From Chlorobiota bacterium (lineage in GTDB: Bacteria > Bacteroidota > Ignavibacteria > Kapaibacteriales > UBA961): DNA of 64,000 bases. Position 1 is the first letter of the stretch, and each line of letters begins with the position of its first letter. The stretch is from NCBI GenBank assembly GCA_014191195.1, contig BJGZ01000012.1:1-64000 (forward strand), given 5' to 3'. This document shows positions 1 through 64,000 of this stretch, piece after piece. The notes beneath the pieces were generated by a model. That model saw nothing but the letters and a program-made list of their open reading frames with translations, had not been told where the DNA came from and searched no databases. Position numbers and translations under genes: made by a program.

Positions 1-1
1 T

Positions 2-3000
2 ACAAATAGTAAAATCGCATCTGGTGTGATACCAACAACATTACCTCCAAGTGGTTCCGCGGGTGGCGATTTAGCAGGTAATTATCCGAATCCTATAATA
101 GGTACATCTGTAATTGGTACAAGCCAGTTAAAAGATAGCTCGATTACAAGTAGCAAAATTGCATCAGGAATTATTCCCACCACATTGCCACCAAGTGGTT
201 CTGCTGGTGGAGATTTGATAGGAAATTATCCAAATCCTACAATTAGTAATGGTGCTATAACAGGCCCAAAAATCGCATCTAATGCAATAACTTCATCAAA
301 AATATCACCAAGTTCAATTGGTACATCACAACTAAAAGATAGTTCGATTACAAGTAGTAAAATTGCATCAGGAGTGATTCCTACAACATTACCTCCAAGT
401 GGATCTGCGGTTGGAGATTTAGCAGGTAATTATCCGAATCCGACGATAGGTATCGGAGTTGTTACAGAATCCAAAATCGCATCTAATGCAATTACATCGT
501 CAAAAATATCAGCAAGTTCTGTTGGTACAAGCCAGTTAAAAGATAGTTCAATAACGATTGGAAAAATCGCATCAGGAATAATACCGACAACATTACCACC
601 AAGTGGTTCTGCTGGTGGCGATTTGATTGGGAATTATCCAAATCCGACGATTAGTACTTCAGTGATTGGTACATCACAACTAAAAGATAGCTCGATTACG
701 AGTAGTAAAATATCATCAGGGGTACTCCCAGTCTCATTGCCTCCAGAAGGGGTAGCTGGAGGCGATTTGACGGGAAATTATCCAAATCCGACGATTAGTA
801 ATGGAGTTGTTACTGAATCCAAAATCGCATCTAATGCAATTACATCGTCAAAAATATCAGCAAGTTCTGTTGGTACAAGCCAGTTAAAAGATAGTTCAAT
901 AACGATTGGAAAAATCGCATCAGGAATAATCCCGACAACATTACCACCAAGTGGTTCTGCTGGTGGCGATTTGACGGGAAATTATCCGAATCCGACGATT
1001 GGTACTTCAGTGATTGGTACATCACAACTAAAAGATAGCTCGATTACAAATAGTAAAATCGCATCAGGAGTTATTCCTACGACATTACCTCCAAGTGGTT
1101 TAGCTGGAGGCGATTTAATTGGTAATTATCCAAATCCTTCAATAGGTATATCTGTAATTGGTACAAGCCAGTTAAAAGATAGTTCTATAACGATTAGCAA
1201 AATCGCATCAGGAATAATACCTACGGCATTACCTCCAAGTGGTTCAGCGGGTGGAGATTTAGCAGGAAATTATCCGAATCCTATAATAGGTACATCTGTA
1301 ATTGGTACAAGTCAGATAAAAGATAGTTCAATAACGATTGGAAAAATAGCATCAGGTGTCATTCCTACAACATTACCTCCAAGTGGTTTAGCTGGAGGCG
1401 ATTTAATTGGTAATTATCCAAATCCTTCAATAGGTATATCTGTAATTGGTACAAGCCAGTTAAAAGATAGCTCGATTACAAATAGTAAAATCGCATCTGG
1501 TGTGATACCAACAACATTACCTCCAAGTGGTTCCGCGGGTGGCGATTTAGCAGGTAATTATCCGAATCCTATAATAGGTACATCTGTAATTGGTACAAGC
1601 CAGATAAAAGATAGTTCTATAACACTTTCAAAGTTATCATCAGGGGTACTCCCAGTCTCATTGCCTCCAGAAGGGGTAGCTGGAGGCGATTTGACGGGAA
1701 ATTACCCAAATCCGACGATTAGTAATGGAGTTGTTACTGAATCCAAAATCGCATCTAATGCAATTACATCGTCAAAAATATCAGCAAGTTCTGTTGGTAC
1801 AAGCCAGTTAAAAGATAGTTCAATAACGATTGGAAAAATCGCATCAGGAATAATCCCGACAACATTACCACCAAGTGGTTCTGCTGGTGGCGATTTGACG
1901 GGAAATTATCCGAATCCGACGATTGGGAATGGTGCTATAACTGGAAATAAAATTTCTCAAATGGGAGCAACTACTGGTCAAGTTTTAAAATGGCAAGGAA
2001 ATTATTGGCAATCTGGAAATGATATTACAGATAGTTTAAAGTTTTTGAAAGAAGATCGCAATATTGCTGTGCCAAATACAAGTAGGCCAGTTCATATATT
2101 ACAGCCAAAAGGTAATGAATCAACTGTAGATTTTGCAATAATGTCAAAAGGAAATGGAAGCATCATGATGTCCATTCCAGATAATACAACCTCTGGTGGA
2201 AATAAAAGAGGATATTCTAGCATAGATTTTCAGATGGGAAGAAATGCTGCTGATCAGGTTGCAAGTGGACTTTATTCTGCAATTATTGGCGGATATGGTA
2301 ATCGAGTTCAAGGAGAGTATGCAATAACTGCAGGAGGAAAATTAAATGTAGCTGATGGTAATTTTTCAGCATCAATAGGGGGATTTAATAATACCACAAT
2401 AGGTTCTAGTTCTGTAATTATCGGAGGGTCTGGAAATACAGTGACAGGTAATTATTCATTTATTATGGGATATAATAATATGGCTTCCGGAGCTTATTCA
2501 ACATGTATTGGTGGTAGTTCAAATCAAGCTCAATCAATGTTCGCTGCTACAATTGGAGGTTCAGGAAATACTGCATATGGAAAATCAAGTTTTACTGGAG
2601 GAGGTGCAGATAATTATGCATATGGTGCTAATAGCTCGATAACTGGTGGAATGAAAAATATGGTACTCTCTGAAAACTCTTCGATATTATCTGGAAGAGG
2701 CTTGACATTGCAAAACACGGCAAGTTATTCCATAGGAATGGTAGGAAATAATGCAAGTGGCAACAGAGATATGACATTATCAACACCAAATATAATGATG
2801 TTGGGAAATATTAGTTTATGGCTAACTAGCAATGATAGCACCGCAAAGGATATACGCTTTTTTGAGCCAAATTATAATATCAATTCATTTCCAGGCGCTT
2901 CTAATTATACTTCTATTAAGGCTGGACAACAATCAAATAATATTGAATATACTTTGCCTTTAACTGCAAGTAATAAAGCACATCAAATATTAACGGTTAA

Positions 3001-3295
3001 TACAAATGGTCAAATGAATTGGGGACAAGCCTTAATCACTCAATCTATTTCTAATGTAGATTGTGGGAATTTAGCAGCAAATGGAGGAACTGCATTTTGT
3101 GAAATCACTATTTCAAATGCTAATATTGGAGATATTGTGTCAGTTTCACCAAGATCAGATATGGAAAATGGAGTCATTATCGCTTCTTCAAGAGTGTCAG
3201 AAGCAAATATTATTAGAATCAAATTCGTAAATGCAACATCAACAGATATAAATCCCAATTCTATTACTTGTGATATTGTAGTAGTTCAACCTTAA
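2..3295 (+). CDS. Giant repetitive surface fibre / adhesin-like protein, 5' end missing
   Basis: The reading frame is open from the first complete codon, so the true start lies upstream of the window; the GTG at 26 only looks like a start because it encodes Val inside a repeat. Residues up to about 635 consist of twelve copies of a repeat with core LPPSGSAGGDLxGNYPNPT followed by GTSQLKDSSIT and SKIAS. After a linker, roughly residues 740-900 carry short IGGxxNxAxGxxS turns, the pattern of trimeric left-handed beta-roll heads as in YadA/Hia. No YadA-type membrane anchor or T9SS sorting tail is visible at the C-terminus, which ends in a beta-rich domain of about 80 residues. Proteins of this make-up are usually annotated as tail-fibre-like or adhesin-like in Bacteroidota. 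A surface-binding role is inference; the exact ligand and export route are unknown. Confidence 0.8.
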   Translation, partial: TNSKIASGVIPTTLPPSGSAGGDLAGNYPNPIIGTSVIGTSQLKDSSITSSKIASGIIPTTLPPSGSAGGDLIGNYPNPTISNGAITGPKIASNAITSSKISPSSIGTSQLKDSSITSSKIASGVIPTTLPPSGSAVGDLAGNYPNPTIGIGVVTESKIASNAITSSKISASSVGTSQLKDSSITIGKIASGIIPTTLPPSGSAGGDLIGNYPNPTISTSVIGTSQLKDSSITSSKISSGVLPVSLPPEGVAGGDLTGNYPNPTISNGVVTESKIASNAITSSKISASSVGTSQLKDSSITIGKIASGIIPTTLPPSGSAGGDLTGNYPNPTIGTSVIGTSQLKDSSITNSKIASGVIPTTLPPSGLAGGDLIGNYPNPSIGISVIGTSQLKDSSITISKIASGIIPTALPPSGSAGGDLAGNYPNPIIGTSVIGTSQIKDSSITIGKIASGVIPTTLPPSGLAGGDLIGNYPNPSIGISVIGTSQLKDSSITNSKIASGVIPTTLPPSGSAGGDLAGNYPNPIIGTSVIGTSQIKDSSITLSKLSSGVLPVSLPPEGVAGGDLTGNYPNPTISNGVVTESKIASNAITSSKISASSVGTSQLKDSSITIGKIASGIIPTTLPPSGSAGGDLTGNYPNPTIGNGAITGNKISQMGATTGQVLKWQGNYWQSGNDITDSLKFLKEDRNIAVPNTSRPVHILQPKGNESTVDFAIMSKGNGSIMMSIPDNTTSGGNKRGYSSIDFQMGRNAADQVASGLYSAIIGGYGNRVQGEYAITAGGKLNVADGNFSASIGGFNNTTIGSSSVIIGGSGNTVTGNYSFIMGYNNMASGAYSTCIGGSSNQAQSMFAATIGGSGNTAYGKSSFTGGGADNYAYGANSSITGGMKNMVLSENSSILSGRGLTLQNTASYSIGMVGNNASGNRDMTLSTPNIMMLGNISLWLTSNDSTAKDIRFFEPNYNINSFPGASNYTSIKAGQQSNNIEYTLPLTASNKAHQILTVNTNGQMNWGQALITQSISNVDCGNLAANGGTAFCEITISNANIGDIVSVSPRSDMENGVIIASSRVSEANIIRIKFVNATSTDINPNSITCDIVVVQP
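26..1930 (+). repeat. In-frame tandem coding repeats, 144 bp and 204 bp units
   Basis: Twelve units are visible. Seven complete units are 48 codons (144 bp) and four are 68 codons (204 bp); the extra 20 codons encode a second KIASNAITSSKIS module. All lengths are multiples of three. Some copies are almost identical at the DNA level: bases 1-127 match 1477-1603 exactly, and 711-1002 match 1635-1926 with one visible difference at 781/1705. This points to recent duplication or gene conversion within the gene. Confidence 0.9.
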
Positions 3296-3361
3296 CTATG
3301 TACGGTATTTGATTGCAAAGAAGACATTATCGCTGATACTTAAGTTACTTATTACATATAT

Positions 3362-3395
3362 AAAAAAAGGTGCTTCATATTTCTATGAGCACCTT
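3362..3395 (-). terminator. Rho-independent terminator of tRNA-His
   Basis: Read on the minus strand, an AGGTGCT..CAT / ATG..AGCACCT hairpin with one bulge begins directly after the tRNA 3' end and is followed by a run of seven T. Confidence 0.75.
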
Positions 3396-3396
3396 G

Positions 3397-3469
3397 GGCG
3401 AATGATGGGAATTGAACCCACGGCCAGCGGAACCACAAACCGCTGCTCTACCACTGAGCTACACTCGCC
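3397..3469 (-). tRNA. tRNA-His (GTG anticodon)
   Basis: The cloverleaf can be drawn on the minus strand: 7-bp acceptor stem (GCGAGTG with CATTCGC, one G-U pair), D arm GCTC/GAGC, anticodon loop TTGTGGT giving GTG, T arm GTGGG-TTCAATT-CCCAT. The histidine identity element G-1 paired with C73 is encoded. CCA is not encoded, so it must be added by a CCA-adding enzyme. The gene has its own promoter at 3505-3536 and terminator at 3362-3395, so it is a monocistronic unit. Confidence 0.95.
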
Positions 3470-3504
3470 ATTAATGTAAAGCAATTTGATTGCTGTTACA
3501 GTTA

Positions 3505-3536
3505 CAAAGATAGTATTTCAAGATTACTTATTCAAA
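3505..3536 (-). promoter_or_regulatory. Bacteroidota-type promoter of tRNA-His
   Basis: On the minus strand, TTTG (3533-3536) and TATCTTTG (3505-3512) are separated by 20 bp. This matches the known primary-sigma consensus of Bacteroidetes (TTTG near -33, TAnnTTTG near -7). The tRNA 5' end lies about 35 bp downstream. Confidence 0.7.
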
Positions 3537-3545
3537 AAAAAGTAC

Positions 3546-4949
3546 TCAAAATAAAGTATCTGTATTTTGTTGTGAATGAAGATGATGCTTTATATAAAGT
3601 TTAGTATCAAACTTAGATTTACACCCATTTGCGTTCATATATCTAATTTTTCCAAAGATTGGTCTTTCAAACCAAGCTCTGTCATGCACGCCACCAATAC
3701 TCCATGCTATTCCTGTATAGCCATTTGGATCTCTACCATCTAATTGATATGCATCATTTAAATAAATAGCAATTGATTGGGCTTCTTCAGGTGAATGTGT
3801 CCATTCAAGAATTTTTTTTGCCCAATACATTCGCATATAGCCATGCATTCTACCTGTGTATACTAATTCACATTGCGCAGCATTCCATAATTCATCATGC
3901 GTTTCAGCATTTTTAAATTGTTCTAAAGTATATAAATATTCTCTTTTATCGAAGCTATGAATTGAATGTGTTGTTTTTGCCCAATTAGGAAAGCCTTTGG
4001 AATCTGTATAACTGTCAGCATACAGACAATAATTATCAGCAAGCTCTTTTCTGACAATTAACTCTTCCAAAAAGGACAAAGACTGTTCGCTTTGAATGTC
4101 TTTTACTTCATATGCAATTCTTTGAGAAGAAATATTACCAACATGTAACCAAGGTGATAATCCAGAAACTGCTTTTGCATTTGGATCATTTCTTAAATGA
4201 TAAGTAGAGAGTGTATTCTTAACAAATAATGAAAAAGCTTCTTGAGCATGATATTCTCCGCCAGAAATTCCTAGAACCGGTTGAATATCAATATTAACTT
4301 TCAGCTGGGATTGAATTGCATCAAAATCTGTGAGGGGTGAATCGTGTAAAAAAGGGAAAGGATGAACAATTGGAGAGGGAATATCTACCAAGAATTCGTT
4401 CAAAACTCTTTTGATCTTTGGTCTTAAGGTATAAGCCCCAAATTCAACTTTTTGAGAAATAAATCTGGCAGGAACTATATTGTGACTATCTACTTCATAT
4501 ACGGGACATTCAACCATGGAAGCAACTTTCACCCTATTAAATACAGATTGTGATAATGGATCGAAATCAGTAAATATTGCGGCTGCATTATACTGCTGAG
4601 CAAAGGTGGAAATAGCTATTGAAGGCTCGTCACTTAGAACAGAAAAAAATGGAATATGTAAAGTATGAGCTTTTTGTTGGATCTCTTTCAGCCCATCTAA
4701 CATAAATGAATATTGTCTTAAACTTACTTCAAAACAATTAGGTACGATTGTACATACAATTACCAAGGGTAATTTATGTTGCAAAGCAGAATATTGAGCA
4801 CATAGTAATCCCCAATTATCTTGAATCCTTTGATCTCTACTCATCCAATACACTAAGCATGAGCCTTGATTATGTATAGCACAATAATCATCAGCTTGCT
4901 GAATATCACCATCTGCAGAAACTAAATAAATCCTTCGTGAATCAATCAT
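3546..4949 (-). CDS. phr: Class II CPD deoxyribodipyrimidine photolyase
   Basis: Light-dependent flavoenzyme that splits cyclobutane pyrimidine dimers in DNA. The N-terminal half is the photolyase alpha/beta domain beginning VYWMSRDQR, typical of class II enzymes. The C-terminal FAD domain carries the class II signature DGRDPNGY near residue 404 followed by WSIGGVHDRAWFERPIFGK and the RYMNANGC segment. Length, 467 residues, is normal for class II. It is the last gene of a minus-strand trio; the upstream secreted-protein gene ends 23 bp before it, so the genes are probably co-transcribed. No obvious light-responsive control element is seen. Confidence 0.93.
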   Translation of the reverse strand: MIDSRRIYLVSADGDIQQADDYCAIHNQGSCLVYWMSRDQRIQDNWGLLCAQYSALQHKLPLVIVCTIVPNCFEVSLRQYSFMLDGLKEIQQKAHTLHIPFFSVLSDEPSIAISTFAQQYNAAAIFTDFDPLSQSVFNRVKVASMVECPVYEVDSHNIVPARFISQKVEFGAYTLRPKIKRVLNEFLVDIPSPIVHPFPFLHDSPLTDFDAIQSQLKVNIDIQPVLGISGGEYHAQEAFSLFVKNTLSTYHLRNDPNAKAVSGLSPWLHVGNISSQRIAYEVKDIQSEQSLSFLEELIVRKELADNYCLYADSYTDSKGFPNWAKTTHSIHSFDKREYLYTLEQFKNAETHDELWNAAQCELVYTGRMHGYMRMYWAKKILEWTHSPEEAQSIAIYLNDAYQLDGRDPNGYTGIAWSIGGVHDRAWFERPIFGKIRYMNANGCKSKFDTKLYIKHHLHSQQNTDTLF

Positions 4950-4972
4950 ATTCTATTTAGAATTAAAAGTTA

Positions 4973-6001
4973 TCATTGCAACAATTTTTTGACTAAAGCT
5001 GAAGTGGTTTTTTTAAATGCCTCTAAGGTATCTTCACTTAAACCTGCCGTCAATTTCTTGATTTTTATCAAAGTACCATCTGGCTTTATTTGTTGTAAAG
5101 TCAGGCTGATATCTGCACCTTCTAATGTTTTTTTACATTTACCATTTATACAATAGGCAAATCCAACACTATATAACAAAGATAATTCTTCTTTATTTGG
5201 AAGATTGAAATTTTCTGTCCCCCTTAAACCTTTTAAAACATATACAGAATCTCTGGTAACTTGATCAATTGGTAAATACTTTTTCTGTTGTAAAGACGCT
5301 GCTTCAAAAAGGACTTCAAGGGCATAAAAAGAATTAACTTCTTTACCCTGAAAGATAGGCCAAAGTGATTTAATCTGTGTATCTTCTAATTGGAAACTAA
5401 TAAAACAAAGCGGTTCTGCTGGTGCTACTTGATACTCTGGAGACTCAGCTTTTTGATATAATAAAGAGTCACCTGTCACCTGACACATTGCCCTTTGTAT
5501 TGCCTCCACTAAAGTTGGATCATACACAATTGTACCAAGAGAATCTCTATATCGTAACATAGCCAAACCAATGCCACTTACAGATTGATTATAATCTTTG
5601 CCGGCTTTAGCAGAAATTTCTACTCTTAAAAGATTGCCTAACTTATCCACTCTTAAAAAAAATAAAGCTTCTGCTTTTAGCTGTTGTCCTACAGAAAAAG
5701 CAGTAGGGTCGATATTAGCATCTTTAAGTTTCTTAGCAATAGAATCACGTTCTTTTAGCGATACATATATAAATTTATCTGCTGCTCCTAATGCAATAGC
5801 CATTGCAGCATCGGTTTTACGGATAATCGAATTCGGAATATCTTTTCCATGTATTATTTCTGCAATCATAATACGTGCAAGTGTGGTATCCTTTTTTTGA
5901 GATCCGGGAGCTAAAGATTCTGTATGTATTTTTACAGTATCCTGCTTTGACATTGCAGGTACTATTATGATAAGTAAAAGAATAAATGTTAGTCTTAACA
6001 T
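4973..6001 (-). CDS. Secreted protein of unknown function
   Basis: I do not recognise a family with certainty. The start chosen at 6001 gives a clean signal peptide (MLRLTFILLLIIIVPAMS); an upstream ATG at 6049 would overlap the preceding gene by 11 bp and add 16 residues before it. The mature part opens with HTESLAPGSQKKDTTLARIM and has an alpha/beta segment (residues about 30-110 of the shorter form) with IYVSLKERDSIAKKL, loosely like TolB-like or CsgG-type periplasmic domains that assess protein amounts. The middle carries a Cys-containing beta-rich part. It sits between the HisA-like gene and the photolyase gene. A periplasmic or lipid-free exported location is the only supported statement. 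Confidence 0.7.
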   Translation of the reverse strand: MLRLTFILLLIIIVPAMSKQDTVKIHTESLAPGSQKKDTTLARIMIAEIIHGKDIPNSIIRKTDAAMAIALGAADKFIYVSLKERDSIAKKLKDANIDPTAFSVGQQLKAEALFFLRVDKLGNLLRVEISAKAGKDYNQSVSGIGLAMLRYRDSLGTIVYDPTLVEAIQRAMCQVTGDSLLYQKAESPEYQVAPAEPLCFISFQLEDTQIKSLWPIFQGKEVNSFYALEVLFEAASLQQKKYLPIDQVTRDSVYVLKGLRGTENFNLPNKEELSLLYSVGFAYCINGKCKKTLEGADISLTLQQIKPDGTLIKIKKLTAGLSEDTLEAFKKTTSALVKKLLQ

Positions 6002-6038
6002 GTATAATATTGAATTATGTATAAAAATCATTATCATC

Positions 6039-6809
6039 CTAAATTTCATTCGCTACAATTGATGGCTCTAATTTAGCTTCGATAGCTCTCCATATCCTTT
6101 GACAAGGAAAACGATTCTCGTATAAAGCTCTTCCAACTATTACAGAATCCAATCCAATGGAGGTTAACTGTTGTAAATCCCAAAGTTGTTTTGGCCCACC
6201 AACACCTCCCCCAACCGTTATTCTCATATTAGTAAGTGTTCCAATATTTTTTAAAACAGTAAAGTCAGGTCCTTTAAGAGACCCTTCCCATGCAATATCA
6301 GAATATACCATTCTTGTAATTCCAGCAGATTTTGCCAATTCTGCAAGTTCACTATCGGTAATATCTACTTCAATATCTGGAAACAGAGCTTTCCCTTGAT
6401 TGGACCTAATACCAATAACAACTCTGCTTGGTGTATATTTCTTAACAAGATTTTTTACACCTTCCAAATCAGATAGTAATACTTCATTTAAAATGATTCG
6501 ATATACACCATGTTCTAACCAAAATTCACATTGTTCAATTGTAGGGAAAGAAGATAATAATTGAATAGGTATATCTACAGATTTAACCATTTCTAAGATT
6601 GTATCAGTATTTGAAGTAGGATTATGCTCATCCATAGCATCATGATCTGTAATATGTAATGACTTAGCATTTTCTCTGCGCCATAAACGGGCTAATTCAT
6701 ATGGATGATTGGATATCTGAGAATAAAGAGATTCTGTACCAGGCAATCCTTGAATACATCGTTGACAATGGCCATGCTCTAAATCTATAGAGGGTATAAT
6801 GAGAATCAT
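6039..6809 (-). CDS. HisA-like TIM-barrel protein, catalytically divergent
   Basis: Homologue of phosphoribosylformimino-AICAR-ribotide isomerase (HisA, histidine biosynthesis step four). The start at 6809 (MILIIPSIDLEHG) matches HisA N-termini; an ATG at 6878 would add 23 unmatched residues. Using the shorter form, the catalytic Asp of the first strand is kept (D9), and the C-terminal phosphate loops are kept (GGG at 200-202, VGRALY at 225-230). However, the second catalytic Asp, found in strand five of HisA, aligns with Arg135; the GGGIR phosphate motif of the N-terminal half is replaced by LSSFP (85-89); and the TDI..DG motif reads SDIAWEG. No other his gene is nearby. It may be a repurposed paralogue rather than the working isomerase. 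Its 3' end overlaps or abuts the secreted-protein gene. Confidence 0.75.
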   Translation of the reverse strand: MILIIPSIDLEHGHCQRCIQGLPGTESLYSQISNHPYELARLWRRENAKSLHITDHDAMDEHNPTSNTDTILEMVKSVDIPIQLLSSFPTIEQCEFWLEHGVYRIILNEVLLSDLEGVKNLVKKYTPSRVVIGIRSNQGKALFPDIEVDITDSELAELAKSAGITRMVYSDIAWEGSLKGPDFTVLKNIGTLTNMRITVGGGVGGPKQLWDLQQLTSIGLDSVIVGRALYENRFPCQRIWRAIEAKLEPSIVANEI

Positions 6810-6957
6810 AATATTTGGTATAAGTAATTCAAGTATGGGTGTACAATGATTTATTACAAAATTACCAAGTTTCATCAATTCATACAGTACATGGTAATTT
6901 TATATTAGTATTTCATGTATTTTGCGCTCAGTTATTTATCATAATAAAGATAATTTT

Positions 6958-8088
6958 ATGAGTACACCTATCATTATACCTGTTACAAATAAAGCAGATA
7001 AATTACGCTTTATTAAATCACAATGGAATTTTTACAAAGGCGATAATTCCTTTGTTCCACCTATTATAATGGATAGGGAAAAATTATTAGACGAGAAAAA
7101 AAATCCATTTTATAAACATTCTGCTATTCAATTATTTCTTGCAGAGAAAAATGGACAAATCATTGGAAGAATAGCAGCAATAATTAATGATAATCATAAT
7201 ATTATCCATAATGATAATATCGGATTTTTTGGTTTTTTTGAGTGTGAAGATAATCAAGAAACAGCTAATGCATTGTTCCATGCAGCAGAAGAATGGCTTA
7301 AAAGCAAAGGGAAATCTGAGATTAGAGGTCCAGTAAATCCTAGTATGAATGATGAATGTGGATTACTGATAGACGGATTTGATTCTCCACCAGTAATTCT
7401 GATGACATATAATCCAAAGTATTATGAAAAATTAGTAGAAAATTATGGATTCGGTAAAGTTAAGGATCTACATGCCTATATATTAGATCAGAATACTTTT
7501 GTTTCTGATAAAATGCGCAGAACTGTCGAGATTATTAGGCAAAGATCACAAGTTACAATCAGAGAAGTAGATTTTAAGAATAAAGAAAACTTTAAAAGAG
7601 ATGTAAAAACTCTGAAAGAAATCTATAATGCTGCTTGGCAACCAAATTGGGGCTTTGTAAAAATGACTGATGAAGAATTTGATTTTCTTGCCGCAGACTT
7701 AAAACAAATTGCAGACCCAGTATATACATTAATAGCAGAAGTAAAAGGAAAAGTAGCTGGATTTGCATTAGCGATTCCAGATATAAATCAATCACTTATC
7801 CATAATAAGTCTGGTGGAATACTTGGTGCCGCTTGGCATTTACTCACCAAGAAAAAGAAAATCAATCTTTTAAGAATCATTGTACTTGGTGTATTACCTG
7901 AATACCAAAAAAACGGAGTAGATGCTGTATTGTACCAAGAGATAGGTTCCAGAGGTTTGCCCAGAGGAATACAGTATGGCGAGGCATCATGGATTTTAGA
8001 AGATAATGAACCAATGAAAAAGGCATTAACAACTACTATGCATGGAACTATTTATAAAACATATAGAATGTATCAAAAAACTCTTTAA
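6958..8088 (+). CDS. GNAT-superfamily N-acetyltransferase-like protein
   Basis: A conserved protein of about 376 residues, common in Bacteroidota-like genomes, with GNAT-type elements: FLAEKNGQIIGRIAAIIND near residues 57-75 of the preferred start, then a second acetyltransferase-like half with YTLIAEVKGKVAGFALAIPD and the V/A-LPEYQKNGVDAVLY segment that corresponds to the acetyl-CoA-binding turn. The substrate is unknown. I chose the ATG at 6958 because MSTPIIIPV begins the conserved region; the upstream ATG at 6922 adds 12 unlikely residues. It is transcribed divergently from the HisA-like gene, and a division gene follows 16 bp downstream. Confidence 0.75.
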   Translation: MSTPIIIPVTNKADKLRFIKSQWNFYKGDNSFVPPIIMDREKLLDEKKNPFYKHSAIQLFLAEKNGQIIGRIAAIINDNHNIIHNDNIGFFGFFECEDNQETANALFHAAEEWLKSKGKSEIRGPVNPSMNDECGLLIDGFDSPPVILMTYNPKYYEKLVENYGFGKVKDLHAYILDQNTFVSDKMRRTVEIIRQRSQVTIREVDFKNKENFKRDVKTLKEIYNAAWQPNWGFVKMTDEEFDFLAADLKQIADPVYTLIAEVKGKVAGFALAIPDINQSLIHNKSGGILGAAWHLLTKKKKINLLRIIVLGVLPEYQKNGVDAVLYQEIGSRGLPRGIQYGEASWILEDNEPMKKALTTTMHGTIYKTYRMYQKTL

Positions 8089-8104
8089 TCTATCATAATA
8101 CACA

Positions 8105-8449
8105 ATGGTAAGTCCTAAAAAGCAATCTAAACCATCACAAACAGAAATTCAAAAGAAGGGATTGCAACAAAAGACAATATATATTGCAATCGGAATATTA
8201 TTGATTTCGCTTTCATGTATTCTTTGGGGAAAATATGGCCTTATACAAAGATGGAGCTTAGAACAAGAAAAATTAAATTTAGTGATGCAAGTGAATAAAC
8301 AGCTCTTACTTTCTGATTCTCTACATGATGCTATTAAAAAACTTAGAAAAGATACGATGGAAATCGAACGCCTTGCCAGAGAACGATATGGAATGATAAA
8401 ACCCAATGAAGAAATCTTATTTATTTCTTCTCCTTCTAATGGAAAATGA
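8105..8449 (+). CDS. DivIC/FtsB-like septum formation initiator
   Basis: Small bitopic membrane protein of the divisome, which bridges FtsL and FtsQ at the division site. It has a basic cytoplasmic N-terminus, one membrane segment (about residues 25-42, IYIAIGILLISLSCIL), and then a periplasmic coiled coil (LEQEKLNLVMQVNKQLLL) ending in the family hallmark IERLARERYGMIKPNEE. Length of 114 residues is normal. It follows the GNAT-like gene by 16 bp and ends in a weak hairpin. The family is short and diverse, so assignment rests on topology plus the LARERYGM motif. Confidence 0.85.
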   Translation: MVSPKKQSKPSQTEIQKKGLQQKTIYIAIGILLISLSCILWGKYGLIQRWSLEQEKLNLVMQVNKQLLLSDSLHDAIKKLRKDTMEIERLARERYGMIKPNEEILFISSPSNGK

Positions 8450-8473
8450 AAAGTAAATCCTCATATTATATAT

Positions 8474-8506
8474 AGCCCATATTTCATTCAGAAAAGTGGG
8501 CTTTTG
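8474..8506 (+). terminator. Probable terminator after the DivIC-like gene
   Basis: Six-base-pair stem AGCCCA / TGGGCT with a 17-nt loop, followed by TTTTG. Weak but in the right place, between the division gene and sucD. Confidence 0.5.
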
Positions 8507-8581
8507 TATGCTATTCACAAAGTATTTTTTTCATATTTTTGTAATTGATTTCTATTCATTTTCTTTATATGAAAAAACAAC

Positions 8582-9742
8582 ATGAGTGTATTAGTAAATA
8601 AACACACCAAAGTAATTGTGCAAGGTATTACAGGTGCAGAAGGAACTTTCCACACTTCTCAGATGCTTAAATATGGCACCAATGTGGTTGCTGGAGTAAC
8701 ACCTGGTAAACAAGGATTATTGTATACAGGCAAAGGAGAAGATACTTTCTCTCGCGCTGTGCCAGTGTATAATACTGTAAGTGAAGCAGCTAAAGCGTCC
8801 GGAGCAAATGCAAGTATTATTTTTGTACCTGCAAATATGGCTGCTGATGCTGTCTTAGAAGCAATTGAAGCGGGCATCCCTCTTGTTGTTTGTATTACAG
8901 AGGGAATTCCTATTAGAGACATGATTAAAGTGAAAACTGCTTTAAATAATTCTCAAAGTAGATTAATTGGTCCTAATTGTCCAGGAATTATAACTCCTGG
9001 AGAATGTAAACTTGGAATTATGCCAGGTTTTATTCATCATAAAGGTACAGTTGGTGTAGTTTCAAGAAGTGGTACACTTACATATGAAGCGGTAAAACAA
9101 TTAACTGATGTTGGATTAGGACAATCAACTTGCATCGGTATTGGTGGTGATCCAATTATTGGAACTCAATTCATAGATGCAATTCAATTATTTAATGATG
9201 ATCCAGGAACTGAAGCTATCATAATGATTGGAGAGATTGGTGGAACAGCAGAAGAAGAAGCCGCAGAATATATTGGTACATATGTAAAGAAACCAGTGAT
9301 TGGATTTATTGCTGGTAGAACTGCACCTCCAGGAAGAAGAATGGGGCATGCAGGTGCTATTATTTCTGGTGGTAAAGGGACTGCAGGTGCTAAAGTTGAT
9401 GCAATGAGAGCAGCTGGCATATTGGTTGCTGATTCACCAGCTCATATTGGACGCTCTGTTGCAGAGGCTTTAGGAGTTAAGGCATCTAAAGGTTCTAAGA
9501 AATCTGTTAAGTTTTCGGCAAAAGACATCAAAATTTTAAAGATCAAGACGGGTGCCAAAACAAAAAAAATTGACTTGAACAGCAAAGATATGTCTGCAAG
9601 CGAAGGCCCCCAAAAAAGGGGTAGAAAACCTGGTACTAAAAATAAGCCAGGTTATCTTAAGCCCCCAGGGCGCCCTAAAAGTATTGTAGAAAAGCCAGAA
9701 AAAGTAGCTGGAAAACGTGGTAGACCCAAAAAACAAGCATAA
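8582..9742 (+). CDS. sucD: Succinate-CoA ligase alpha subunit with basic AT-hook-like tail
   Basis: TCA-cycle enzyme subunit: makes succinate and ATP or GTP from succinyl-CoA together with SucC. Residues 1-300 are a complete SucD: CoA-binding Rossmann domain ([20 protein letters not shown]), then the ligase domain with the phosphohistidine at H256 in [10 protein letters not shown]. Normal SucD ends near residue 290-300; here the same frame continues 86 residues. The extension is Lys/Arg/Pro/Gly-rich with KRGRK (345-349), GRPK (363-366) and a terminal KRGRPKK (378-384), which is a canonical AT-hook core. No frameshift is visible at the junction (about 9482). sucC is not adjacent; ndk follows 38 bp downstream. 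A TAnnTTTG box lies at 8534-8541 but without a well-spaced TTTG. Confidence 0.95.
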
Positions 9743-9780
9743 ATCACCAAACTTTATATTTTTAACTTTTAGTAAGAAAA

Positions 9781-10209
9781 ATGAAACAACGTACATTAGC
9801 AATCATAAAACCAGATGCAGTAAAAAAGAATGTTGTCGGTGAAATTATAGCCGCAATTACTCAAGCAGGCTTTACAGTATTGAATGTAAAAATGACTCGT
9901 CTTTCACCTGCTCAAGCTGGTAATTTCTACGAAGTACACAAAGAAAGAGGCTTTTATGGAGAATTATGCGAATTCATGGCAAGCGGAGCAATTGTTCCTA
10001 TAGCATTAGAAAAAGAAAATGCAATTGTTGATTTTAGAGCATTAATTGGCAGCACAGATCCTGCCGAAGCAGCAGAAGGTACAATACGACGTAGCTTTGC
10101 TAGTTCTAAAGGCGAGAATGCAATTCATGGTTCAGATTCAGCAGAAAATGCAGCAAATGAAATAGCATTTTTCTTTGCAGAAAGTGAAATTGTAGCCAAT
10201 AGATCTTAA
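9781..10209 (+). CDS. ndk: Nucleoside diphosphate kinase
   Basis: Transfers the gamma phosphate of ATP to NDPs through a phosphohistidine. All hallmarks are present: [11 protein letters not shown] at the N-terminus, [13 protein letters not shown], the RRSFA segment, and catalytic H116 in NAIHGSDS. Length of 142 residues is typical. It lies directly after sucD, whose product generates nucleoside triphosphate, and ends at a strong terminator, so sucD-ndk is probably one transcription unit. Confidence 0.97.
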
Positions 10210-10232
10210 TATCTTTGTTATTGCTAAGATAT

Positions 10233-10267
10233 AGGCGGCGAGCTAATTCCAGCACGTCGCCTTTTTT
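10233..10267 (+). terminator. Rho-independent terminator after ndk
   Basis: Eight-base-pair stem AGGCGGCG / CGTCGCCT with one G-U pair, 14-nt loop, followed by six T. Confidence 0.85.
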
Positions 10268-10289
10268 CTCTTTATAAATATGTATCAAT

Positions 10290-10820
10290 ATGATAAAAGA
10301 TTATAAAAGACTAACATCTGAGATTTTACATGAAAATCCATATTGGTCTTATATGCATGATACATATTCATTACAAGATAATCAGCATAAAGCAGATTAC
10401 TTTTATGTGAATTCGTTAGGTTCTACAATCATAATCCCATGTATTGATGAACAACATTTTGTTCTTGTACATCAATACAGATATCTGAATCAAAAATATA
10501 GTCTTGAATTTCCTGGTGGTGGAATTCCACAAGGAGTACTACCGCAACAAAATGCAAGTAAAGAATTAAACGAAGAAACCGGATATGTAGCCGAATATAT
10601 GGAACATATTGGTACCTTTAATCCGTATAAAGGGGTAACAAATGAACTGTGCTATGTTTTTGTAGCTAAAAATTTACAAGCATATTCATCTGATCCCGAA
10701 AAAACTGAAGATATTCGCACAACAATATTACATCGAGATGAAATCGTACATGCAATTAAGAAAGGTGAAATATGGGATGGTATGACATTAGCTGCATGGA
10801 CATTATTCTTTCAATTATAA
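10290..10820 (+). CDS. Nudix hydrolase, ADP-ribose pyrophosphatase-like
   Basis: Hydrolyses a nucleoside diphosphate linked to another moiety. The fold signature is clear: VHQYRYLNQKYSLEFPGGG then the Nudix box with ASKELNEETGY, followed by YKGVTNELCYVFVA as in ADP-ribose and nucleotide-sugar hydrolases. The box is imperfect: the conserved Glu six residues after the first Gly is Val, and the Arg before EL is Lys; the two metal-binding Glu (NEET) are retained. It is the first gene of a run of eight closely spaced genes to 18558. The next gene starts 2 bp after its stop. Confidence 0.85.
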   Translation: MIKDYKRLTSEILHENPYWSYMHDTYSLQDNQHKADYFYVNSLGSTIIIPCIDEQHFVLVHQYRYLNQKYSLEFPGGGIPQGVLPQQNASKELNEETGYVAEYMEHIGTFNPYKGVTNELCYVFVAKNLQAYSSDPEKTEDIRTTILHRDEIVHAIKKGEIWDGMTLAAWTLFFQL

Positions 10821-10822
10821 AA

Positions 10823-11827
10823 ATGGATAGTATGATCAACAAATCTGTTATTGTGGCTTCTTTGATGTTAAGTAGTTTTTTGAGTACAATGTATGCTCAA
10901 CAAAGTGCAAAAGGAACAAAAGAACCTGAATTGAAATATGCACTTAGAGTTGATTTTAAGCAAGGAGTATATTCATCTTATAAAATGGATGAAAAAACAA
11001 AAGTTCAAAGATTATACAGAGATAGTATAACCAAGAACTATCAAAGAATTCTTAGCTATAACTTTACACAATCTCCAAAATCACCTGATGATGAAACTTT
11101 GCCTTTGATTACAAATATTGATTCAATGAAATATGCTTTTAAAGAAGGCCCCACAGAGCTTATTTACGATTCACAAAATCCCAAAGCGGCAACTGTTAAT
11201 ACAGAGTTTCCTGATGCAATATCCAATATGGGCTTATTAAATCATCAATTTGCATTGATGTATAATCCAAAAACTGAAGTAGTAAAAGTAGATGGAGTAG
11301 ATCAGCCAGGCGATATAAAATGGCTAAGAAATTATATTAATGAAGATAATGGGGAAGCCTTAGATACTGCTCAGAAATTCACATGGTTACATGCAATAGC
11401 CGATGAGCAAGCAATATATATTGGTGATGTATCTAAATCATTGATTGCTGGTAAAATGGTGATATCTCCAGATTCTGTATGGAAAAGACCAATTAGATTG
11501 CGATTAGATGGAATTGATTGCTTCGATACTGTTGAAATCAGAGTAATATCTTATGCAAAGGGTGAGTATGTATTAGAAGCAATTTCAAAAGCATTAACTC
11601 CTGATTATAGCCATGATGCCAGATTTTTTGGTGTTCCAGCGCCAGTACAAATAAAAACAGGGAAAGGAACTGGAAAAATACTTTTAGAAATTTCTTCCTC
11701 CGGGTGGGTGAGAAAGGTTGCTTTTGATTATAATATAGAGATAGAATCTCTGTATAAAAGAGAGCCTTTTACACAAAAAATAGAAACTAATTCAGTGTGG
11801 ACATTATTAGGACGTTACAAATGGTAA
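10823..11827 (+). CDS. Exported beta-rich protein of unknown function
   Basis: The start at 10823 follows the Nudix stop directly and gives a signal peptide (MDSMINKSVIVASLMLSSFL, cleavage after YA before QQ). An upstream ATG at 10772 would run deep into the Nudix gene. The mature part is beta-strand-rich without a recognised domain. It looks like a distant relative of the next gene: both have G-x-x-SSYK followed by KV-Q/E-R and a later W-K/S-R element. Reading overlap with the next gene is 7 bp. Possibly periplasmic or surface-associated. Confidence 0.75.
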   Translation: MDSMINKSVIVASLMLSSFLSTMYAQQSAKGTKEPELKYALRVDFKQGVYSSYKMDEKTKVQRLYRDSITKNYQRILSYNFTQSPKSPDDETLPLITNIDSMKYAFKEGPTELIYDSQNPKAATVNTEFPDAISNMGLLNHQFALMYNPKTEVVKVDGVDQPGDIKWLRNYINEDNGEALDTAQKFTWLHAIADEQAIYIGDVSKSLIAGKMVISPDSVWKRPIRLRLDGIDCFDTVEIRVISYAKGEYVLEAISKALTPDYSHDARFFGVPAPVQIKTGKGTGKILLEISSSGWVRKVAFDYNIEIESLYKREPFTQKIETNSVWTLLGRYKW

Positions 11828-12861
11828 AGCAATCATTCGGGATAGGGATTATCGTATTATTAGTAATTGCAGGTTTGATAGAATCATGTTCTGATACAAA
11901 AAAAAGTGATGTAAAAGAATTTGTTCCGTATACAATCGAAAATGTAAAAGTTGCTCCAAAAGCAGAAGGCATTTCTATTAAAAGTTTATACTATGCTCCA
12001 AAAGTTGGAGATAAAAGTAGTTATAAACTAGTGCAAATAAGTAAAGTAGAAAGAAATTCTGTGCAAATGGAACAATCAATTACACAATATTATACCAAAT
12101 CTATATTATCAATTAAACCTGATTCTAGCATAGAAATGAGTGTAAAAATAGATTCAATGAGAATTTCTGAAAAAGGTCCCGATCAAGCCCAACCTGGGAA
12201 AACAGTATCCTTGCAATTTAATTCAGAAGATAGCGCCTCAAAAGGTAAACCTGAATATAAGCAGTACTATGCAATTGTAGGAGCTCAAGTACAAATACTT
12301 GCAAGTAAATTAGGTCGTATCGAAGAAATTATAGGATTAACACCAATCATAAATGCAATTCTTGGAAGTAAAAAAGACTCAGTACCTGATAAGTTAAAAG
12401 AAAATTTAGCGCAACAAATAAAGACACAATTTTTTCAATTACCATTACAACAAGAATTTCAAACCTATCCCGAAAAAGGAATTTTAGATGTCTCTAAAAA
12501 ATGGAGTAGAATTGATGTTTTACCTATGTCTGGAATATTAACTGTTAAGAATACAGTCAATTATACAATGGGTTCAATTAAAGAAATGAATGGTAAAAAA
12601 GTAGCTATTGTAGATGCTAATTTGACAGCTGAAATTTCGAAATCAAAAGAAATGCCTAAAGGATTACAGTTTACTTTGAATGATTCCAAATTTGAAGGCA
12701 AAGGTATTACCATAGTAGATGTTCAAACTGGCTCAACCCTCTATAAGAAAAACGAAGTATTTACAATGATCTCTGCTACAATGAAAGAATTAGCTTCAGG
12801 AATAATCCAAGCAGTATCACAAAAAATACAAACTACAGTTACAGTAGAATTACTTCACTAA
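11821..12861 (+). CDS. Putative lipoprotein, DUF6263-like
   Basis: The ATG at 11821 overlaps the previous stop (ATGGTAA), a coupled arrangement; an ATG at 11797 lies further inside the upstream gene. MVKQSFGIGIIVLLVIAGL leads into IESC, a plausible but imperfect lipobox with the Cys near residue 23. The mature part opens YYAPKVGDKSSYKLVQISK and is beta-rich, resembling the DUF6263-type proteins of Bacteroidota (similarity judged by eye). Role unknown. Tandem position and shared motif with the previous gene suggest an old duplication. Confidence 0.7.
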   Translation: MVKQSFGIGIIVLLVIAGLIESCSDTKKSDVKEFVPYTIENVKVAPKAEGISIKSLYYAPKVGDKSSYKLVQISKVERNSVQMEQSITQYYTKSILSIKPDSSIEMSVKIDSMRISEKGPDQAQPGKTVSLQFNSEDSASKGKPEYKQYYAIVGAQVQILASKLGRIEEIIGLTPIINAILGSKKDSVPDKLKENLAQQIKTQFFQLPLQQEFQTYPEKGILDVSKKWSRIDVLPMSGILTVKNTVNYTMGSIKEMNGKKVAIVDANLTAEISKSKEMPKGLQFTLNDSKFEGKGITIVDVQTGSTLYKKNEVFTMISATMKELASGIIQAVSQKIQTTVTVELLH

Positions 12862-12880
12862 TAGATCCATATAATTCTTT

Positions 12881-14272
12881 ATGATAATACGTATTGAAAC
12901 AGATTCCATGGGGCCTATAGAGGTACCAACTTCAGTATATTATGGCGCACAAACAGCAAGATCTCTTCATCATTTTGCTATCGGTATAGAAAAAATGCCT
13001 CGCGAATTAATTCGTGCTCTTGGAATATTAAAGAAAGCTGCAGCAATTGTAAATAATGAAGTAGGAATATTATCTGATGAGAAAAAAAATCTGATTCTTC
13101 AAGCAGCAGATGAAGTTATTTCAGGTAAGCTTGATGCTCATTTCCCTTTATCAATTTGGCAAACTGGTAGTGGAACACAAACAAATATGAACACTAATGA
13201 AGTGATTTCTAATAGAGCAATAGAAATTGCCGGTGGAGAATTGGGATCCAAAAAACCAATACATCCAAATGATGATGTCAATAAATCTCAAAGTTCAAAT
13301 GATACATTTCCAACTGCTATGCATATAGCAGCAGCTGAACAAATTGTTCATCATTTATTGCCATCAATTCAAAAATTAAAAGATACATTTCAGTTAAAAT
13401 CCGATGAGTTCTCTTCTATCATTAAAAGTGGAAGAACGCATTTGATGGATGCAACTCCAATAACATTAGGACAAGAGTTTTCTGCTTATGTACAGCAATT
13501 ATCAAATGATTATGCTAGAATGGAATATTGTTTACACGGTATTTATGAATTAGCCCTTGGGGGAACTGCTGTAGGAACTGGATTAAATACTCATCCTGAA
13601 TTTGCTATCAGAGGTGCAGCTACGATATCTGCATTAACAGACCTTCCTTTTATTACAGCGCCAAATAAATTTGAAGCATTAGCGGCACATGATGCTTTAG
13701 TATTTGCCCATGGAGCATTAAAAACACTAGCATGTTCATTAATGAAAATTGCAAATGATATTAGGTGGATGGCATCCGGGCCACGTTGCGGATTAGGTGA
13801 ATTATCAATTCCAGAAAATGAACCTGGAAGTTCAATTATGCCAGGCAAAGTTAATCCTACTCAATCAGAAGCAATTACGATGATAGCGGCCCAAGTAATT
13901 GGAAATGATACATCAATTAATGTTGGAGGCTCATCAGGCAATTTCGAATTAAATGTATTTAAGCCAGTTATTATTTATAATTTCCTACAAAGTGTTCGCT
14001 TATTGGCTGATGGATGTACGATGTTTAATGAACATTGTGCAAAAGGCATTGAAGCAAATCATCAAAAATTAGAATTTTATAATCAAAATACATTAATGCT
14101 GGTAACTGCATTGAATACTCATATTGGATATGACAATGCTGCAAAAATTGCAAAGCATGCTCATAAAACAGGCAGTACTTTAAAACAAGCATCTATCGAA
14201 TTAGGATTATTAAGTGCAGAAGAATTCGACCAATGGGTTAAGCCAGAAGATATGCTTGGACCAAATATTTAG
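12881..14272 (+). CDS. fumC: Fumarate hydratase class II
   Basis: Iron-independent fumarase converting fumarate to malate in the TCA cycle. The aspartase/fumarase family marks are all here: [19 protein letters not shown] at the N-terminus, [27 protein letters not shown], and the flexible SS loop signature [11 protein letters not shown] near residues 315-325, which holds the catalytic Ser. Length of 463 residues is typical. It lies 19 bp after the lipoprotein gene and 6 bp before engB, so it belongs to the same probable operon. Confidence 0.97.
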
Positions 14273-14278
14273 GAAACA

Positions 14279-14947
14279 ATGAAACAAGTACATGCAGAGT
14301 TTTTTACCGGAGCATCAGCACCGATTCATTTTCCTAAAACAGAATCGCCTGAAATTGCCTTTATTGGAAGATCTAATGTTGGTAAGTCATCACTTATCAA
14401 TAGCATAGTAAGAAGAAAACAATTGGCATTAACAAGTTCTACTCCTGGAAAAACACAACAAATCAACTTTTTTTTAGTTGAAAATTTATGGATTCTTGTT
14501 GATTTGCCTGGATTTGGTTATGCTTCTGTTGGTAAGGTAAAAAGACTAGAATTCAGTAAGCTAAACTATTCATATCTTGAATCAAGAGAACAATTAAGAA
14601 TGGTATGTATGTTGATTGATAGTAGACATGACCCATCACAAACTGATATAGGTTTAATCGAATGGCTTGAAAATCATCATATTAAATATACAATTCTACT
14701 AACAAAATGTGATAAGCTTAAATCAGGAGCAGAAGACGAGCGCAAGGATCAAATCAAAGATTTAGTGCAATATTGTGAATATTGTGTTGATGTACTTACG
14801 TATTCTGTTGAAACAGGTTTAGGAAGAGAGCATTTATGGGGAATCATAAAACGCGAGTCTAAAGAATATGACATCATTGGCATGGATGTGCACAATGCAG
14901 CTAAAACAGTTCACACTTCAATTGATGAAGACATAAATCAACTATGA
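14279..14947 (+). CDS. engB: Ribosome-biogenesis GTPase EngB (YsxC)
   Basis: Essential GTPase in 50S subunit maturation. G motifs in order: G1 GRSNVGKSS at residues 30-38, G2 with SSTPGKTQQINFF, G3 DLPGFGYA, G4 TKCDK. The C-terminal end is slightly longer than usual (222 residues). The last codons overlap the start of the next gene by 4 bp (ATGA), so translation is probably coupled. Confidence 0.96.
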   Translation: MKQVHAEFFTGASAPIHFPKTESPEIAFIGRSNVGKSSLINSIVRRKQLALTSSTPGKTQQINFFLVENLWILVDLPGFGYASVGKVKRLEFSKLNYSYLESREQLRMVCMLIDSRHDPSQTDIGLIEWLENHHIKYTILLTKCDKLKSGAEDERKDQIKDLVQYCEYCVDVLTYSVETGLGREHLWGIIKRESKEYDIIGMDVHNAAKTVHTSIDEDINQL

Positions 14948-16173
14948 AAAATATACTCACGTTCATTTGTATTGTTTTTGCTTCCTATATAGATCTCTAC
15001 GCGCAACAAGGTGGGTCTAATTATTCTATGTTTGGAATTGGTGATATCAGACAATCAATAGGTGCTGGTTATGATGGCTTAGCAGGAACTCAGCAAGCAG
15101 TTCAATCATATCATGCAGTAAACCTTGCCAATCCAGCGATGTGGTCTGCTGCAAAACTGACAAGATTACAAATTGGATTTCGATTTACTCAAACAGCAAT
15201 TAATCAAAAATCATTATCATCTGCTCAGAATTTTGGAAAATTAGACGGAATGGCAGCAACGTTTCAAGTTGATACATCCATGGGATTAACAATAAGTGGT
15301 GGTATCCACCCCTATAGCATTGTCCAATATTCTGTGAGCGTCCCTGTTATACCAAGTTTTCCTGGCCTAACTGAATTAAGCGGAAATACATTGTCATATG
15401 GTCAAGGAGGTTTATCGGCAGCTTTTTTTGGAGCTTCATGTAAACCGACACCTTCACTTTCTATAGGAATTGCTGGATTAGGATTATTTGGAACAATAAA
15501 TAAAGTTGTTCAAACTGAATTGTATTCACAACCATTTATATCAGTAAATCAAAAAACAGATAGATTCTCAGGATCAGGAATTAAATTTGGATTAGCATGG
15601 CAACCACAAGATAATCTTACAATTGGATTTAGTTCTGCACTATACTCAGTTTTAAATTATACATCTGATTTTAGACAAAGCACACTGAATTCTGGTGGAA
15701 TAGCTTATGATACAATTTTTAATGGTAAAGGAACTATAGATTTACCTTCATATTATGGATTAGGAATAAGTTATCAAGTATATAGATGGATGTTTGCAAT
15801 TGATGGCTCATTGCAAGACTTTAGTACGATTGCATATTCACAAGGAAAATCTACATTTAGATCTTCTAAGAAATTTTCAGTAGGAATAGCCAGATTACCA
15901 TCATATCAATTAGGGCTTCCATTTGATGAGCGTATACAATTTAATTTTGGAGCAGGATATCAAGAATTGTATTATTCTTATGGTGGCCAAAACATAGATG
16001 AGTATTTTGGATCTATTGGCATGAATATACCAATTGCAGGTTCTGCTATGATAGATTTTGCATTACAAGCAGGCATTAGAGGAAAATCTGCTATAGTAGA
16101 AGAACAGTTCTTGCGATTTGGATTTTCTGTTAGTGCAGGTGAACAGTGGTTTAAACCATTCCCTCGAGAATAA
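14944..16173 (+). CDS. Outer-membrane beta-barrel protein
   Basis: Signal peptide MKNILTFICIVFASYIDLYA then QQGGSNYSMFGIGDIR, a start typical of FadL/OmpP1-like barrels in Bacteroidota, where YSMYGIGD and a region with NLANPA are common. The rest alternates amphipathic strands with Gly and aromatic residues, and the final strand region is LRFGFSVSAGEQWF. Length of 409 residues fits a barrel of about 14 strands. It sits between engB and the GldL/GldM-like pair. In characterised T9SS loci an outer-membrane PorP/SprF protein often precedes the motor genes; whether this barrel plays that role is inference. Confidence 0.75.
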   Translation: MKNILTFICIVFASYIDLYAQQGGSNYSMFGIGDIRQSIGAGYDGLAGTQQAVQSYHAVNLANPAMWSAAKLTRLQIGFRFTQTAINQKSLSSAQNFGKLDGMAATFQVDTSMGLTISGGIHPYSIVQYSVSVPVIPSFPGLTELSGNTLSYGQGGLSAAFFGASCKPTPSLSIGIAGLGLFGTINKVVQTELYSQPFISVNQKTDRFSGSGIKFGLAWQPQDNLTIGFSSALYSVLNYTSDFRQSTLNSGGIAYDTIFNGKGTIDLPSYYGLGISYQVYRWMFAIDGSLQDFSTIAYSQGKSTFRSSKKFSVGIARLPSYQLGLPFDERIQFNFGAGYQELYYSYGGQNIDEYFGSIGMNIPIAGSAMIDFALQAGIRGKSAIVEEQFLRFGFSVSAGEQWFKPFPRE

Positions 16174-16208
16174 AACATATACATAGTATCGTTTAATCAG
16201 AGTTAAAA

Positions 16209-17018
16209 ATGCGTGAAATCTCTACTTTATCTTCTTTAGAAGGCCGTTCAATTCTTAGGGATGTTTTCCGAGAATTACGTTTTGAAAGACAAATGGGAAC
16301 TGCAAAAATTCTTGCATTAACATGGCGTATTTGCATCAGGGAAAGAGATTTACATAAATACGGTAAAGAACCTATCAGAGTTTTGCATGTATTAGGAACA
16401 ATCTCAGGTACTTCTTTGTGGCTTGAAGAAATCGTTAATAGATTCTTTTTCTCAACGATTAATTCATTTGTATACATCGGAGCTGCAATATTACTAGTAA
16501 CGATAGGCTTAAGAAGAATTTACGATGTTGTACCCGATTGGATAGTAATTTCTAGTATATGTTTAGAAGCTTTTCTTTTAAGTATTATGTTCTTTATCAT
16601 GTATTTTTCTCCAATTGACGAAGATAGTGTAGATGAACAAGCAGAAAAAGAACAAAGTAGAGAACTAAGAGATTTAATCAGAGAAGTTGGGGAAATATCT
16701 AGAGATTATGCTTCTGTTGCCGTACGATTAGAACAAATTACTGATGCTTTGCATGATATGGGAATCAGACAAGAAGCTCTTATTAGTACAACTAAAGATG
16801 CAGTATTAATAGCATCTCAAGCAGTATCTCCAAATTCAGAATTATTACAATCAATGCAGGATACTTCTCATCAATTACGATTGTTCTCTAATGTTGTATC
16901 TCAATTAAATATATCAACTGAAGCATTAAGAAGAGAAGAAATTGAATTTGCCGTGCGTAGGGAACTAGAAAAAATTATTGCAGATACCGTAACCTCTGGC
17001 TATGTTAAAAAAAACTGA
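16209..17018 (+). CDS. GldL-like two-helix membrane motor subunit (putative)
   Basis: Topology: about 80 soluble N-terminal residues, TM1 at about 82-101, short loop, TM2 at about 110-133, then a charged coiled-coil tail of 135 residues. TM2 contains a buried glutamate (E120) in the pattern LEAFLLSIMFFIMYFSP, like the GldL TM2 in which a Glu takes part in proton flow and the helix is followed by a Pro and acidic residues. The next gene, overlapping by 17 bp, has GldM-like topology. GldL proteins lack the long N-terminal extension, so this would be a divergent form. Alternative: an unrelated two-helix membrane protein. Assignment rests on topology, motif and gene order, not on alignment. Confidence 0.55.
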   Translation: MREISTLSSLEGRSILRDVFRELRFERQMGTAKILALTWRICIRERDLHKYGKEPIRVLHVLGTISGTSLWLEEIVNRFFFSTINSFVYIGAAILLVTIGLRRIYDVVPDWIVISSICLEAFLLSIMFFIMYFSPIDEDSVDEQAEKEQSRELRDLIREVGEISRDYASVAVRLEQITDALHDMGIRQEALISTTKDAVLIASQAVSPNSELLQSMQDTSHQLRLFSNVVSQLNISTEALRREEIEFAVRRELEKIIADTVTSGYVKKN

Positions 17019-18558
17019 ACATAAACGCAGAAGGGTTTCAGAAATATATTTTGTGCTCTATTTGGCAGCACTTATCATGCTATTGCCTGGAAAAAATGAA
17101 AAGAAGGGTGATAGTCCTTTAGACCAGATCATTGCTGTATTCCAACAATCTTTCTCTTTACTTCCAGAAAAAAATACCTTGCTTTGTAGAATGTATACTG
17201 ATACTAAAGGTATGAAGATTATTGAATGCGATTCTTCTAATGTATTACTTATCACAGGTAATGTAAAGGACGTTTCTTTAGAATGTTCGGTAGAAGACCA
17301 AGATAGACATGAAGTAATAAAAGTAGATAATTCAATCGGCCAAACATTTGGTTTGCAATATGATTCAATAAAAAAATTAGTTTTTTTCTATTGGCATCCC
17401 CCAGAATCATTATTTGAAACTACAAATAGTTCTAGAAGTTACTTGGTAACAATTCGAGCCTTTGCAAGGCCTGATATTGGCGATAATAGTACTATGAACA
17501 AAATTATTGAAGGCGTGGGATCGGTATTAAGAACAGAAGCTAAATTTAGCATTTCTATTCTTGCTGAAGGCCTTGGAAATGAAGAACAAACAAAGATAGT
17601 TCAAATGCCAGCTGAAACTACTTATAGCAAGGTAACAGTTGTTTCTCCATTACCAAATATACAAAATCCAGAAGATCAAAATCGTAAAGGACAATCCTCA
17701 GTTCAAGAGTTCTCTTTATTGCCGATAAATTCTAAACTAAGTAATTTGTCATTCCAACCGTGGTCAAATAAAATAGTAATAACTGGCATTACTAATCTGA
17801 ATGATTATGAAAAAAAACCTAGTATAAGAATAGGATCAATTTCTGATGGAACTGCAGAAATATCAGAAATAAAAACAGATGCATTAATTGTTAAAGGATA
17901 TGCCCCGAAGAATTCTTCAATGAAAGTAATTGTTACAGCACAAAGAAAAATTGATAATAAGGAATTATCAGCAGAATTTGTTGTTACTTCACAAGAAGCA
18001 AAAAAACCAATATATCCTTTGTATATGTATCCTGGATTAACCTATCAGTTTAAATCTGGCTTGCCTTTTATGCGCGAAGTAAGGTCATTATTAAAGAATG
18101 GTAATTCAGTACTTTTATCTAGTCCAAATGGAAGTGATTTCGATTTTACACCCGAACAGTCTGATATAGGGCAAACATTAACATTTGAAAGACAATATAA
18201 TGGAGCAACCTATGGCCAGCTGTTTACAATTAATATTGTACCATATCCAGTCCCAGAAATCATCAAAGAATCTAAGGCTAATGGATATGCCTTGATTGAA
18301 ATTAAAACAATGGGAATTAATAATGGAAAATTAAATAGATCAAAATTATTGGTTATAGATGGCTCTAATTCTAATTGTATTGGGCCACAAGAATTATTTG
18401 GCAATATAAAGCAAGATGAAAAAAAGCTAATAAGAGTTCAGCAATTCAAATTTATGCCAAAAGATCCGTCAAAGCCTATGAAAATCACAGTAAAAGCAAT
18501 AGATGATTTTGGGAAGAGCTCTCCCAATAAAACAATAATGATAGATCCCGATAACTGA
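17002..18558 (+). CDS. GldM-like single-span periplasmic motor subunit (putative)
   Basis: 518 residues, close to GldM/PorM length. One N-terminal membrane segment (IYFVLYLAALIMLLPG, residues 15-30) directly after a basic cytoplasmic stretch, where GldM has a YLVLTALLAL segment; the rest is periplasmic and beta-rich. The last domain has NNGKLNRSKLL, then IRVQQFKFMPKD, then ITVKAIDDFG, which recalls the final GldM domain (GG.I.K..L, F.V.SF, KA.GPDG). The stop of the preceding GldL-like gene lies inside this gene. GldK and GldN are not in the window. If the pair is right, it would form the inner-membrane, proton-driven motor of type IX secretion or gliding. Confidence 0.55.
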   Translation: MLKKTEHKRRRVSEIYFVLYLAALIMLLPGKNEKKGDSPLDQIIAVFQQSFSLLPEKNTLLCRMYTDTKGMKIIECDSSNVLLITGNVKDVSLECSVEDQDRHEVIKVDNSIGQTFGLQYDSIKKLVFFYWHPPESLFETTNSSRSYLVTIRAFARPDIGDNSTMNKIIEGVGSVLRTEAKFSISILAEGLGNEEQTKIVQMPAETTYSKVTVVSPLPNIQNPEDQNRKGQSSVQEFSLLPINSKLSNLSFQPWSNKIVITGITNLNDYEKKPSIRIGSISDGTAEISEIKTDALIVKGYAPKNSSMKVIVTAQRKIDNKELSAEFVVTSQEAKKPIYPLYMYPGLTYQFKSGLPFMREVRSLLKNGNSVLLSSPNGSDFDFTPEQSDIGQTLTFERQYNGATYGQLFTINIVPYPVPEIIKESKANGYALIEIKTMGINNGKLNRSKLLVIDGSNSNCIGPQELFGNIKQDEKKLIRVQQFKFMPKDPSKPMKITVKAIDDFGKSSPNKTIMIDPDN

Positions 18559-18642
18559 TCAAAATTGATCCATTGATATAAAATTCATTAATTTGACAAT
18601 TAATTAACATAAATATAATATTAGATATAAAAAGGCAATGAT

Positions 18643-19839
18643 ATGGATTTGTTCGAACGTTGTTATTCATTTACCCGAGCTGACGAAGTAAAGGCAATGG
18701 GATTATATCCATATTTCCGTACAATTGAAGAAAATGAAGGTCCTGTTGTTTCTATGGAAGGCCGAAAAATTATTATGGCAGGCTCTAATAATTATCTTGG
18801 ATTAACAGCTCATCCACGAGTTCGTGAAGCTGCTATTAAAGCAATCCATCAATATGGAACAGGTTGTTCTGGCTCTCGATATTTAACAGGAACTATTGAT
18901 TTACATATTCAATTAGAAGAAAAGCTAGCAGAATATTTAGGCTATGAATCTGTTCTATTATTTAGTACTGGCTATCAAACAGCTTTAGGTGTGATAAGTG
19001 GTCTTGTATCTAAAGGAGATTATGTAATTTCTGACAAAGAGAATCATGCTTGTATCATCAATGGTGCTATGCTTGCCAAGGGTGGATTTGCAGAATTTGT
19101 TAGATATAAACATAATGATATGGAAGATCTAGAAAAAACACTTAAAAGAATACCTGATAGCGCAGGTAAATTAATAGTAACAGATGGCGTGTTTTCTGTT
19201 TCAGGAGAAGTAGTAGACTTACCTGGTATCATTGATATGGCAGAAAAATATGGTGCTAGAGTATTAGTAGATGATGCTCATGCTACCGGAGTAATTGGGA
19301 AAGGTGGTAGGGGAACAGCTAGCCTATATGATTTAACTTCAAGAACAGATATGACAATGGGCACTTTCTCTAAAACATTTGCATCACTTGGTGGATTTGT
19401 AGCTGGCCCCGAAAGAGTGATCAATTTTCTTAAACATCATTCACCAGCACTTATTTTTAGTGCAAGCCCAACTCCAGCTTCTTGTGCAGCCGCTTTAGCA
19501 GCATTAGAAATCTTACAAGAGCAACCAGAATTAGTAGATAAGTTAATCGCAAATGCAGATTATATGCGTAAGGGCTTTGCAGACCTTGGATTTAATGTAT
19601 ATAATAGTCCAACTGGCATTGTACCAGTTATTGTTGGTGATGTAGATACAGCATTAGTTTTTTGGAGAAAACTATATGATAAAGGTGTTTTTGTGAATGC
19701 CTTTGTTCCACCTGGAGTGCCACCAAATATGAGTATGATGCGCACAAGCTATATGGCTTCTCATCAAAAAGAACATTTAGATAAAATTTTAGAAGTCTTT
19801 AACATAGTAGGTCTTGAACTTGGACTTATCACCCATTAA
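18643..19839 (+). CDS. Alpha-oxoamine synthase, serine palmitoyltransferase-like
   Basis: PLP enzyme condensing an amino acid with an acyl-CoA or acyl-ACP. Family motifs: [46 protein letters not shown] and the PLP lysine K244 in [11 protein letters not shown]. The GLYPYF N-terminus and the overall pattern are of the SPT/KBL group rather than of typical BioF. 398 residues is normal. In Bacteroidota the SPT makes 3-ketosphinganine, the first step of sphingolipid synthesis; a fatty-acid hydroxylase gene lies 5 kb downstream. 2-amino-3-ketobutyrate-CoA ligase or BioF activity cannot be excluded from sequence alone. It has its own terminator. Confidence 0.8.
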
Positions 19840-19855
19840 AGAATATAGAAAAAAT

Positions 19856-19879
19856 AGCCGCTCTAGCAGTGGCTTTTTT
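19856..19879 (+). terminator. Terminator after the SPT-like gene
   Basis: AGCCGC / GTGGCT stem of six pairs (one G-U), 7-nt loop, followed by six T. Confidence 0.75.
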
Positions 19880-19969
19880 ATTGTGGATCACATGTATTTC
19901 AGTAATCCAACAGACGAAAACTCTTATCTCTGCGTCAAATGAAATTATAGATTATCATAGAGCATATAC

Positions 19970-20548
19970 ATGAAATTCATACTATTCAACTTTCTTCTTT
20001 GTGGCATTACTTCTATAGCAGTTCTTGCTCAAGATAAAAACAATAATCACCCAGTATATACAATTACTGTTCAAGAACTGGATGTCATTTTAGGTGATAT
20101 TACAATTGAATTGTTTCCTGAAACTGCTCAGAATCACTGTGCGAATTTTGATAGTTTAGTTAAGATTGGTTTTTATGATGGAACTGCATTTCATAGAATA
20201 GACCCCGATTTTATGATTCAAGGTGGAGATCCAAATAGCAAAAATACTTCAAAAGATCCCTCTACTTGGGGTCTTGGAGATGAATCTCAAAAGAAAATTT
20301 CGGCTGAATTTAATAGTATATCTCATAAACGTGGAATTTTATCTGCTGCACGAGGTGAAAATATCAATAGTGCAGATTCTCAGTTTTTTATATGTGTAAA
20401 AGATTCAGAATTTTTAGATGGAGAATATACCGCTTATGGAAAAGTACTACAAGGAATGGAAATAGTTGATAAAATTGCTGAATTTCCAAGAGATAAAGCC
20501 ACCGAGAGACCATTAAAAAAAATAACAATGAAAATAGTTAAGAAATAA
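19970..20548 (+). CDS. Exported cyclophilin-type peptidyl-prolyl isomerase (first of two)
   Basis: Cis-trans isomerase of proline bonds acting after export. Signal peptide MKFILFNFLLCGITSIAVLA then QDKN. Cyclophilin core: IELFPETAQNHCANFDSLV, FHRIDPDFMIQGGDP, RGILSAARGENINSADSQFFI, YTAYGKVLQGMEIVDKI. The active-site Arg (FHR), Phe/Met (FMIQGG) and Gln (SQFF) are present. It carries an extra segment between the strands compared with minimal cyclophilins. A second gene of the same family starts 39 bp downstream. Confidence 0.92.
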   Translation: MKFILFNFLLCGITSIAVLAQDKNNNHPVYTITVQELDVILGDITIELFPETAQNHCANFDSLVKIGFYDGTAFHRIDPDFMIQGGDPNSKNTSKDPSTWGLGDESQKKISAEFNSISHKRGILSAARGENINSADSQFFICVKDSEFLDGEYTAYGKVLQGMEIVDKIAEFPRDKATERPLKKITMKIVKK

Positions 20549-20587
20549 AATAGTTTCGATTCATATAAAGATTTTCAAGGAGAAGTT

Positions 20588-21211
20588 ATGAAAAAATCGT
20601 ATGCACTTTTACATATGTTTACAATGTTTGCTTTGTCTATATTTTTTATACCTTTTGTAGGAGCTCAACAAATCGTGCTTACAAATCCTGAACCTACAGT
20701 AACTAATACAGTTACTATGACAACCAATTACGGAAATATCGTTATTGGGCTTTATGGCAATGATGCCCCCAAAACAGTAGCTAACTTTATCGGTTTGGCA
20801 GAAAAAGATGTGTATAATGGAGTATTGTTCCACAGAGTTGTTCCAGGTTTTGTTATTCAAGCAGGTGATCCAAAAACTAAGGATGAATCCCTAAAATCAC
20901 AATGGGGAACTGGTGGAGAAAGTATTTATGGTGGTGAATTTGAAGATGAATTAATACAAACAACCGCAAGTTGGAAAATTGGATATGCACGTGGAGTATT
21001 AGCAATGGCTAATAGAGGTCAACATACAAATACAAGTCAGTTTTTTATATGCCTTGGAGACTTAGGCTTGCCAAAAAGCTATACAATGTTTGGAAAAGTA
21101 ATGGTAGGAATGGATATCGTCGATAAAATTGCAGCAGTTCCTTTAAATGGAAGTACTCCAAAAGATCCAGTGATTATTCAGTCTATATCAACCAAACCTG
21201 TAAAAAAATAG
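20588..21211 (+). CDS. Exported cyclophilin-type peptidyl-prolyl isomerase (second of two)
   Basis: Signal peptide ending FVGAQQ, then TMTTNYGNIVIGLYGNDAPK and the cyclophilin core: VLFHRVVPGFVIQAGDP, GGEFEDEL, ARGVLAMANRGQHTNTSQFF, MFGKVMVGMDIVDKI. Arg of FHR and Gln of SQFF are present. It is clearly diverged from its neighbour, so the duplication is old. A good AAGGAG sequence 5 bp before the ATG is one of the few Shine-Dalgarno-like sites in the window. It ends in a strong terminator. Confidence 0.93.
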   Translation: MKKSYALLHMFTMFALSIFFIPFVGAQQIVLTNPEPTVTNTVTMTTNYGNIVIGLYGNDAPKTVANFIGLAEKDVYNGVLFHRVVPGFVIQAGDPKTKDESLKSQWGTGGESIYGGEFEDELIQTTASWKIGYARGVLAMANRGQHTNTSQFFICLGDLGLPKSYTMFGKVMVGMDIVDKIAAVPLNGSTPKDPVIIQSISTKPVKK

Positions 21212-21234
21212 TTATCATCTTAGAATATCAGAAA

Positions 21235-21275
21235 GCCTGCACCTGTTTTTAACGGATGCAGGCATTCATTTTCTT
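21235..21275 (+). terminator. Rho-independent terminator after cyclophilin genes
   Basis: Perfect 7-bp stem GCCTGCA / TGCAGGC with a 15-nt loop, followed by the T-rich tract ATTCATTTTCTT. Confidence 0.7.
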
Positions 21276-21289
21276 ATACCATATCAATC

Positions 21290-23851
21290 ATGAAACCATT
21301 ATCAATATATACAGTATCGGCTTCTTTACCATCATCACTTATAGCATTAAAAGAATTAGCCTATAATTTTTGGTGGTGCTGGAATGATGAAGCTGCATCT
21401 CTATTTGGTGCTATAGATAGTAATTTATGGTTAGAATTACATAGAAATCCAGTCGCATTACTCAATCACATTCCAATATCTAGATTAGAATATCTGGAAA
21501 ATGATAAAGGATTTATTGAAAAATTACAATCTGTGCATGCGTCTTTTATATTGTATATCAATAGTACTTCATGGTTTCAGGAGTCGGTTTCTTCGGCACA
21601 GCATGGAAAGATTGCTTACTTCTCATTGGAATTTGGAATAAATGAAAGTTTTCCCAATTATTCCGGTGGATTAGGAATCTTAGCAGGAGATCATCTTAAA
21701 TCAGCAAGTGATTTAGGATTGCCTTTAGTAGCTGTTGGATTATTATATCAAATGGGTTATTTCAGACAACATATTTCGTCTAGTGGCTGGCAAACAGAAA
21801 GTTTTTTTGAAAATGATTTTTATTCTATGCCATTAGAATTAATGAAAAGTTCTGAGGCAATACCATATGTAGTAGAAATTGCAATGCCTAATTCACCTGT
21901 ATATGCACATATCTGGCGTGCAATGATAGGTAAAACCGCATTGTATTTATTAGATACAAATATTATCGAAAATGCTGAAATTCCTGAATATAGAGATATC
22001 ACTGATCAACTATATGGAGGAAATACAGAAACAAGGATTCAGCAAGAAATTGTATTAGGAATAGGTGGCATTAAAGCATTGCGATTATTAGGAATACATC
22101 CAAGCATCATCCATATTAATGAAGGTCATGCAGCATTTGCTACTTTAGAAAGAGCCCATAATATCATGGATGATTTTCAAACTGATTTCTATACAGCAAT
22201 GGAATTAGCGCATGCTGGAATGATTTTTACTACCCATACGCCAGTGCCAGCAGGAAATGAAGTATTCCCTGTATCATTAATAGATACATATTTTTCTGCG
22301 TATTGGCACAAATTAGGAATTAGTAGAGAAGAATTTTTGCAATTAGGACAAGTAAATTCTAATGATCCAGAATTATTCTCAATGACAGTACTCGCCTTAA
22401 GAATGTCATCATATAGAAATGGTGTAAGTGCATTACATGGTAAAGTTGCACGATCAATGTGGCAACCACTATGGCAAGATTTTCTAGAAGAAGAAATACC
22501 TATTCATCATATAACCAATGGAATTCATACATCTACTTGGGTGGCCGGCAAACTTGCAGAGTTATTTGATACATATCTTGGATCAATGTGGCGAAAAGAA
22601 ACACATAATAAAGAAATGTGGAAATCAATAGGGGATATTCCTTCAGATCGATTATGGAAAGTGCATGAATTTTATAAATCAGAATTAGTAGACTTTGCAA
22701 GAACCTATTTGCAAAATAGGAAAGGTACAATTCTTTCTAATAGACAAAAAGCTTATATAAATCGATTCCTTAATCCACAAGCTTTAACAATTGGATTTGC
22801 TCGCAGATTTGCTACATACAAAAGAGCAAATTTATTGTTCAGAGATATGGGCAGACTTAAAAAAATGTTAACTAATCCTGATCTGCCTGTTCAAATAATC
22901 CTTGCAGGAAAGGCGCATCCACACGATAATGCTGGTAAAGAAATTATACAGTCTATCATCCATGCAATTAAAGAGCATGGATTAGAAGATCATATCATAT
23001 TTCTAGAGGATTATAGCATGGCTATTGCTTCAGCAATGGTAAAAGGATGTGATATTTGGCTAAATACACCAAGACGTCCACATGAAGCCAGTGGAACCAG
23101 TGGAATGAAAGCTGCAATGAATGGATGTTTGCACTGCAGTATTATGGATGGATGGTGGGATGAATCATATAATGGCGATAATGGATTTTCAATCGGATCT
23201 ACAGAGCAATATGCATCAACAGAAGATCAAGACAGAGCAGAATCTTTATCACTTTATGAGATCTTAGAACAAGAGATCATTCCTACTTTCTACAACAGAA
23301 ATAAGCAAGGTATCCCGGAACATTGGGTAGAGAAGATGAAATCTTCTATTATGACGATTGCACCTGAATTTTCTACTGCCAGAATGGTAAGAGATTATAC
23401 TAGAAAATTTTATTTACCAGCATTACAGAGATATGCTGTTTTGCAAAAAAATAATTTACAAGGCGCAAAAGAATTAAGAAACTGGAAAAAACATATCTAT
23501 CATAATTGGGAAATTGTTTCATTTGGAACAATCTCAATTCAGGGTATTTCGAATGCTGAAATAGGAAAACACATTACAGTATATGCAGAAGTGTATACCG
23601 GCAATCTATCTGAAAAAGATCTTTTAGTAGAAGCAGTGTATGGAAAAATAAATGCACAAGGCGATTTGCAACATGTGTCAAAACAAAGATTGACTTTTCA
23701 AGGGTATACAGATGGAAAAGCATGGTTTGAAGGACAATTTTTGAGTGAATTTGGTGGACAACAAGGTTGTACAGTTCGAGTATTACCTACACATACTTTA
23801 TTGATAGATAATGCCGATATTGGATTATGTACTTGGGCTAAACAGCAATAA
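21290..23851 (+). CDS. glgP: Alpha-glucan phosphorylase
   Basis: Phosphorolyses glycogen or maltodextrin to glucose-1-phosphate. The N-terminus is the DUF3417-type domain of the archaeal/Thermotoga-like form (LKELAYNFWWCWNDEA). Then YFSLEFGINESFPNYSGGLGILAGDH, TTHTPVPAGNE, and the PLP-site block RPHEASGTSGMKAAMNG near residues 596-612, containing the Schiff-base Lys. Length of 853 residues fits this class. It starts 15 bp after the preceding terminator and era follows 23 bp downstream. No other glycogen gene is in the window. Confidence 0.95.
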   Translation: MKPLSIYTVSASLPSSLIALKELAYNFWWCWNDEAASLFGAIDSNLWLELHRNPVALLNHIPISRLEYLENDKGFIEKLQSVHASFILYINSTSWFQESVSSAQHGKIAYFSLEFGINESFPNYSGGLGILAGDHLKSASDLGLPLVAVGLLYQMGYFRQHISSSGWQTESFFENDFYSMPLELMKSSEAIPYVVEIAMPNSPVYAHIWRAMIGKTALYLLDTNIIENAEIPEYRDITDQLYGGNTETRIQQEIVLGIGGIKALRLLGIHPSIIHINEGHAAFATLERAHNIMDDFQTDFYTAMELAHAGMIFTTHTPVPAGNEVFPVSLIDTYFSAYWHKLGISREEFLQLGQVNSNDPELFSMTVLALRMSSYRNGVSALHGKVARSMWQPLWQDFLEEEIPIHHITNGIHTSTWVAGKLAELFDTYLGSMWRKETHNKEMWKSIGDIPSDRLWKVHEFYKSELVDFARTYLQNRKGTILSNRQKAYINRFLNPQALTIGFARRFATYKRANLLFRDMGRLKKMLTNPDLPVQIILAGKAHPHDNAGKEIIQSIIHAIKEHGLEDHIIFLEDYSMAIASAMVKGCDIWLNTPRRPHEASGTSGMKAAMNGCLHCSIMDGWWDESYNGDNGFSIGSTEQYASTEDQDRAESLSLYEILEQEIIPTFYNRNKQGIPEHWVEKMKSSIMTIAPEFSTARMVRDYTRKFYLPALQRYAVLQKNNLQGAKELRNWKKHIYHNWEIVSFGTISIQGISNAEIGKHITVYAEVYTGNLSEKDLLVEAVYGKINAQGDLQHVSKQRLTFQGYTDGKAWFEGQFLSEFGGQQGCTVRVLPTHTLLIDNADIGLCTWAKQQ

Positions 23852-23874
23852 TATGAATATATGGAGATTTTTTT

Positions 23875-24765
23875 ATGCCTAAATCAGGCTATATCGCAAT
23901 AATTGGTAAGCCAAATGTTGGTAAATCAACGCTAATGAATGCTATCATTGGCTCAAAACTTTCTATTGTAACACCTAAGCCACAAACAACTAGGCGTAAT
24001 GTATTAGGTATATATACACAAAAAGAAACTCAAATGGTATTTATTGATACACCTGGCGTCCTTAAACCAAGGTATGAATTACATAAGTCCATGATGAATT
24101 TTGTAGAGGAGTCCTTAAGTGGTGCTGACATTATTATAGTAATAGCAGACGTTACCAGGCCAGAAACTGCTACAAGGGTGTTAACACCTCCTTTTATAGA
24201 AGCACTAAAAACATTAAAAAAACCCTGCATCGCTATCTTAAATAAAATGGATGCATTGTCTGATAAAACCCAAGCATTACCTTTTATCTCTGCACTTGAA
24301 GAATTAGGAGTATTCACAGAATTTATTCCAATTTCTGCCTTACAAAAAGATAATACAGATACACTGGTTCATATTCTAGAATCATTACTTCCAGAGGGAG
24401 AATTCTTTCATGATCCTGAAATTTTAAGTACAATGCCACAAAGATTTTTTGTTTCTGAATTGATAAGAGAAACCGTTTTTGAATTATTCAAAGAAGAAAT
24501 TCCTTATTCTACTGAAGTTACAATTTCAGAATTCAAAGAAAGAGAAAAGGGCAAATGGTATATAGCCGCAGATATCATCATTGAAAAAGAATCACAAAAG
24601 GCAATTCTTATTGGTGAGAAAGGATCTAAAATCAAACAAATTGGGTTATTATCAAGAGATAAAGTAGAAGAGCACCTTGAATTCCCAGTTTTTTTAGAAT
24701 TATTTGTTAAGGTTAGAGAAGATTGGCGATCAAAAACTACTTATTTGCGTTCTTTTGGCTATTAA
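23875..24765 (+). CDS. era: GTPase Era
   Basis: Essential GTPase binding the 3' end of 16S rRNA in 30S maturation. G1 GKPNVGKST at residues 11-19, switch region KPQTTRRNVLG, G3 DTPGVLKP, G4 NKMDA, and a C-terminal KH domain with AILIGEKGSKIKQIG. 296 residues, typical length. It is followed by a separate promoter inside its 3' end for the next gene. Confidence 0.97.
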   Translation: MPKSGYIAIIGKPNVGKSTLMNAIIGSKLSIVTPKPQTTRRNVLGIYTQKETQMVFIDTPGVLKPRYELHKSMMNFVEESLSGADIIIVIADVTRPETATRVLTPPFIEALKTLKKPCIAILNKMDALSDKTQALPFISALEELGVFTEFIPISALQKDNTDTLVHILESLLPEGEFFHDPEILSTMPQRFFVSELIRETVFELFKEEIPYSTEVTISEFKEREKGKWYIAADIIIEKESQKAILIGEKGSKIKQIGLLSRDKVEEHLEFPVFLELFVKVREDWRSKTTYLRSFGY

Positions 24766-24777
24766 ACTGTATTTTTG
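24744..24777 (+). promoter_or_regulatory. Candidate Bacteroidota-type promoter for the fatty-acid hydroxylase operon
   Basis: TTTG at 24744-24747 and TATTTTTG at 24770-24777, separated by 22 bp. The first box lies in the last codons of era. The next start codon is about 100 bp downstream. Confidence 0.45.
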
Positions 24778-24877
24778 CAAATATTATTCACTAGCACTTT
24801 TAGATATTTGTTTTCAATAAAAATATGTTTAGTACTATTTATACACTTTCTCTGTACTCTGTAAAGGTTTTTTTAAT

Positions 24878-25519
24878 ATGGGTGTGAAATTCGTATCTAA
24901 TAAGGACGAAACCCTGCGCCTGTTCGATAATCCAATACTGGAATATTGTACACATATTCATCCAATTACTCCATTTATAGTGTATATCCCTTTAGTATTG
25001 ATATTACACATAAGTGCTTTGCAATATCTTGTTTTATCACAACAAGTTCTTTTTCCTATACTTGGTTTAGTGATTTGGACATTATTTGAATATGTTCTTC
25101 ACAGATATATATTCCATTATAAACCTAAAACTGAATGGGGAAAAAAACTGCATTTTATGTCTCATGGTATCCATCATGATTATCCACGCGATAGTACTAG
25201 ACTGGTAATGCCTTTACTATTAAGTTTACCATTAGCTACAATATTGTTTATTCCAACATTTTTATTTTTGGGATATATTGGATTTTCTCTCTTTGCAGGT
25301 TTCCTTTTTGGTTATGTGTGCTATGATGGAATACATTATGCCGCTCATCATATGCAAATGAAAAGTAAGATAGGAAGATTTATTCAGCAATATCATCTTA
25401 AACATCATTTTTTGGATGATGATAATTATTATGGTGTTTCAAGTCCACTTTGGGATATAGTTTTTTCAACATATCCCCACAAGAAGAAAAAAGAATTACA
25501 CGATACATTTGATACATAG
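24878..25519 (+). CDS. Membrane fatty-acid hydroxylase (FA2H / sterol desaturase family)
   Basis: Di-iron membrane oxygenase. Histidine clusters in order: HRYIFH (75-80), HGIHH (96-100), HYAAHH (about 154-159) and HLKHH (about 173-177), with hydrophobic segments between and before them (about 32-70 and 109-150). The length and the DYPRD motif after the second box fit fatty-acid 2-hydroxylases that act on ceramide or sphingolipid acyl chains. The serine-palmitoyltransferase-like gene is in the same neighbourhood. Carotenoid hydroxylase is less likely. It is the first gene of a five-gene run to lepA. Confidence 0.85.
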   Translation: MGVKFVSNKDETLRLFDNPILEYCTHIHPITPFIVYIPLVLILHISALQYLVLSQQVLFPILGLVIWTLFEYVLHRYIFHYKPKTEWGKKLHFMSHGIHHDYPRDSTRLVMPLLLSLPLATILFIPTFLFLGYIGFSLFAGFLFGYVCYDGIHYAAHHMQMKSKIGRFIQQYHLKHHFLDDDNYYGVSSPLWDIVFSTYPHKKKKELHDTFDT

Positions 25520-25555
25520 AATTATTCAATTTTAATTTTTATTTCAGGATTATAT

Positions 25556-26083
25556 ATGCCTGTATCCAAAGAAACTATACTTGGAAAAGTTCAAGCAATT
25601 AGCCCAGTTGCTACCTTGCATGAACATCAATCACAGATTACTATTCTTGTTCCTGTAGAAGATCTATTTGCTGTATGCCTTAATTTGAGAGATGATGAGC
25701 ATACTCAATTTTCTATGCTTGTAGACGTAACGGTTACAGATAGAGCTACCAGAAAAGATAGATTTGAAGCAATTTATTTTCTAAGATCATTACCTTTGAA
25801 TGCTAGGGTTCGCATAAAAACAATTATACAAGAAAGAAGTCCAATCTGTCCATCATTAACAGAGATATGGGAATCTGCCAATTGGTATGAACGCGAAGCA
25901 TATGATATGTATGGAGTTATATTCGAAGGACATCCAGACTTAAGAAGATTTTATATGCCAGAAGATTTTGCAGATCCAGCAACCGGAGAACCATTATATC
26001 CATTAAGAAAAGATTTTCCAGTTATGGGCATTCCTGGGTCTATGCCATTGCCACCATATCCTGAAAAAGGACATCAGAACTGA
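25556..26083 (+). CDS. nuoC: NADH-quinone oxidoreductase subunit C
   Basis: Peripheral-arm subunit of complex I. The 30-kDa subunit signature is clear: [18 protein letters not shown], then [13 protein letters not shown] and [10 protein letters not shown]. 175 residues is normal for a separate NuoC. No nuoA, nuoB or nuoD is adjacent, which is unusual because these genes are normally contiguous. Its stop overlaps the start of the following lipoprotein gene by one base (TGATG). Confidence 0.93.
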
Positions 26084-26703
26084 TGCTATCGAGATTATAT
26101 ATTAGATGTGTATTTGGCTGTCTTTATATAACAATGTCATTATATGGAATTGGATGCCTTTTTGTTCGTGAAGATGATTTTGCTCCTTCGGTGGCTTTAA
26201 GTCCTAAAACTGAACTTGAATTATCTGATATTGTTGTTACATCTGTTGATGGCGACTTTTTGGCTTTATTACCAAAAAATTGGACATTCATAGAAAAAAC
26301 GTCTTTGCAATTATCTGATATCTTTGCAATTGCAATTAATCCGGAATATAACTCCAGTTTAGTATTCACTAAAATTCCATTTTCAGAAAAAAAAGAAACA
26401 TTACCATTTGATAATAAAGAATTGATTAGAATAGGTATAGCAAAACATATTGCTAAATCTAGTGGAAAAGTTAGGCAGTTAGGTAAAGGCTATGAATTGA
26501 TTCTTGGGCCAAAAAAGTTTGGATATTTTGAATTTATAGGTTCACAGCAAACGCATAAAACCAGATCTGTCGTCTGTTTATCATCTTTAGGTAATATCTA
26601 TGAGATTTCATTAGTGCCTGTACCAGTAACTGGAAAAACTGCACCTTCAGAAGAAGTTTCTGACAAGTTATTTAGATCATTTATTACTGCAATTCAATAT
26701 TAA
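26083..26703 (+). CDS. Putative lipoprotein of unknown function
   Basis: N-terminus with hydrophobic stretch ending LYGIGC, a lipobox with Cys25, so the protein is probably lipid-anchored. The mature region begins LFVREDDFAPSVA and is a small beta-rich domain with no family I recognise. It overlaps nuoC by one base and precedes another small unknown gene by 8 bp. Nothing in it suggests a complex I accessory factor, though translational coupling to nuoC is notable. Confidence 0.7.
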   Translation: MLSRLYIRCVFGCLYITMSLYGIGCLFVREDDFAPSVALSPKTELELSDIVVTSVDGDFLALLPKNWTFIEKTSLQLSDIFAIAINPEYNSSLVFTKIPFSEKKETLPFDNKELIRIGIAKHIAKSSGKVRQLGKGYELILGPKKFGYFEFIGSQQTHKTRSVVCLSSLGNIYEISLVPVPVTGKTAPSEEVSDKLFRSFITAIQY

Positions 26704-26711
26704 TATTTTGC

Positions 26712-27134
26712 ATGAAACAATTATCCCCTGATATCGAAGTATTTCTATCGCATGTAGAATCTGCAGGAATAGGCCTTAGAAAAAGGACAGATATTGGATT
26801 GATTTTTGATTATGCTGCTCTTCATAATAATTCCGATCAAATTAACGATCTTATTTTTACTGGAAAGATTGTTTGGAATACATATTCAGCATTAAAGAAA
26901 AGAAATCAAAGTGATGAAGGATATGACCTATTAGAAAAACAGTTCATGGAATCCGTGCATACATTAAGAAACAGTATATGTCAACAAAGTATTGGGTATA
27001 CTAAAGAAGAACAATCAAGAATTGAGGAGATTTATTTAACTATGTCGCAAGGAACATTACGTAATATTGTAGACTTAGCACATGATTTATCCGAGATAAA
27101 AAATCTTCAAAATAGCGCAAAGCATAAAAAGTAA
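26712..27134 (+). CDS. Small helical protein of unknown function
   Basis: 140 residues, no signal peptide, predicted mostly helical from its heptad-like spacing (VWNTYSALKKRNQSDEGYDL, LEKQFMESVHTLRNSI). No family recognised. It sits between the lipoprotein gene (8 bp) and lepA (41 bp) in the same direction, so is probably co-transcribed with both. The codon pattern is like its neighbours, which supports a real gene. Confidence 0.7.
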   Translation: MKQLSPDIEVFLSHVESAGIGLRKRTDIGLIFDYAALHNNSDQINDLIFTGKIVWNTYSALKKRNQSDEGYDLLEKQFMESVHTLRNSICQQSIGYTKEEQSRIEEIYLTMSQGTLRNIVDLAHDLSEIKNLQNSAKHKK

Positions 27135-27175
27135 AAGATCTACTTCTTGATTGATATCAACATTTTCATTATTAA

Positions 27176-28996
27176 ATGGTAAAAAATCCTACAATGGAAC
27201 AATATCGAAATTTCTGTATTATAGCTCATATAGATCATGGAAAATCTACTCTAGCAGATAGGCTTCTGGAAAAAACAGGAAGAGTTTCCAGCAGAGAAAT
27301 GGTAATGAATCAAATATTGGATGATAATCCTTTAGAACAAGAAAGGGGAATTACCATTAAGCTACATGCTATTCAAATGCAATATGTTGCTAATGATGGT
27401 AAATCATATACATTGAATTTGATTGATACACCAGGACATGTAGATTTTTCTTATGAAGTTTCTAGATCTTTATCAGCTTGCGAAGGTGCATTATTAGTTG
27501 TAGATGCAACTCAAGGAGTTGAAGCACAAACAATTAGTAATCTATATCTTGCAATAGAAGCCGGATTAGAAATTATTCCCGTTATTAATAAAATCGATTT
27601 GCCAAGCGCTGCTACCACATTGGAATCCGTTAAACAGCAGATCATTGATTTAATCGGATGTAAAGAATCAGACATAGTTTTAACTTCTGCAAAAGCAGGT
27701 ATTGGAATAGAAGATGTACTCGAAGCAGTTATAGAAAGAATTCCAGCCCCAAAAGGAGACCCAAATAAGCCTTTACGAGCACTCATTTATGATTCAGTTT
27801 TTGATGCATATCGTGGTGTAATTGTTTACTTAAGAGTTTTTGATGGTACTTTAAGAGAAAAAGACAATGTACTATTTATGGCTACAAATCAAGTATACGA
27901 GGTAGATGAAGCAGGTGTTTTATATATGAAACGTCATAGAACTGGAGTTCTCTCTGCAGGTGATGTGGGTTATATAAATGCAAGTATAAGACAGCTTCAA
28001 GACACAAAAGTTGGTGATACCGTTACTTTGCTCAATAATCCCTGCGAAAAGATGATTGATGGGTTTAGAGAGGTAAAGCCAATGGTTTTTAGTGGAATTT
28101 ACCCGGTAGACAATGATGGATTTGAAGCCCTGCGTGAAGCTTTAGGCAAATTATCACTTAATGATGCTGCCATTATTTATGAACCTGAATCTTCTATTGC
28201 TTTAGGTTTTGGATTTAGATGCGGATTTCTTGGTTTGCTCCATATGGAAATAGTGCAAGAACGTTTAGAAAGAGAATTTAATCAAGTAATTGTGACAACA
28301 GTTCCCAATGTACGATATAAAGTTTTGAAAACAAATGGTGAAGAATTATGGGTAGATAATCCAGCCCAAATGCCACCTGTTGGAAATATCAAAGAAATTC
28401 ATGAACCATTCATAAAAGCTCAAATCATTTCTCCTACTGATTATGTAGGTGCTATTATGAAATTGTGTATGGAAAGAAGAGGGACATTATTAGGACAGCA
28501 TTATTTATCGCAAACAAGGGTTGATTTGAGTTTTGAATTGCCTTTGGGAGAAGTAATTTTTGATTTTTATGATAAATTGAAATCCTCAACTAAGGGATAT
28601 GCTTCTTTAGATTATGATTATGCCGATTATAGAGTTGGTGATTTAGTACGATTAGATATCTTATTAAATGGAGATCCAGTAGATGCACTTTCTAGTATAG
28701 TTCATCGCTCAAAATCATATGAATGGGGAAGAAAATTGTGCTCTAAATTAAGAGAATTGATTCCTAGACAAATGTTTGAAGTTGCTATTCAAGCAGCAAT
28801 TGGAGCTAAAATAGTAGCAAGAGATACTATAAGTGCAATGAGAAAAAATGTTCTTGCTAAATGTTATGGTGGAGATATTTCTCGTAAAAGAAAACTCATT
28901 GAGAAACAGAAGGAAGGAAAAAAACGAATGAAACAAATTGGCAGAGTTGAAGTACCTCAAGAAGCATTTCTTGCAGTACTATCTATAGATGATTAA
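27176..28996 (+). CDS. lepA: Elongation factor 4 (LepA)
   Basis: Ribosome-binding translational GTPase, back-translocase. G1 [10 protein letters not shown]3 DTPGHVDF, G4 NKIDLP, then domains II and III, and the LepA-specific C-terminal domain with [20 protein letters not shown] and [13 protein letters not shown] at the end. 606 residues from the first ATG. The ATG at 27194 ([12 protein letters not shown]) matches the usual family start better; both are possible. It ends 6 bp before a convergent gene. Confidence 0.97.
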
Positions 28997-29002
28997 GATA
29001 CT

Positions 29003-29830
29003 CTAGTTTAATGCAATTCTGAGTTCTGCCAAAACCTGAAGATTAGCTATAGTAAAATTACTATTAGGATAAGATGACATTCCTGTGAATGGAATTGTAT
29101 ACAGTACTGTTGGGCCAATTATTGCTCTATTTCCAACACGAAATTCAGCTCCTAAGCCTGATTGTAGGCCAATATAAATTGAATTAGCCTGAGCTAATGG
29201 CCCATCTTGAATAATAGCTAATTCTTCGGAGACAATTCGTGGGTCGGTAGATGGATCTAAGCTAATTATTACAGTTTCACCAGAAGATAAAACAGTACTT
29301 CTAATTAATAATTGTTTTGTGTGAGTTAATGTTGGTGTAATGAGCAAACCTGCATTTATTCCAACTCTTCCAAAAAACCTAGTCCCAACAAAATATTTTA
29401 TATACGGCGTAATACCAATATAAGATGTAGTAATTTCGGCATTATGTCTAAATGGAACCATAATGTTAGCTTTAGTTCCTGCAGCAGTTTTTTCAATCGT
29501 CATCTGCTCTGTTTCTTGATATCTTGCATCCATTCCAATATATCTATAATCTAGTCCAGCACCCCATACCACTTTTGAAGTTAATTCATTTTCATAGCTA
29601 AGGCCTAGTGAAAAAGTTAGCCCTCTGCCTCCTTCAAAACTGCAATTACAGGCATCAGTGATTAGAGACTTATTTTGCATTGCAGAACCAAAGCCAATCC
29701 ATCCACCTATCTGTTCTGGCTTAGTCCAAAAAGAAGGGTTTCTTGGGTCTGATACAGTAGATTGTCCTTGAACAGAATGAAAGCTCAGAATGAATAAAGG
29801 AATAATCAGAAAACAATGTAATTGATTCAT
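29003..29830 (-). CDS. Outer-membrane beta-barrel protein (porin/PorT-like)
   Basis: Signal peptide MNQLHCFLIIPLFILSFHSVQG then QSTVSDPRN. The mature part has alternating strands with GLSYENELTSKVVWGAGLDYRYIGM and ending in LQVLAELRIALN, the pattern of an eight-strand barrel common in Bacteroidota (opacity-like / PorT-like). 275 residues. Its 3' end nearly abuts lepA (convergent). It is divergent from rsmB; a 15-bp palindrome lies in the shared upstream region. Confidence 0.7.
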   Translation of the reverse strand: MNQLHCFLIIPLFILSFHSVQGQSTVSDPRNPSFWTKPEQIGGWIGFGSAMQNKSLITDACNCSFEGGRGLTFSLGLSYENELTSKVVWGAGLDYRYIGMDARYQETEQMTIEKTAAGTKANIMVPFRHNAEITTSYIGITPYIKYFVGTRFFGRVGINAGLLITPTLTHTKQLLIRSTVLSSGETVIISLDPSTDPRIVSEELAIIQDGPLAQANSIYIGLQSGLGAEFRVGNRAIIGPTVLYTIPFTGMSSYPNSNFTIANLQVLAELRIALN

Positions 29831-29880
29831 GTAAAGTTGTAGGCGATGAAGATTGAATGAAAATGTGTATGTAACCTGAA

Positions 29881-29895
29881 CTGTAAAATTTACAG
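29881..29895. repeat. 15-bp perfect palindrome CTGTAAA-A-TTTACAG
   Basis: The seven bases on either side of a central A are exact inverted complements. It lies about 50 bp upstream of the minus-strand barrel gene, a position suitable for an operator. No regulator is known for it. Confidence 0.4.
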
Positions 29896-30027
29896 CTTTA
29901 ATACTTGTTAAGCAAAGGTTTTAATTTAACGGATGTGTCGGCAAAAAATTTTTTATGGAACTTAGATTTCTATTTATCATGTTGGTATTTTTGATTATGT
30001 TTTTTCTAATGCTTACTTTTTCTTTTT

Positions 30028-31413
30028 ATGAATACTTCTGAAATACTCCATACATCAAAAGGTATGAAAATACCTGATGAATCATTTCTCTATAAAGGTG
30101 CCAGAGGAGCAGCAATCAGAATATTAAGTCGTTTTGAAAGAAGTGATTCATATCTTGATAAATTATTAGAATATGAATTAAGAGTTGGGGAATTATGTGT
30201 ACAAGACAAAGCACTTCTGACAGAATTAGTAAATGGTTCTATACGATGGATGGGGAAATTAGATTGGGTTTTAACTGGTTTTTATCATGGAGAATTTGAT
30301 AAATGCTTAACCCCAATTAAAAATGCCATGAGAATAGCACTGTATCAAATTATGTTTCTTAATAAAATTCCACATGCAGCTGCAATTAATGAAAGCGTAG
30401 AAATCATCAAGAGAATAAAAGGTGATAAATCTGCTGGAATAGTTAATGGCGTTTTAAGAAATATTACCAGAAACTTAGATAATATTAGATATCCAAATCC
30501 TGAAGAAGATAAAATATGGTATTACTCAGTTATATATTCTCATCCCAAATGGTTGGTTAAACATTGGATGGATATAATGACTGAAGAACAATTAGAACTT
30601 TTTTTACAAGCTAATATTGCACGCCCAATATTAACATTAAGAGTAAATACATTAAAATCCTCAGTAGCTACCATTAGTGAATGGTTAGAAGAACATTCCA
30701 TATCCTATACATTATCAGAATTACATAAAAACTCGATTTTTGTAAGTTCTTTAAGAGATGTATCATCAAGTGACATTTTTAAGGAAGGATTAGTTACTGT
30801 TCAGGATTCAAGTGCTTCTATGGCAGCACTGTTAACACATGCACAACCTGGTATGACAGTTATAGATCTTTGCGCTGCACCCGGAGGCAAATCCTTTTAT
30901 GTTGCAGAACAAATGAATAATAAAGGATCCGTACTTGCCTTAGATAAGTATGAAGCAAAAATGCGTTTTCTCTCTGAGGGGGCTCAAAGATTGGGTATAG
31001 ATATTATACAACCAATTATTGCTGATGCAATAAGTTTTGAACATGAGCAAGTTGATATTGTAATGGCAGACGTTCCTTGTTCTGGTTTTGGTACATTATC
31101 AAAAAAACCTGATATCAAATGGAAAAGAGATCAGGCTGATATCGCTAGATTAATTCCCTTGCAAAGAGAAATCTTGAATCATGCTGCAACTCTTGTTAAG
31201 CCTGGAGGAGTATTAGTCTACTCTACTTGTACTATAGAACCAAAAGAAAATCAAGAGAATATCGAATGGTTTCTTGAACAGCATCCTGAATTCTATCTTG
31301 ATGATGCAGATAAGTATTTACCATCAGAGGTTTGTTCTGATGGGTATATGAAAACAATACCTGGAACTTGTGCTACAGACGGAGCATTTGCTGCAAGATT
31401 AGTAAAACATTAA
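30028..31413 (+). CDS. rsmB: 16S rRNA m5C967 methyltransferase RsmB
   Basis: SAM-dependent rRNA cytosine-5 methyltransferase. The N-terminal NusB-like RNA-binding domain (residues about 20-150: GARGAAIRILSRFERSDSYL) is followed by the catalytic domain: LCAAPGGKSFYVAEQM (SAM site), ADVPCSGFGTL (motif IV Cys) and YSTCTIEPKENQENI (motif VI Cys nucleophile). Length of 461 residues is normal. It converges with the FN3 lipoprotein gene, overlapping it by 4 bp at the 3' ends. A TAnnTTTG box is at 29986-29993. Confidence 0.94.
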   Translation: MNTSEILHTSKGMKIPDESFLYKGARGAAIRILSRFERSDSYLDKLLEYELRVGELCVQDKALLTELVNGSIRWMGKLDWVLTGFYHGEFDKCLTPIKNAMRIALYQIMFLNKIPHAAAINESVEIIKRIKGDKSAGIVNGVLRNITRNLDNIRYPNPEEDKIWYYSVIYSHPKWLVKHWMDIMTEEQLELFLQANIARPILTLRVNTLKSSVATISEWLEEHSISYTLSELHKNSIFVSSLRDVSSSDIFKEGLVTVQDSSASMAALLTHAQPGMTVIDLCAAPGGKSFYVAEQMNNKGSVLALDKYEAKMRFLSEGAQRLGIDIIQPIIADAISFEHEQVDIVMADVPCSGFGTLSKKPDIKWKRDQADIARLIPLQREILNHAATLVKPGGVLVYSTCTIEPKENQENIEWFLEQHPEFYLDDADKYLPSEVCSDGYMKTIPGTCATDGAFAARLVKH

Positions 31414-32297
31414 TATCTTTTGGCAAAAGCAATATCCGGAACGCTTTGAACCGACGCCTCAAATTGAATAAATACCCCTTTATTATCTTTTTGAATAACC
31501 GATTCATTCTTTGCTTTTACAAACATCTTAACATAGTTTCTAGAAGCAGTTTTTAATAATAAGATAAATCCTTTGTTTTTTTCTTGAATATCAGAAGCTA
31601 AGTTTTCCAAAGGGTTTAATGCAGTCCCGATTGGAGAAGTATCAAAAATCTGACTTAAACTATCAATATTTTCATACACAAAAGGATTGTTGACAAAGTT
31701 AAAAATATATGTTTTTCTGGCCGAGATACCCGCTTGGATGCCCCTAATAATTGTTCCATCATTATCTACAAATGAACTCGCTCTTGGGGTTGAAAGAGAA
31801 TAAGAAATTGGATTAACAGAAGAATCTACGACTAAACATATATCCCACTGGGATGCATTTTGTATAGATAAAGTAGAGCCATTTAGAAAGTTATATCCAC
31901 AACTAAGCGATTCATTAAAATATAATGTCCCTTCAACTCTTCTAGCTGCAGCCCATTTAATGTCAATTGGATTACTTACTGTGTCTGCCGATCTTGCTTG
32001 AACTCTAAATGTAAAAACAATACCCTCGTTTAAATCATTAAATTGATATACCGAGTCATTTCCAATCTGTTCTGTTCTAATAACGCTTAGCATTGGATCT
32101 AACAAAGAAATTGTATAACCAATTACAGAACTCTTTGGGGGTGTCCACTTGATTCTTACAGAATTCTGATTAATAGAAGTTGCCATTAAATTACTAGGTT
32201 TTGAAGGCATATTAATTGAAGGATATGTTGTGCCTTCGCAGCCCATAATAGTATATGCAATCCCTAACAAAATCACCCATTGGAACATCTTATTCAT
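31410..32297 (-). CDS. Lipoprotein with fibronectin type III domain
   Basis: Signal peptide with lipobox YTIMGC (Cys20), so probably anchored in the membrane facing outward or periplasm. A fibronectin-III domain follows at about residues 32-120: SKPSNLMATSINQNSVRIKW, GYTISLLDP, and FTFRVQARSA. The remaining 170 residues are beta-rich and unassigned. The C-terminal codons overlap the rsmB 3' end on the opposite strand. Confidence 0.8.
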   Translation of the reverse strand: MNKMFQWVILLGIAYTIMGCEGTTYPSINMPSKPSNLMATSINQNSVRIKWTPPKSSVIGYTISLLDPMLSVIRTEQIGNDSVYQFNDLNEGIVFTFRVQARSADTVSNPIDIKWAAARRVEGTLYFNESLSCGYNFLNGSTLSIQNASQWDICLVVDSSVNPISYSLSTPRASSFVDNDGTIIRGIQAGISARKTYIFNFVNNPFVYENIDSLSQIFDTSPIGTALNPLENLASDIQEKNKGFILLLKTASRNYVKMFVKAKNESVIQKDNKGVFIQFEASVQSVPDIAFAKRY

Positions 32298-32514
32298 ATA
32301 TATTTCCTGAACAGTTTAGATAAATATAGCCGCAAGTTAATAACTCATGTAATGTGATTCAACAAAGATCTTTATAAAACTAAAATATTCATATAAATGC
32401 ATTGAAATTTGATGTAATAGCATTCTTATTCGTCTCGTTTTTCTATTTTTGCATTCTTTGCTTAAGAATAATTATATAAAATGATCATATCAACCATGAT
32501 ACAAAGAGTTAATT

Positions 32515-33600
32515 ATGCAATTGTTTGAATCACTTGTCCAGTTTGGACATGAAGAAGTTCTTTTTTATTCTGATCCAAAAACTGGCCTAAGAGCTATAAT
32601 AGGAATACATTCTACGGTATTGGGGCCTGCATTAGGTGGAACTCGTATGTGGAATTATACAAATGATCAAGAAGCTATAATAGATGTACTTCGATTGTCT
32701 AGAGGTATGACATATAAAGCCGCAGTAGCAGGATTAAATCTTGGTGGAGGTAAGGCTGTTATAATTGGTGATGCCAAAACTCAGAAAACAGAAGGACTTT
32801 TTAGAGCATATGGACGTGCTGTTGAATCTTTAGGCGGTAGATATATTACAGCAGAAGATGTAAATACAAATGTTAGAGATATGGACTGGATACATACTGA
32901 AACTGAATATGTAACCGGAGTAGGTGGTATTGGCGGAAGTGGCGATCCATCTCCTTTTACTGCATATGGTGTGTATTGTGGTATTAAAGCTTGTGCTAAA
33001 AAACAATTAGGTAAAGACTCTGTTTCTGGGCTAAAAGTAGCTGTTCAAGGTGCGGGAAATGTTGCATCATATGTTGTACAACATTTAACCAAAGATGGCG
33101 CAATAGTGTATGTAACAGATATTTACGAAGATAAAGCCAAGAAATTAGCCGCAGATACTGGATCTCATTTTATTTCTCCAGAATCAATTTTATCAATCGA
33201 TTGTGATATTGTATCTCCAAATGCATTAGGAGCAATATTAAATGACACTTCAATTTCTCAGCTTAAATGCTCGATAATTGCTGGTGGGGCAAATAATCAA
33301 TTAGAAGATGAAATAAAGCATGGCGAAATGTTGAAAGCAAGAGGTATATTATATGCTCCAGATTATGTTATTAATGCTGGTGGTTTGATGAATGTTGCCT
33401 CTGAAGTTGATGGATATAATAAAGAATCTGTATTACGCAAAGCAGAAGGAATATATGATACATTATTGACTATATTTTCTTTAAGCGAAGCGCAAAATAT
33501 TTTAACGATTCAAGCATCAAATGCACTTGCTGAACAAAGAATAGCAAGTGTTGCACATGTACATAGAACATTCAATGGTCAAACAATCATAAATCGTTGA
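32515..33600 (+). CDS. Leucine dehydrogenase-type amino-acid dehydrogenase
   Basis: NAD-dependent oxidative deamination of leucine, valine or phenylalanine. Glu/Leu/Phe/Val dehydrogenase family motifs: GPALGGTRMW, MTYKAAVAGLNLGGGKAVI with substrate-binding K68 and catalytic K80, AVQGAGNVASY (Rossmann GxGxxx), APDYVINAGGLMNV. 361 residues is standard for leucine dehydrogenase. First of five co-directional genes to ahcY with short gaps; a TAnnTTTG box at 32444-32451 may drive them. Exact substrate not decided. Confidence 0.92.
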   Translation: MQLFESLVQFGHEEVLFYSDPKTGLRAIIGIHSTVLGPALGGTRMWNYTNDQEAIIDVLRLSRGMTYKAAVAGLNLGGGKAVIIGDAKTQKTEGLFRAYGRAVESLGGRYITAEDVNTNVRDMDWIHTETEYVTGVGGIGGSGDPSPFTAYGVYCGIKACAKKQLGKDSVSGLKVAVQGAGNVASYVVQHLTKDGAIVYVTDIYEDKAKKLAADTGSHFISPESILSIDCDIVSPNALGAILNDTSISQLKCSIIAGGANNQLEDEIKHGEMLKARGILYAPDYVINAGGLMNVASEVDGYNKESVLRKAEGIYDTLLTIFSLSEAQNILTIQASNALAEQRIASVAHVHRTFNGQTIINR

Positions 33601-33638
33601 TATATAGTTAATTATTAATTCACTAAAACAAGTATAAA

Positions 33639-34211
33639 GTGGTATCTGAATTTCCAATTAGCCAATTTAGGCAAATCAATGGAACACGCAGAATGGCTCG
33701 CGAAAAAGTGATGCAATTGCTTGTTTCTTGTTCTTCTTCTGATATTTCTTGGGAGGAGATATTTCCACATATAGTTTTTAGGCATTTTAGTTTTCTGGAA
33801 CATGAAGCAGAGCCACACAAGCTGTTAACCACCGAAGAGATCAATGAATTAGAATCAGATACGAGAATTCATTGGGAAGAGAGCGAATTAGATTTCATCA
33901 AAGAATTAACACAGTATACTCTTGCAGAAACAGAATTTACTGATGGATTATTAGAAAGATTTGCTCAAAATTGGGAATTAGAAAGAATAGCATTAATGGA
34001 TAGAGTTCTCTTAAGAATGGCAACAGCTGAACTTATTCATTTTGAGACAATACCAACAAAAGTGACAATTAATGAAATTATTGAATTAGCTAAAAGATAT
34101 TCTACAGATAAAAGCAATGTTTTTATTAATGGTGTATTAGATGCTGTTTTAGTAGAGTTAATTGCGGAAAACAAATTGTCTAAAAGTGGTCGTGGATTAA
34201 TTAGTAAATGA
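33639..34211 (+). CDS. nusB: Transcription antitermination factor NusB
   Basis: RNA-binding factor that with NusE/S10 antiterminates rRNA transcription. The NusB-fold hallmarks are TRRMAREKVMQLL at the N-terminus and ELIHFETIPTKVTINEIIELAKRYS near residue 140, with a FINGVLDAVL end. The start used is GTG at 33639, because the RR of the conserved TRRMARE motif lies before the internal ATG at 33693; the latter would truncate it. 190 residues, longer than E. coli NusB because of a larger middle region. Confidence 0.92.
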   Translation: MVSEFPISQFRQINGTRRMAREKVMQLLVSCSSSDISWEEIFPHIVFRHFSFLEHEAEPHKLLTTEEINELESDTRIHWEESELDFIKELTQYTLAETEFTDGLLERFAQNWELERIALMDRVLLRMATAELIHFETIPTKVTINEIIELAKRYSTDKSNVFINGVLDAVLVELIAENKLSKSGRGLISK

Positions 34212-34251
34212 TAATATTTGTGTTTAGCATGTACATAGGATTCATAAACTT

Positions 34252-35229
34252 ATGAAGGCAATTATTCCAGTTGCTGGTGTAGGCACCAGATTAAGACCTC
34301 ATACATATACTTTGCCTAAAGTATTGTTAAATGTTGCTGGAAAACCAATTCTGGGTCATATCCTTGATGCTTTACAGCAACATAATATTGATGAAGCAAC
34401 AATAATTGTTGGCTATATGGGTGATTTGGTAGAAGACTATGTTCGCCGAAATTATTCCATGAATGTAACATTTATCTATCAAGAAGAAAGGCTTGGTTTA
34501 GGACATTCCATCTGGATAGCAAGAGAACATATCACAGACAATGAACCTTTACTGATTATTCTTGGTGATACAATCTTTGATGTTGATTTAAGCCTTGCAA
34601 CAAATTCTAGATTTAGTACATTAGGTGTTAAATCTGTAGATGATCCAAGACGATTTGGAGTAGTTGAATTAGAGAAAGGATTTATTTCTAGGTTAATTGA
34701 AAAACCAGAAAATCCAACAACAAATTTAGCATTGGTAGGTTTATACTTTATTAATAATCCAACATTATTAGTTGATTCTTTGCAAACATTAATTGATAAT
34801 AATATTCGTACTCGTGATGAATATCAATTAACAGATGCCTTGCAAATGATGATTGATAAAGGTGAAAAGTTTACAACATTTCCAGTAGAAGGTTGGTATG
34901 ATTGTGGGAAACCAGAAACATTACTTTCTACAAATCGATATTTATTAGATGGAAAATCAACATATAAAACTCCTGAAGGAGTAGTCATTATTCCACCTGC
35001 TTTCGTAGCTGAAAATGCAATTGTTGAGCGTTCTGTAATTGGACCTTATACTACTGTTGCATCAGGTGCTACTGTTATTGATAGCGTTGTCAGAGACTCA
35101 ATCATTAGTGATGGTGCTACAGTTACTGCCTCTACATTAGAGCAGTCTATCATAGGTAATAATGCGATTGTGAAAGGTAAGTTTTCGCGATTAAATGTTG
35201 GTGATTCAAGTGAAATTGACCGTAGTTAA
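34252..35229 (+). CDS. Sugar-1-phosphate nucleotidyltransferase with left-handed beta-helix
   Basis: Makes an NDP-sugar from a sugar-1-phosphate and NTP. Pyrophosphorylase signature IPVAGVGTRLRPHTYTLPKVLLNVAGKP at the N-terminus; ILGDTIFDVD metal-binding region; VEGWYDCGKPETLL typical of RmlA/GlmU-type enzymes. The C-terminal 90 residues are hexapeptide repeats (AIVERSVIGPYTTVASGATV). Whether it is glucose-1-phosphate thymidylyltransferase or a mannose-1-phosphate guanylyltransferase cannot be decided. It lies between nusB and metK. Confidence 0.88.
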   Translation: MKAIIPVAGVGTRLRPHTYTLPKVLLNVAGKPILGHILDALQQHNIDEATIIVGYMGDLVEDYVRRNYSMNVTFIYQEERLGLGHSIWIAREHITDNEPLLIILGDTIFDVDLSLATNSRFSTLGVKSVDDPRRFGVVELEKGFISRLIEKPENPTTNLALVGLYFINNPTLLVDSLQTLIDNNIRTRDEYQLTDALQMMIDKGEKFTTFPVEGWYDCGKPETLLSTNRYLLDGKSTYKTPEGVVIIPPAFVAENAIVERSVIGPYTTVASGATVIDSVVRDSIISDGATVTASTLEQSIIGNNAIVKGKFSRLNVGDSSEIDRS

Positions 35230-35267
35230 TACCTTAAACATCATTTTATATTTTTACTAGATATTTT

Positions 35268-36404
35268 ATGTCATATTTATTTACGTCTGAATCCGTATCT
35301 GAAGGACATCCCGATAAGATTTGTGATCAAGTTTCGGATGCTGTTTTGGATGCTGTCTTAAAAGAAGATCCCACAAGTCGAGTTGCTTGTGAGTGCTTTG
35401 CTTCTACCGGTTTAATTATGGTTGGTGGAGAAATTACAACCGAAACATATATTGATCTTCCAGATATTGTAAGGGAAGTAATTAGAAATATTGGCTATAC
35501 AAAAGCTGAATATCGATTTGATGCTGATTCTTGTGCTGTATTAAATGTGATAAATCGTCAATCTCCAGATATTGCTATGGGCGTTAATACCGGTGGGGCA
35601 GGCGATCAAGGTATGATGTTTGGATATGCATGTACAGAAACAGAAGAATTAATGCCAGCAGCTTTAATGTATTCTCATGCTTTAGTAAAAAAATTAGCAG
35701 ATATCCGTAAACAATATTCCTCTTTAATGCCATATCTAAGGCCTGATGCAAAAGCACAGGTAACCGTAGCATATAGCGATTCTGGTGAAATTACAAGAGT
35801 TGATGCAATAGTAGTATCTACACAACATGACCCAATTAATAGTCAATCTATTATTCATAATGATGTAATGGAACATATTATTAAACAAGTTATTCCTTCT
35901 CATTTAATAGATTCCCAAACAAAGTTTCATATAAATCCTACCGGTAATTTTGAGATTGGTGGACCACATGGCGATACGGGTTTAACTGGACGTAAAATTA
36001 TCGTTGATACCTATGGCGGAAAAGCACCACATGGTGGTGGAGCATTTTCTGGAAAAGATCCCACAAAAGTTGATAGATCTGCCGCCTATGCTGCCCGACA
36101 TCTAGCAAAAAATATTGTCGCTGCTGGCCTTGCTAAAGAATGTACAATACAAGTTTCTTATGCTATCGGCGTAGCTAATCCAGTATCATTATATGTTGAT
36201 ACACATGGAACCAGTTCTGTTCCTGGAAATGTTATAAGTGAATTCATCATGAATAATGTTGATATGACTCCTATAGGTATCATAAATCGTCTTGATTTAA
36301 GAAGGCCAATTTATCAAGAGACTGCTGCTTATGGCCATTTTGGACGAACACAATTCCCTTGGGAGCAATTAGATTTGGTTGATGTTTTTTCAACTATATC
36401 CTAA
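35268..36404 (+). CDS. metK: S-adenosylmethionine synthetase (copy 1)
   Basis: Makes SAM from methionine and ATP. Full set of motifs: [19 protein letters not shown] (residues 6-24), the loop [13 protein letters not shown] near residue 107-119, [21 protein letters not shown], and [19 protein letters not shown] near residue 256. 378 residues, typical. ahcY follows 45 bp downstream, so SAM production and SAH removal are linked here. Only 38 bp separate it from the gene upstream, so there is no room for a SAM riboswitch. Confidence 0.97.
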
Positions 36405-36449
36405 TACTAATAAATAAAATTATTATCCACTACTTAGATCAGTAAACAC

Positions 36450-37799
36450 ATGTCTGCTGAAACACATTCTGATAAAGGTTCTACAGGAACTCAATTACCT
36501 TCCAGAAAAGAGCAAGGTTCTTTTAGTGAAGAAATAGGCAAATATTGCGTTCGCGATATTAATCAAGCCGAAGAAGGTAGAAAATTAATTGATTGGGCAG
36601 AAGCTAATATGCCCGTTATGACATACTTGCGTGAAAAGTATAGCAAAACAAAGCCTTTTGCAGGCTATCGTTTAGCTGGTTGCTTACATGTAACAAAAGA
36701 AACTGCTGTTTTGATAGAAACTTTTAAAGCAGCAGGTGCTGAAGTTTTTTGGTCTGGTTGTAACCCTTTGTCAACAAGTGATCCAGTTGCCGCTGCTTTA
36801 GCTGCAAATGATATATCAATTTATGCTTGGCACGGCAATCACGAAGATTTCTATTGGTGTATCGATAGAACTATTGATAATCGCCCACATTTAACATTAG
36901 ATGATGGATGTGATTTAATAAATACAGTTCATGAACATCATATTGAATATGCTAAAAATGATGTTATCGGTGGCACAGAAGAAACCACTACTGGAGTTCA
37001 TCGTTTACGCGCCCGTTCTGCAGATGGAAAACTATTCTATCCTGTTTTTGCTGTGAATGATGCAGAAACTAAATGGGATTTTGATAATGTGTATGGAACA
37101 GGACAATCCACTCTAGATGGAATTCTTCGCTCTACTAGTGTTATGCTTGCTGGAAAGAATTTTGTTGTTGCTGGGCATGGCCATTGTGGATCTGGCGTAG
37201 CAAAAAGAGCAGCTGGAATGGGTTCTAATGTTATCATTACAGAAGTGAAAGCAACAGCTGCAATTAAAGGTGTTTTAGAAGGATATGAAGTCCTTTCTAT
37301 GGACGCAGCAGCAAAAATTGGAGATATTTTCTGTACTGCCACTGGTATGAAAGATATTATACGTAAGCAACATTTTGAATCTATGAAAGATGGTGCAATT
37401 GTTTGTAATACCGGACATTATGATTGCGAAATCAATATTAAAGAATTAGAAGAAATCTCTGTTAAAAATCGTACAATACGTCAAAATTGTCAAGAATATA
37501 CTCTAGCAGATGGACGTCGTATTTTTGTATTAGCAGAAGGCCGTTTGGTTAATCTAGCAGCAGCCGAAGGACATCCTTCAGAAGTTATGGATATGTCTTT
37601 TGCAAATCAGTTCTTATGTCATGTTAAATTAGTAGAAAGTCATCGTGCTGGTCAAAAATTACCTGTTGAGGTTATTGATATACCTGTTTCACAAGATGAG
37701 TTTATAGCTGAATTAAAACTTAGTACTATGGGCTTAACGATTGATAAATTAACTAGTGAGCAAACTGAATATGCAAGCAATTATCAAGAAGGCACCTAA
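36450..37799 (+). CDS. ahcY: S-adenosylhomocysteine hydrolase
   Basis: Splits SAH to adenosine and homocysteine, using bound NAD+. Motifs: RLAGCLHVTKETAVLIETF, WSGCNPLSTSD, DDGCDLINTVH, GHGHCGSGVAKRAAGMG (NAD-binding, near residue 242), NTGHYDCEINIKELE, and the tail QTEYASNYQEGT. About 449 residues with an N-terminal extension of about 20 residues over the shortest forms. It is the final gene of the operon and ends in a strong bidirectional terminator. Confidence 0.97.
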   Translation: MSAETHSDKGSTGTQLPSRKEQGSFSEEIGKYCVRDINQAEEGRKLIDWAEANMPVMTYLREKYSKTKPFAGYRLAGCLHVTKETAVLIETFKAAGAEVFWSGCNPLSTSDPVAAALAANDISIYAWHGNHEDFYWCIDRTIDNRPHLTLDDGCDLINTVHEHHIEYAKNDVIGGTEETTTGVHRLRARSADGKLFYPVFAVNDAETKWDFDNVYGTGQSTLDGILRSTSVMLAGKNFVVAGHGHCGSGVAKRAAGMGSNVIITEVKATAAIKGVLEGYEVLSMDAAAKIGDIFCTATGMKDIIRKQHFESMKDGAIVCNTGHYDCEINIKELEEISVKNRTIRQNCQEYTLADGRRIFVLAEGRLVNLAAAEGHPSEVMDMSFANQFLCHVKLVESHRAGQKLPVEVIDIPVSQDEFIAELKLSTMGLTIDKLTSEQTEYASNYQEGT

Positions 37800-37824
37800 T
37801 TGCTGTTGATAATATATTATTATG

Positions 37825-37857
37825 AAGCCTCTAAATTAACCTTTAGAGGCTTTTTTT
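37825..37857. terminator. Bidirectional terminator whose right arm encodes the MnmH C-terminus
   Basis: Perfect 10-bp stem AGCCTCTAAA / TTTAGAGGCT with a 6-nt loop, followed on the plus strand by seven T. The right arm includes the final codons and stop of the convergent mnmH gene. Confidence 0.85.
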
Positions 37858-38888
37858 ATGAGTTGATGTTTTTTTGCATAATCTACAATTATCTGAGCAT
37901 TTTCTTTGTGATCAATAGCAGATAATGAAATTCTATGAATAAGGGATTGATCTCTTCTTAATATTCCAAAAGTATATGTGTTATCATAGTATTCTAATGC
38001 ATAAGAAAAACAAGTAGCTATGTCTCCCTCACGTAAACTATACTCGGCTTTACTATATACTAATCCGCCTAATCTTTTTTTAATTCTAGACAATGATTGT
38101 TCTAATATCGCCAAGTCAGTATCCTTGTATTGATCAACAAGGAATTGCACGCGAATTGTTTTAGGAATATCGATAAATATAACAGGGGACTTCTGTATCT
38201 GTGTATATAAAGATAATGGCAATACATTCGTTCCAATTTTTCTACTTTCATCTTCAATCCACATGGAACTGTTAATCGTATCTGGAATTGAAGCTGATAA
38301 TCTATTTTCAAAATCCTCTTGAGAAGTTTGAGTTTCACATCCTATCGACCCAAATGCAGAGCCACGATGGTGGGCAATATCTTCTAAATCGATGATGCTT
38401 TCACCAAAATTGCTTAAGGTATGTAATATATTTGTTTTACCAGTGCCTGTATAACCACCTATAATAATCAATGGCAATGTGTTTGCTAATCTTTCAAGAG
38501 TAAAGTTTCTGTATGCTTTATAACCACCATCTAAAGTTAATGCATTAAATCCATAAAAATTGGCAAGCCATGCCATTGCATTGCTTCTCATACCTCCGCG
38601 CCAACAATGGAATAATATAGTATCCCCAATAGGATGACCATGTAACAATAAATTATCCAAAAAACTTGTCATTTTGGGACCAAAAATATCAAAACCTTGT
38701 CTTATCGCTTTTTCCCTAGAATATTTCTTATACAATGTTCCAATTTCTGCTCTTTCTGTATCAGAAAATATAGGAAGATTATATGCCCCAGGAATATGAG
38801 CATGAGCATATTCAGTGGGTGTCCTTACATCATATATCGCATGATGTTTGCCTAATTGTAAAAACTCTTGTACACCAATAGAAAGCAT
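37836..38888 (-). CDS. mnmH: tRNA 2-selenouridine synthase (MnmH / SelU)
   Basis: Replaces sulfur by selenium at position 34 of certain tRNAs. N-terminal rhodanese domain with IYDVRTPTEYAHAHIPGAYN and the catalytic Cys in FHCWRGGMRSNAMAW, then a P-loop NTPase domain with GGYTGTGKTNILHTL. Length of 350 residues is typical. Its function needs selenophosphate (SelD), which is not in the window; MnmH can also make geranylated tRNA. It is convergent with ahcY. Confidence 0.93.
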   Translation of the reverse strand: MLSIGVQEFLQLGKHHAIYDVRTPTEYAHAHIPGAYNLPIFSDTERAEIGTLYKKYSREKAIRQGFDIFGPKMTSFLDNLLLHGHPIGDTILFHCWRGGMRSNAMAWLANFYGFNALTLDGGYKAYRNFTLERLANTLPLIIIGGYTGTGKTNILHTLSNFGESIIDLEDIAHHRGSAFGSIGCETQTSQEDFENRLSASIPDTINSSMWIEDESRKIGTNVLPLSLYTQIQKSPVIFIDIPKTIRVQFLVDQYKDTDLAILEQSLSRIKKRLGGLVYSKAEYSLREGDIATCFSYALEYYDNTYTFGILRRDQSLIHRISLSAIDHKENAQIIVDYAKKHQLIKKASKG

Positions 38889-39000
38889 AAACTAATCTCA
38901 TGAACATTAAGGATTGCAATCTAGCATAATGAATTTACATTATCATATCTATTTAATGTGCATTATTCTATTTACCAATTAAAGATAGTTGTAAAAGTTA

Positions 39001-39032
39001 TTTGGTTAAATAACTTAAACTCTTTACTTTTG
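39001..39032 (+). promoter_or_regulatory. Bacteroidota-type promoter of tRNA-Glu
   Basis: TTTG at 39001-39004 and TACTTTTG at 39025-39032, separated by 20 bp, the same layout as the tRNA-His promoter. The tRNA begins 18 bp after the second box. Confidence 0.75.
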
Positions 39033-39050
39033 CAGACTATTCTGTAGTAT

Positions 39051-39122
39051 GGTCCCATCGACTAATGGTTAGGTCACCACCCTTTCAAGGTGGCAGTACG
39101 GGTTCGAATCCCGTTGGGATCA
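39051..39122 (+). tRNA. tRNA-Glu (TTC anticodon)
   Basis: Acceptor stem GGTCCCA / TGGGATC (one G-U), anticodon stem CCACC / GGTGG around CTTTCAA giving TTC, T arm CGGG-TTCGAAT-CCCG. Discriminator A, CCA not encoded. It has its own promoter and terminator and is not part of a cluster. Confidence 0.95.
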
Positions 39123-39131
39123 CGATTTTTA

Positions 39132-39163
39132 AAAGGTGCTAATATTTAGTACCTTTTTTTATT
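39132..39163 (+). terminator. Rho-independent terminator of tRNA-Glu
   Basis: 10-bp stem AAAGGTGCTA / TAGTACCTTT with one G-U pair and a 5-nt loop, followed by a long T run. Confidence 0.85.
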
Positions 39164-39231
39164 TTTTATCATGATTGGCATCCCTATTGTAGTGAATTAA
39201 TATACGATTTGCCATTATATGTGTACTTATC

Positions 39232-40212
39232 ATGAAAAGTATCAATATACGTTTACTTTCTGCTGTGGCTGTTTGTACTATACTCTATGGTACAATGTAT
39301 TATCATGGCTGTAGAAGTTCTGATACAGTGCATGAAAGTAATAAAGAGTTAACTTCAGCAGAAAAAAAACTTGTTGAACGTTCTGCATTTTTACGTGCAC
39401 ATCCACATCTTCAAACATCACCTTTTGCACCAATTATAGATCCACTTCTTCAGTTGGGATTAGATACTTCATCTGTTTTAGTATTTTTAGGTGATTCAAA
39501 ACTTAGATTTGAAGAATCATTAGTTAAGATAAATGTCACTGGATTTAGAAAAAAGGCAGATTATTCGCACAATTATTCTTCTAGTTCAGTAAGTAAATGC
39601 AAAGAATTTTATAAAGAACATAATGATATTCTTAAAAAGGCAGAAGCTCAGTTTGGAGTTCCAGCCAATGTTATTACTTCTATTTTATGGATTGAAACAA
39701 AGTTTGGTACATATACAGGTAAACATTATTTACCGAGTGTATTTTTTACAATAGCATTAGCTTCAGAACCAGAAAATATTGAAAGAAATAAAAAGGCTTT
39801 AAGAGATGAGAACCCACCTCCGGATGAAAAGGATTTAGATTCATTAGATAATAAAATTATTCAAAGAGCCAGAAAGAAGTCGAATTGGGCCTTAAGAGAG
39901 ATTTTAGCATTAGATACTTTAAGAAAAATTTATCATGAAGATTTTCGCAATCTTTATGGATCTACAGCAGGTGCATTTGGTTGGAGTCAATTTTTACCAT
40001 CAAGTTATATTCGTTGGTCTGTTGATGGAGATATTGATGGTGATAGAGATTTATATAGTAAGCATGATGCAATACATAGTATTGCTAATTATTTAAAAAT
40101 CAATGGCTGGGGAAATGATAAAGCAGATCAAGAAAAAGCTGTGTATCATTATAATAATAGCAAAGATTATGTAGATGCTGTATTAACCTTAGCTTCAAAA
40201 ATAGTGGAATAG
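39232..40212 (+). CDS. Membrane-bound lytic murein transglycosylase (MltB-like)
   Basis: Cleaves peptidoglycan glycan strands to anhydro-muropeptides. N-terminal hydrophobic stretch and YYHGC suggest a lipoprotein (Cys27), although the lipobox is atypical. MltB-type core: KAEAQFGVPANVITSILWIE with catalytic Glu155 followed by KFGTYTGKH, then YGSTAGAFGWSQFLPSSY and VDGDIDGDRDLYSKHDAIHS, and the AIANYLKINGWG end. 326 residues. The next gene starts 2 bp after its stop. Confidence 0.9.
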   Translation: MKSINIRLLSAVAVCTILYGTMYYHGCRSSDTVHESNKELTSAEKKLVERSAFLRAHPHLQTSPFAPIIDPLLQLGLDTSSVLVFLGDSKLRFEESLVKINVTGFRKKADYSHNYSSSSVSKCKEFYKEHNDILKKAEAQFGVPANVITSILWIETKFGTYTGKHYLPSVFFTIALASEPENIERNKKALRDENPPPDEKDLDSLDNKIIQRARKKSNWALREILALDTLRKIYHEDFRNLYGSTAGAFGWSQFLPSSYIRWSVDGDIDGDRDLYSKHDAIHSIANYLKINGWGNDKADQEKAVYHYNNSKDYVDAVLTLASKIVE

Positions 40213-40214
40213 TT

Positions 40215-40916
40215 ATGGTTACTGCCGATACTATTAGGGAAAATTGGTTAAGAATCAAAGATGATATTTTTGAGACAGCAGTTTCTTGTGGAAGAGATCC
40301 TAGCGATATTTCTATTATCACAGTTTCAAAAAAGCATCCACTTCACCAGATTATTCATGCATATGACGCAGGAGCTAGAATTTTTGGCGAAAATTATGCA
40401 CAAGAATGTAGAGATAAAATACTAGAAGCTGAACATATACATTTTTTTCCTGAATGGCATTTTATTGGATCACTTCAATCAAATAAAGCAAAGTATATTG
40501 TACCTAAAGCTAGTTTAATTCACTCTGTATCAAGTTTACAACTTGCAGAAGAATTACATAAACTTTCAAAAAAACATCAAGTTACTACTTCAATATTGGT
40601 ACAAGTAAATACTTCAGGAGAATCCTCTAAATCTGGTCTTACACCATCTGAAACTATTGATTTTGTCCATGCATTGTCGATATATGATACTCTAAAAGTG
40701 AAAGGATTTATGACTTTACCCACTTTTACTGAAAACCACTCTCAATTAGCTTCAGAATTCTCACTTTTAAGAAATATTAGGGATAATTGTTCTACAATGA
40801 TTTCAGGGAATTATCTTTCTATGGGTATGAGTAGTGATTATAAAATTGCAGTTCAAGAGGGTGCTACTCATGTTAGAATTGGGACTGCTATTTTGGGTGA
40901 GCGAATTAGCTTATAG
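40215..40916 (+). CDS. yggS: PLP homeostasis protein (YggS/PROSC family)
   Basis: Single-domain PLP-binding TIM-barrel protein controlling vitamin B6 and amino-acid balance. Motifs: ITVSKKHPLHQI (PLP Lys, probably K39), FGENYAQE, WHFIGSLQSNKAKYI, VNTSGESSKSGLTP, GFMTLP, SMGMSSDYKIAVQEGATHVRIG. 233 residues, typical. It is translationally close to the transglycosylase gene; the two are probably co-transcribed. Its 3' end overlaps that of the convergent helicase gene by 11 bp. Confidence 0.95.
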   Translation: MVTADTIRENWLRIKDDIFETAVSCGRDPSDISIITVSKKHPLHQIIHAYDAGARIFGENYAQECRDKILEAEHIHFFPEWHFIGSLQSNKAKYIVPKASLIHSVSSLQLAEELHKLSKKHQVTTSILVQVNTSGESSKSGLTPSETIDFVHALSIYDTLKVKGFMTLPTFTENHSQLASEFSLLRNIRDNCSTMISGNYLSMGMSSDYKIAVQEGATHVRIGTAILGERISL

Positions 40917-43900
40917 AACTTATACTATGTGATTGAATAGCATAATTCCATAAATCCCAGTATGCAGAATTCTTTCTTAGTGCTTTGGGATTACCTATAA
41001 TAATACATTGCTTTTTAGCACGGGTAATAGCTACATTCAATTTTCTGTCTATCCATTTACCATCAATTTCTTGCAATGATTCGATCATTGCTAAAGAAGC
41101 GCTATTATGTATTGCCAAGCTAATTATGATAATATTTCTTTCACTTCCTTGAAATCGTTCGACAGTATCGACGGTAATCCACTGCTTATATGAATGTGGT
41201 ATCAATTGTTGAATTAATGCAATCTGAGCTTTGAAAGGAGCAATGATACCTACTATATCTGTTTTCTTTTGTGTAGTTTTATCTAGAATATCTATGGCCA
41301 ATTCAACAGCTTTTTCTGCTTCTTTTCGATGAATTTTTGGAATGCTTTCTGTATCGCTCGCAATCCAATGTATTCTATTATATGTTGTAAGTATAGATTC
41401 ATCATGTTGAATTAATTGACTGCTATTCATGATACGTAAAGCATTATCATAAAATTCTTTACTAATATATGTATTGATATCATGATGCATCCTGCCTTGA
41501 TAGTGAAGCATGTCAAATGCATGATTCCATTCATTTTTTTTACATATTATTAATAATCTTTCAAAGAGCGATAAGCGTAAATCTGTACATTCTATCGACT
41601 CTAATAATGGATTATTAAGTAATGCACCTCTTGCATCTTGCTGAACAATTGCTGGTAATTGCTTTTCATCGCCAATCATGATAAAACGTTTTACTTTGGA
41701 TATGATTCCTAAAACTTGGGGCTCTAGTAATTGTGCAGCTTCATCAATGATGACAGTTGAAAATGTTTTAAGATCAAAGATTTCACTGTTGGTTTGTAAA
41801 GAAGAAACTGTTGATACACATACTCTATTATTATGAATTGAATTCCTTAATCCTTCAATTCCATATTCATCAACAATTGAATACACTGTGTGTTCTTGAA
41901 AATGTGTTGAATCTTTACTTCCTAAACGGATAAATGGTATATGAGCACCGTTCAACATATGACATAATTCGTCAACAGCACGATTTGTATATGCTGTTAA
42001 TAATAAGTTTTCATCTGTTTGATGATACAGTGTTTCAACTATTGATTTAATAAGTGAAGATGTTTTTCCGGTTCCTGGTGGACCTTGAACCAAAAAATAA
42101 TCGTTTGATTGCAATATTTTTTTATAAATAACTTTTTGAGAATCATGAAGGTAATTTGGAATATTTTCCAGAGAAAATTCCTTTAATTCCGGTTTTTTTA
42201 TCCCAAGAATTAATTCCTTTTTTTCAGAACTACATCGAATAAAATCACCTATAGACCTAAATAAGCCAGTATATAGAGAATCATTCGAATTATCAGGTTC
42301 AATTGCCCAGAATTGATCTGTAGTTGATAAATGATCTATCCTTGCTTGTTTATTTCTCATCCCTAGTTTGATGCAATCATCATCAATAGACTTTACAATG
42401 CCTTTATATAGGTAACCTTTAACAGCCTCGCCTAATTCTGGTTGTTTATTATGAGGATACAAAATCACCGTATCGCCTTCTCTAATTGAAGTAAATACAG
42501 CAGAATGAGATGTTCGTGTTAATTCAAGATGCATTGTTTCCCAATCAGAATCATTTAGCTTTATGTTCAAATATCCAATCGCCATCATAGATTCTTGCTT
42601 GAAATTCAATTGTTCATGCCATAAAGAACTAAAACCTTTCCTAGCATGAGTACCAGTTCTAGCTACAAAGTGCTCTCTCATTACAAATGATATTAATGCT
42701 AATACATATAAAGTTTCTACTCTTTGTAATGAGAAATACTGTTTGCTTAAAACTCCAGCTTCAACCTGCATAAATGAAGGCAATGAATCTATAGTTGTTA
42801 CGTGGAACAAGTGTTCAAATACTTGAAATCGTCTTTGCATAATTGCATGTTCAATAGCAATGATGCTATTTCTTATTGATAAGACATCTCGCTTTGCTGG
42901 AAAAATATTGGGTACATTTCTTAAGGGGAAATCATTTGCTTTAGCATATAATAATCGGCTATCGCCACTTCTGCCAGGAAAAGCAGAATCTAATAGTAAA
43001 TTATAACATGCTACTTGCGCGGTATGATTAGGCCATGCACCTGTTTTTATAACATAATGATTGTCATACATCACACTATGATCTATAGATGGTGTCCTTC
43101 CTGATTTTAGCTCTACGATTGTTTTAAGTAAAGGGTTGTCTTGATATTCTAAAAGGATATCCAATCTTCCATTCAATCCAAAAGCTGGAGAAAGAAATGC
43201 AGCTTCTGTTGTGATAAAATCAGCAGAAATTAGTTGTTTCTGTTCTTGCATAGACATAGAAAGATCTTCAATCTCTTTCAATAAGTCATCTGATTCTTTT
43301 TCATTATTGAATATAGATAAAGTTAGTAAAGGTTTGTATTTTAATGACTTATAAAATATATTAGAAATTGAATCTGGTGCTGACTTAGCAAGTAATTCAT
43401 CAAGCCAATTACCAATTATTGTCCCAGAAAGCATTGCCTTTGAAGAAGATTTATCGAGAAATTTCTTTAAAAAATATACAGCAACTATTCCTTTAGGAGC
43501 ATTCTGTTGAACACATTCTGCTATTTCTGTTACGCTTACAAGGATATCTGGCTCGAGAACCATCAAAGTATGATTTCCACTATAAAAATGATGATCTTTT
43601 TTGTGATTCTTATGTAATGAGAATAAATGGACAGTTGCTCCTATCCAAAAATTCATACTTTGTATAGCTAGTGAATCAAAAAGGTTAATCGTGATAATAT
43701 ATCCATCAATATTTTCACATACAAGTTCAGAGATTGCACGTTCATTTTGATGTGATGTATTGTCAATTGATAAGATTATTCCTCTAAAAAAAGAGAGATG
43801 ATCCTCTTGATATATATTTGTTAAATGTTCTTTGCTGTGTATATCTATATGTGATTGTACAGTATCACCATCAAGAATATGAAGTATTAATGTCACGCAT

Positions 43901-44241
43901 TCAATTGCAGCGTTCAGACTTTTATCATCATATTTTTGTTTTTTTATCAGTGATATTAATTGTCCATATAATTGTTTTGCAGATAAGAATTGAGGGTTTT
44001 TCTGGATAAGAAATGTCCAACTTGCATAGACAGAAGCAAATAACTGTAATTCATCTTTCAAGAGTATACTTAGGGCATGATGAACAAGATCTTGTAAAGA
44101 ATACATAAAAGATGCTCTTTGTTCACTTGAAATATCGGAAGGAATTACTGGCATTGAATCAATCAAGGATTGAATGGTTAGATTCTGCGCATATTGTTTA
44201 TTCATCATTACCCCACAATGAATACATGAGAGAAGTTTCAA
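40906..44241 (-). CDS. Large nuclease-helicase, Dna2-like (PD-(D/E)XK plus SF1B helicase)
   Basis: A 1,111-residue protein. Middle part: a RecB/Cas4-type nuclease core with GRLDILLEY (D near 358), IVELKSGR (E and K near 375) and QVACY (near 408), the full set of catalytic residues. C-terminal part: superfamily 1 helicase of the Dna2/UPF1 type with GPPGTGKTSS (near 722), DEAAQLLEP (near 833), GDEKQLPAIV, DTVERFQGSE and VAITRAKKQ. The N-terminal 330 residues are unassigned. I see no cluster of four cysteines for the iron-sulfur site of eukaryotic Dna2. It could act in DNA repair, in end processing or in phage defence. Convergent with yggS. An alternative start lies at 44208. Confidence 0.85.
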   Translation of the reverse strand: MKLLSCIHCGVMMNKQYAQNLTIQSLIDSMPVIPSDISSEQRASFMYSLQDLVHHALSILLKDELQLFASVYASWTFLIQKNPQFLSAKQLYGQLISLIKKQKYDDKSLNAAIECVTLILHILDGDTVQSHIDIHSKEHLTNIYQEDHLSFFRGIILSIDNTSHQNERAISELVCENIDGYIITINLFDSLAIQSMNFWIGATVHLFSLHKNHKKDHHFYSGNHTLMVLEPDILVSVTEIAECVQQNAPKGIVAVYFLKKFLDKSSSKAMLSGTIIGNWLDELLAKSAPDSISNIFYKSLKYKPLLTLSIFNNEKESDDLLKEIEDLSMSMQEQKQLISADFITTEAAFLSPAFGLNGRLDILLEYQDNPLLKTIVELKSGRTPSIDHSVMYDNHYVIKTGAWPNHTAQVACYNLLLDSAFPGRSGDSRLLYAKANDFPLRNVPNIFPAKRDVLSIRNSIIAIEHAIMQRRFQVFEHLFHVTTIDSLPSFMQVEAGVLSKQYFSLQRVETLYVLALISFVMREHFVARTGTHARKGFSSLWHEQLNFKQESMMAIGYLNIKLNDSDWETMHLELTRTSHSAVFTSIREGDTVILYPHNKQPELGEAVKGYLYKGIVKSIDDDCIKLGMRNKQARIDHLSTTDQFWAIEPDNSNDSLYTGLFRSIGDFIRCSSEKKELILGIKKPELKEFSLENIPNYLHDSQKVIYKKILQSNDYFLVQGPPGTGKTSSLIKSIVETLYHQTDENLLLTAYTNRAVDELCHMLNGAHIPFIRLGSKDSTHFQEHTVYSIVDEYGIEGLRNSIHNNRVCVSTVSSLQTNSEIFDLKTFSTVIIDEAAQLLEPQVLGIISKVKRFIMIGDEKQLPAIVQQDARGALLNNPLLESIECTDLRLSLFERLLIICKKNEWNHAFDMLHYQGRMHHDINTYISKEFYDNALRIMNSSQLIQHDESILTTYNRIHWIASDTESIPKIHRKEAEKAVELAIDILDKTTQKKTDIVGIIAPFKAQIALIQQLIPHSYKQWITVDTVERFQGSERNIIIISLAIHNSASLAMIESLQEIDGKWIDRKLNVAITRAKKQCIIIGNPKALRKNSAYWDLWNYAIQSHSISSIS

Positions 44242-44278
44242 TTAATGGGATAAACATAATATAAATTCATGATATCAT

Positions 44279-44310
44279 AAAAAAAAAGGTGCCTGAAAAT
44301 CAGACACCTT
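44279..44310 (-). terminator. Rho-independent terminator of lpd
   Basis: Read on the minus strand: AGGTGTCTG / CAGGCACCT stem (one G-U), 4-5-nt loop, then nine T. Confidence 0.85.
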
Positions 44311-44331
44311 GCTAAAAAAGAGATAGATCAA

Positions 44332-45738
44332 TTAGAAATTCACTGCTTCACCCCAAGCACCTGCTGCGGCTTCCATAACAGCTTCAGAAAGAGTTGGATG
44401 AGCATGAATGGTTCGGAAAATTGTTGGGCCAGTTGCTTCAAGAGTTCTGGCTAAACCAAGTTCAGCAATCATTTCTGTAACATCTTGTCCAATCATATGA
44501 GCCCCGAGTAATTCACCATATTTGGCATCAAAAACCAATTTGACAAATCCGGTTGTTTCTCCAATTCCATGTGCCTTCCCACTTGCGGTAAACGGAAATT
44601 TGCCAACTTTGATCTCATACCCAGCTTCTTTGGCTTTTGCTTCAGTTAAACCAAGGCTAGCAACTTGTGGATTACAATATGTACAACCAGGTATATTCTT
44701 ATAATCAACACCAGGGGTTTCATGTCCTGCAATAAACTCTGCACATACTATACCTTCCGCAGAGGCTTTATGTGCAAGCCATGGTGGCCCTGCAACATCA
44801 CCGATTGCATATACATTCGGGATATTTGTTCTCAGATATTTATCTACAACTATCCAGCCTCTTTCCATAGCTATACCTAATTGTTCTAATCCAATATTTT
44901 CGATATTGCCTTGTACGCCAACAGCATTTAAAGCACGATCTGCAATTAAGGTTTCTCTAGATCCATCTTTTTTCTCAACCAATACTTCAACACCAGTTGC
45001 AGTGGGTTTTGCAGAAATTACTTTAGTTTCAGTTAATAAAGTCATTCCTTGTTTCTTGAAACTTTTTTCTAATTCTTTAGAAACATCTATATCTTCAACA
45101 GGAACTATATTCTTCATCATTTCTATAATGGTAACTTTAGTTTCATAAGCATTATAGAAATATGCTAATTCAACACCAATTGCACCAGCACCAATAACGA
45201 TCAATGAGGAAGGCGCTTCTTGTTGAAAAATAGCATCGGTAGATGTCCAAACATGTTTATGATCTACTTCGATAAAAGGGAACATTCTTGTACGAGCACC
45301 AGTAGCAATAATCACATTTTTACAAGATATAGTATCTGTAATTGCACCAGAATTAGGATCTCTTACTTCTACCTTTTGCCCAGATACAACAGTGCCATGA
45401 CCACTTAATCGTTCTACTTTATTTTTTTTGAATAAAAATGAAACACCATTAGACATCTTATCTGCTACTTCTCTACTTCGAGAAATAGCTCTAGAAAAAT
45501 CTACACTCATTTTTTCAATATGAAAACCATAATCTGAAGCATGCTTAAAGAAATTCATGTATTGTGCATTTTTTAGAAGCGCCTTGCTAGGAATGCATCC
45601 TATATTTAAACATACTCCGCCTAATTTATCACGTTCAATACAAATTGTCTTTAAGCCAAGCTGTGATGCACGAATTGCTGCTACATAACCACCCGGACCA
45701 CTTCCAACTACCACGAGGTCACATTCATGTGTTGCCAT
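44332..45738 (-). CDS. lpd: Dihydrolipoyl dehydrogenase (E3)
   Basis: Flavoprotein that reoxidises lipoyl groups of the 2-oxoacid dehydrogenase complexes. FAD site VGSGPGGYVAA, redox disulfide GGVCLNIGCIPSK (C43 and C48), NAD site GAGAIGVELAYF, second FAD site AIGDVAGPPWLAHKA, and catalytic His-Glu in HAHPTLSEAVMEA. 468 residues, typical, and no lipoyl domain fused. No E1 or E2 genes are nearby. A TAnnTTTG box at 45793-45800 (minus) may be its promoter. Confidence 0.97.
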   Translation of the reverse strand: MATHECDLVVVGSGPGGYVAAIRASQLGLKTICIERDKLGGVCLNIGCIPSKALLKNAQYMNFFKHASDYGFHIEKMSVDFSRAISRSREVADKMSNGVSFLFKKNKVERLSGHGTVVSGQKVEVRDPNSGAITDTISCKNVIIATGARTRMFPFIEVDHKHVWTSTDAIFQQEAPSSLIVIGAGAIGVELAYFYNAYETKVTIIEMMKNIVPVEDIDVSKELEKSFKKQGMTLLTETKVISAKPTATGVEVLVEKKDGSRETLIADRALNAVGVQGNIENIGLEQLGIAMERGWIVVDKYLRTNIPNVYAIGDVAGPPWLAHKASAEGIVCAEFIAGHETPGVDYKNIPGCTYCNPQVASLGLTEAKAKEAGYEIKVGKFPFTASGKAHGIGETTGFVKLVFDAKYGELLGAHMIGQDVTEMIAELGLARTLEATGPTIFRTIHAHPTLSEAVMEAAAGAWGEAVNF

Positions 45739-45814
45739 GAGATGAACATCCTTATATAATGTCAGTAAATAGATTCATAAAAATATATTCTGCAAATATA
45801 CCGTTTTAGGTATA

Positions 45815-46360
45815 TTATTTGTTCTCTAAAAGGGTAAGAAGTGTATTTTCAATTTCTTCAGATTGCCCCATTGGATTTAATCCTTGGGCTACAATATTTC
45901 CTTTTTGATCAATGATACATACATTGGGAATAGATTCAACTCCATAAAGAATTGCTGCTTCATTTTCCCAAAATTTCCCATCAGCAACTTGATACCAATT
46001 CATATCATTATTCTTAATATATGTATGCCACGCTTGCAAATCTTTATCGAGTGAAACCCCTAAGATTACAAGGCCTTTATCTTTATATTTCTTCCATAAA
46101 TTCTTTACTTCTGGTATAGATTTTACGCATGGAGGACACCAAGTAGCCCAAAAATCTATCAGTACAACTTTTCCTTTAAATTGACTAAGTGATATAGCGT
46201 TTCCTTCTGAAGATTGCATAGTAAAATTTGGAGCAGGATTTTCTGTATTGATTTTCTCTTGGATTGGAATTTGCTCTTGTGTTTTTTCTTCTTTTGATTT
46301 TTCGCAGGAAATTTGACATAGCCCAAGGCAAGCGATTAGGAATATATAAAAGAGTTTCAT
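45815..46360 (-). CDS. TlpA-family thioredoxin-like lipoprotein
   Basis: Exported thiol-disulfide oxidoreductase. Start at 46360 gives MKLFYIFLIACLGLCQISC with lipobox Cys19; an ATG at 46396 would precede the terminator hairpin of the neighbour. Thioredoxin core: APNFTMQSSEGNAISLSQFK, VLIDFWATWCPPC with redox Cys75 and Cys78, and VESIPNVCIIDQKG, where the cis-Pro follows I. Proteins of this group reduce cytochrome c maturation substrates or other exported proteins. Gene is monocistronic as far as can be seen. Confidence 0.9.
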   Translation of the reverse strand: MKLFYIFLIACLGLCQISCEKSKEEKTQEQIPIQEKINTENPAPNFTMQSSEGNAISLSQFKGKVVLIDFWATWCPPCVKSIPEVKNLWKKYKDKGLVILGVSLDKDLQAWHTYIKNNDMNWYQVADGKFWENEAAILYGVESIPNVCIIDQKGNIVAQGLNPMGQSEEIENTLLTLLENK

Positions 46361-46394
46361 AGTTAGCTCATAAATAGATAATATATAAACATAC

Positions 46395-46435
46395 AAAACC
46401 CCAACAGTATAATTGTTATACCATGTTGGGGTTTT
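46395..46435 (-). terminator. Terminator of the peroxiredoxin gene
   Basis: Long stem AAACCCCAACA / TGTTGGGGTTT with an 18-19-nt loop; read on the minus strand it follows the peroxiredoxin stop at 46451 and ends in TTTTG. The symmetry could also allow plus-strand use. Confidence 0.75.
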
Positions 46436-46450
46436 AAATTTTTACAATAC

Positions 46451-46921
46451 TTAAGCTGCTTCAGTTGCAGCAATCAAGGCTTCATAATCTGGCTCTACAC
46501 CTGGATTTGCAGTTACTTCTACATAAGTAATAATACCATCTTTATTTATCAAATATACTGCTCTTGCAGAAACGTCCATTCCAGGAATATTAGCTAGATT
46601 TTTGAATAATACATCATAAGCATTTGTTGCAATCCGATTAAAATCGGCAAGAATCGGGAAATTCAAATCATTTTTTTGGGCAAATGCTTGAGCGCTAAAT
46701 GGTAAATCTACACTTATGCCAAAAACTTTAGCATGTGCTGCTGATAGCTTAGAAAGATTATCTCTAAATGTACATAATTCTTTTTCACATACACCCGTAA
46801 ATGAAGCAGGAAAAAAGGCTAATACTATGTTTTGACCTTTATATGAACTTAATGTATGACTTGTAAGGGTATTATCTACCAATGTAAAATCTGGTGCTAT
46901 TGTACCTACTGATAAAGACAT
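46451..46921 (-). CDS. Peroxiredoxin (thiol peroxidase)
   Basis: Reduces hydrogen peroxide and organic peroxides through cysteine. From the ATG at 46921: MSLSVGTIAPDFTL, then FFPASFTGVCEKELC with peroxidatic C45 and a second Cys50, resembling the AhpE/PrxQ (BCP)-type group. The upstream ATG at 46966 is rejected because a promoter box lies inside that extension (46956-46963). 157 residues, typical. Which subfamily and reductant it uses cannot be decided by eye. Confidence 0.9.
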   Translation of the reverse strand: MSLSVGTIAPDFTLVDNTLTSHTLSSYKGQNIVLAFFPASFTGVCEKELCTFRDNLSKLSAAHAKVFGISVDLPFSAQAFAQKNDLNFPILADFNRIATNAYDVLFKNLANIPGMDVSARAVYLINKDGIITYVEVTANPGVEPDYEALIAATEAA

Positions 46922-46955
46922 ATTAATCTCCAATAATTTTATAAAATAAGTATGG

Positions 46956-46963
46956 CAAAAATA
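46956..46963 (-). promoter_or_regulatory. TAnnTTTG box upstream of the peroxiredoxin gene
   Basis: On the minus strand TATTTTTG, 34 bp before the ATG at 46921. No TTTG at the right distance upstream, so support is partial. It argues for the shorter protein start. Confidence 0.35.
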
Positions 46964-47004
46964 CAAAGTTCATATCATAGATGCTCATCATAATTAACTA
47001 ATTC

Positions 47005-48843
47005 TTATATACTCATCAATTCCTTTTCATTAACATTATCTTCAATCTGATTTGCATATTGATATGTTAAATAAGATTCAAGTCCTTCATCTCCTAAATA
47101 TCGGGCTAAAATAAGCGGGTCTGTTTTAAGTAAATCCACAAAAATGAGTCCATCAATTACATTCCCAAATTTTCTGTCTAGATTAAAGCCTATCATTTTA
47201 CCATTTAGTTTTAAATATTGTCTAATAAGAACTGGTATACCTTTACCATCTGATTCAATTTGCATTAATAATGAATTGATTGAATCTAAATTCTCTGTCA
47301 TTATATCACTTAACATAAGCTTTGCATAAATAGATCGAATATTCTTTGTTTTATACTTATCTCTGGGTTTAACAAACTGGGCTATATCTTTATTAAAAGC
47401 AAATGTACGAAGATGTGTAATCATTAATTGCTTTGATAGGGGAGTATATTCATTACTAATACTTACTCCGCCAAATAAAAATCTATATCTTGGATTAGCT
47501 ACTATGAAAGCTCCTATTCCTTTCCATAATAATAATAAGGGCTGATAAGATTTTTGAAATTCAATGCGCACAAATGCTCGCCCTAATTCTAATGCAGGCG
47601 TAATTTTATTTAAAAATTTCTTTTTAAACTTAAATAATGTTGATGTATATAATCCCTTCTTTCCATATTTAGGTAATAGTATATCAGTTTGTCCAATTCT
47701 ATATGCACCAACAATTTGTTGTGAAGAATGCCAGATATATAGATGAATATATTCTGCATCATACATATCTAAATCACTCTGTAATCCTGTTCCTTCGCCA
47801 GCTGCTCGAAATGTTATTTCTCTTAGTCTGCCGATTTCTCTCAAAATAGTTGGTGTCTGATCTGCCCTTGAATACCATACTTGATATTCTCCAGATTCTA
47901 ATAAACATTGATTCTTGGGCAAATTGTCAAGTTCTTCTTTTAATATTGATGTATCGAATGATTGTTCGATATCCATATATGTAGAGTTATTATTATTTAC
48001 AAGATCATCATATTGTTGATGCTCGATAAGATATGTTCTTTGTCTACAATATGTTGTTGCTTCTGCATCGGAATGAAAAGAAGCAAGAGTTTGCGGAGGA
48101 ATTGATTTACCAAATGAAATATGTAATGATGTACCTTGTAATTTTAGCAGTTCATGTGGTAATAAAAGTGTTCTTAATCGAGGATGAATGAAGCCAGCAA
48201 TTTGAAATAATGTTGAATTATGTCCTTTTGTGAACATTGGAATTACAGGAGCTTGAGTAATTTTAGCGATACGAGCTACTGTGGTGCTCCATAAGGGGTC
48301 GACAACAGCTCCGAATTCAGATTGATAATGTGATACTTCTCCAGCAGGGAATATCCCTAAGATACCACCATTCTTAACACATTGTATTGCTTCTTTTAGC
48401 CCCTTCAAATTTGCTTTTTTTGAATCATTTGTGCCAAAAGGATCAACGAATATCATTGTTTCATGAAATTCAGGAATTCTTCCTAATAAATAGTTAGCCA
48501 TAATCTTGATATCTGGTCTCACTCTGTGAAGAATCTCACCCATTGCAATACCTTCGATTCCTCCTAAAGGATGATTGCCAACGATTATTGCTCCACCTGA
48601 TTTTGGAATATATTCCAAATTTTTTACTTCAAGTGAACAATTCATTTCTTCTAGAATTGTTCTATAAAAATCAGCTGAATCTTTTGATTTATGTTTAATT
48701 CTTTGATATAAAAGATTCAAAGAATGCATACCAATAATTTTTTCAGCTAATGATATGCATGGGTATATCATATGATTGAATATATTATCTTTTTTTAAAG
48801 CAGGATATAGAGAAAACGGTGAATGATGTTTGATATCGTTCAT
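47005..48843 (-). CDS. Bifunctional acyltransferase (OlsF-like): phospholipid-type plus GNAT N-acyltransferase
   Basis: Two domains in 612 residues. N-terminal (about 1-290): lysophospholipid acyltransferase of the hemolysin type with IIVGNHPLGGIEG (N90-H91), then FPAGEVSHY near 164 and PVIPMFTKGHN. C-terminal (about 300-590): OlsB-like N-acyltransferase with EIGRLREITFRAAGEGTG, LELGRAFVRIEFQKSYQPLLLLWKGI and GGVSISNEY. This arrangement is that of OlsF, where the C-terminal domain N-acylates ornithine and the N-terminal domain adds the second acyl chain; related two-gene systems make glycine lipids in Bacteroides. The amino acid used here is not known. Confidence 0.82.
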   Translation of the reverse strand: MNDIKHHSPFSLYPALKKDNIFNHMIYPCISLAEKIIGMHSLNLLYQRIKHKSKDSADFYRTILEEMNCSLEVKNLEYIPKSGGAIIVGNHPLGGIEGIAMGEILHRVRPDIKIMANYLLGRIPEFHETMIFVDPFGTNDSKKANLKGLKEAIQCVKNGGILGIFPAGEVSHYQSEFGAVVDPLWSTTVARIAKITQAPVIPMFTKGHNSTLFQIAGFIHPRLRTLLLPHELLKLQGTSLHISFGKSIPPQTLASFHSDAEATTYCRQRTYLIEHQQYDDLVNNNNSTYMDIEQSFDTSILKEELDNLPKNQCLLESGEYQVWYSRADQTPTILREIGRLREITFRAAGEGTGLQSDLDMYDAEYIHLYIWHSSQQIVGAYRIGQTDILLPKYGKKGLYTSTLFKFKKKFLNKITPALELGRAFVRIEFQKSYQPLLLLWKGIGAFIVANPRYRFLFGGVSISNEYTPLSKQLMITHLRTFAFNKDIAQFVKPRDKYKTKNIRSIYAKLMLSDIMTENLDSINSLLMQIESDGKGIPVLIRQYLKLNGKMIGFNLDRKFGNVIDGLIFVDLLKTDPLILARYLGDEGLESYLTYQYANQIEDNVNEKELMSI

Positions 48844-48979
48844 GTTACAATTACAGTATAATGGTAAAATCTTTATGCATCGTAAAATTATACTATCACA
48901 TTTTACCTAACTGTTAAGATTTTGTAAGGGTATTTTATGAATTGCTAATAATAGAAATATGTATATCAATCACACTTCC

Positions 48980-48987
48980 TATCTTTG
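48980..48987 (+). promoter_or_regulatory. TATCTTTG box setting the start of the M1 peptidase gene
   Basis: Matches the -7 consensus TAnnTTTG. The TTG at 48985, which would extend the peptidase frame, lies within this box and cannot be the start if the box is used, leaving ATG 49021. No good TTTG lies 20 bp upstream. Confidence 0.4.
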
Positions 48988-49020
48988 TACATTATTATCT
49001 CATCAACACCACTTAAAGAT

Positions 49021-50988
49021 ATGACTCATACATTGCTGTTTTTCATTGTGCTGTTTTATAGCTGTATTAATATTATGGCACAGCAAAGAATTTCTAGTCC
49101 GGTTTTGTATAATAAACAACCATTTGATATTCTGAAATACACCTTTAGTATAGACCTAACAGAAGCTCCTAAACCTATTGCAAAACAAGCTATTAATACA
49201 ATTACTTTTACTTGGACAGATAATCCAGTAGAAAAGAAATTTTATTTTCACTTAAGAGATCTAACCATAGACTCGGTTTTATATAATGGAAAATCAATAC
49301 AATTTTATCAAGAAGGAAATATAGATTCTGCTGATTTTCATTATGCTATTGATGCTCCAATTGGAGCTATGAAGAATGATATTGTATCTTTAAGCATTTA
49401 TTATCACGGCATCATGGGCAGTGAACCGGCCGAACCAAATAGTTGGGGAGGAGTATTTGGAACAAATAGAATCTTATATACTATGGGAGTAGGATTTCAT
49501 GCAAATTATGTTGGGACAACTCAGCATTGGCTTGCTTGCTATGACCATCCTAGCGATAAAGCTGCTTTTAAAGGATCTTTCATTGTTAGCAAAGGAAAAT
49601 ATGTATGTTCTAATGGTTTATTGACATCCATTGACACATTAGAAAATGCACTGCGATTTAATTGGGAAACAAATATTCCAACGGCTACATATTTACTAAC
49701 ATTTGCTATTGATTCTTTTATTCCATATCAATTTGGCTCTAAAACGAATATAGTGTATGGCTTAAAATCAGATAGTTCTGTTTTACAGACATCATATAAA
49801 TTGCTTCCAAAAATGGTTGACATGTTAGAACGATATTTTGGACCATATCCATTTGAAAAAGTAGGCTATGTACTCACCCCCACAGGATCTATGGAACATC
49901 AAACAATGATTTCAGTTGATCAATCCATTGCAAGAAAAAAAGATTCAGTAAATAGTGTCTCTTTACATGAATTAGCACATCAGTGGTTTGGAGATATGGT
50001 GAGTCCAATAGATTTTCGTTATGCTTGGCTTACCGAATCTTTTGCCACATATTGCGAAACATTATGGGCGCATGAACTTAAAAAAAACACAGGATATATT
50101 TCTGATCAGCAAGCAAAACTATCTTCATATTTTTCTAGTGTAACAAGAGAAGGTGTTTTGAGTTTAGATAATTTTGAGAGAAAAAGTCCCTCAAGTAATT
50201 ATCCATCTACTATTTATGTAAAAGGAGCAGTAGTACTTGGAATGTTACGTCATGAATTAGGAGATGATATATTCTTTACAGGAATTAGATCATACCTAGA
50301 TAAATTTACATATGGAAATGTAAAAACTGAAGACTTTCAACAAGTATTAGAAAATAAATCAGGTAAGAAATTAGATTGGTTCTTTGATCAGTGGATTATA
50401 AGAAAAGGTTGGCCTAGATTTACATTTGACACTACTTCAATAATAGAAAATAATAGCAAAAAAATTAAAATAACATGTAAACAAGTCCAACCCAAAGAAT
50501 ATGGATATTTTAAAAATGTTCCAATTGAACTTGGTTTTAGATTGGCAGATAATTCATATATCTATAAAATAATATATAGCAATGATGCTGAAAGTATAAG
50601 TATGATAGATTCTATACCCGCATATCGTTCTATGACAATTAATCAGGGCCCAACACTTAGAACATTAATGCAAATGGTTTCTATTACAACAATCAATGAA
50701 TCTGAGGATTTTAATACGAATCAAATATATACATATCCAATGCCCGCCCAGGATGCAATTACAATAGAATATCCACTACCACATAATACTTGCATAGGAG
50801 ATATTATATTGATAGATACATCTGGAAAAATTATTAAACAATTAAAGAAAGAAATTTATTCATCGGAAGGATTTGAAAAGACAGGTTTATTCATACTGCA
50901 CATATCAGATATAGCGTCTGGAAATTATACCTTAACAATGAAATATGGAAATAATCAATTGAGTCGTCAAATAATTATAACAAGATAA
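49021..50988 (+). CDS. M1-family zinc metallopeptidase with T9SS sorting tail
   Basis: Secreted metalloprotease, probably an aminopeptidase. ATG at 49021 gives signal peptide MTHTLLFFIVLFYSCINIMA then QQR. Zinc site HELAHQW near residue 316-322 with the third ligand in WLTESFATYCE about 18 residues later. The exopeptidase motif normally GxMEN reads GSMEH, as in many Bacteroidota secreted M1 proteins. The C-terminal 85 residues (from about TYPMPAQDAITIEYP, with GDIILIDTSGKIIKQL, SGNYTLTMKYGNNQ and a basic end RQIIITR) form a type IX secretion C-terminal sorting domain. So it is probably exported through T9SS and anchored or released at the surface. Confidence 0.88.
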   Translation: MTHTLLFFIVLFYSCINIMAQQRISSPVLYNKQPFDILKYTFSIDLTEAPKPIAKQAINTITFTWTDNPVEKKFYFHLRDLTIDSVLYNGKSIQFYQEGNIDSADFHYAIDAPIGAMKNDIVSLSIYYHGIMGSEPAEPNSWGGVFGTNRILYTMGVGFHANYVGTTQHWLACYDHPSDKAAFKGSFIVSKGKYVCSNGLLTSIDTLENALRFNWETNIPTATYLLTFAIDSFIPYQFGSKTNIVYGLKSDSSVLQTSYKLLPKMVDMLERYFGPYPFEKVGYVLTPTGSMEHQTMISVDQSIARKKDSVNSVSLHELAHQWFGDMVSPIDFRYAWLTESFATYCETLWAHELKKNTGYISDQQAKLSSYFSSVTREGVLSLDNFERKSPSSNYPSTIYVKGAVVLGMLRHELGDDIFFTGIRSYLDKFTYGNVKTEDFQQVLENKSGKKLDWFFDQWIIRKGWPRFTFDTTSIIENNSKKIKITCKQVQPKEYGYFKNVPIELGFRLADNSYIYKIIYSNDAESISMIDSIPAYRSMTINQGPTLRTLMQMVSITTINESEDFNTNQIYTYPMPAQDAITIEYPLPHNTCIGDIILIDTSGKIIKQLKKEIYSSEGFEKTGLFILHISDIASGNYTLTMKYGNNQLSRQIIITR

Positions 50989-51007
50989 ATAACAATATTA
51001 AATATAC

Positions 51008-51847
51008 ATGAAACATAAAACTACCCTTACCTTCCTTTTTATAGGAATTTCATTATTCTTAATTTCTTGTACTGATAATACTGTTAACACAATGACAGTT
51101 TCTCCAATAAAGACATCTATTTCTATACATACAGAGATGGGATTGCCTACAGATAAAGATTCAAGCGATGATTATATTATAAATCGTCCACAATATGTAG
51201 TGAGTTATAATAAAAATTTACATGTCCCTAATTGGGTGAGCTGGAACTTAAATGCTTCATGGTATGGAGATGTTCCAAGATTTAGCGGTAGTTTTATTAG
51301 TGATACATCTTTGCCTGAATCTTTTTATAGAGTGAAGCATTCAGATTATACTAATTCAGGATATGATCGTGGACATATGGTGAGATCTGAAGAAAGGACG
51401 GCAACTGATATAGATAATAAATCTACCTTTATCTTAACAAGTATTTTACCTCAAACACCAAAGTTAAATCAACAAACATGGCTATCTTTGGAATATGCTT
51501 GCGAAGATTGGTGTAAAAAAAATAATAAAGAAATATATGTCATTGCAGGTGGGCGTTTTCCAAAAACTCCTGAACTATTAAAGGGCATTGTTGCAGTTCC
51601 AGATTCTTGCTGGAAAATTGTAGTAATAATGAATAGAGGTCAAAAAATAGCTGATATTACGCCAAATACTCCGGTAATTGCAGTAATGATGAGTAATAGT
51701 AAAACAGATTCATTATCAAATACGTGGAAAAACTATAAAACTACTGTTAGACATATAGAACAAAGTACAGGGTATAACTTTTTTCAAGATATTCCTAAAA
51801 CCACTCAAGATATCTTAGAAACAACGATAAATATTGTAGATCCCTAA
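51008..51847 (+). CDS. NUC1-type DNA/RNA non-specific endonuclease, lipoprotein
   Basis: Signal with lipobox FLISC (Cys21). Nuclease core: WVSWNLNASWYG, SGYDRGHMVRSEER with the catalytic D120-R-G-H123, and FILTSILPQTPKLNQQTW with metal-binding Asn in the N-Q segment, then IYVIAGG. 279 residues, typical of the secreted beta-beta-alpha Me-finger nucleases. The lipobox suggests anchoring in the envelope; uses include DNA scavenging for nutrients. It lies 19 bp after the peptidase gene, probably in one transcript. Confidence 0.9.
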   Translation: MKHKTTLTFLFIGISLFLISCTDNTVNTMTVSPIKTSISIHTEMGLPTDKDSSDDYIINRPQYVVSYNKNLHVPNWVSWNLNASWYGDVPRFSGSFISDTSLPESFYRVKHSDYTNSGYDRGHMVRSEERTATDIDNKSTFILTSILPQTPKLNQQTWLSLEYACEDWCKKNNKEIYVIAGGRFPKTPELLKGIVAVPDSCWKIVVIMNRGQKIADITPNTPVIAVMMSNSKTDSLSNTWKNYKTTVRHIEQSTGYNFFQDIPKTTQDILETTINIVDP

Positions 51848-52089
51848 ATATCAAATGTAACAATAGTGGTACTTTTTATATATTTTGATTTTATGGTTTT
51901 ATGGGGTTAATGGTTAATGATGATAAGGGATTTATGATACTTAAAGAAAGAGAACTTCTGCATAATGTATGAGGATTGATATGGATATTAATCATTCATT
52001 GAAGACAAACACATGTATTATATAAAAATATAGTTAGTTAGAATAGTATTATCGGAATTATACTTGTTAAATATTAATGTACAATAACT

Positions 52090-53670
52090 ATGAAAAGCAA
52101 GAAATTAGAGAAGCAAAATCTTTTACAAGCTGAGCAAGAATTACTTAGCATGTATAGAAAGAACAATGTTGAAGATAAAACTCATATTTATGAATTCATA
52201 AAAAAATATAAAAATGAAGGTCCTGAAGAAAATCATCCAATCATACAAATGTTGTTATTTTTTGGATATGCACATTTTTCAATTGAAGGAGTTATAGAAG
52301 ATGATAAACTTACAATGTATAAGGAATGTTTAGAGATCTTCACAGTGTATAAGCGTTATGAATTAGCATGCTTAGCACATATCGGAATATCTTTACATCA
52401 TAGAAAAAAACACAGATATGCAGAATCCTTAAGGTCTATTCAAGATGCAGAATTATTGGCAATAAAGCGATTAGGAATAAATACAAGAATCTATGTTGAT
52501 TTACTCATTAATAAAGCCAGTATTTATTGGTTTCTTAGGGACTTGGATAAATGTCATAATTCATTGTTACAATGTAATACAATAGAACTAAATGAATCAT
52601 TAGATTATGCAGCTCAATTTGTTATTCATACTAATCTTACTCGTAACTATATGTTATATAGTGACTTAGACAAAGCTACCTATCATTTTGACATATGCAA
52701 AGAAATTACAAAACACTATAGAAACGAAATGAATTACAGTGCCATGTTTATACATGGTTCCGCATTATTAATCAAAAAAGAAGAATGGGAAGAAGCAATT
52801 GCATTGTTAAAAGAAGGCTATGATTTTTATATTAACACATCTTTTCATTTAAGAAAGGCTGAATTATTGAAAATCATTGGTGAATTCTATGTTATTCCTG
52901 AAAATCCATTATATGATTATTCTGCATCTATACCTTTTTTAAAACAAGCAATTGCAATTGGCGAAGAACATGAATTCTATCATTTTGTCACAGCTGTATA
53001 TACAGGACTATATCAAAATGCTAAAACGGCAAAGCTTTTTGAAGAATCTTTGGAATATCTAGAACATTATTTTGCATATTTTTTAAAAATGCACAATGAA
53101 AAACAGCAACAGCCATTTTTAGCTGGTGAAATACGTTTTGGAAAAGAATCACATCAACTATTTATAGATGGAAAACAGACAACAGATAAAAAAATATTAG
53201 AAGACTTATCACACGCTAAAATTGAAAATACTAAGCTTTTAAATCAGCTGTCAGATTATGAAAAAATTATTTCTACGATTAAAGAAGATATAGCAATAGC
53301 ATCAAATCGTGGACAATTAAAATCAGCTTTTGCTTATCAACTTCTAGATAAAATCCAAGGAATAATAAAGCAACAATTAGATATACAAGGATATTTACGT
53401 CTGTGTGAACAAAAATATCCTGGAATCATAAAAAATCTACAGAGATTATATCCAAATTTGACAAAAACAGAAATAAAGATATTACAATTAATTAGGCTCG
53501 ATTTAACATCTCAATTGATATCAGAATTATGCTCTACATCGTTAAAAAATGTAGAAAATCATCGGCTTAGAATTAGAAAAAAATTACAATTACTTAAACA
53601 ACATACATTTACAATGTTTTTAGATGCACTGCCTAATCAGTTAAATCTAGAAGCTTTTTATAAGGCATAA
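52090..53670 (+). CDS. TPR-rich transcription regulator with LuxR-type HTH
   Basis: Soluble regulator of the Bacteroidota TPR-LuxR kind. N-terminal 330 residues are helical repeat units (for example AIGEEHEFYHFVTAVYTGL, YAESLRSIQDAELLAI). A coiled linker (LSHAKIENTKLLNQLSDYEK) leads to a C-terminal HTH near residues 455-515: NLTKTEIKILQLIRLDLTS, SLKNVENHRLRIRKKL. No transmembrane helix and no receiver domain, so the signal would be cytoplasmic. It converges on metK copy 2 with only 6 bp between the stops. Confidence 0.85.
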   Translation: MKSKKLEKQNLLQAEQELLSMYRKNNVEDKTHIYEFIKKYKNEGPEENHPIIQMLLFFGYAHFSIEGVIEDDKLTMYKECLEIFTVYKRYELACLAHIGISLHHRKKHRYAESLRSIQDAELLAIKRLGINTRIYVDLLINKASIYWFLRDLDKCHNSLLQCNTIELNESLDYAAQFVIHTNLTRNYMLYSDLDKATYHFDICKEITKHYRNEMNYSAMFIHGSALLIKKEEWEEAIALLKEGYDFYINTSFHLRKAELLKIIGEFYVIPENPLYDYSASIPFLKQAIAIGEEHEFYHFVTAVYTGLYQNAKTAKLFEESLEYLEHYFAYFLKMHNEKQQQPFLAGEIRFGKESHQLFIDGKQTTDKKILEDLSHAKIENTKLLNQLSDYEKIISTIKEDIAIASNRGQLKSAFAYQLLDKIQGIIKQQLDIQGYLRLCEQKYPGIIKNLQRLYPNLTKTEIKILQLIRLDLTSQLISELCSTSLKNVENHRLRIRKKLQLLKQHTFTMFLDALPNQLNLEAFYKA

Positions 53671-53676
53671 TTGAAT

Positions 53677-54852
53677 TTATTCGGTGATATCTTCCCATGA
53701 ATAGTATTTTATTCCATTTTTTATAAATGATGTATTCCCAAAATGCCCATTGTGAGAAGTGAGATAATACATAGGTTTTTGTAATTGCAATCGTTCAATA
53801 ATAGCAGCAGGTTGCAAATTTTGTAAGGTAAAGGATCCCAATGAATATTCTGTTCCTTGGGAATCATAAACGCGATAAGAGACAGGGAATTCTTGTCCAA
53901 TTGCATAAGCAAGTTGAACTTTAATACTGTTGGCATGTTCATGTTCAGCCAATGTCTTTAAAGCTATATGCCTAGCCATATAAGCTGCGCTTTTATCAAC
54001 TTTAGATGGATCTTTTCCAGAAAAGGCTCCTCCACCTATTTCGCAGTCTGCACCATATTGATCTACTACAATCTTTCTTCCAGTCAAGCCACAATCAGAA
54101 ACCGGCCCCCCAATATTCCATTCGCCTGCTGGGTTGATATAGTACTTTGTTTCTTTTGTAAATAAAGAGCGAATATGTTCGGGAATGATAGATTTTATAT
54201 CATTAAGTATTTTATCATGAAAAAGTTCTTGTAATTGTTTTAAAGATAATGATTGGCTATGACAGCAAGAAAGTACAACTGAGTCAATATATGCAGCATT
54301 TCCATTGTTGTATTGTAAAGATATTTGACTTTTCATATCTGGTCTTAAGATGTCTTTTCCAGCAAAATCTGTGAAGATTAAGCCATATGCATATTGTACA
54401 ATTTCCTTTGCTAAATAAATTGCTAATGGCATTTTTGTAGGTGTGTCATTTGTTGCAAATCCAAACATTATTCCTTGATCTCCGGCACCTAATGAATGGT
54501 TTTTATCTACATTCCTATTGATTTCAGGGGATTGAGCAGAGATATTCAAATGAATTGAACATGATTCAGAATGAAATCCAAATTCAGGATGTACATATCC
54601 TATCGATGAAATTGTATTTCTAATTGTTTTTTTTGTTAACTCAAAATCCGATTCAGCCAGAAAATCAGCCTTAGAAGTAATTTCACCAGCTATATATACC
54701 GAATTACCCTTTACCATTGTTTCACATGCTACCCTTGCATCTGGATCATGCTGTAGATAGAGATCTAAGATACTATCTGAAATTTGATCAGCTACTTTAT
54801 CAGGATGTCCTGGTGATACATATTCACTTGTCCATACATAAGAATGTGACAT
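53677..54852 (-). CDS. S-adenosylmethionine synthetase (copy 2, divergent)
   Basis: A second SAM synthetase of 391 residues, clearly different from the metK at 35268 but with all key motifs: TSEYVSPGHPDKVADQISD, LGAGDQGIMFGFA, GGPVSDCGLTGRKIVVDQYG and [19 protein letters not shown]. It is 11 bp downstream of an unknown gene in the same direction, not next to ahcY. A genome with two active-looking metK genes is unusual; this copy may belong to a specialised methylation process or be a remnant of transfer. Confidence 0.93.
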   Translation of the reverse strand: MSHSYVWTSEYVSPGHPDKVADQISDSILDLYLQHDPDARVACETMVKGNSVYIAGEITSKADFLAESDFELTKKTIRNTISSIGYVHPEFGFHSESCSIHLNISAQSPEINRNVDKNHSLGAGDQGIMFGFATNDTPTKMPLAIYLAKEIVQYAYGLIFTDFAGKDILRPDMKSQISLQYNNGNAAYIDSVVLSCCHSQSLSLKQLQELFHDKILNDIKSIIPEHIRSLFTKETKYYINPAGEWNIGGPVSDCGLTGRKIVVDQYGADCEIGGGAFSGKDPSKVDKSAAYMARHIALKTLAEHEHANSIKVQLAYAIGQEFPVSYRVYDSQGTEYSLGSFTLQNLQPAAIIERLQLQKPMYYLTSHNGHFGNTSFIKNGIKYYSWEDITE

Positions 54853-54863
54853 ACTTCTTTCCT

Positions 54864-55523
54864 TTATGAAAATGCTATAGATTTATTTTTTAATGTGAGA
54901 TATGCTTGAGATATACTTTTCCAATTAAAATATTGAGAATGAGTAAATGTTCTTTTGTGAATATCAAAAACTAGACATGAATCAAATGAATATCTATACA
55001 AGAATTGAATTGCTTCTCCAAATGGCGTATGAAGAACATTTCTTTCAGGAGGATGTTCTATATATTCATTCAAATAGATAGATATATTATTGATAATTTC
55101 TGGATGTAAGGGACGTATTAAGTCTTTGGGGACATCAATTACTTTAAAAATATTGATGCCAAAAAGTGCAACAGGGAATATTGGACTTGGTATTGAATTC
55201 TTGTGAACTGTCCAAATATGAGGTGTAAACTCTGCTTTAGCTTTTAACTCAGCAGCAATTAATGACTTCTTATATAATGAGATGTGCTCTTGTTTTGTAT
55301 GTACTAATGCTTGCTCAAATTCTCTTCCTGCAAAGATTGAACATGATCTACATCGTGCAATAATATCCTTATCGCTTAGATTTCCAGATAAGAATGCATC
55401 AAATCTTCGTAAGAATTTATTAGGGTTTTTTGAACCAAGTAAGGAAGGAATATCTCCGCGTCGAAGATTATGTTGTTTAAGGCAAAGTGAAATATACGAA
55501 TGTATATACATGGCAAACCTCAT
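54864..55523 (-). CDS. Unknown protein upstream of metK copy 2
   Basis: About 219 residues (an alternative ATG at 55511 removes four). No family I can name with certainty. The N-terminal 80 residues look like a small helical DNA-binding-type unit: LRRGDIPSLLGSKNPNKFLR, then FLSGNLSDKDIIARCRSCS. The middle has AELKAKAEFTPHIWTVHKNS and PSPIFPVALFGIN, a pattern I have seen in short conserved hypothetical proteins. No signal peptide. The stop is 11 bp before metK copy 2, so the two are most likely one operon. Confidence 0.7.
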   Translation of the reverse strand: MRFAMYIHSYISLCLKQHNLRRGDIPSLLGSKNPNKFLRRFDAFLSGNLSDKDIIARCRSCSIFAGREFEQALVHTKQEHISLYKKSLIAAELKAKAEFTPHIWTVHKNSIPSPIFPVALFGINIFKVIDVPKDLIRPLHPEIINNISIYLNEYIEHPPERNVLHTPFGEAIQFLYRYSFDSCLVFDIHKRTFTHSQYFNWKSISQAYLTLKNKSIAFS

Positions 55524-55787
55524 TGATCGGGCATTACCACCGAATTAAATCGGTTGGTGAATCTTCATAGGGCCCGTCCCTCAGATTCTCTAAATGAATA
55601 TGGTGCAATCTATAATTGCTGTACAAACATACATGTTTATTCGTTTTAAATAAACATTTTTTACTGTAGGTATGTACGATGAGATTTGTCTTAATATGTA
55701 AGTATACATAGACTGTATATGTCAATAGAAATGTACACGTAATTTCTTTACTATGGGGTGCATCATTTGCTATGAAGGACAGTATTA

Positions 55788-56327
55788 ATGCAAAAGGCAA
55801 AAGAGCGAGTATTTAGAAGATTAAATAATTCTTACTTTTTTTATCACCCTTTTGAACAGGGAAAATATAGAGAATCCTATGTTCCTCTGTGTAATCTGAG
55901 GGAACCAGGTGTTTATTCTTATAAAAGAAATGACATACCAAAAAATATTCATAAGGCAATAAAACAGTATCCAGAACTTAGAAAAATCATTGATGATGCA
56001 TTTGCAGATGCTAGTATTTTGATGCCTATCAATCATGATATTGATACAAAAATAAATGACGATCCTTTATTGGATCAATCAGAAAAATTCTCAAAATTTT
56101 TCTCTTCAATAAAAAGATTACCAAGTCAATATTTTTTAGCAAAAAATAATCATGTTGAAGTTAGTCATTCCGGTTTTCTGTTGAATATTCTTTTGATTGA
56201 CAAAAATAATTTAACACATAATCTCATTACTCTTAATGTAGCCGAGAATAATCACAAAGGATTATTAACAAAACAGGTTATGTTCTTTGTAGAACATAAT
56301 GATATGGATGAATTATTATCTCAATAA
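55788..56327 (+). CDS. Orphan hypothetical protein
   Basis: 179 residues, no signal peptide, no family recognised. Lys-, Asn- and aromatic-rich (QKAKERVFRRLNNSYFFYHP), with a beta-rich second half (HSGFLLNILLIDKNNLTHNL). It lies alone between the minus-strand unknown-metK pair and the TonB receptor gene, with 264 bp before it in which I see no gene, and ends at a very strong terminator 4 bp downstream. The terminator and clean frame support it being a real gene. Composition differs from its neighbours enough to suggest recent acquisition, but this is weak. Confidence 0.6.
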   Translation: MQKAKERVFRRLNNSYFFYHPFEQGKYRESYVPLCNLREPGVYSYKRNDIPKNIHKAIKQYPELRKIIDDAFADASILMPINHDIDTKINDDPLLDQSEKFSKFFSSIKRLPSQYFLAKNNHVEVSHSGFLLNILLIDKNNLTHNLITLNVAENNHKGLLTKQVMFFVEHNDMDELLSQ

Positions 56328-56330
56328 ATG

Positions 56331-56366
56331 AAAAAAACCGATATGAATATCATATCGGTTTTTTCT
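56331..56366. terminator. Strong bidirectional terminator
   Basis: AAAAAACCGATATGA / TCATATCGGTTTTTT, a perfect stem of about 15 bp with a 4-nt loop, serving the plus-strand orphan gene and the minus-strand TonB receptor gene that ends at 56384. Confidence 0.9.
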
Positions 56367-56383
56367 TATACGGCTTGAAAGAA

Positions 56384-59101
56384 TTAGAATGTATATGCCA
56401 ATCTGCCTTGAACCATACGTCCAATTGCAGCAGCTCCGATAAATTGCTGTACTTTATTATCTAATAAGTTTGTTGCATTCAGATTTAAGCTTAAACCTTC
56501 AACACCAGGAATACTATATTGAGCCGTTAAATCTAACATATGATAAGCATTTACATCGCCAATATAAACACCAGAATTCATACGGAAAGTATCTACCCAG
56601 CGCCATTGTACGCCGATATTAAGTCCTAAATCTGCATTGCGATGCATGATGCCAAGTGATGATTTGTATTTAGGTGCATTAAGTGCAATGGTATCTTTAG
56701 AAGTATTTCCTTCGCCTAAATCTTCACCATAAAATACATTCTTATTCACATAAGAAGCTGAACCTGAAATTGTAAATCTTGGTGATAATTCATATGTAAA
56801 TGCAGCATCACTTCCCATATATGTTATTTGACCATAATTTCGATATGAAAGTAGAATATCGCCTTTATGTGGAGTTTCATTTGGTGATACTGTACCAATA
56901 GGAACACTTGCATAAGCACCACAAACTTGTGCAGCTGTAGCATCAGCTTGTGCTTCGGGCATACCATTTTGCATAAGCGCACCTTTTAAAATAGGTTTTA
57001 AATAGGCAGTTACATCTGCTCCATTCATGAACACATTTGGGGTGACAACTTGTAAAGGAGAAACAAAATCGGTTACAGTTGACTGATACACATCTAAAGA
57101 AAATTTCAAGTTATCTGCTAATTTTCCTTGATAACCTAATTCGATTGTTTGAGTGCTAGATTGACGTAATTTGTCAACCTTGTGATCATTGTCTTGAAAA
57201 GGAATAAATGTTCTATTTGTAGGATTTAAAGAAGCCAAACTACCTTTTATAGTTGTAGGTGCCGGAATCAAAGATGTAAGCAATGGCTTTAGTGCGGCAA
57301 GTGCAGGATTTGCTGTAATGATAGCAGTTACTGCTTGCCACATATTGGCAACATTTCCTGTGCTAAGCCATATATCTTTACTTGGCGCAAATTGAGAAAC
57401 ATAATTTAAAACACCATTTGAACGATTAAATGTATATCCATTTCTTCCTGCAGCAGCTCCATATACACCAACAGCATAAGCAGGGTTTGCTGCACTAAAA
57501 CCAAAAGCATCTTTAACACTTAATAAATCCAAGAATAAATCATTTGTACCTGGATTACTAAATGCTGTATTAAAGGTAGCTCTTACAGAGGAATTATCAT
57601 CTAATTTATACATTAATGCTAATCGTGGAGACAAAACAAGTTCATCGATAACAGAATGTCTATCGGCACGAAGTGCAGCTAAAGCAGAGAATTTATCACC
57701 AAATTTTGCATCTGCCTGAAGATAGCCACCAATTTCTGTATAAGCATCATTTTCTTCATTCACACCGTTAATTGTACCATCTGTTACTGGATTAGTAGAA
57801 AAGAAATCTGCTCCATAGGTTAAACGTATTTTATCATTTACTTTATAAGCATCTTGAAGTCGTGCACCTAATAAAGTAGAACGATCAATAATTGGATTAC
57901 CAGTTCTTAAGAAATAGGTATTGCCAGCATCACTCATATTATAGAATACTTGAGCAAATAGATCATTTGAAGTTAATTGAGCATTGAGATAGGTATATCT
58001 CCAGTCTTTTCCATTTGCAGCACCAAGGCCTGTCATTTCGATTGTATTGACGGCTTGTGAAACGCCAGTATTCAATTGTAACATTGTATTCTCGCCAAGA
58101 TTATAATATAATCCAGCATCAACATTAAATCGTTCATGGGTATTCTGACGATTTCCAATCTTTAATGTATCTTCTGATACACCTGGTTTTAGGGCAGCAG
58201 CTCTGGCCTTCTGCTCTTCTGGGTCTACATATGCCCAATCATTTGCAGAAAAATATTGACCAGAAATCTTATATCCAATATCATCATTTACTGTTCCAGC
58301 ATGTCTTAATCCAACATTCATAAGATTTTGCATTCCACCAGCCAAAAAGACAGTTGTCCCTTTTGATGCAAACGGAGAACGAGTAATAATATTCAAGACG
58401 CCTTGTGTTGCATTTGGACCATACAATGCAGATGCTGGGCCACGAACCAATTCTATTCTTTCGATATCTTCATTAGAAGATGGAACAAAATAACCTACAT
58501 TAACTCTTAAGCTTGGTACTCCCGCAGGACGATAATCTGTTAATGTTAACAGTGAACCCGTAAATACATTATTAAATCCACGTACACTTACACTTTGTTG
58601 AGCAATACCTGTTTGAGAATAATCTACACCAGCCAAACCTCTTATGTGCTCTAGAGGTGTACTTTTAGGAGCTTCACGTATTGTTCTAGGTTCTATAACT
58701 GATACTGAAGCAGGTGCCTCGGATGCTTTTTGTTGCACACGTGATGCTGTTACAACTGTTACATCCATATCGATAGATGTTTCTGCTAACTGAACATCAT
58801 TAGTTGCATTACCATTATTCATAGAAAGATTTTCTTTCACATTCTTTTGATAACCAACACAAGAAACAGTAACAGTATAGCTTTTACTTGTTAAACCTTT
58901 TATTGAATAACGCCCTCGTGAATCAGAAAAACCACCAATAGGTTTTGTTGATTCAGAGTTACTTACCTTTATTGAAGCTCCTGGAATGGCTTGTCCATTA
59001 GGACCAGTAATACGACCACTAAGAATGCCTTGAGCAAATGTTGCAATGCTAGATAAAACAATGCATAATGAGATTGAAAAAACACGTATGAAAATCTTCA
59101 T
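56384..59101 (-). CDS. TonB-dependent outer-membrane receptor
   Basis: Energised outer-membrane import channel. Signal peptide MKIFIRVFSISLCIVLSSIATFA; then a carboxypeptidase-regulatory-like domain (about 26-110: SGRITGPNGQAIPGASIKVS, GFSDSRGRYSIKGL, VSCVGYQKN), the plug domain (about 115-240, with VTASRVQQKASEAPASVSVI, IERIELVRGPASALYGPNAT and GVLNIITRSPF), and a 22-strand-type barrel ending in VQGRLAYTF. 905 residues. No SusD gene follows, so this is not a typical SusCD polysaccharide system; the substrate is unknown (siderophore, vitamin or sugar). Standalone, with a terminator behind it. Confidence 0.93.
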   Translation of the reverse strand: MKIFIRVFSISLCIVLSSIATFAQGILSGRITGPNGQAIPGASIKVSNSESTKPIGGFSDSRGRYSIKGLTSKSYTVTVSCVGYQKNVKENLSMNNGNATNDVQLAETSIDMDVTVVTASRVQQKASEAPASVSVIEPRTIREAPKSTPLEHIRGLAGVDYSQTGIAQQSVSVRGFNNVFTGSLLTLTDYRPAGVPSLRVNVGYFVPSSNEDIERIELVRGPASALYGPNATQGVLNIITRSPFASKGTTVFLAGGMQNLMNVGLRHAGTVNDDIGYKISGQYFSANDWAYVDPEEQKARAAALKPGVSEDTLKIGNRQNTHERFNVDAGLYYNLGENTMLQLNTGVSQAVNTIEMTGLGAANGKDWRYTYLNAQLTSNDLFAQVFYNMSDAGNTYFLRTGNPIIDRSTLLGARLQDAYKVNDKIRLTYGADFFSTNPVTDGTINGVNEENDAYTEIGGYLQADAKFGDKFSALAALRADRHSVIDELVLSPRLALMYKLDDNSSVRATFNTAFSNPGTNDLFLDLLSVKDAFGFSAANPAYAVGVYGAAAGRNGYTFNRSNGVLNYVSQFAPSKDIWLSTGNVANMWQAVTAIITANPALAALKPLLTSLIPAPTTIKGSLASLNPTNRTFIPFQDNDHKVDKLRQSSTQTIELGYQGKLADNLKFSLDVYQSTVTDFVSPLQVVTPNVFMNGADVTAYLKPILKGALMQNGMPEAQADATAAQVCGAYASVPIGTVSPNETPHKGDILLSYRNYGQITYMGSDAAFTYELSPRFTISGSASYVNKNVFYGEDLGEGNTSKDTIALNAPKYKSSLGIMHRNADLGLNIGVQWRWVDTFRMNSGVYIGDVNAYHMLDLTAQYSIPGVEGLSLNLNATNLLDNKVQQFIGAAAIGRMVQGRLAYTF

Positions 59102-59586
59102 ACTTATTCTCCAAATGTGAATGGAATATAAAATATGTTCAAAGGAACATGATAATTTTTAAGGAGTATATGTGCGAAAGCAAGCAAGATTACTCTTTAC
59201 TATGTTGATATCTAGTTTTATAGTAGATTCACTTAGTAGAATTGCTCTTTTGATGCTTGGATGTACACATAAGTATTATAAAGTAATATGCTGCGACTAC
59301 AATAAATACTGCTACAATATAAGAAAAGGAATTAAGTAATAAAAAAAGTATATAAGTAATCGAATTGTAATGAGTTAGAAGCAGTATGTACTCATCAATT
59401 TATTTGTCATAGATTTTTCTTTAGATATAAATTGAAACCACATCAAAAGATATGCTTAATGGATAGAAACAAAAAGGCCAAAAACAGTATTTTGTTTCAT
59501 GATTTAAGTCCATGAAATACTTATATTATTGACATTATATACATATAATTTGATTTACATTTAACAAAGATTTTTCCAGAAAGTAT
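59102..59586. other. 485-bp intergenic region upstream of the TonB receptor and the glycosyltransferases
   Basis: AT-rich, no ORF of value and no RNA gene recognised. It must hold the divergent promoters for both flanking genes, but no full TTTG-N20-TAnnTTTG match was found. At 59486-59521 an imperfect hairpin (TTTCATG / CATGAAA with outer AGTA / TACT) is seen about 65 bp before the plus-strand gene. A 12-codon frame with AAGGAG in front starts at 59170 and is not convincing. Confidence 0.6.
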
Positions 59587-60633
59587 ATGATTCATTCTTT
59601 TAGACATATATCACCGCGTATCTTGGTGGTTGGAGGTAATGTAGGAACATGGAAAGCTCAAGATAGAGTATATGAAGCTGATCTGTTAAATGGTATTGAA
59701 TCATGGGTTTTTGCAAGTAATGGTACTTATTGTAATGAATTAGATATTACTCCAAGAATGATTGCGGATTTCGATATTGTTATTATGAATTTAAATGCAA
59801 TAGGCAGTTCAAAACGATTACAACAAGTTAGGGCACTTGCAGAGAATCGTCCCAAACATGTTATATGGATGACATTATTAGAAGGAGATATGAGAACATA
59901 TCTTAAACCTATGCCTCATTTGCGAGAACTTTTTGATGCCTCGTCTTTTGTGAATTGTATTAATATTAATGCTGAACATTTTATACAATCGTTAACACAG
60001 TCGCCAGTTTTTACATTGGGAATTCCTTATCCAGTTGATGGCGTTAGAGCATGTGCAATAAGCCGTGAACATCGATCAAGATCAGTGCATATTTGTCCAT
60101 TTTTAAAGACCAGATGGAATGAATATCAAGTTGCTACTCAATTGCATATACCGATAATTGGTTATGAAAGAAGATTGACAAGGAAATTCAGAAATCTTTT
60201 GTCAAATATGAGAGATTGTGGCAGCTTTTTCAATGTTGATATCAATAGAACATATATTTCAAAGCTTTTGCATTCTGCAGATTTAACAGTTGAATATGCA
60301 AAACCTTTTAAAGAATATTATGCTCATGCTAGCTCATCTCTATTATGGTTAAATTTAGATGATAGATATACTTGGGGTAGATATGTGTTAGATGCTGCTG
60401 CTTTAGGAGTTCCAATTATTAGCACTATTAGTACTGGACATGCTCCAAAACTGTTTCCTGAACTTACCGTTCAGAATCCATTTGATATCGATACAGCAGT
60501 GCAAATGGCACATCGAATAATGGAAGATGATAGATTTGCTAAAAATGCATGTGATTATGCTTTCGAGCACATTCAAGAATTTAAGCCTGATATGATGATG
60601 AAAAAATTATATACAATTATTGATACTTTATGA
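59587..60633 (+). CDS. Glycosyltransferase, GT-B type (putative)
   Basis: Recognised by fold pattern rather than a strong signature. N-terminal half: ISPRILVVGGNVGTWKAQ, then DFDIVIMNLNAIGSSKRL. C-terminal half: SSLLWLNLDDRYTWGRYVLD, AAALGVPIISTISTGHAPKL, and VQNPFDIDTAVQMAHRIMED, as in GT4-like group 1 transferases where an acidic residue contacts the sugar nucleotide. 348 residues. No signal peptide. Its last codon overlaps the next gene by 4 bp (ATGA), so the two act together, probably on a cell-surface glycan. Confidence 0.65.
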   Translation: MIHSFRHISPRILVVGGNVGTWKAQDRVYEADLLNGIESWVFASNGTYCNELDITPRMIADFDIVIMNLNAIGSSKRLQQVRALAENRPKHVIWMTLLEGDMRTYLKPMPHLRELFDASSFVNCININAEHFIQSLTQSPVFTLGIPYPVDGVRACAISREHRSRSVHICPFLKTRWNEYQVATQLHIPIIGYERRLTRKFRNLLSNMRDCGSFFNVDINRTYISKLLHSADLTVEYAKPFKEYYAHASSSLLWLNLDDRYTWGRYVLDAAALGVPIISTISTGHAPKLFPELTVQNPFDIDTAVQMAHRIMEDDRFAKNACDYAFEHIQEFKPDMMMKKLYTIIDTL

Positions 60634-61448
60634 GCACACCAACTATTCATATTGTATTTAGGGCATGCGATATTGTACAGTCAGTGAATAAAAATCCACG
60701 ACCTTTTATGCTTGATAAAACTACTTTAGTGCAGATTAGTTTTCAGAGTTTACTAGACTCTTTACATGGGATTCCGCATACAATTCAAGTGATTGGAGAT
60801 AAATTAAGCCCAACTTTATGTGATTTTTTTACAAAAAGAAATATAGATATTATTCATGGTGATTTTGGTAATGATGAATCTATCCGTAGAAGTTTTTTTG
60901 CCGGCGCTCATGTTTCTGATGATGATTGGGTTTATTTCTGCGAAGATGATTATGTGCATAAGCCAGACTCTATGCATTGTATGTATCATTTTATTCAAAA
61001 TCCAGAACAATGGATGGAATATTCTCGTAGAATATATACATGGAGTTCATTTATTGATCCAAGGAAACCAGATTTAATCATTCATCCAACTGATTATCCA
61101 GATCGATATAAAGGAAAATATCGTCGATTTTCTCTAATTTTCCATAGTGAAGATTGTCATTGGCGACAAATTACAGATACAACATTCACGTTTTTAATGA
61201 AAGGTTCTACTTTAAGAAAACGATTTGCTTTTTTGATGCAATGTGCCAAAGGTGCAAATGATAGAAAATTGAGTAAAGGGCTTTATGGGCGGCTAACATT
61301 TTTTGGTAAAGCTATGGGCTTATCGCCAATGCCAGGATTAGCTACACATATGCATCGTGATACTATGTCCCCATTATATGATTGGGAAACTTTAGTGTTT
61401 TCAATTAAAGATCGTTTAGAGCAAGAAGGACTTATTTCTAAAGTCTAA
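60630..61448 (+). CDS. Glycosyltransferase, GT-A type (putative)
   Basis: 272 residues with an N-terminal Rossmann-like start (TIHIVFRACDIVQSV) and a DxD-like cluster DDDWVYFCEDDYVH near residues 98-111 that would bind metal and nucleotide sugar. The later HRDTMSPLYDWETL is unassigned. Sequence is divergent from the common GT2 group. Paired by 4-bp overlap with the GT-B-type gene, in front of a beta-helix protein. Function inferred from motif only. Confidence 0.65.
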   Translation: MSTPTIHIVFRACDIVQSVNKNPRPFMLDKTTLVQISFQSLLDSLHGIPHTIQVIGDKLSPTLCDFFTKRNIDIIHGDFGNDESIRRSFFAGAHVSDDDWVYFCEDDYVHKPDSMHCMYHFIQNPEQWMEYSRRIYTWSSFIDPRKPDLIIHPTDYPDRYKGKYRRFSLIFHSEDCHWRQITDTTFTFLMKGSTLRKRFAFLMQCAKGANDRKLSKGLYGRLTFFGKAMGLSPMPGLATHMHRDTMSPLYDWETLVFSIKDRLEQEGLISKV

Positions 61449-61492
61449 TGTTTGTGTATAGATAATAGTTTAACTCTGATTTCAGAAAATGT

Positions 61493-62929
61493 ATGAATTA
61501 TACTTTGTTGATCTCTTGTTTGTATGTTTTATGCTGTATGTGCTTCTCTATGACAGCAACTACATTAACTGTAGGAATTGGCCAACAATTTCAAGATCCA
61601 AGAACTGCTTGTTTATCCGCAAAACCTGGCGATACTGTATTGATGTATCCTGCAGAATATAAAGGCTCATATTTTATTGAAAATATTAATGGTATTCAGA
61701 ACTCTCCGATTATTATTAGAGGAATTCACCGAGATAGTGTTGTCTTTTCTGGAGGTTCAGAATCCTTCCATTTTTCTGATTGCTCATATTTAATTATTGA
61801 GAATTTTACGATAAAAGGACAAACCGGCAATGGAATGAACTGTGATGATGCTGGAACATTTGATACACCAGCACATCATATTATATTTCGGAATCTTACT
61901 TTTTCTACAATGAATGCAAGTGGAAATAATGATCAACTAAAATTATCAGGTTTAGATAATTTTATTATTGAAGAATGTACATTCGAGGATGGATCTGCTG
62001 GTGGAAGTGGAGTAGATATGGTTGGATGTCATAATGGAGTATTTAGAAAAAATGTATTTATTCGTCAAGGTTCAAATTGTATACAAGCTAAAGGTGGCAC
62101 TCAATATATTCGAATTGAACAAAATTCATTTATAGATGGTGGGCAGCGAGCCTTAAATTTGGGTGGCTCTACAGGTTTGCAGTTTTTTCGTCCTTTGGAC
62201 GCACCTTTTGAAGCTGCAGATATGCTTGTTCATGCAAATATTTTTATTCGATCTACAACACCAATTGCTTATGTAGGATCTGTTCGAATAAAAGTTCAGC
62301 ACAATACAATTATCTTCCCAGAACGTTGGATATTTAGAATTCTTCAAGAAACTGTAGATCCAAATAGATTTTTAGCTTGTGGCGATAATGTGTTTCAGAA
62401 TAATCTGATTGTGTTTAAATCAAGTATTTCTAGACAAGTTAATATCGGTGGTAATACAGATCCAGCTAGCTTTATGCTAAGAAATAATCTATGGTATAAT
62501 ATTGATAATCCTATATCTTCCATATTACAAGAGCCTCAATTAAAGGAAAGCGGGGGAATATATGGCAAAGATCCATTATTAAAGAACATTGAACTTGGCG
62601 ATTTTCGTCTCATGAATTCAAGCCCTGCAATTGGCGCTGGCTTCCCTTTATCAAATAATGAAATAGATTTTGAATATAAACCATTTAAGAATCCACCTTC
62701 GATTGGTGCCTATGAAGGAGATGAGATCTCTTCAATATCATCTGAATCTAATCAATATAGCATTCGTACTACTAGAACATTAGACGGAATATGGCTAACA
62801 ATACCTCATGAATTTCTACCCAAAAAGGTGACAATCATTCATCTGAATGGGGCATTAGCTAAAACACTCTTAATCCAACATGAAACAATATTTATACCAC
62901 TTGACTATCATCAATTCTTGATATGGTAG
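61493..62929 (+). CDS. Exported right-handed beta-helix protein
   Basis: Signal peptide MNYTLLISCLYVLCCMCFSM. The N-terminal start QQFQDPRTACLSAKPGDTVL is typical of exported parallel beta-helix proteins, followed by repeats of the pattern xxIxIExxTFxxGxxxGxGVxM to about residue 370 (IIENFTIKGQTGNGMN, IIEECTFEDGSAGG, IRIEQNSFIDGGQ). The last 65 residues (KKVTIIHLNGALAKTLLIQ) look like a shortened T9SS-type sorting domain, but this is not strong. Could be a polysaccharide lyase or a glycan-binding surface protein. Follows the two glycosyltransferase genes by 44 bp. Confidence 0.75.
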   Translation: MNYTLLISCLYVLCCMCFSMTATTLTVGIGQQFQDPRTACLSAKPGDTVLMYPAEYKGSYFIENINGIQNSPIIIRGIHRDSVVFSGGSESFHFSDCSYLIIENFTIKGQTGNGMNCDDAGTFDTPAHHIIFRNLTFSTMNASGNNDQLKLSGLDNFIIEECTFEDGSAGGSGVDMVGCHNGVFRKNVFIRQGSNCIQAKGGTQYIRIEQNSFIDGGQRALNLGGSTGLQFFRPLDAPFEAADMLVHANIFIRSTTPIAYVGSVRIKVQHNTIIFPERWIFRILQETVDPNRFLACGDNVFQNNLIVFKSSISRQVNIGGNTDPASFMLRNNLWYNIDNPISSILQEPQLKESGGIYGKDPLLKNIELGDFRLMNSSPAIGAGFPLSNNEIDFEYKPFKNPPSIGAYEGDEISSISSESNQYSIRTTRTLDGIWLTIPHEFLPKKVTIIHLNGALAKTLLIQHETIFIPLDYHQFLIW

Positions 62930-62975
62930 TATGGTAAGGAAATCAGAATAAACATTCTTCCACATCCTTTTCAAT

Positions 62976-63010
62976 AAGCAGATATTTCAATAGAAATGTC
63001 TGCTTTTTTT
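62976..63010 (+). terminator. Terminator after the beta-helix gene
   Basis: 11-bp stem AGCAGATATTT / AAATGTCTGCT with one G-U pair and a 6-8-nt loop, followed by seven T. Confidence 0.85.
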
Positions 63011-63483
63011 ATGTCATATGAAATAAAATGTCTGTGAAAGTAACCATAAAAACATGAGTGTTTAATGTGTCAAAAATATTGTACAATGTCAACCTACACT
63101 GTTGATTACAATCATAATAAATCTATGACAACAATAAGAGTATTAATGTCATATTAAGAGAAGTGAAAATTAGTAAAGCATTGATATATAACAAGTTGCA
63201 AATAATTTAATATTGAAAAAATAAAGTTGGCACATCTATTGTATTATTTATAATATTCAATGTTTTATGGGTGGCTTTTTGAATATATAAGCACAAAAAA
63301 TGACAGGTGATTGTGCAGTACATTTTTAGAGTTTTGAATTTCATTATCTAGAATACCGGTGGCTATGATAATGAAATGGATAGGACGATTGAGCTATTAT
63401 TAAAGAAGGGTTGCAGTGATGAATATTCACTGTACATATGGGTATTTTATTTTTAATTATTATTTGATGAATTAGGTGATACA
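63011..63483. other. 473-bp intergenic region before the LamG-like gene
   Basis: Very AT-rich, no ORF, tRNA or repeat array recognised. It probably contains the promoter of the next gene, but I found no well-spaced TTTG / TAnnTTTG pair. Confidence 0.55.
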
Positions 63484-63990
63484 ATGATACGATTGGGTAT
63501 ATGGATATGTGTTTTACTGTGTATATGTATGGGGCAATCTGTAGCAAAAATACCAGATTATATCCCAAAACAAGGTTTAATAGGATATTGGCCTTTTAAT
63601 GGTAATGCACAAGATGAAAGTGGGAATGGACTTCATGCCTTAGTTAATGGACCTATATTAGTTGATGATAGATTTGGAAATCCCAAATCAGCATATTCAT
63701 TTTCGGGAATTAATGATAATATTGTTATAGATACTGCATTTTTTAATAATGGTTGGGATTCATTTACATTTACATGTTGGGTTTATCTAAATGAAACAAA
63801 AAATCCTAGAAATCCTAATAATAGCCATGTATTTTTAAATACAATGCCACATAATGGCCTAGGTATAGGATATAATTGGGGAAATTCTGAGCGATATAGT
63901 TTTAGTATTGGTAATGGGGAACCAGCACAACAATGGAATACAAATCTTTTTGATGCAAGGGGAGAATCAATAATGCATGACCATATATAG
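63484..63990 (+). CDS. Exported LamG / concanavalin-like domain protein, short or truncated
   Basis: Signal peptide MIRLGIWICVLLCICMGQSVA. From residue 25: YIPKQGLIGYWPFNGNAQDE, HALVNGPILVDDRFGNPKSA, YSFSGINDNIVIDT, the classical start of Bacteroidota LamG (LIGYWPFNGNANDESGNG type) repeats, and DSFTFTCWVYLNET. Such domains have about 150-170 residues and the proteins usually continue with more domains. Here the frame ends after MHDHI at TAG-TAA, 10 bp before the window end; a shift by two bases in the ATATATA tract just before would continue the frame as HIYSKIK. So this may be a frameshifted or phase-variable gene. Lectin-like or sugar-binding role is inference. Confidence 0.7.
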   Translation: MIRLGIWICVLLCICMGQSVAKIPDYIPKQGLIGYWPFNGNAQDESGNGLHALVNGPILVDDRFGNPKSAYSFSGINDNIVIDTAFFNNGWDSFTFTCWVYLNETKNPRNPNNSHVFLNTMPHNGLGIGYNWGNSERYSFSIGNGEPAQQWNTNLFDARGESIMHDHI

Positions 63991-64000
63991 TAAGATAAAA

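What the first reader, a model, noticed from the sequence alone, without database searches (positions are those of the whole stretch)
6039..6809. HisA-like protein without second catalytic Asp and N-half phosphate loop
Seen: catalytic Asp9 kept, but the second catalytic Asp aligns by eye with Arg135, the GGGIR loop with LSSFP, and TDIxxDG with SDIAWEG. C-terminal phosphate loops are intact. Known: HisA needs both Asp residues. Inference: a repurposed paralogue, operonic with photolyase and not with his genes.
Basis: partly seen in the sequence, partly recalled or inferred. Interest (0 to 1): 0.5.

Follow-up and report, generated by a model that had tools for sequence, protein, structure and literature searches.

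The report
Repurposed HisA kept without histidine pathway
This bacterium appears to have lost the genes for making histidine but keeps, under strong selection, a descendant of one histidine enzyme whose catalytic residues have changed, which suggests that the protein now does a different, still unknown job.

Summary
The gene (window 6809-6039, minus strand, 256 aa) encodes a HisA-fold protein that keeps D9 and the C-terminal phosphate loops but has R135, LSSFP and E175 where HisA has an active-site Asp, GGGIR and the catalytic Asp of TDIxxDG. The genome (rated 100% complete) shows no hisD, hisF, trpF, trpC or second HisA: an orphan in a predicted histidine auxotroph, not a paralogue beside a canonical HisA. 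Yet it is a conserved lineage: 88 of 123 genomes of the order carry it, 84 of them without hisD, and in 10 of 10 hisD-positive Ignavibacteria tested it coexists with a separate canonical hisA-hisF pair. It groups with the HisA that Rhodothermales use in histidine synthesis. Of 73 aligned relatives 71 lack at least one of the two catalytic Asp, but all 73 keep RxEN and NxFxCQxxWRxxE. Conservation has shifted from the catalytic face to the opposite face and helix 8; dN/dS in the genus is about 0.05. Best reading: a repurposed, non-HisA protein, probably a phospho-ligand-binding scaffold or regulator with an unknown partner; a new enzymatic activity remains a strong rival in the window's own branch.

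The parts
6039..6809 (-). HisA-like CDS, 256 aa plus stop, ATG at 6809
   Evidence: purifying selection
6783..6785 (-). codon of D9, first catalytic Asp, kept
6663..6680 (-). RRENAK (residues 44-49), end of helix 1 to start of strand 2; R44, E46, N47 in 73 of 73 relatives
6543..6560 (-). LLSSFP (residues 84-89) in place of the GGGIR distal-phosphate loop
6405..6407 (-). codon of R135, position of HisA D129 / PriA D130
6282..6302 (-). SDIAWEG (residues 170-176) in place of TDIxxDG; E175 replaces the second catalytic Asp
   Evidence: residue roles from PMC5404923 and PMC9088769
6195..6212 (-). GGGVGG (residues 200-205), C-terminal phosphate loop of strand 7, kept
6114..6137 (-). VGRALYEN (residues 225-232), phosphate loop of strand 8, kept
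6078..6116 (-). NRFPCQRIWRAIE (residues 232-244), helix 8 signature NxFxCQxxWRxxE
   Evidence: 73 of 73 rows; 40 of 40 fetched loci
4973..6049 (-). 358-aa ORF without Pfam or NCBIfam match, overlapping the HisA-like gene by 11 nt
   Evidence: conserved in 4 of 4 close loci
3546..4949 (-). deoxyribodipyrimidine photolyase-like (TIGR00591, 541.7 bits against a cut-off of 550.05)
6922..8088 (+). divergent GNAT-like acetyltransferase gene

Best explanation
The protein descends from the ProFAR isomerase HisA, has lost that reaction and is kept for another role. Shown here: no hisD or hisF in the genome; a lineage kept across Ignavibacteria and Kapabacteria whether or not histidine is made; the catalytic Asp pair broken in 71 of 73 aligned members, in different ways per clade; RxEN on the barrel face opposite to the active site, and NxFxCQxxWRxxE in helix 8, invariant in 73 of 73. 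Inferred: the selected job is carried by that bottom/helix-8 surface, i.e. binding a protein partner, as a scaffold or regulator. In the window's own branch the intact C-terminal phosphate loops probably still bind a small mono-phosphorylated ligand, which may be the signal. The surface began to form while the protein was still an active HisA, since catalytically intact Rhodothermales HisA already has N47 and FPCQxxW.
For: Own genome: one full-length PF00977 match, no PF00815, PF00697 or PF00218, with controls ringing in 14, 13, 14 and 14 of 14. 88 of 123 genomes of the order have it (98 matches minus the 10 f8 genomes hit only at canonical HisA/HisF level); hisD in 14 of 123. All 10 hisD+ Ignavibacteria have a separate adjacent hisA-hisF pair besides it, and those 10 HisA keep D9, GGG, D135 and the DG of TDxxxDG, with Gly at 47 and no helix-8 motif. 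Tree: HisA-like plus Rhodothermales HisA is one clade (99*; 100*). Conservation of catalytic face / opposite face: 0.789/0.556 in 13 canonical HisA, 0.492/0.620 in 18 f7 members, with helix 8 at 0.789. dN/dS 0.049 for the window gene, 0.071-0.126 in three f7 pairs.
Against: No partner identified; neighbours differ by clade. In f1 and f3-6,9 the replacements are themselves nearly fixed (R135 24 of 27, E175 26 of 27) and both phosphate loops are kept in 27 of 27, which fits a new active site at least as well. Two Ignavibacteria members (L050, L052) still have both catalytic Asp. The invariant patch could be an internal clamp of helix 8; no coordinates were available to measure exposure. Several lineages have lost the gene, so it is dispensable there. 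T9SS, the one partner system tested by profile, does not track it.
Confidence: 0.5

Rival explanations
1. A new enzyme: the barrel catalyses another reaction on a mono-phosphorylated sugar or ribotide with a rebuilt site (D9, R135, E175); only family f7 later lost it.
For: R135 in 24 of 27 and E175 in 26 of 27 of f1 + f3-6,9, phosphate loops in 27 of 27, D171 in 7 of 7 of f1; single HisA substitutions at D129, D176 or G79 switch its reaction to TrpF (PMC7591586, passages).
Against: D9 is Glu in 8 of 20 of f3-6,9; active-site residues differ between Ignavibacteria groups A, B, C and Kapabacteria while the bottom/helix-8 residues do not; f7 keeps the gene under selection with the site gone.
Confidence: 0.32
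2. It is still a ProFAR isomerase, working on imported or leaked intermediate or with an undetected pathway.
For: Fold, D9 and C-terminal phosphate loops kept.
Against: hisD and hisF not found in a genome rated 100% complete; D129, D176 and the R83 loop positions all changed.
Confidence: 0.04
3. It is a PRA isomerase (TrpF), like SubTrpF after loss of the distal phosphate site.
For: trpF absent; loss of R83 and changes at D129/D176 favour TrpF activity in HisA/PriA (PMC5404923; PMC7591586, passages).
Against: trpC absent too, so no tryptophan pathway to serve; 99.2 bits against the TIGR01919 cut-off of 306.45.
Confidence: 0.03
4. A relic on the way to loss, without a selected function.
For: Stepwise erosion in f7, a 204-aa remnant in g40, absence in g27, g29, g39, g43.
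Against: dN/dS 0.049 for the window gene, 0.026-0.067 in three other f1 pairs, 0.071-0.126 in f7; 73 of 73 invariant signature residues.
Confidence: 0.06

Closest known systems
HisA of Rhodothermota and Chlorobi (long HisA with a C-terminal addition; PMC8305728, passages)
   Same: One clade with it in the tree (Rhodothermales rows only, no Chlorobiaceae HisA was tested); N47 in 10 of 11 and C236, Q237, W240 in 11 of 11 Rhodothermales rows, R44 in 11 of 11.
   Different: Rhodothermales keep the catalytic pair (10 of 11) and the GG loop (11 of 11), have hisD in 7 of 7 genomes and hisF adjacent in 5 of 7. They have Gln for E46 (11 of 11), Cys or Ser for R241 (11 of 11) and E244 in only 2 of 11.
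PriA, SubHisA2 and SubTrpF of Actinomycetota (PMC5404923, passages)
   Same: A HisA relative that changed after his and trp genes were lost; SubTrpF also lost the distal-phosphate Arg; nearest solved fold is PriA.
   Different: SubTrpF still serves a tryptophan step and keeps an isomerase activity; here trpC and trpF are both absent, and the best-kept surface is away from the active site.
HisF and HisF2-type proteins (HisF, WbuZ, AglZ)
   Same: Same PF00977 superfamily and barrel.
   Different: 38.2, 44.5 and 51.1 bits against cut-offs of 294.55, 299.7 and 310; no hisF in the genome.

Membership tests
HisA (ProFAR isomerase, TIGR00007 equivalog) | score over the curated cut-off 228.95 | tested here: not met
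   134.4 bits. For scale: two Rhodothermales 267.1 and 272.3; three Ignavibacteria members 224.7, 226.0, 229.0; canonical Kapabacteria HisA 250.4
HisA (ProFAR isomerase, TIGR00007 equivalog) | (beta/alpha)8 barrel of the HisA/HisF kind | tested here: met
   AlphaFold2 pLDDT 94; 2y85 Z 28.0, 5a5w Z 27.1
HisA (ProFAR isomerase, TIGR00007 equivalog) | both catalytic Asp (D7/D9 and D169/D175/D176) | tested here: not met
   D9 kept, second is E175; 13 of 13 canonical rows have both
HisA (ProFAR isomerase, TIGR00007 equivalog) | GGGxR loop for the distal phosphate | tested here: not met
   LLSSFP; at least two Gly in 13 of 13 canonical rows
HisA (ProFAR isomerase, TIGR00007 equivalog) | C-terminal phosphate loops | tested here: met
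   GG201-202 and GR226-227
HisA (ProFAR isomerase, TIGR00007 equivalog) | works in a histidine pathway | tested here: not met
   no hisD and no hisF found in the own genome
HisA (ProFAR isomerase, TIGR00007 equivalog) | ProFAR isomerase activity | not testable with these tools
   needs an assay or complementation
PriA / SubTrpF | score over TIGR01919 cut-off 306.45 | tested here: not met
   99.2 bits
PriA / SubTrpF | tryptophan pathway present without trpF | tested here: not met
   trpF and trpC both not found
HisF, WbuZ, AglZ-HisF2 | curated NCBIfam cut-offs | tested here: not met
   38.2 of 294.55, 44.5 of 299.7, 51.1 of 310 bits

The most novel reading that the evidence does not exclude
A large, so far undescribed family of HisA-derived pseudoenzymes: the HisA of the Rhodothermales-Ignavibacteria-Kapabacteria stem gained a second, non-catalytic job on its barrel bottom and helix 8 while still an active enzyme. 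When the his pathway was lost, or replaced by another hisA-hisF set, that second job alone kept the gene, and the catalytic face decayed step by step (window family, then f7, then a 204-aa remnant, then loss).
Probability: 0.42. Interest if true: 0.7.

Novelty: new variant of a known kind. Interest (0 to 1): 0.52.

Why it matters
It offers a natural series from active enzyme through catalytically altered relatives to a truncated remnant, with the lost pathway known, so one can test whether a moonlighting role precedes and outlives catalysis. It also warns annotators: three Ignavibacteria members tested score 224.7, 226.0 and 229.0 against the HisA cut-off of 228.95. The one that passes (L060) comes from a genome in which no hisD was found.

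Tried and rejected
Type IX secretion as partner system: a PorZ-like gene lies within three genes in 5 of 5 Ignavi_B loci, so I searched SprA_N over the order. It is in 119 of 123 genomes (it rings in 0 of the 14 controls), including the HisA-like-free groups f2, f10, g27, g29 and g39, so T9SS presence does not explain where the gene is kept or lost.

RuvA as partner: ruvA is immediately upstream on the same strand in 41 of 46 distinct Kapabacteria loci outside f1, but in 0 of 10 f1 loci and in no Ignavibacteria or Rhodothermales locus. In the g27, g29, g39, g43, f2, f8 and f10 genomes where ruvA was found, no HisA-like gene follows it. I keep it as old synteny, not as evidence of interaction. 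Four HisA-like-free genomes (G040, G044, G079, G083) also show no ruvA, so their lack may be an assembly gap; so does G112 of f8.

TrpF reading: put low because trpC is missing too.

Promoter/terminator scan of 3300-7100: 15 promoter-like sites against 19.7 expected from shuffles, no terminator against 1.3 expected; not informative.

Literature: no held paper had all of HisA + Ignavibacteria + histidine, HISN3 + moonlighting, HisA + pseudoenzyme, Kapabacteria + 'amino acid biosynthesis'. A search on any two of Kapabacteria, auxotroph, histidine listed 15 papers, none with the word Kapabacteria. led to PMC8305728. I found no description of this family in the papers held; closed papers and preprints were not searched.

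Full report
What is there. The gene lies at 6039-6809 on the minus strand (256 aa, ATG at 6809). It matches Pfam His_biosynth at 2.1e-40 but scores 134.4 bits against the 228.95 cut-off of the HisA equivalog TIGR00007. AlphaFold2 with a 50-row alignment gives a complete barrel (mean pLDDT 94). The nearest solved structures are PriA/HisA (2y85 Z 28.0, 223 residues at 2.2 A; 5a5w Z 27.1, 218 residues at 2.0 A). In 47 of the 50 rows listed the alignment ends at model residue 237-240, so most of the last helix (235-255) has no counterpart in them. The closest named relative is a Candidatus Kapaibacterium MAG (L030, 96% identity).

The residues. Against HisA of other phyla (8 rows) and canonical HisA of the same order (5 rows), the window protein keeps D9 and the two C-terminal phosphate loops. 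It has R135 where 13 of 13 have Asp, LSS where 12 of 13 have GGG (the other has SGG), and E175 where 13 of 13 have Asp. In the passages I read, the catalytic residues of a PriA are Asp9 and Asp169 (PMC5404923), and the catalytic Asp is D176 in Salmonella HisA and D175 in M. tuberculosis PriA, with D129/D130 a further active-site residue and R83/R85 gripping the distal phosphate (PMC9088769). So the true partner changed from Asp to Glu (E175), and R135 is a second, separate change.

The genome. PF00977 finds one full-length match in the own genome, this gene, plus a partial match in a 344-aa frame on contig 5. Histidinol dehydrogenase, TrpF and TrpC were not found, while the same searches ring in 13, 14 and 14 of 14 control genomes. 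The genome is rated 100% complete. The organism is therefore a predicted auxotroph for histidine and tryptophan with an orphan HisA relative.

The lineage. Over 123 genomes of the order, hisD is found in 14. A profile of the HisA-like family (A3) matches 98. Ten of these, all of family f8, are hit only at the level of canonical HisA/HisF (76 bits or less), leaving 88, contig-edge fragments and remnants included. Four of the 88 have a hisD match (G022, G024, G052, and G082 with a partial one in a genome of 7% contamination), so 84 of 109 genomes without hisD carry the gene. G022, G024 and G052 have canonical PF00977 matches at 216-261 bits and hisD, as well as the HisA-like gene. Of 25 Ignavibacteria genomes reached through loci, 10 have hisD and 15 do not; all 25 have the HisA-like gene, by which they were found. 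All 10 with hisD have a separate adjacent hisA-hisF pair, in 9 of 10 on the same contig as hisD (G142 is the exception). Those ten HisA keep D9, GGG, D135 and the DG of TDxxxDG (one has TN for TD), carry Gly at position 47, lack the helix-8 motif, and in 8 of 10 run 238-242 residues from the aligned start (252 and 257 in the others). Of the 15 without hisD none shows such an adjacent pair; G134 and G147 have further full-length PF00977 matches that I did not identify. The 7 Rhodothermales genomes all have hisD, and in 5 of 7 the HisA of this clade lies next to hisF.

Descent. In a 102-row tree (IQ-TREE quick search, SH-aLRT support only) the Kapabacteria HisA-like proteins (45 rows, 100*) and those of Ignavibacteria join Rhodothermales HisA in one clade (99*), apart from HisA of other phyla. 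Canonical HisA of his-positive Kapabacteria group with Bacteroides and Parabacteroides HisA (97*). Adding the ten canonical Ignavibacteria HisA and leaving f7 out keeps HisA-like plus Rhodothermales (66 rows) on one side of a 100* branch. This agrees with, and extends, PMC8305728 (passages). That paper reported a C-terminal addition shared by Chlorobi and Rhodothermota HisA and inferred that the short HisA of Ignavibacterium album and Melioribacter roseus was acquired by transfer. What I add is that, in the Ignavibacteria genomes examined, the long HisA lineage was not lost but persists in altered form.

What is lost and what is kept. Both catalytic Asp are present in 10 of 11 Rhodothermales rows (L069 has Glu at 175 and 135) but in only 2 of 73 HisA-like rows (L050 and L052). 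The pair breaks in different ways: D9 is Glu in 10 of 12 Ignavi_A; D175 is Val in 5 of 5 Ignavi_B, Asn in 11 of 11 Ignavi_C, and Glu in 26 of 27 Kapabacteria outside f7; in f7 D9 is Asp in 4 of 18 and D175 in 1 of 18 (group names are mine, f and g codes the tool's). In f7 the phosphate loops go too: GG in 3 of 18, G plus R/K in 6 of 18. By contrast R44, E46, N47, N232, F234, C236, Q237, W240, R241 and E244 are identical in 73 of 73, and 40 of 40 loci fetched keep NxFxCQxxWRxxE. Mean conservation of the catalytic (top) face against the bottom face is 0.911/0.810 in 11 Rhodothermales, 0.789/0.556 in 13 canonical HisA, 0.712/0.711 in 28 Ignavibacteria, 0.657/0.700 in 27 Kapabacteria outside f7, and 0.492/0.620 in f7. 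Helix 8 stands at 0.776-0.806 in the last three sets; in the 13 canonical rows only 2 of its columns could be scored (faces defined from the model's strands). N47 and C236/Q237/W240 are already in catalytically intact Rhodothermales HisA (10 and 11 of 11), whereas E46 and R241 are not (Q46 in 11 of 11; C241 in 10 and S241 in 1).

Selection and decay. My Nei-Gojobori dN/dS is 0.049 between the window gene and its nearest relative and 0.026-0.067 in three other f1 pairs (a fourth had saturated dS). It is 0.071-0.126 in three f7 pairs and 0.21 for a 204-aa gene in genus g40. That gene sits directly after ruvA (L184, L185), matches no NCBIfam model, and keeps an IPxIxL start, REENNK and, at its end, QLLWRIAE or QLLCRIAE, with the Cys gone. 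In g27, g29, g39 and g43 genomes the gene after ruvA is something else and no HisA-like match exists (G092, G102 and three f10 genomes are inferred from the unlisted remainder).

Neighbours. The window order (divergent GNAT, HisA-like, 358-aa ORF, photolyase) recurs in 4 of 4 close loci and in 0 of 3 loci of other genera. Elsewhere: ruvA immediately upstream in 41 of 46 distinct Kapabacteria loci outside f1; a cyclic-nucleotide-binding-like protein immediately next in 23 of 24 Ignavi_C loci, with a UspA-like gene within three genes in 24 of 24; a pfkB-type kinase within three genes in 13 and purE in 5 of 16 Ignavi_A loci; a PorZ-like propeller within three genes in 5 of 5 Ignavi_B loci; hisF in 5 and hisH in 4 of 14 Rhodothermales loci. 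The PorZ-like, NuoG-like and GNAT names come from Pfam, ruvA from PF01330 in the genomes; the others are my reading of the sequences.

How it most likely works. Shown: absence of the HisA setting, loss of the catalytic pair, retention under selection, an invariant non-catalytic signature. Inferred: RxEN (end of helix 1) and WRxxE (helix 8) meet at the bottom of the barrel, because helices 1 and 8 are neighbours in this fold (recalled) and E46 and R241 appear together; this surface binds a partner; in the window's branch a mono-phosphate bound at strands 7-8 may regulate it. The main rival is a new enzyme using D9, R135 and E175, which the near-fixed replacements in f1 and f3-6,9 favour and the f7 data disfavour for the family as a whole. 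I put the scaffold/regulator reading at 0.5 and the new-enzyme reading at 0.32. That it no longer serves as ProFAR isomerase in a histidine pathway here is very likely on pathway and residue grounds, but untested at the bench.

Known context. Change of a retained HisA relative after his/trp gene loss is known for PriA (SubHisA2, SubTrpF; PMC5404923, passages). Single HisA substitutions at D129, D176 or G79 switch its reaction (PMC7591586, passages). Missing histidine biosynthesis in related FCB lineages is in print for Candidatus Kryptonia (PMC4737851, passages) and suspected for Candidatus Thermonerobacter (PMC6338057, passages). I found no description of this HisA-like family in the papers held.

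Noticed in passing
window 8582-9742 (+): Succinyl-CoA ligase alpha-like protein (PF00549, PF02629) with a tail of 100 residues after the last Pfam match that holds three AT-hook-like stretches (RGRKPG, PGRPK, RGRPKK; motif name recalled).
   Followed up: partly
window 26-3295 (+): 1089-aa protein with DUF5907 repeats (5 stretches), encoded by tandem DNA repeats with periods of 144 to 432 bases.
   Followed up: partly
L184 2094-2705 and L185 (genus g40): A 204-aa gene directly after ruvA looks like a HisA-like protein that lost about 50 residues of the barrel; no NCBIfam match, dN/dS about 0.21.
   Followed up: partly
L060, L066, L082 (Ignavibacteria): HisA-like proteins score 229.0, 226.0 and 224.7 against the TIGR00007 cut-off of 228.95; L060 and L066 come from genomes without a hisD match, so an automatic hisA label would mislead.
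   Followed up: yes
Ignavi_C loci, e.g. L082 7992-9800: The HisA-like gene is followed by a cyclic-nucleotide-binding-like gene (23 of 24 loci) and a UspA-like gene (within three genes in 24 of 24), a possible signalling cluster (names read by eye).
   Followed up: no
window 11797-12861 (+): 354-aa protein with a DUF6263 match (1.8e-10), next to a similar-sized 351-aa ORF (10772-11827) without a significant Pfam match.
   Followed up: no
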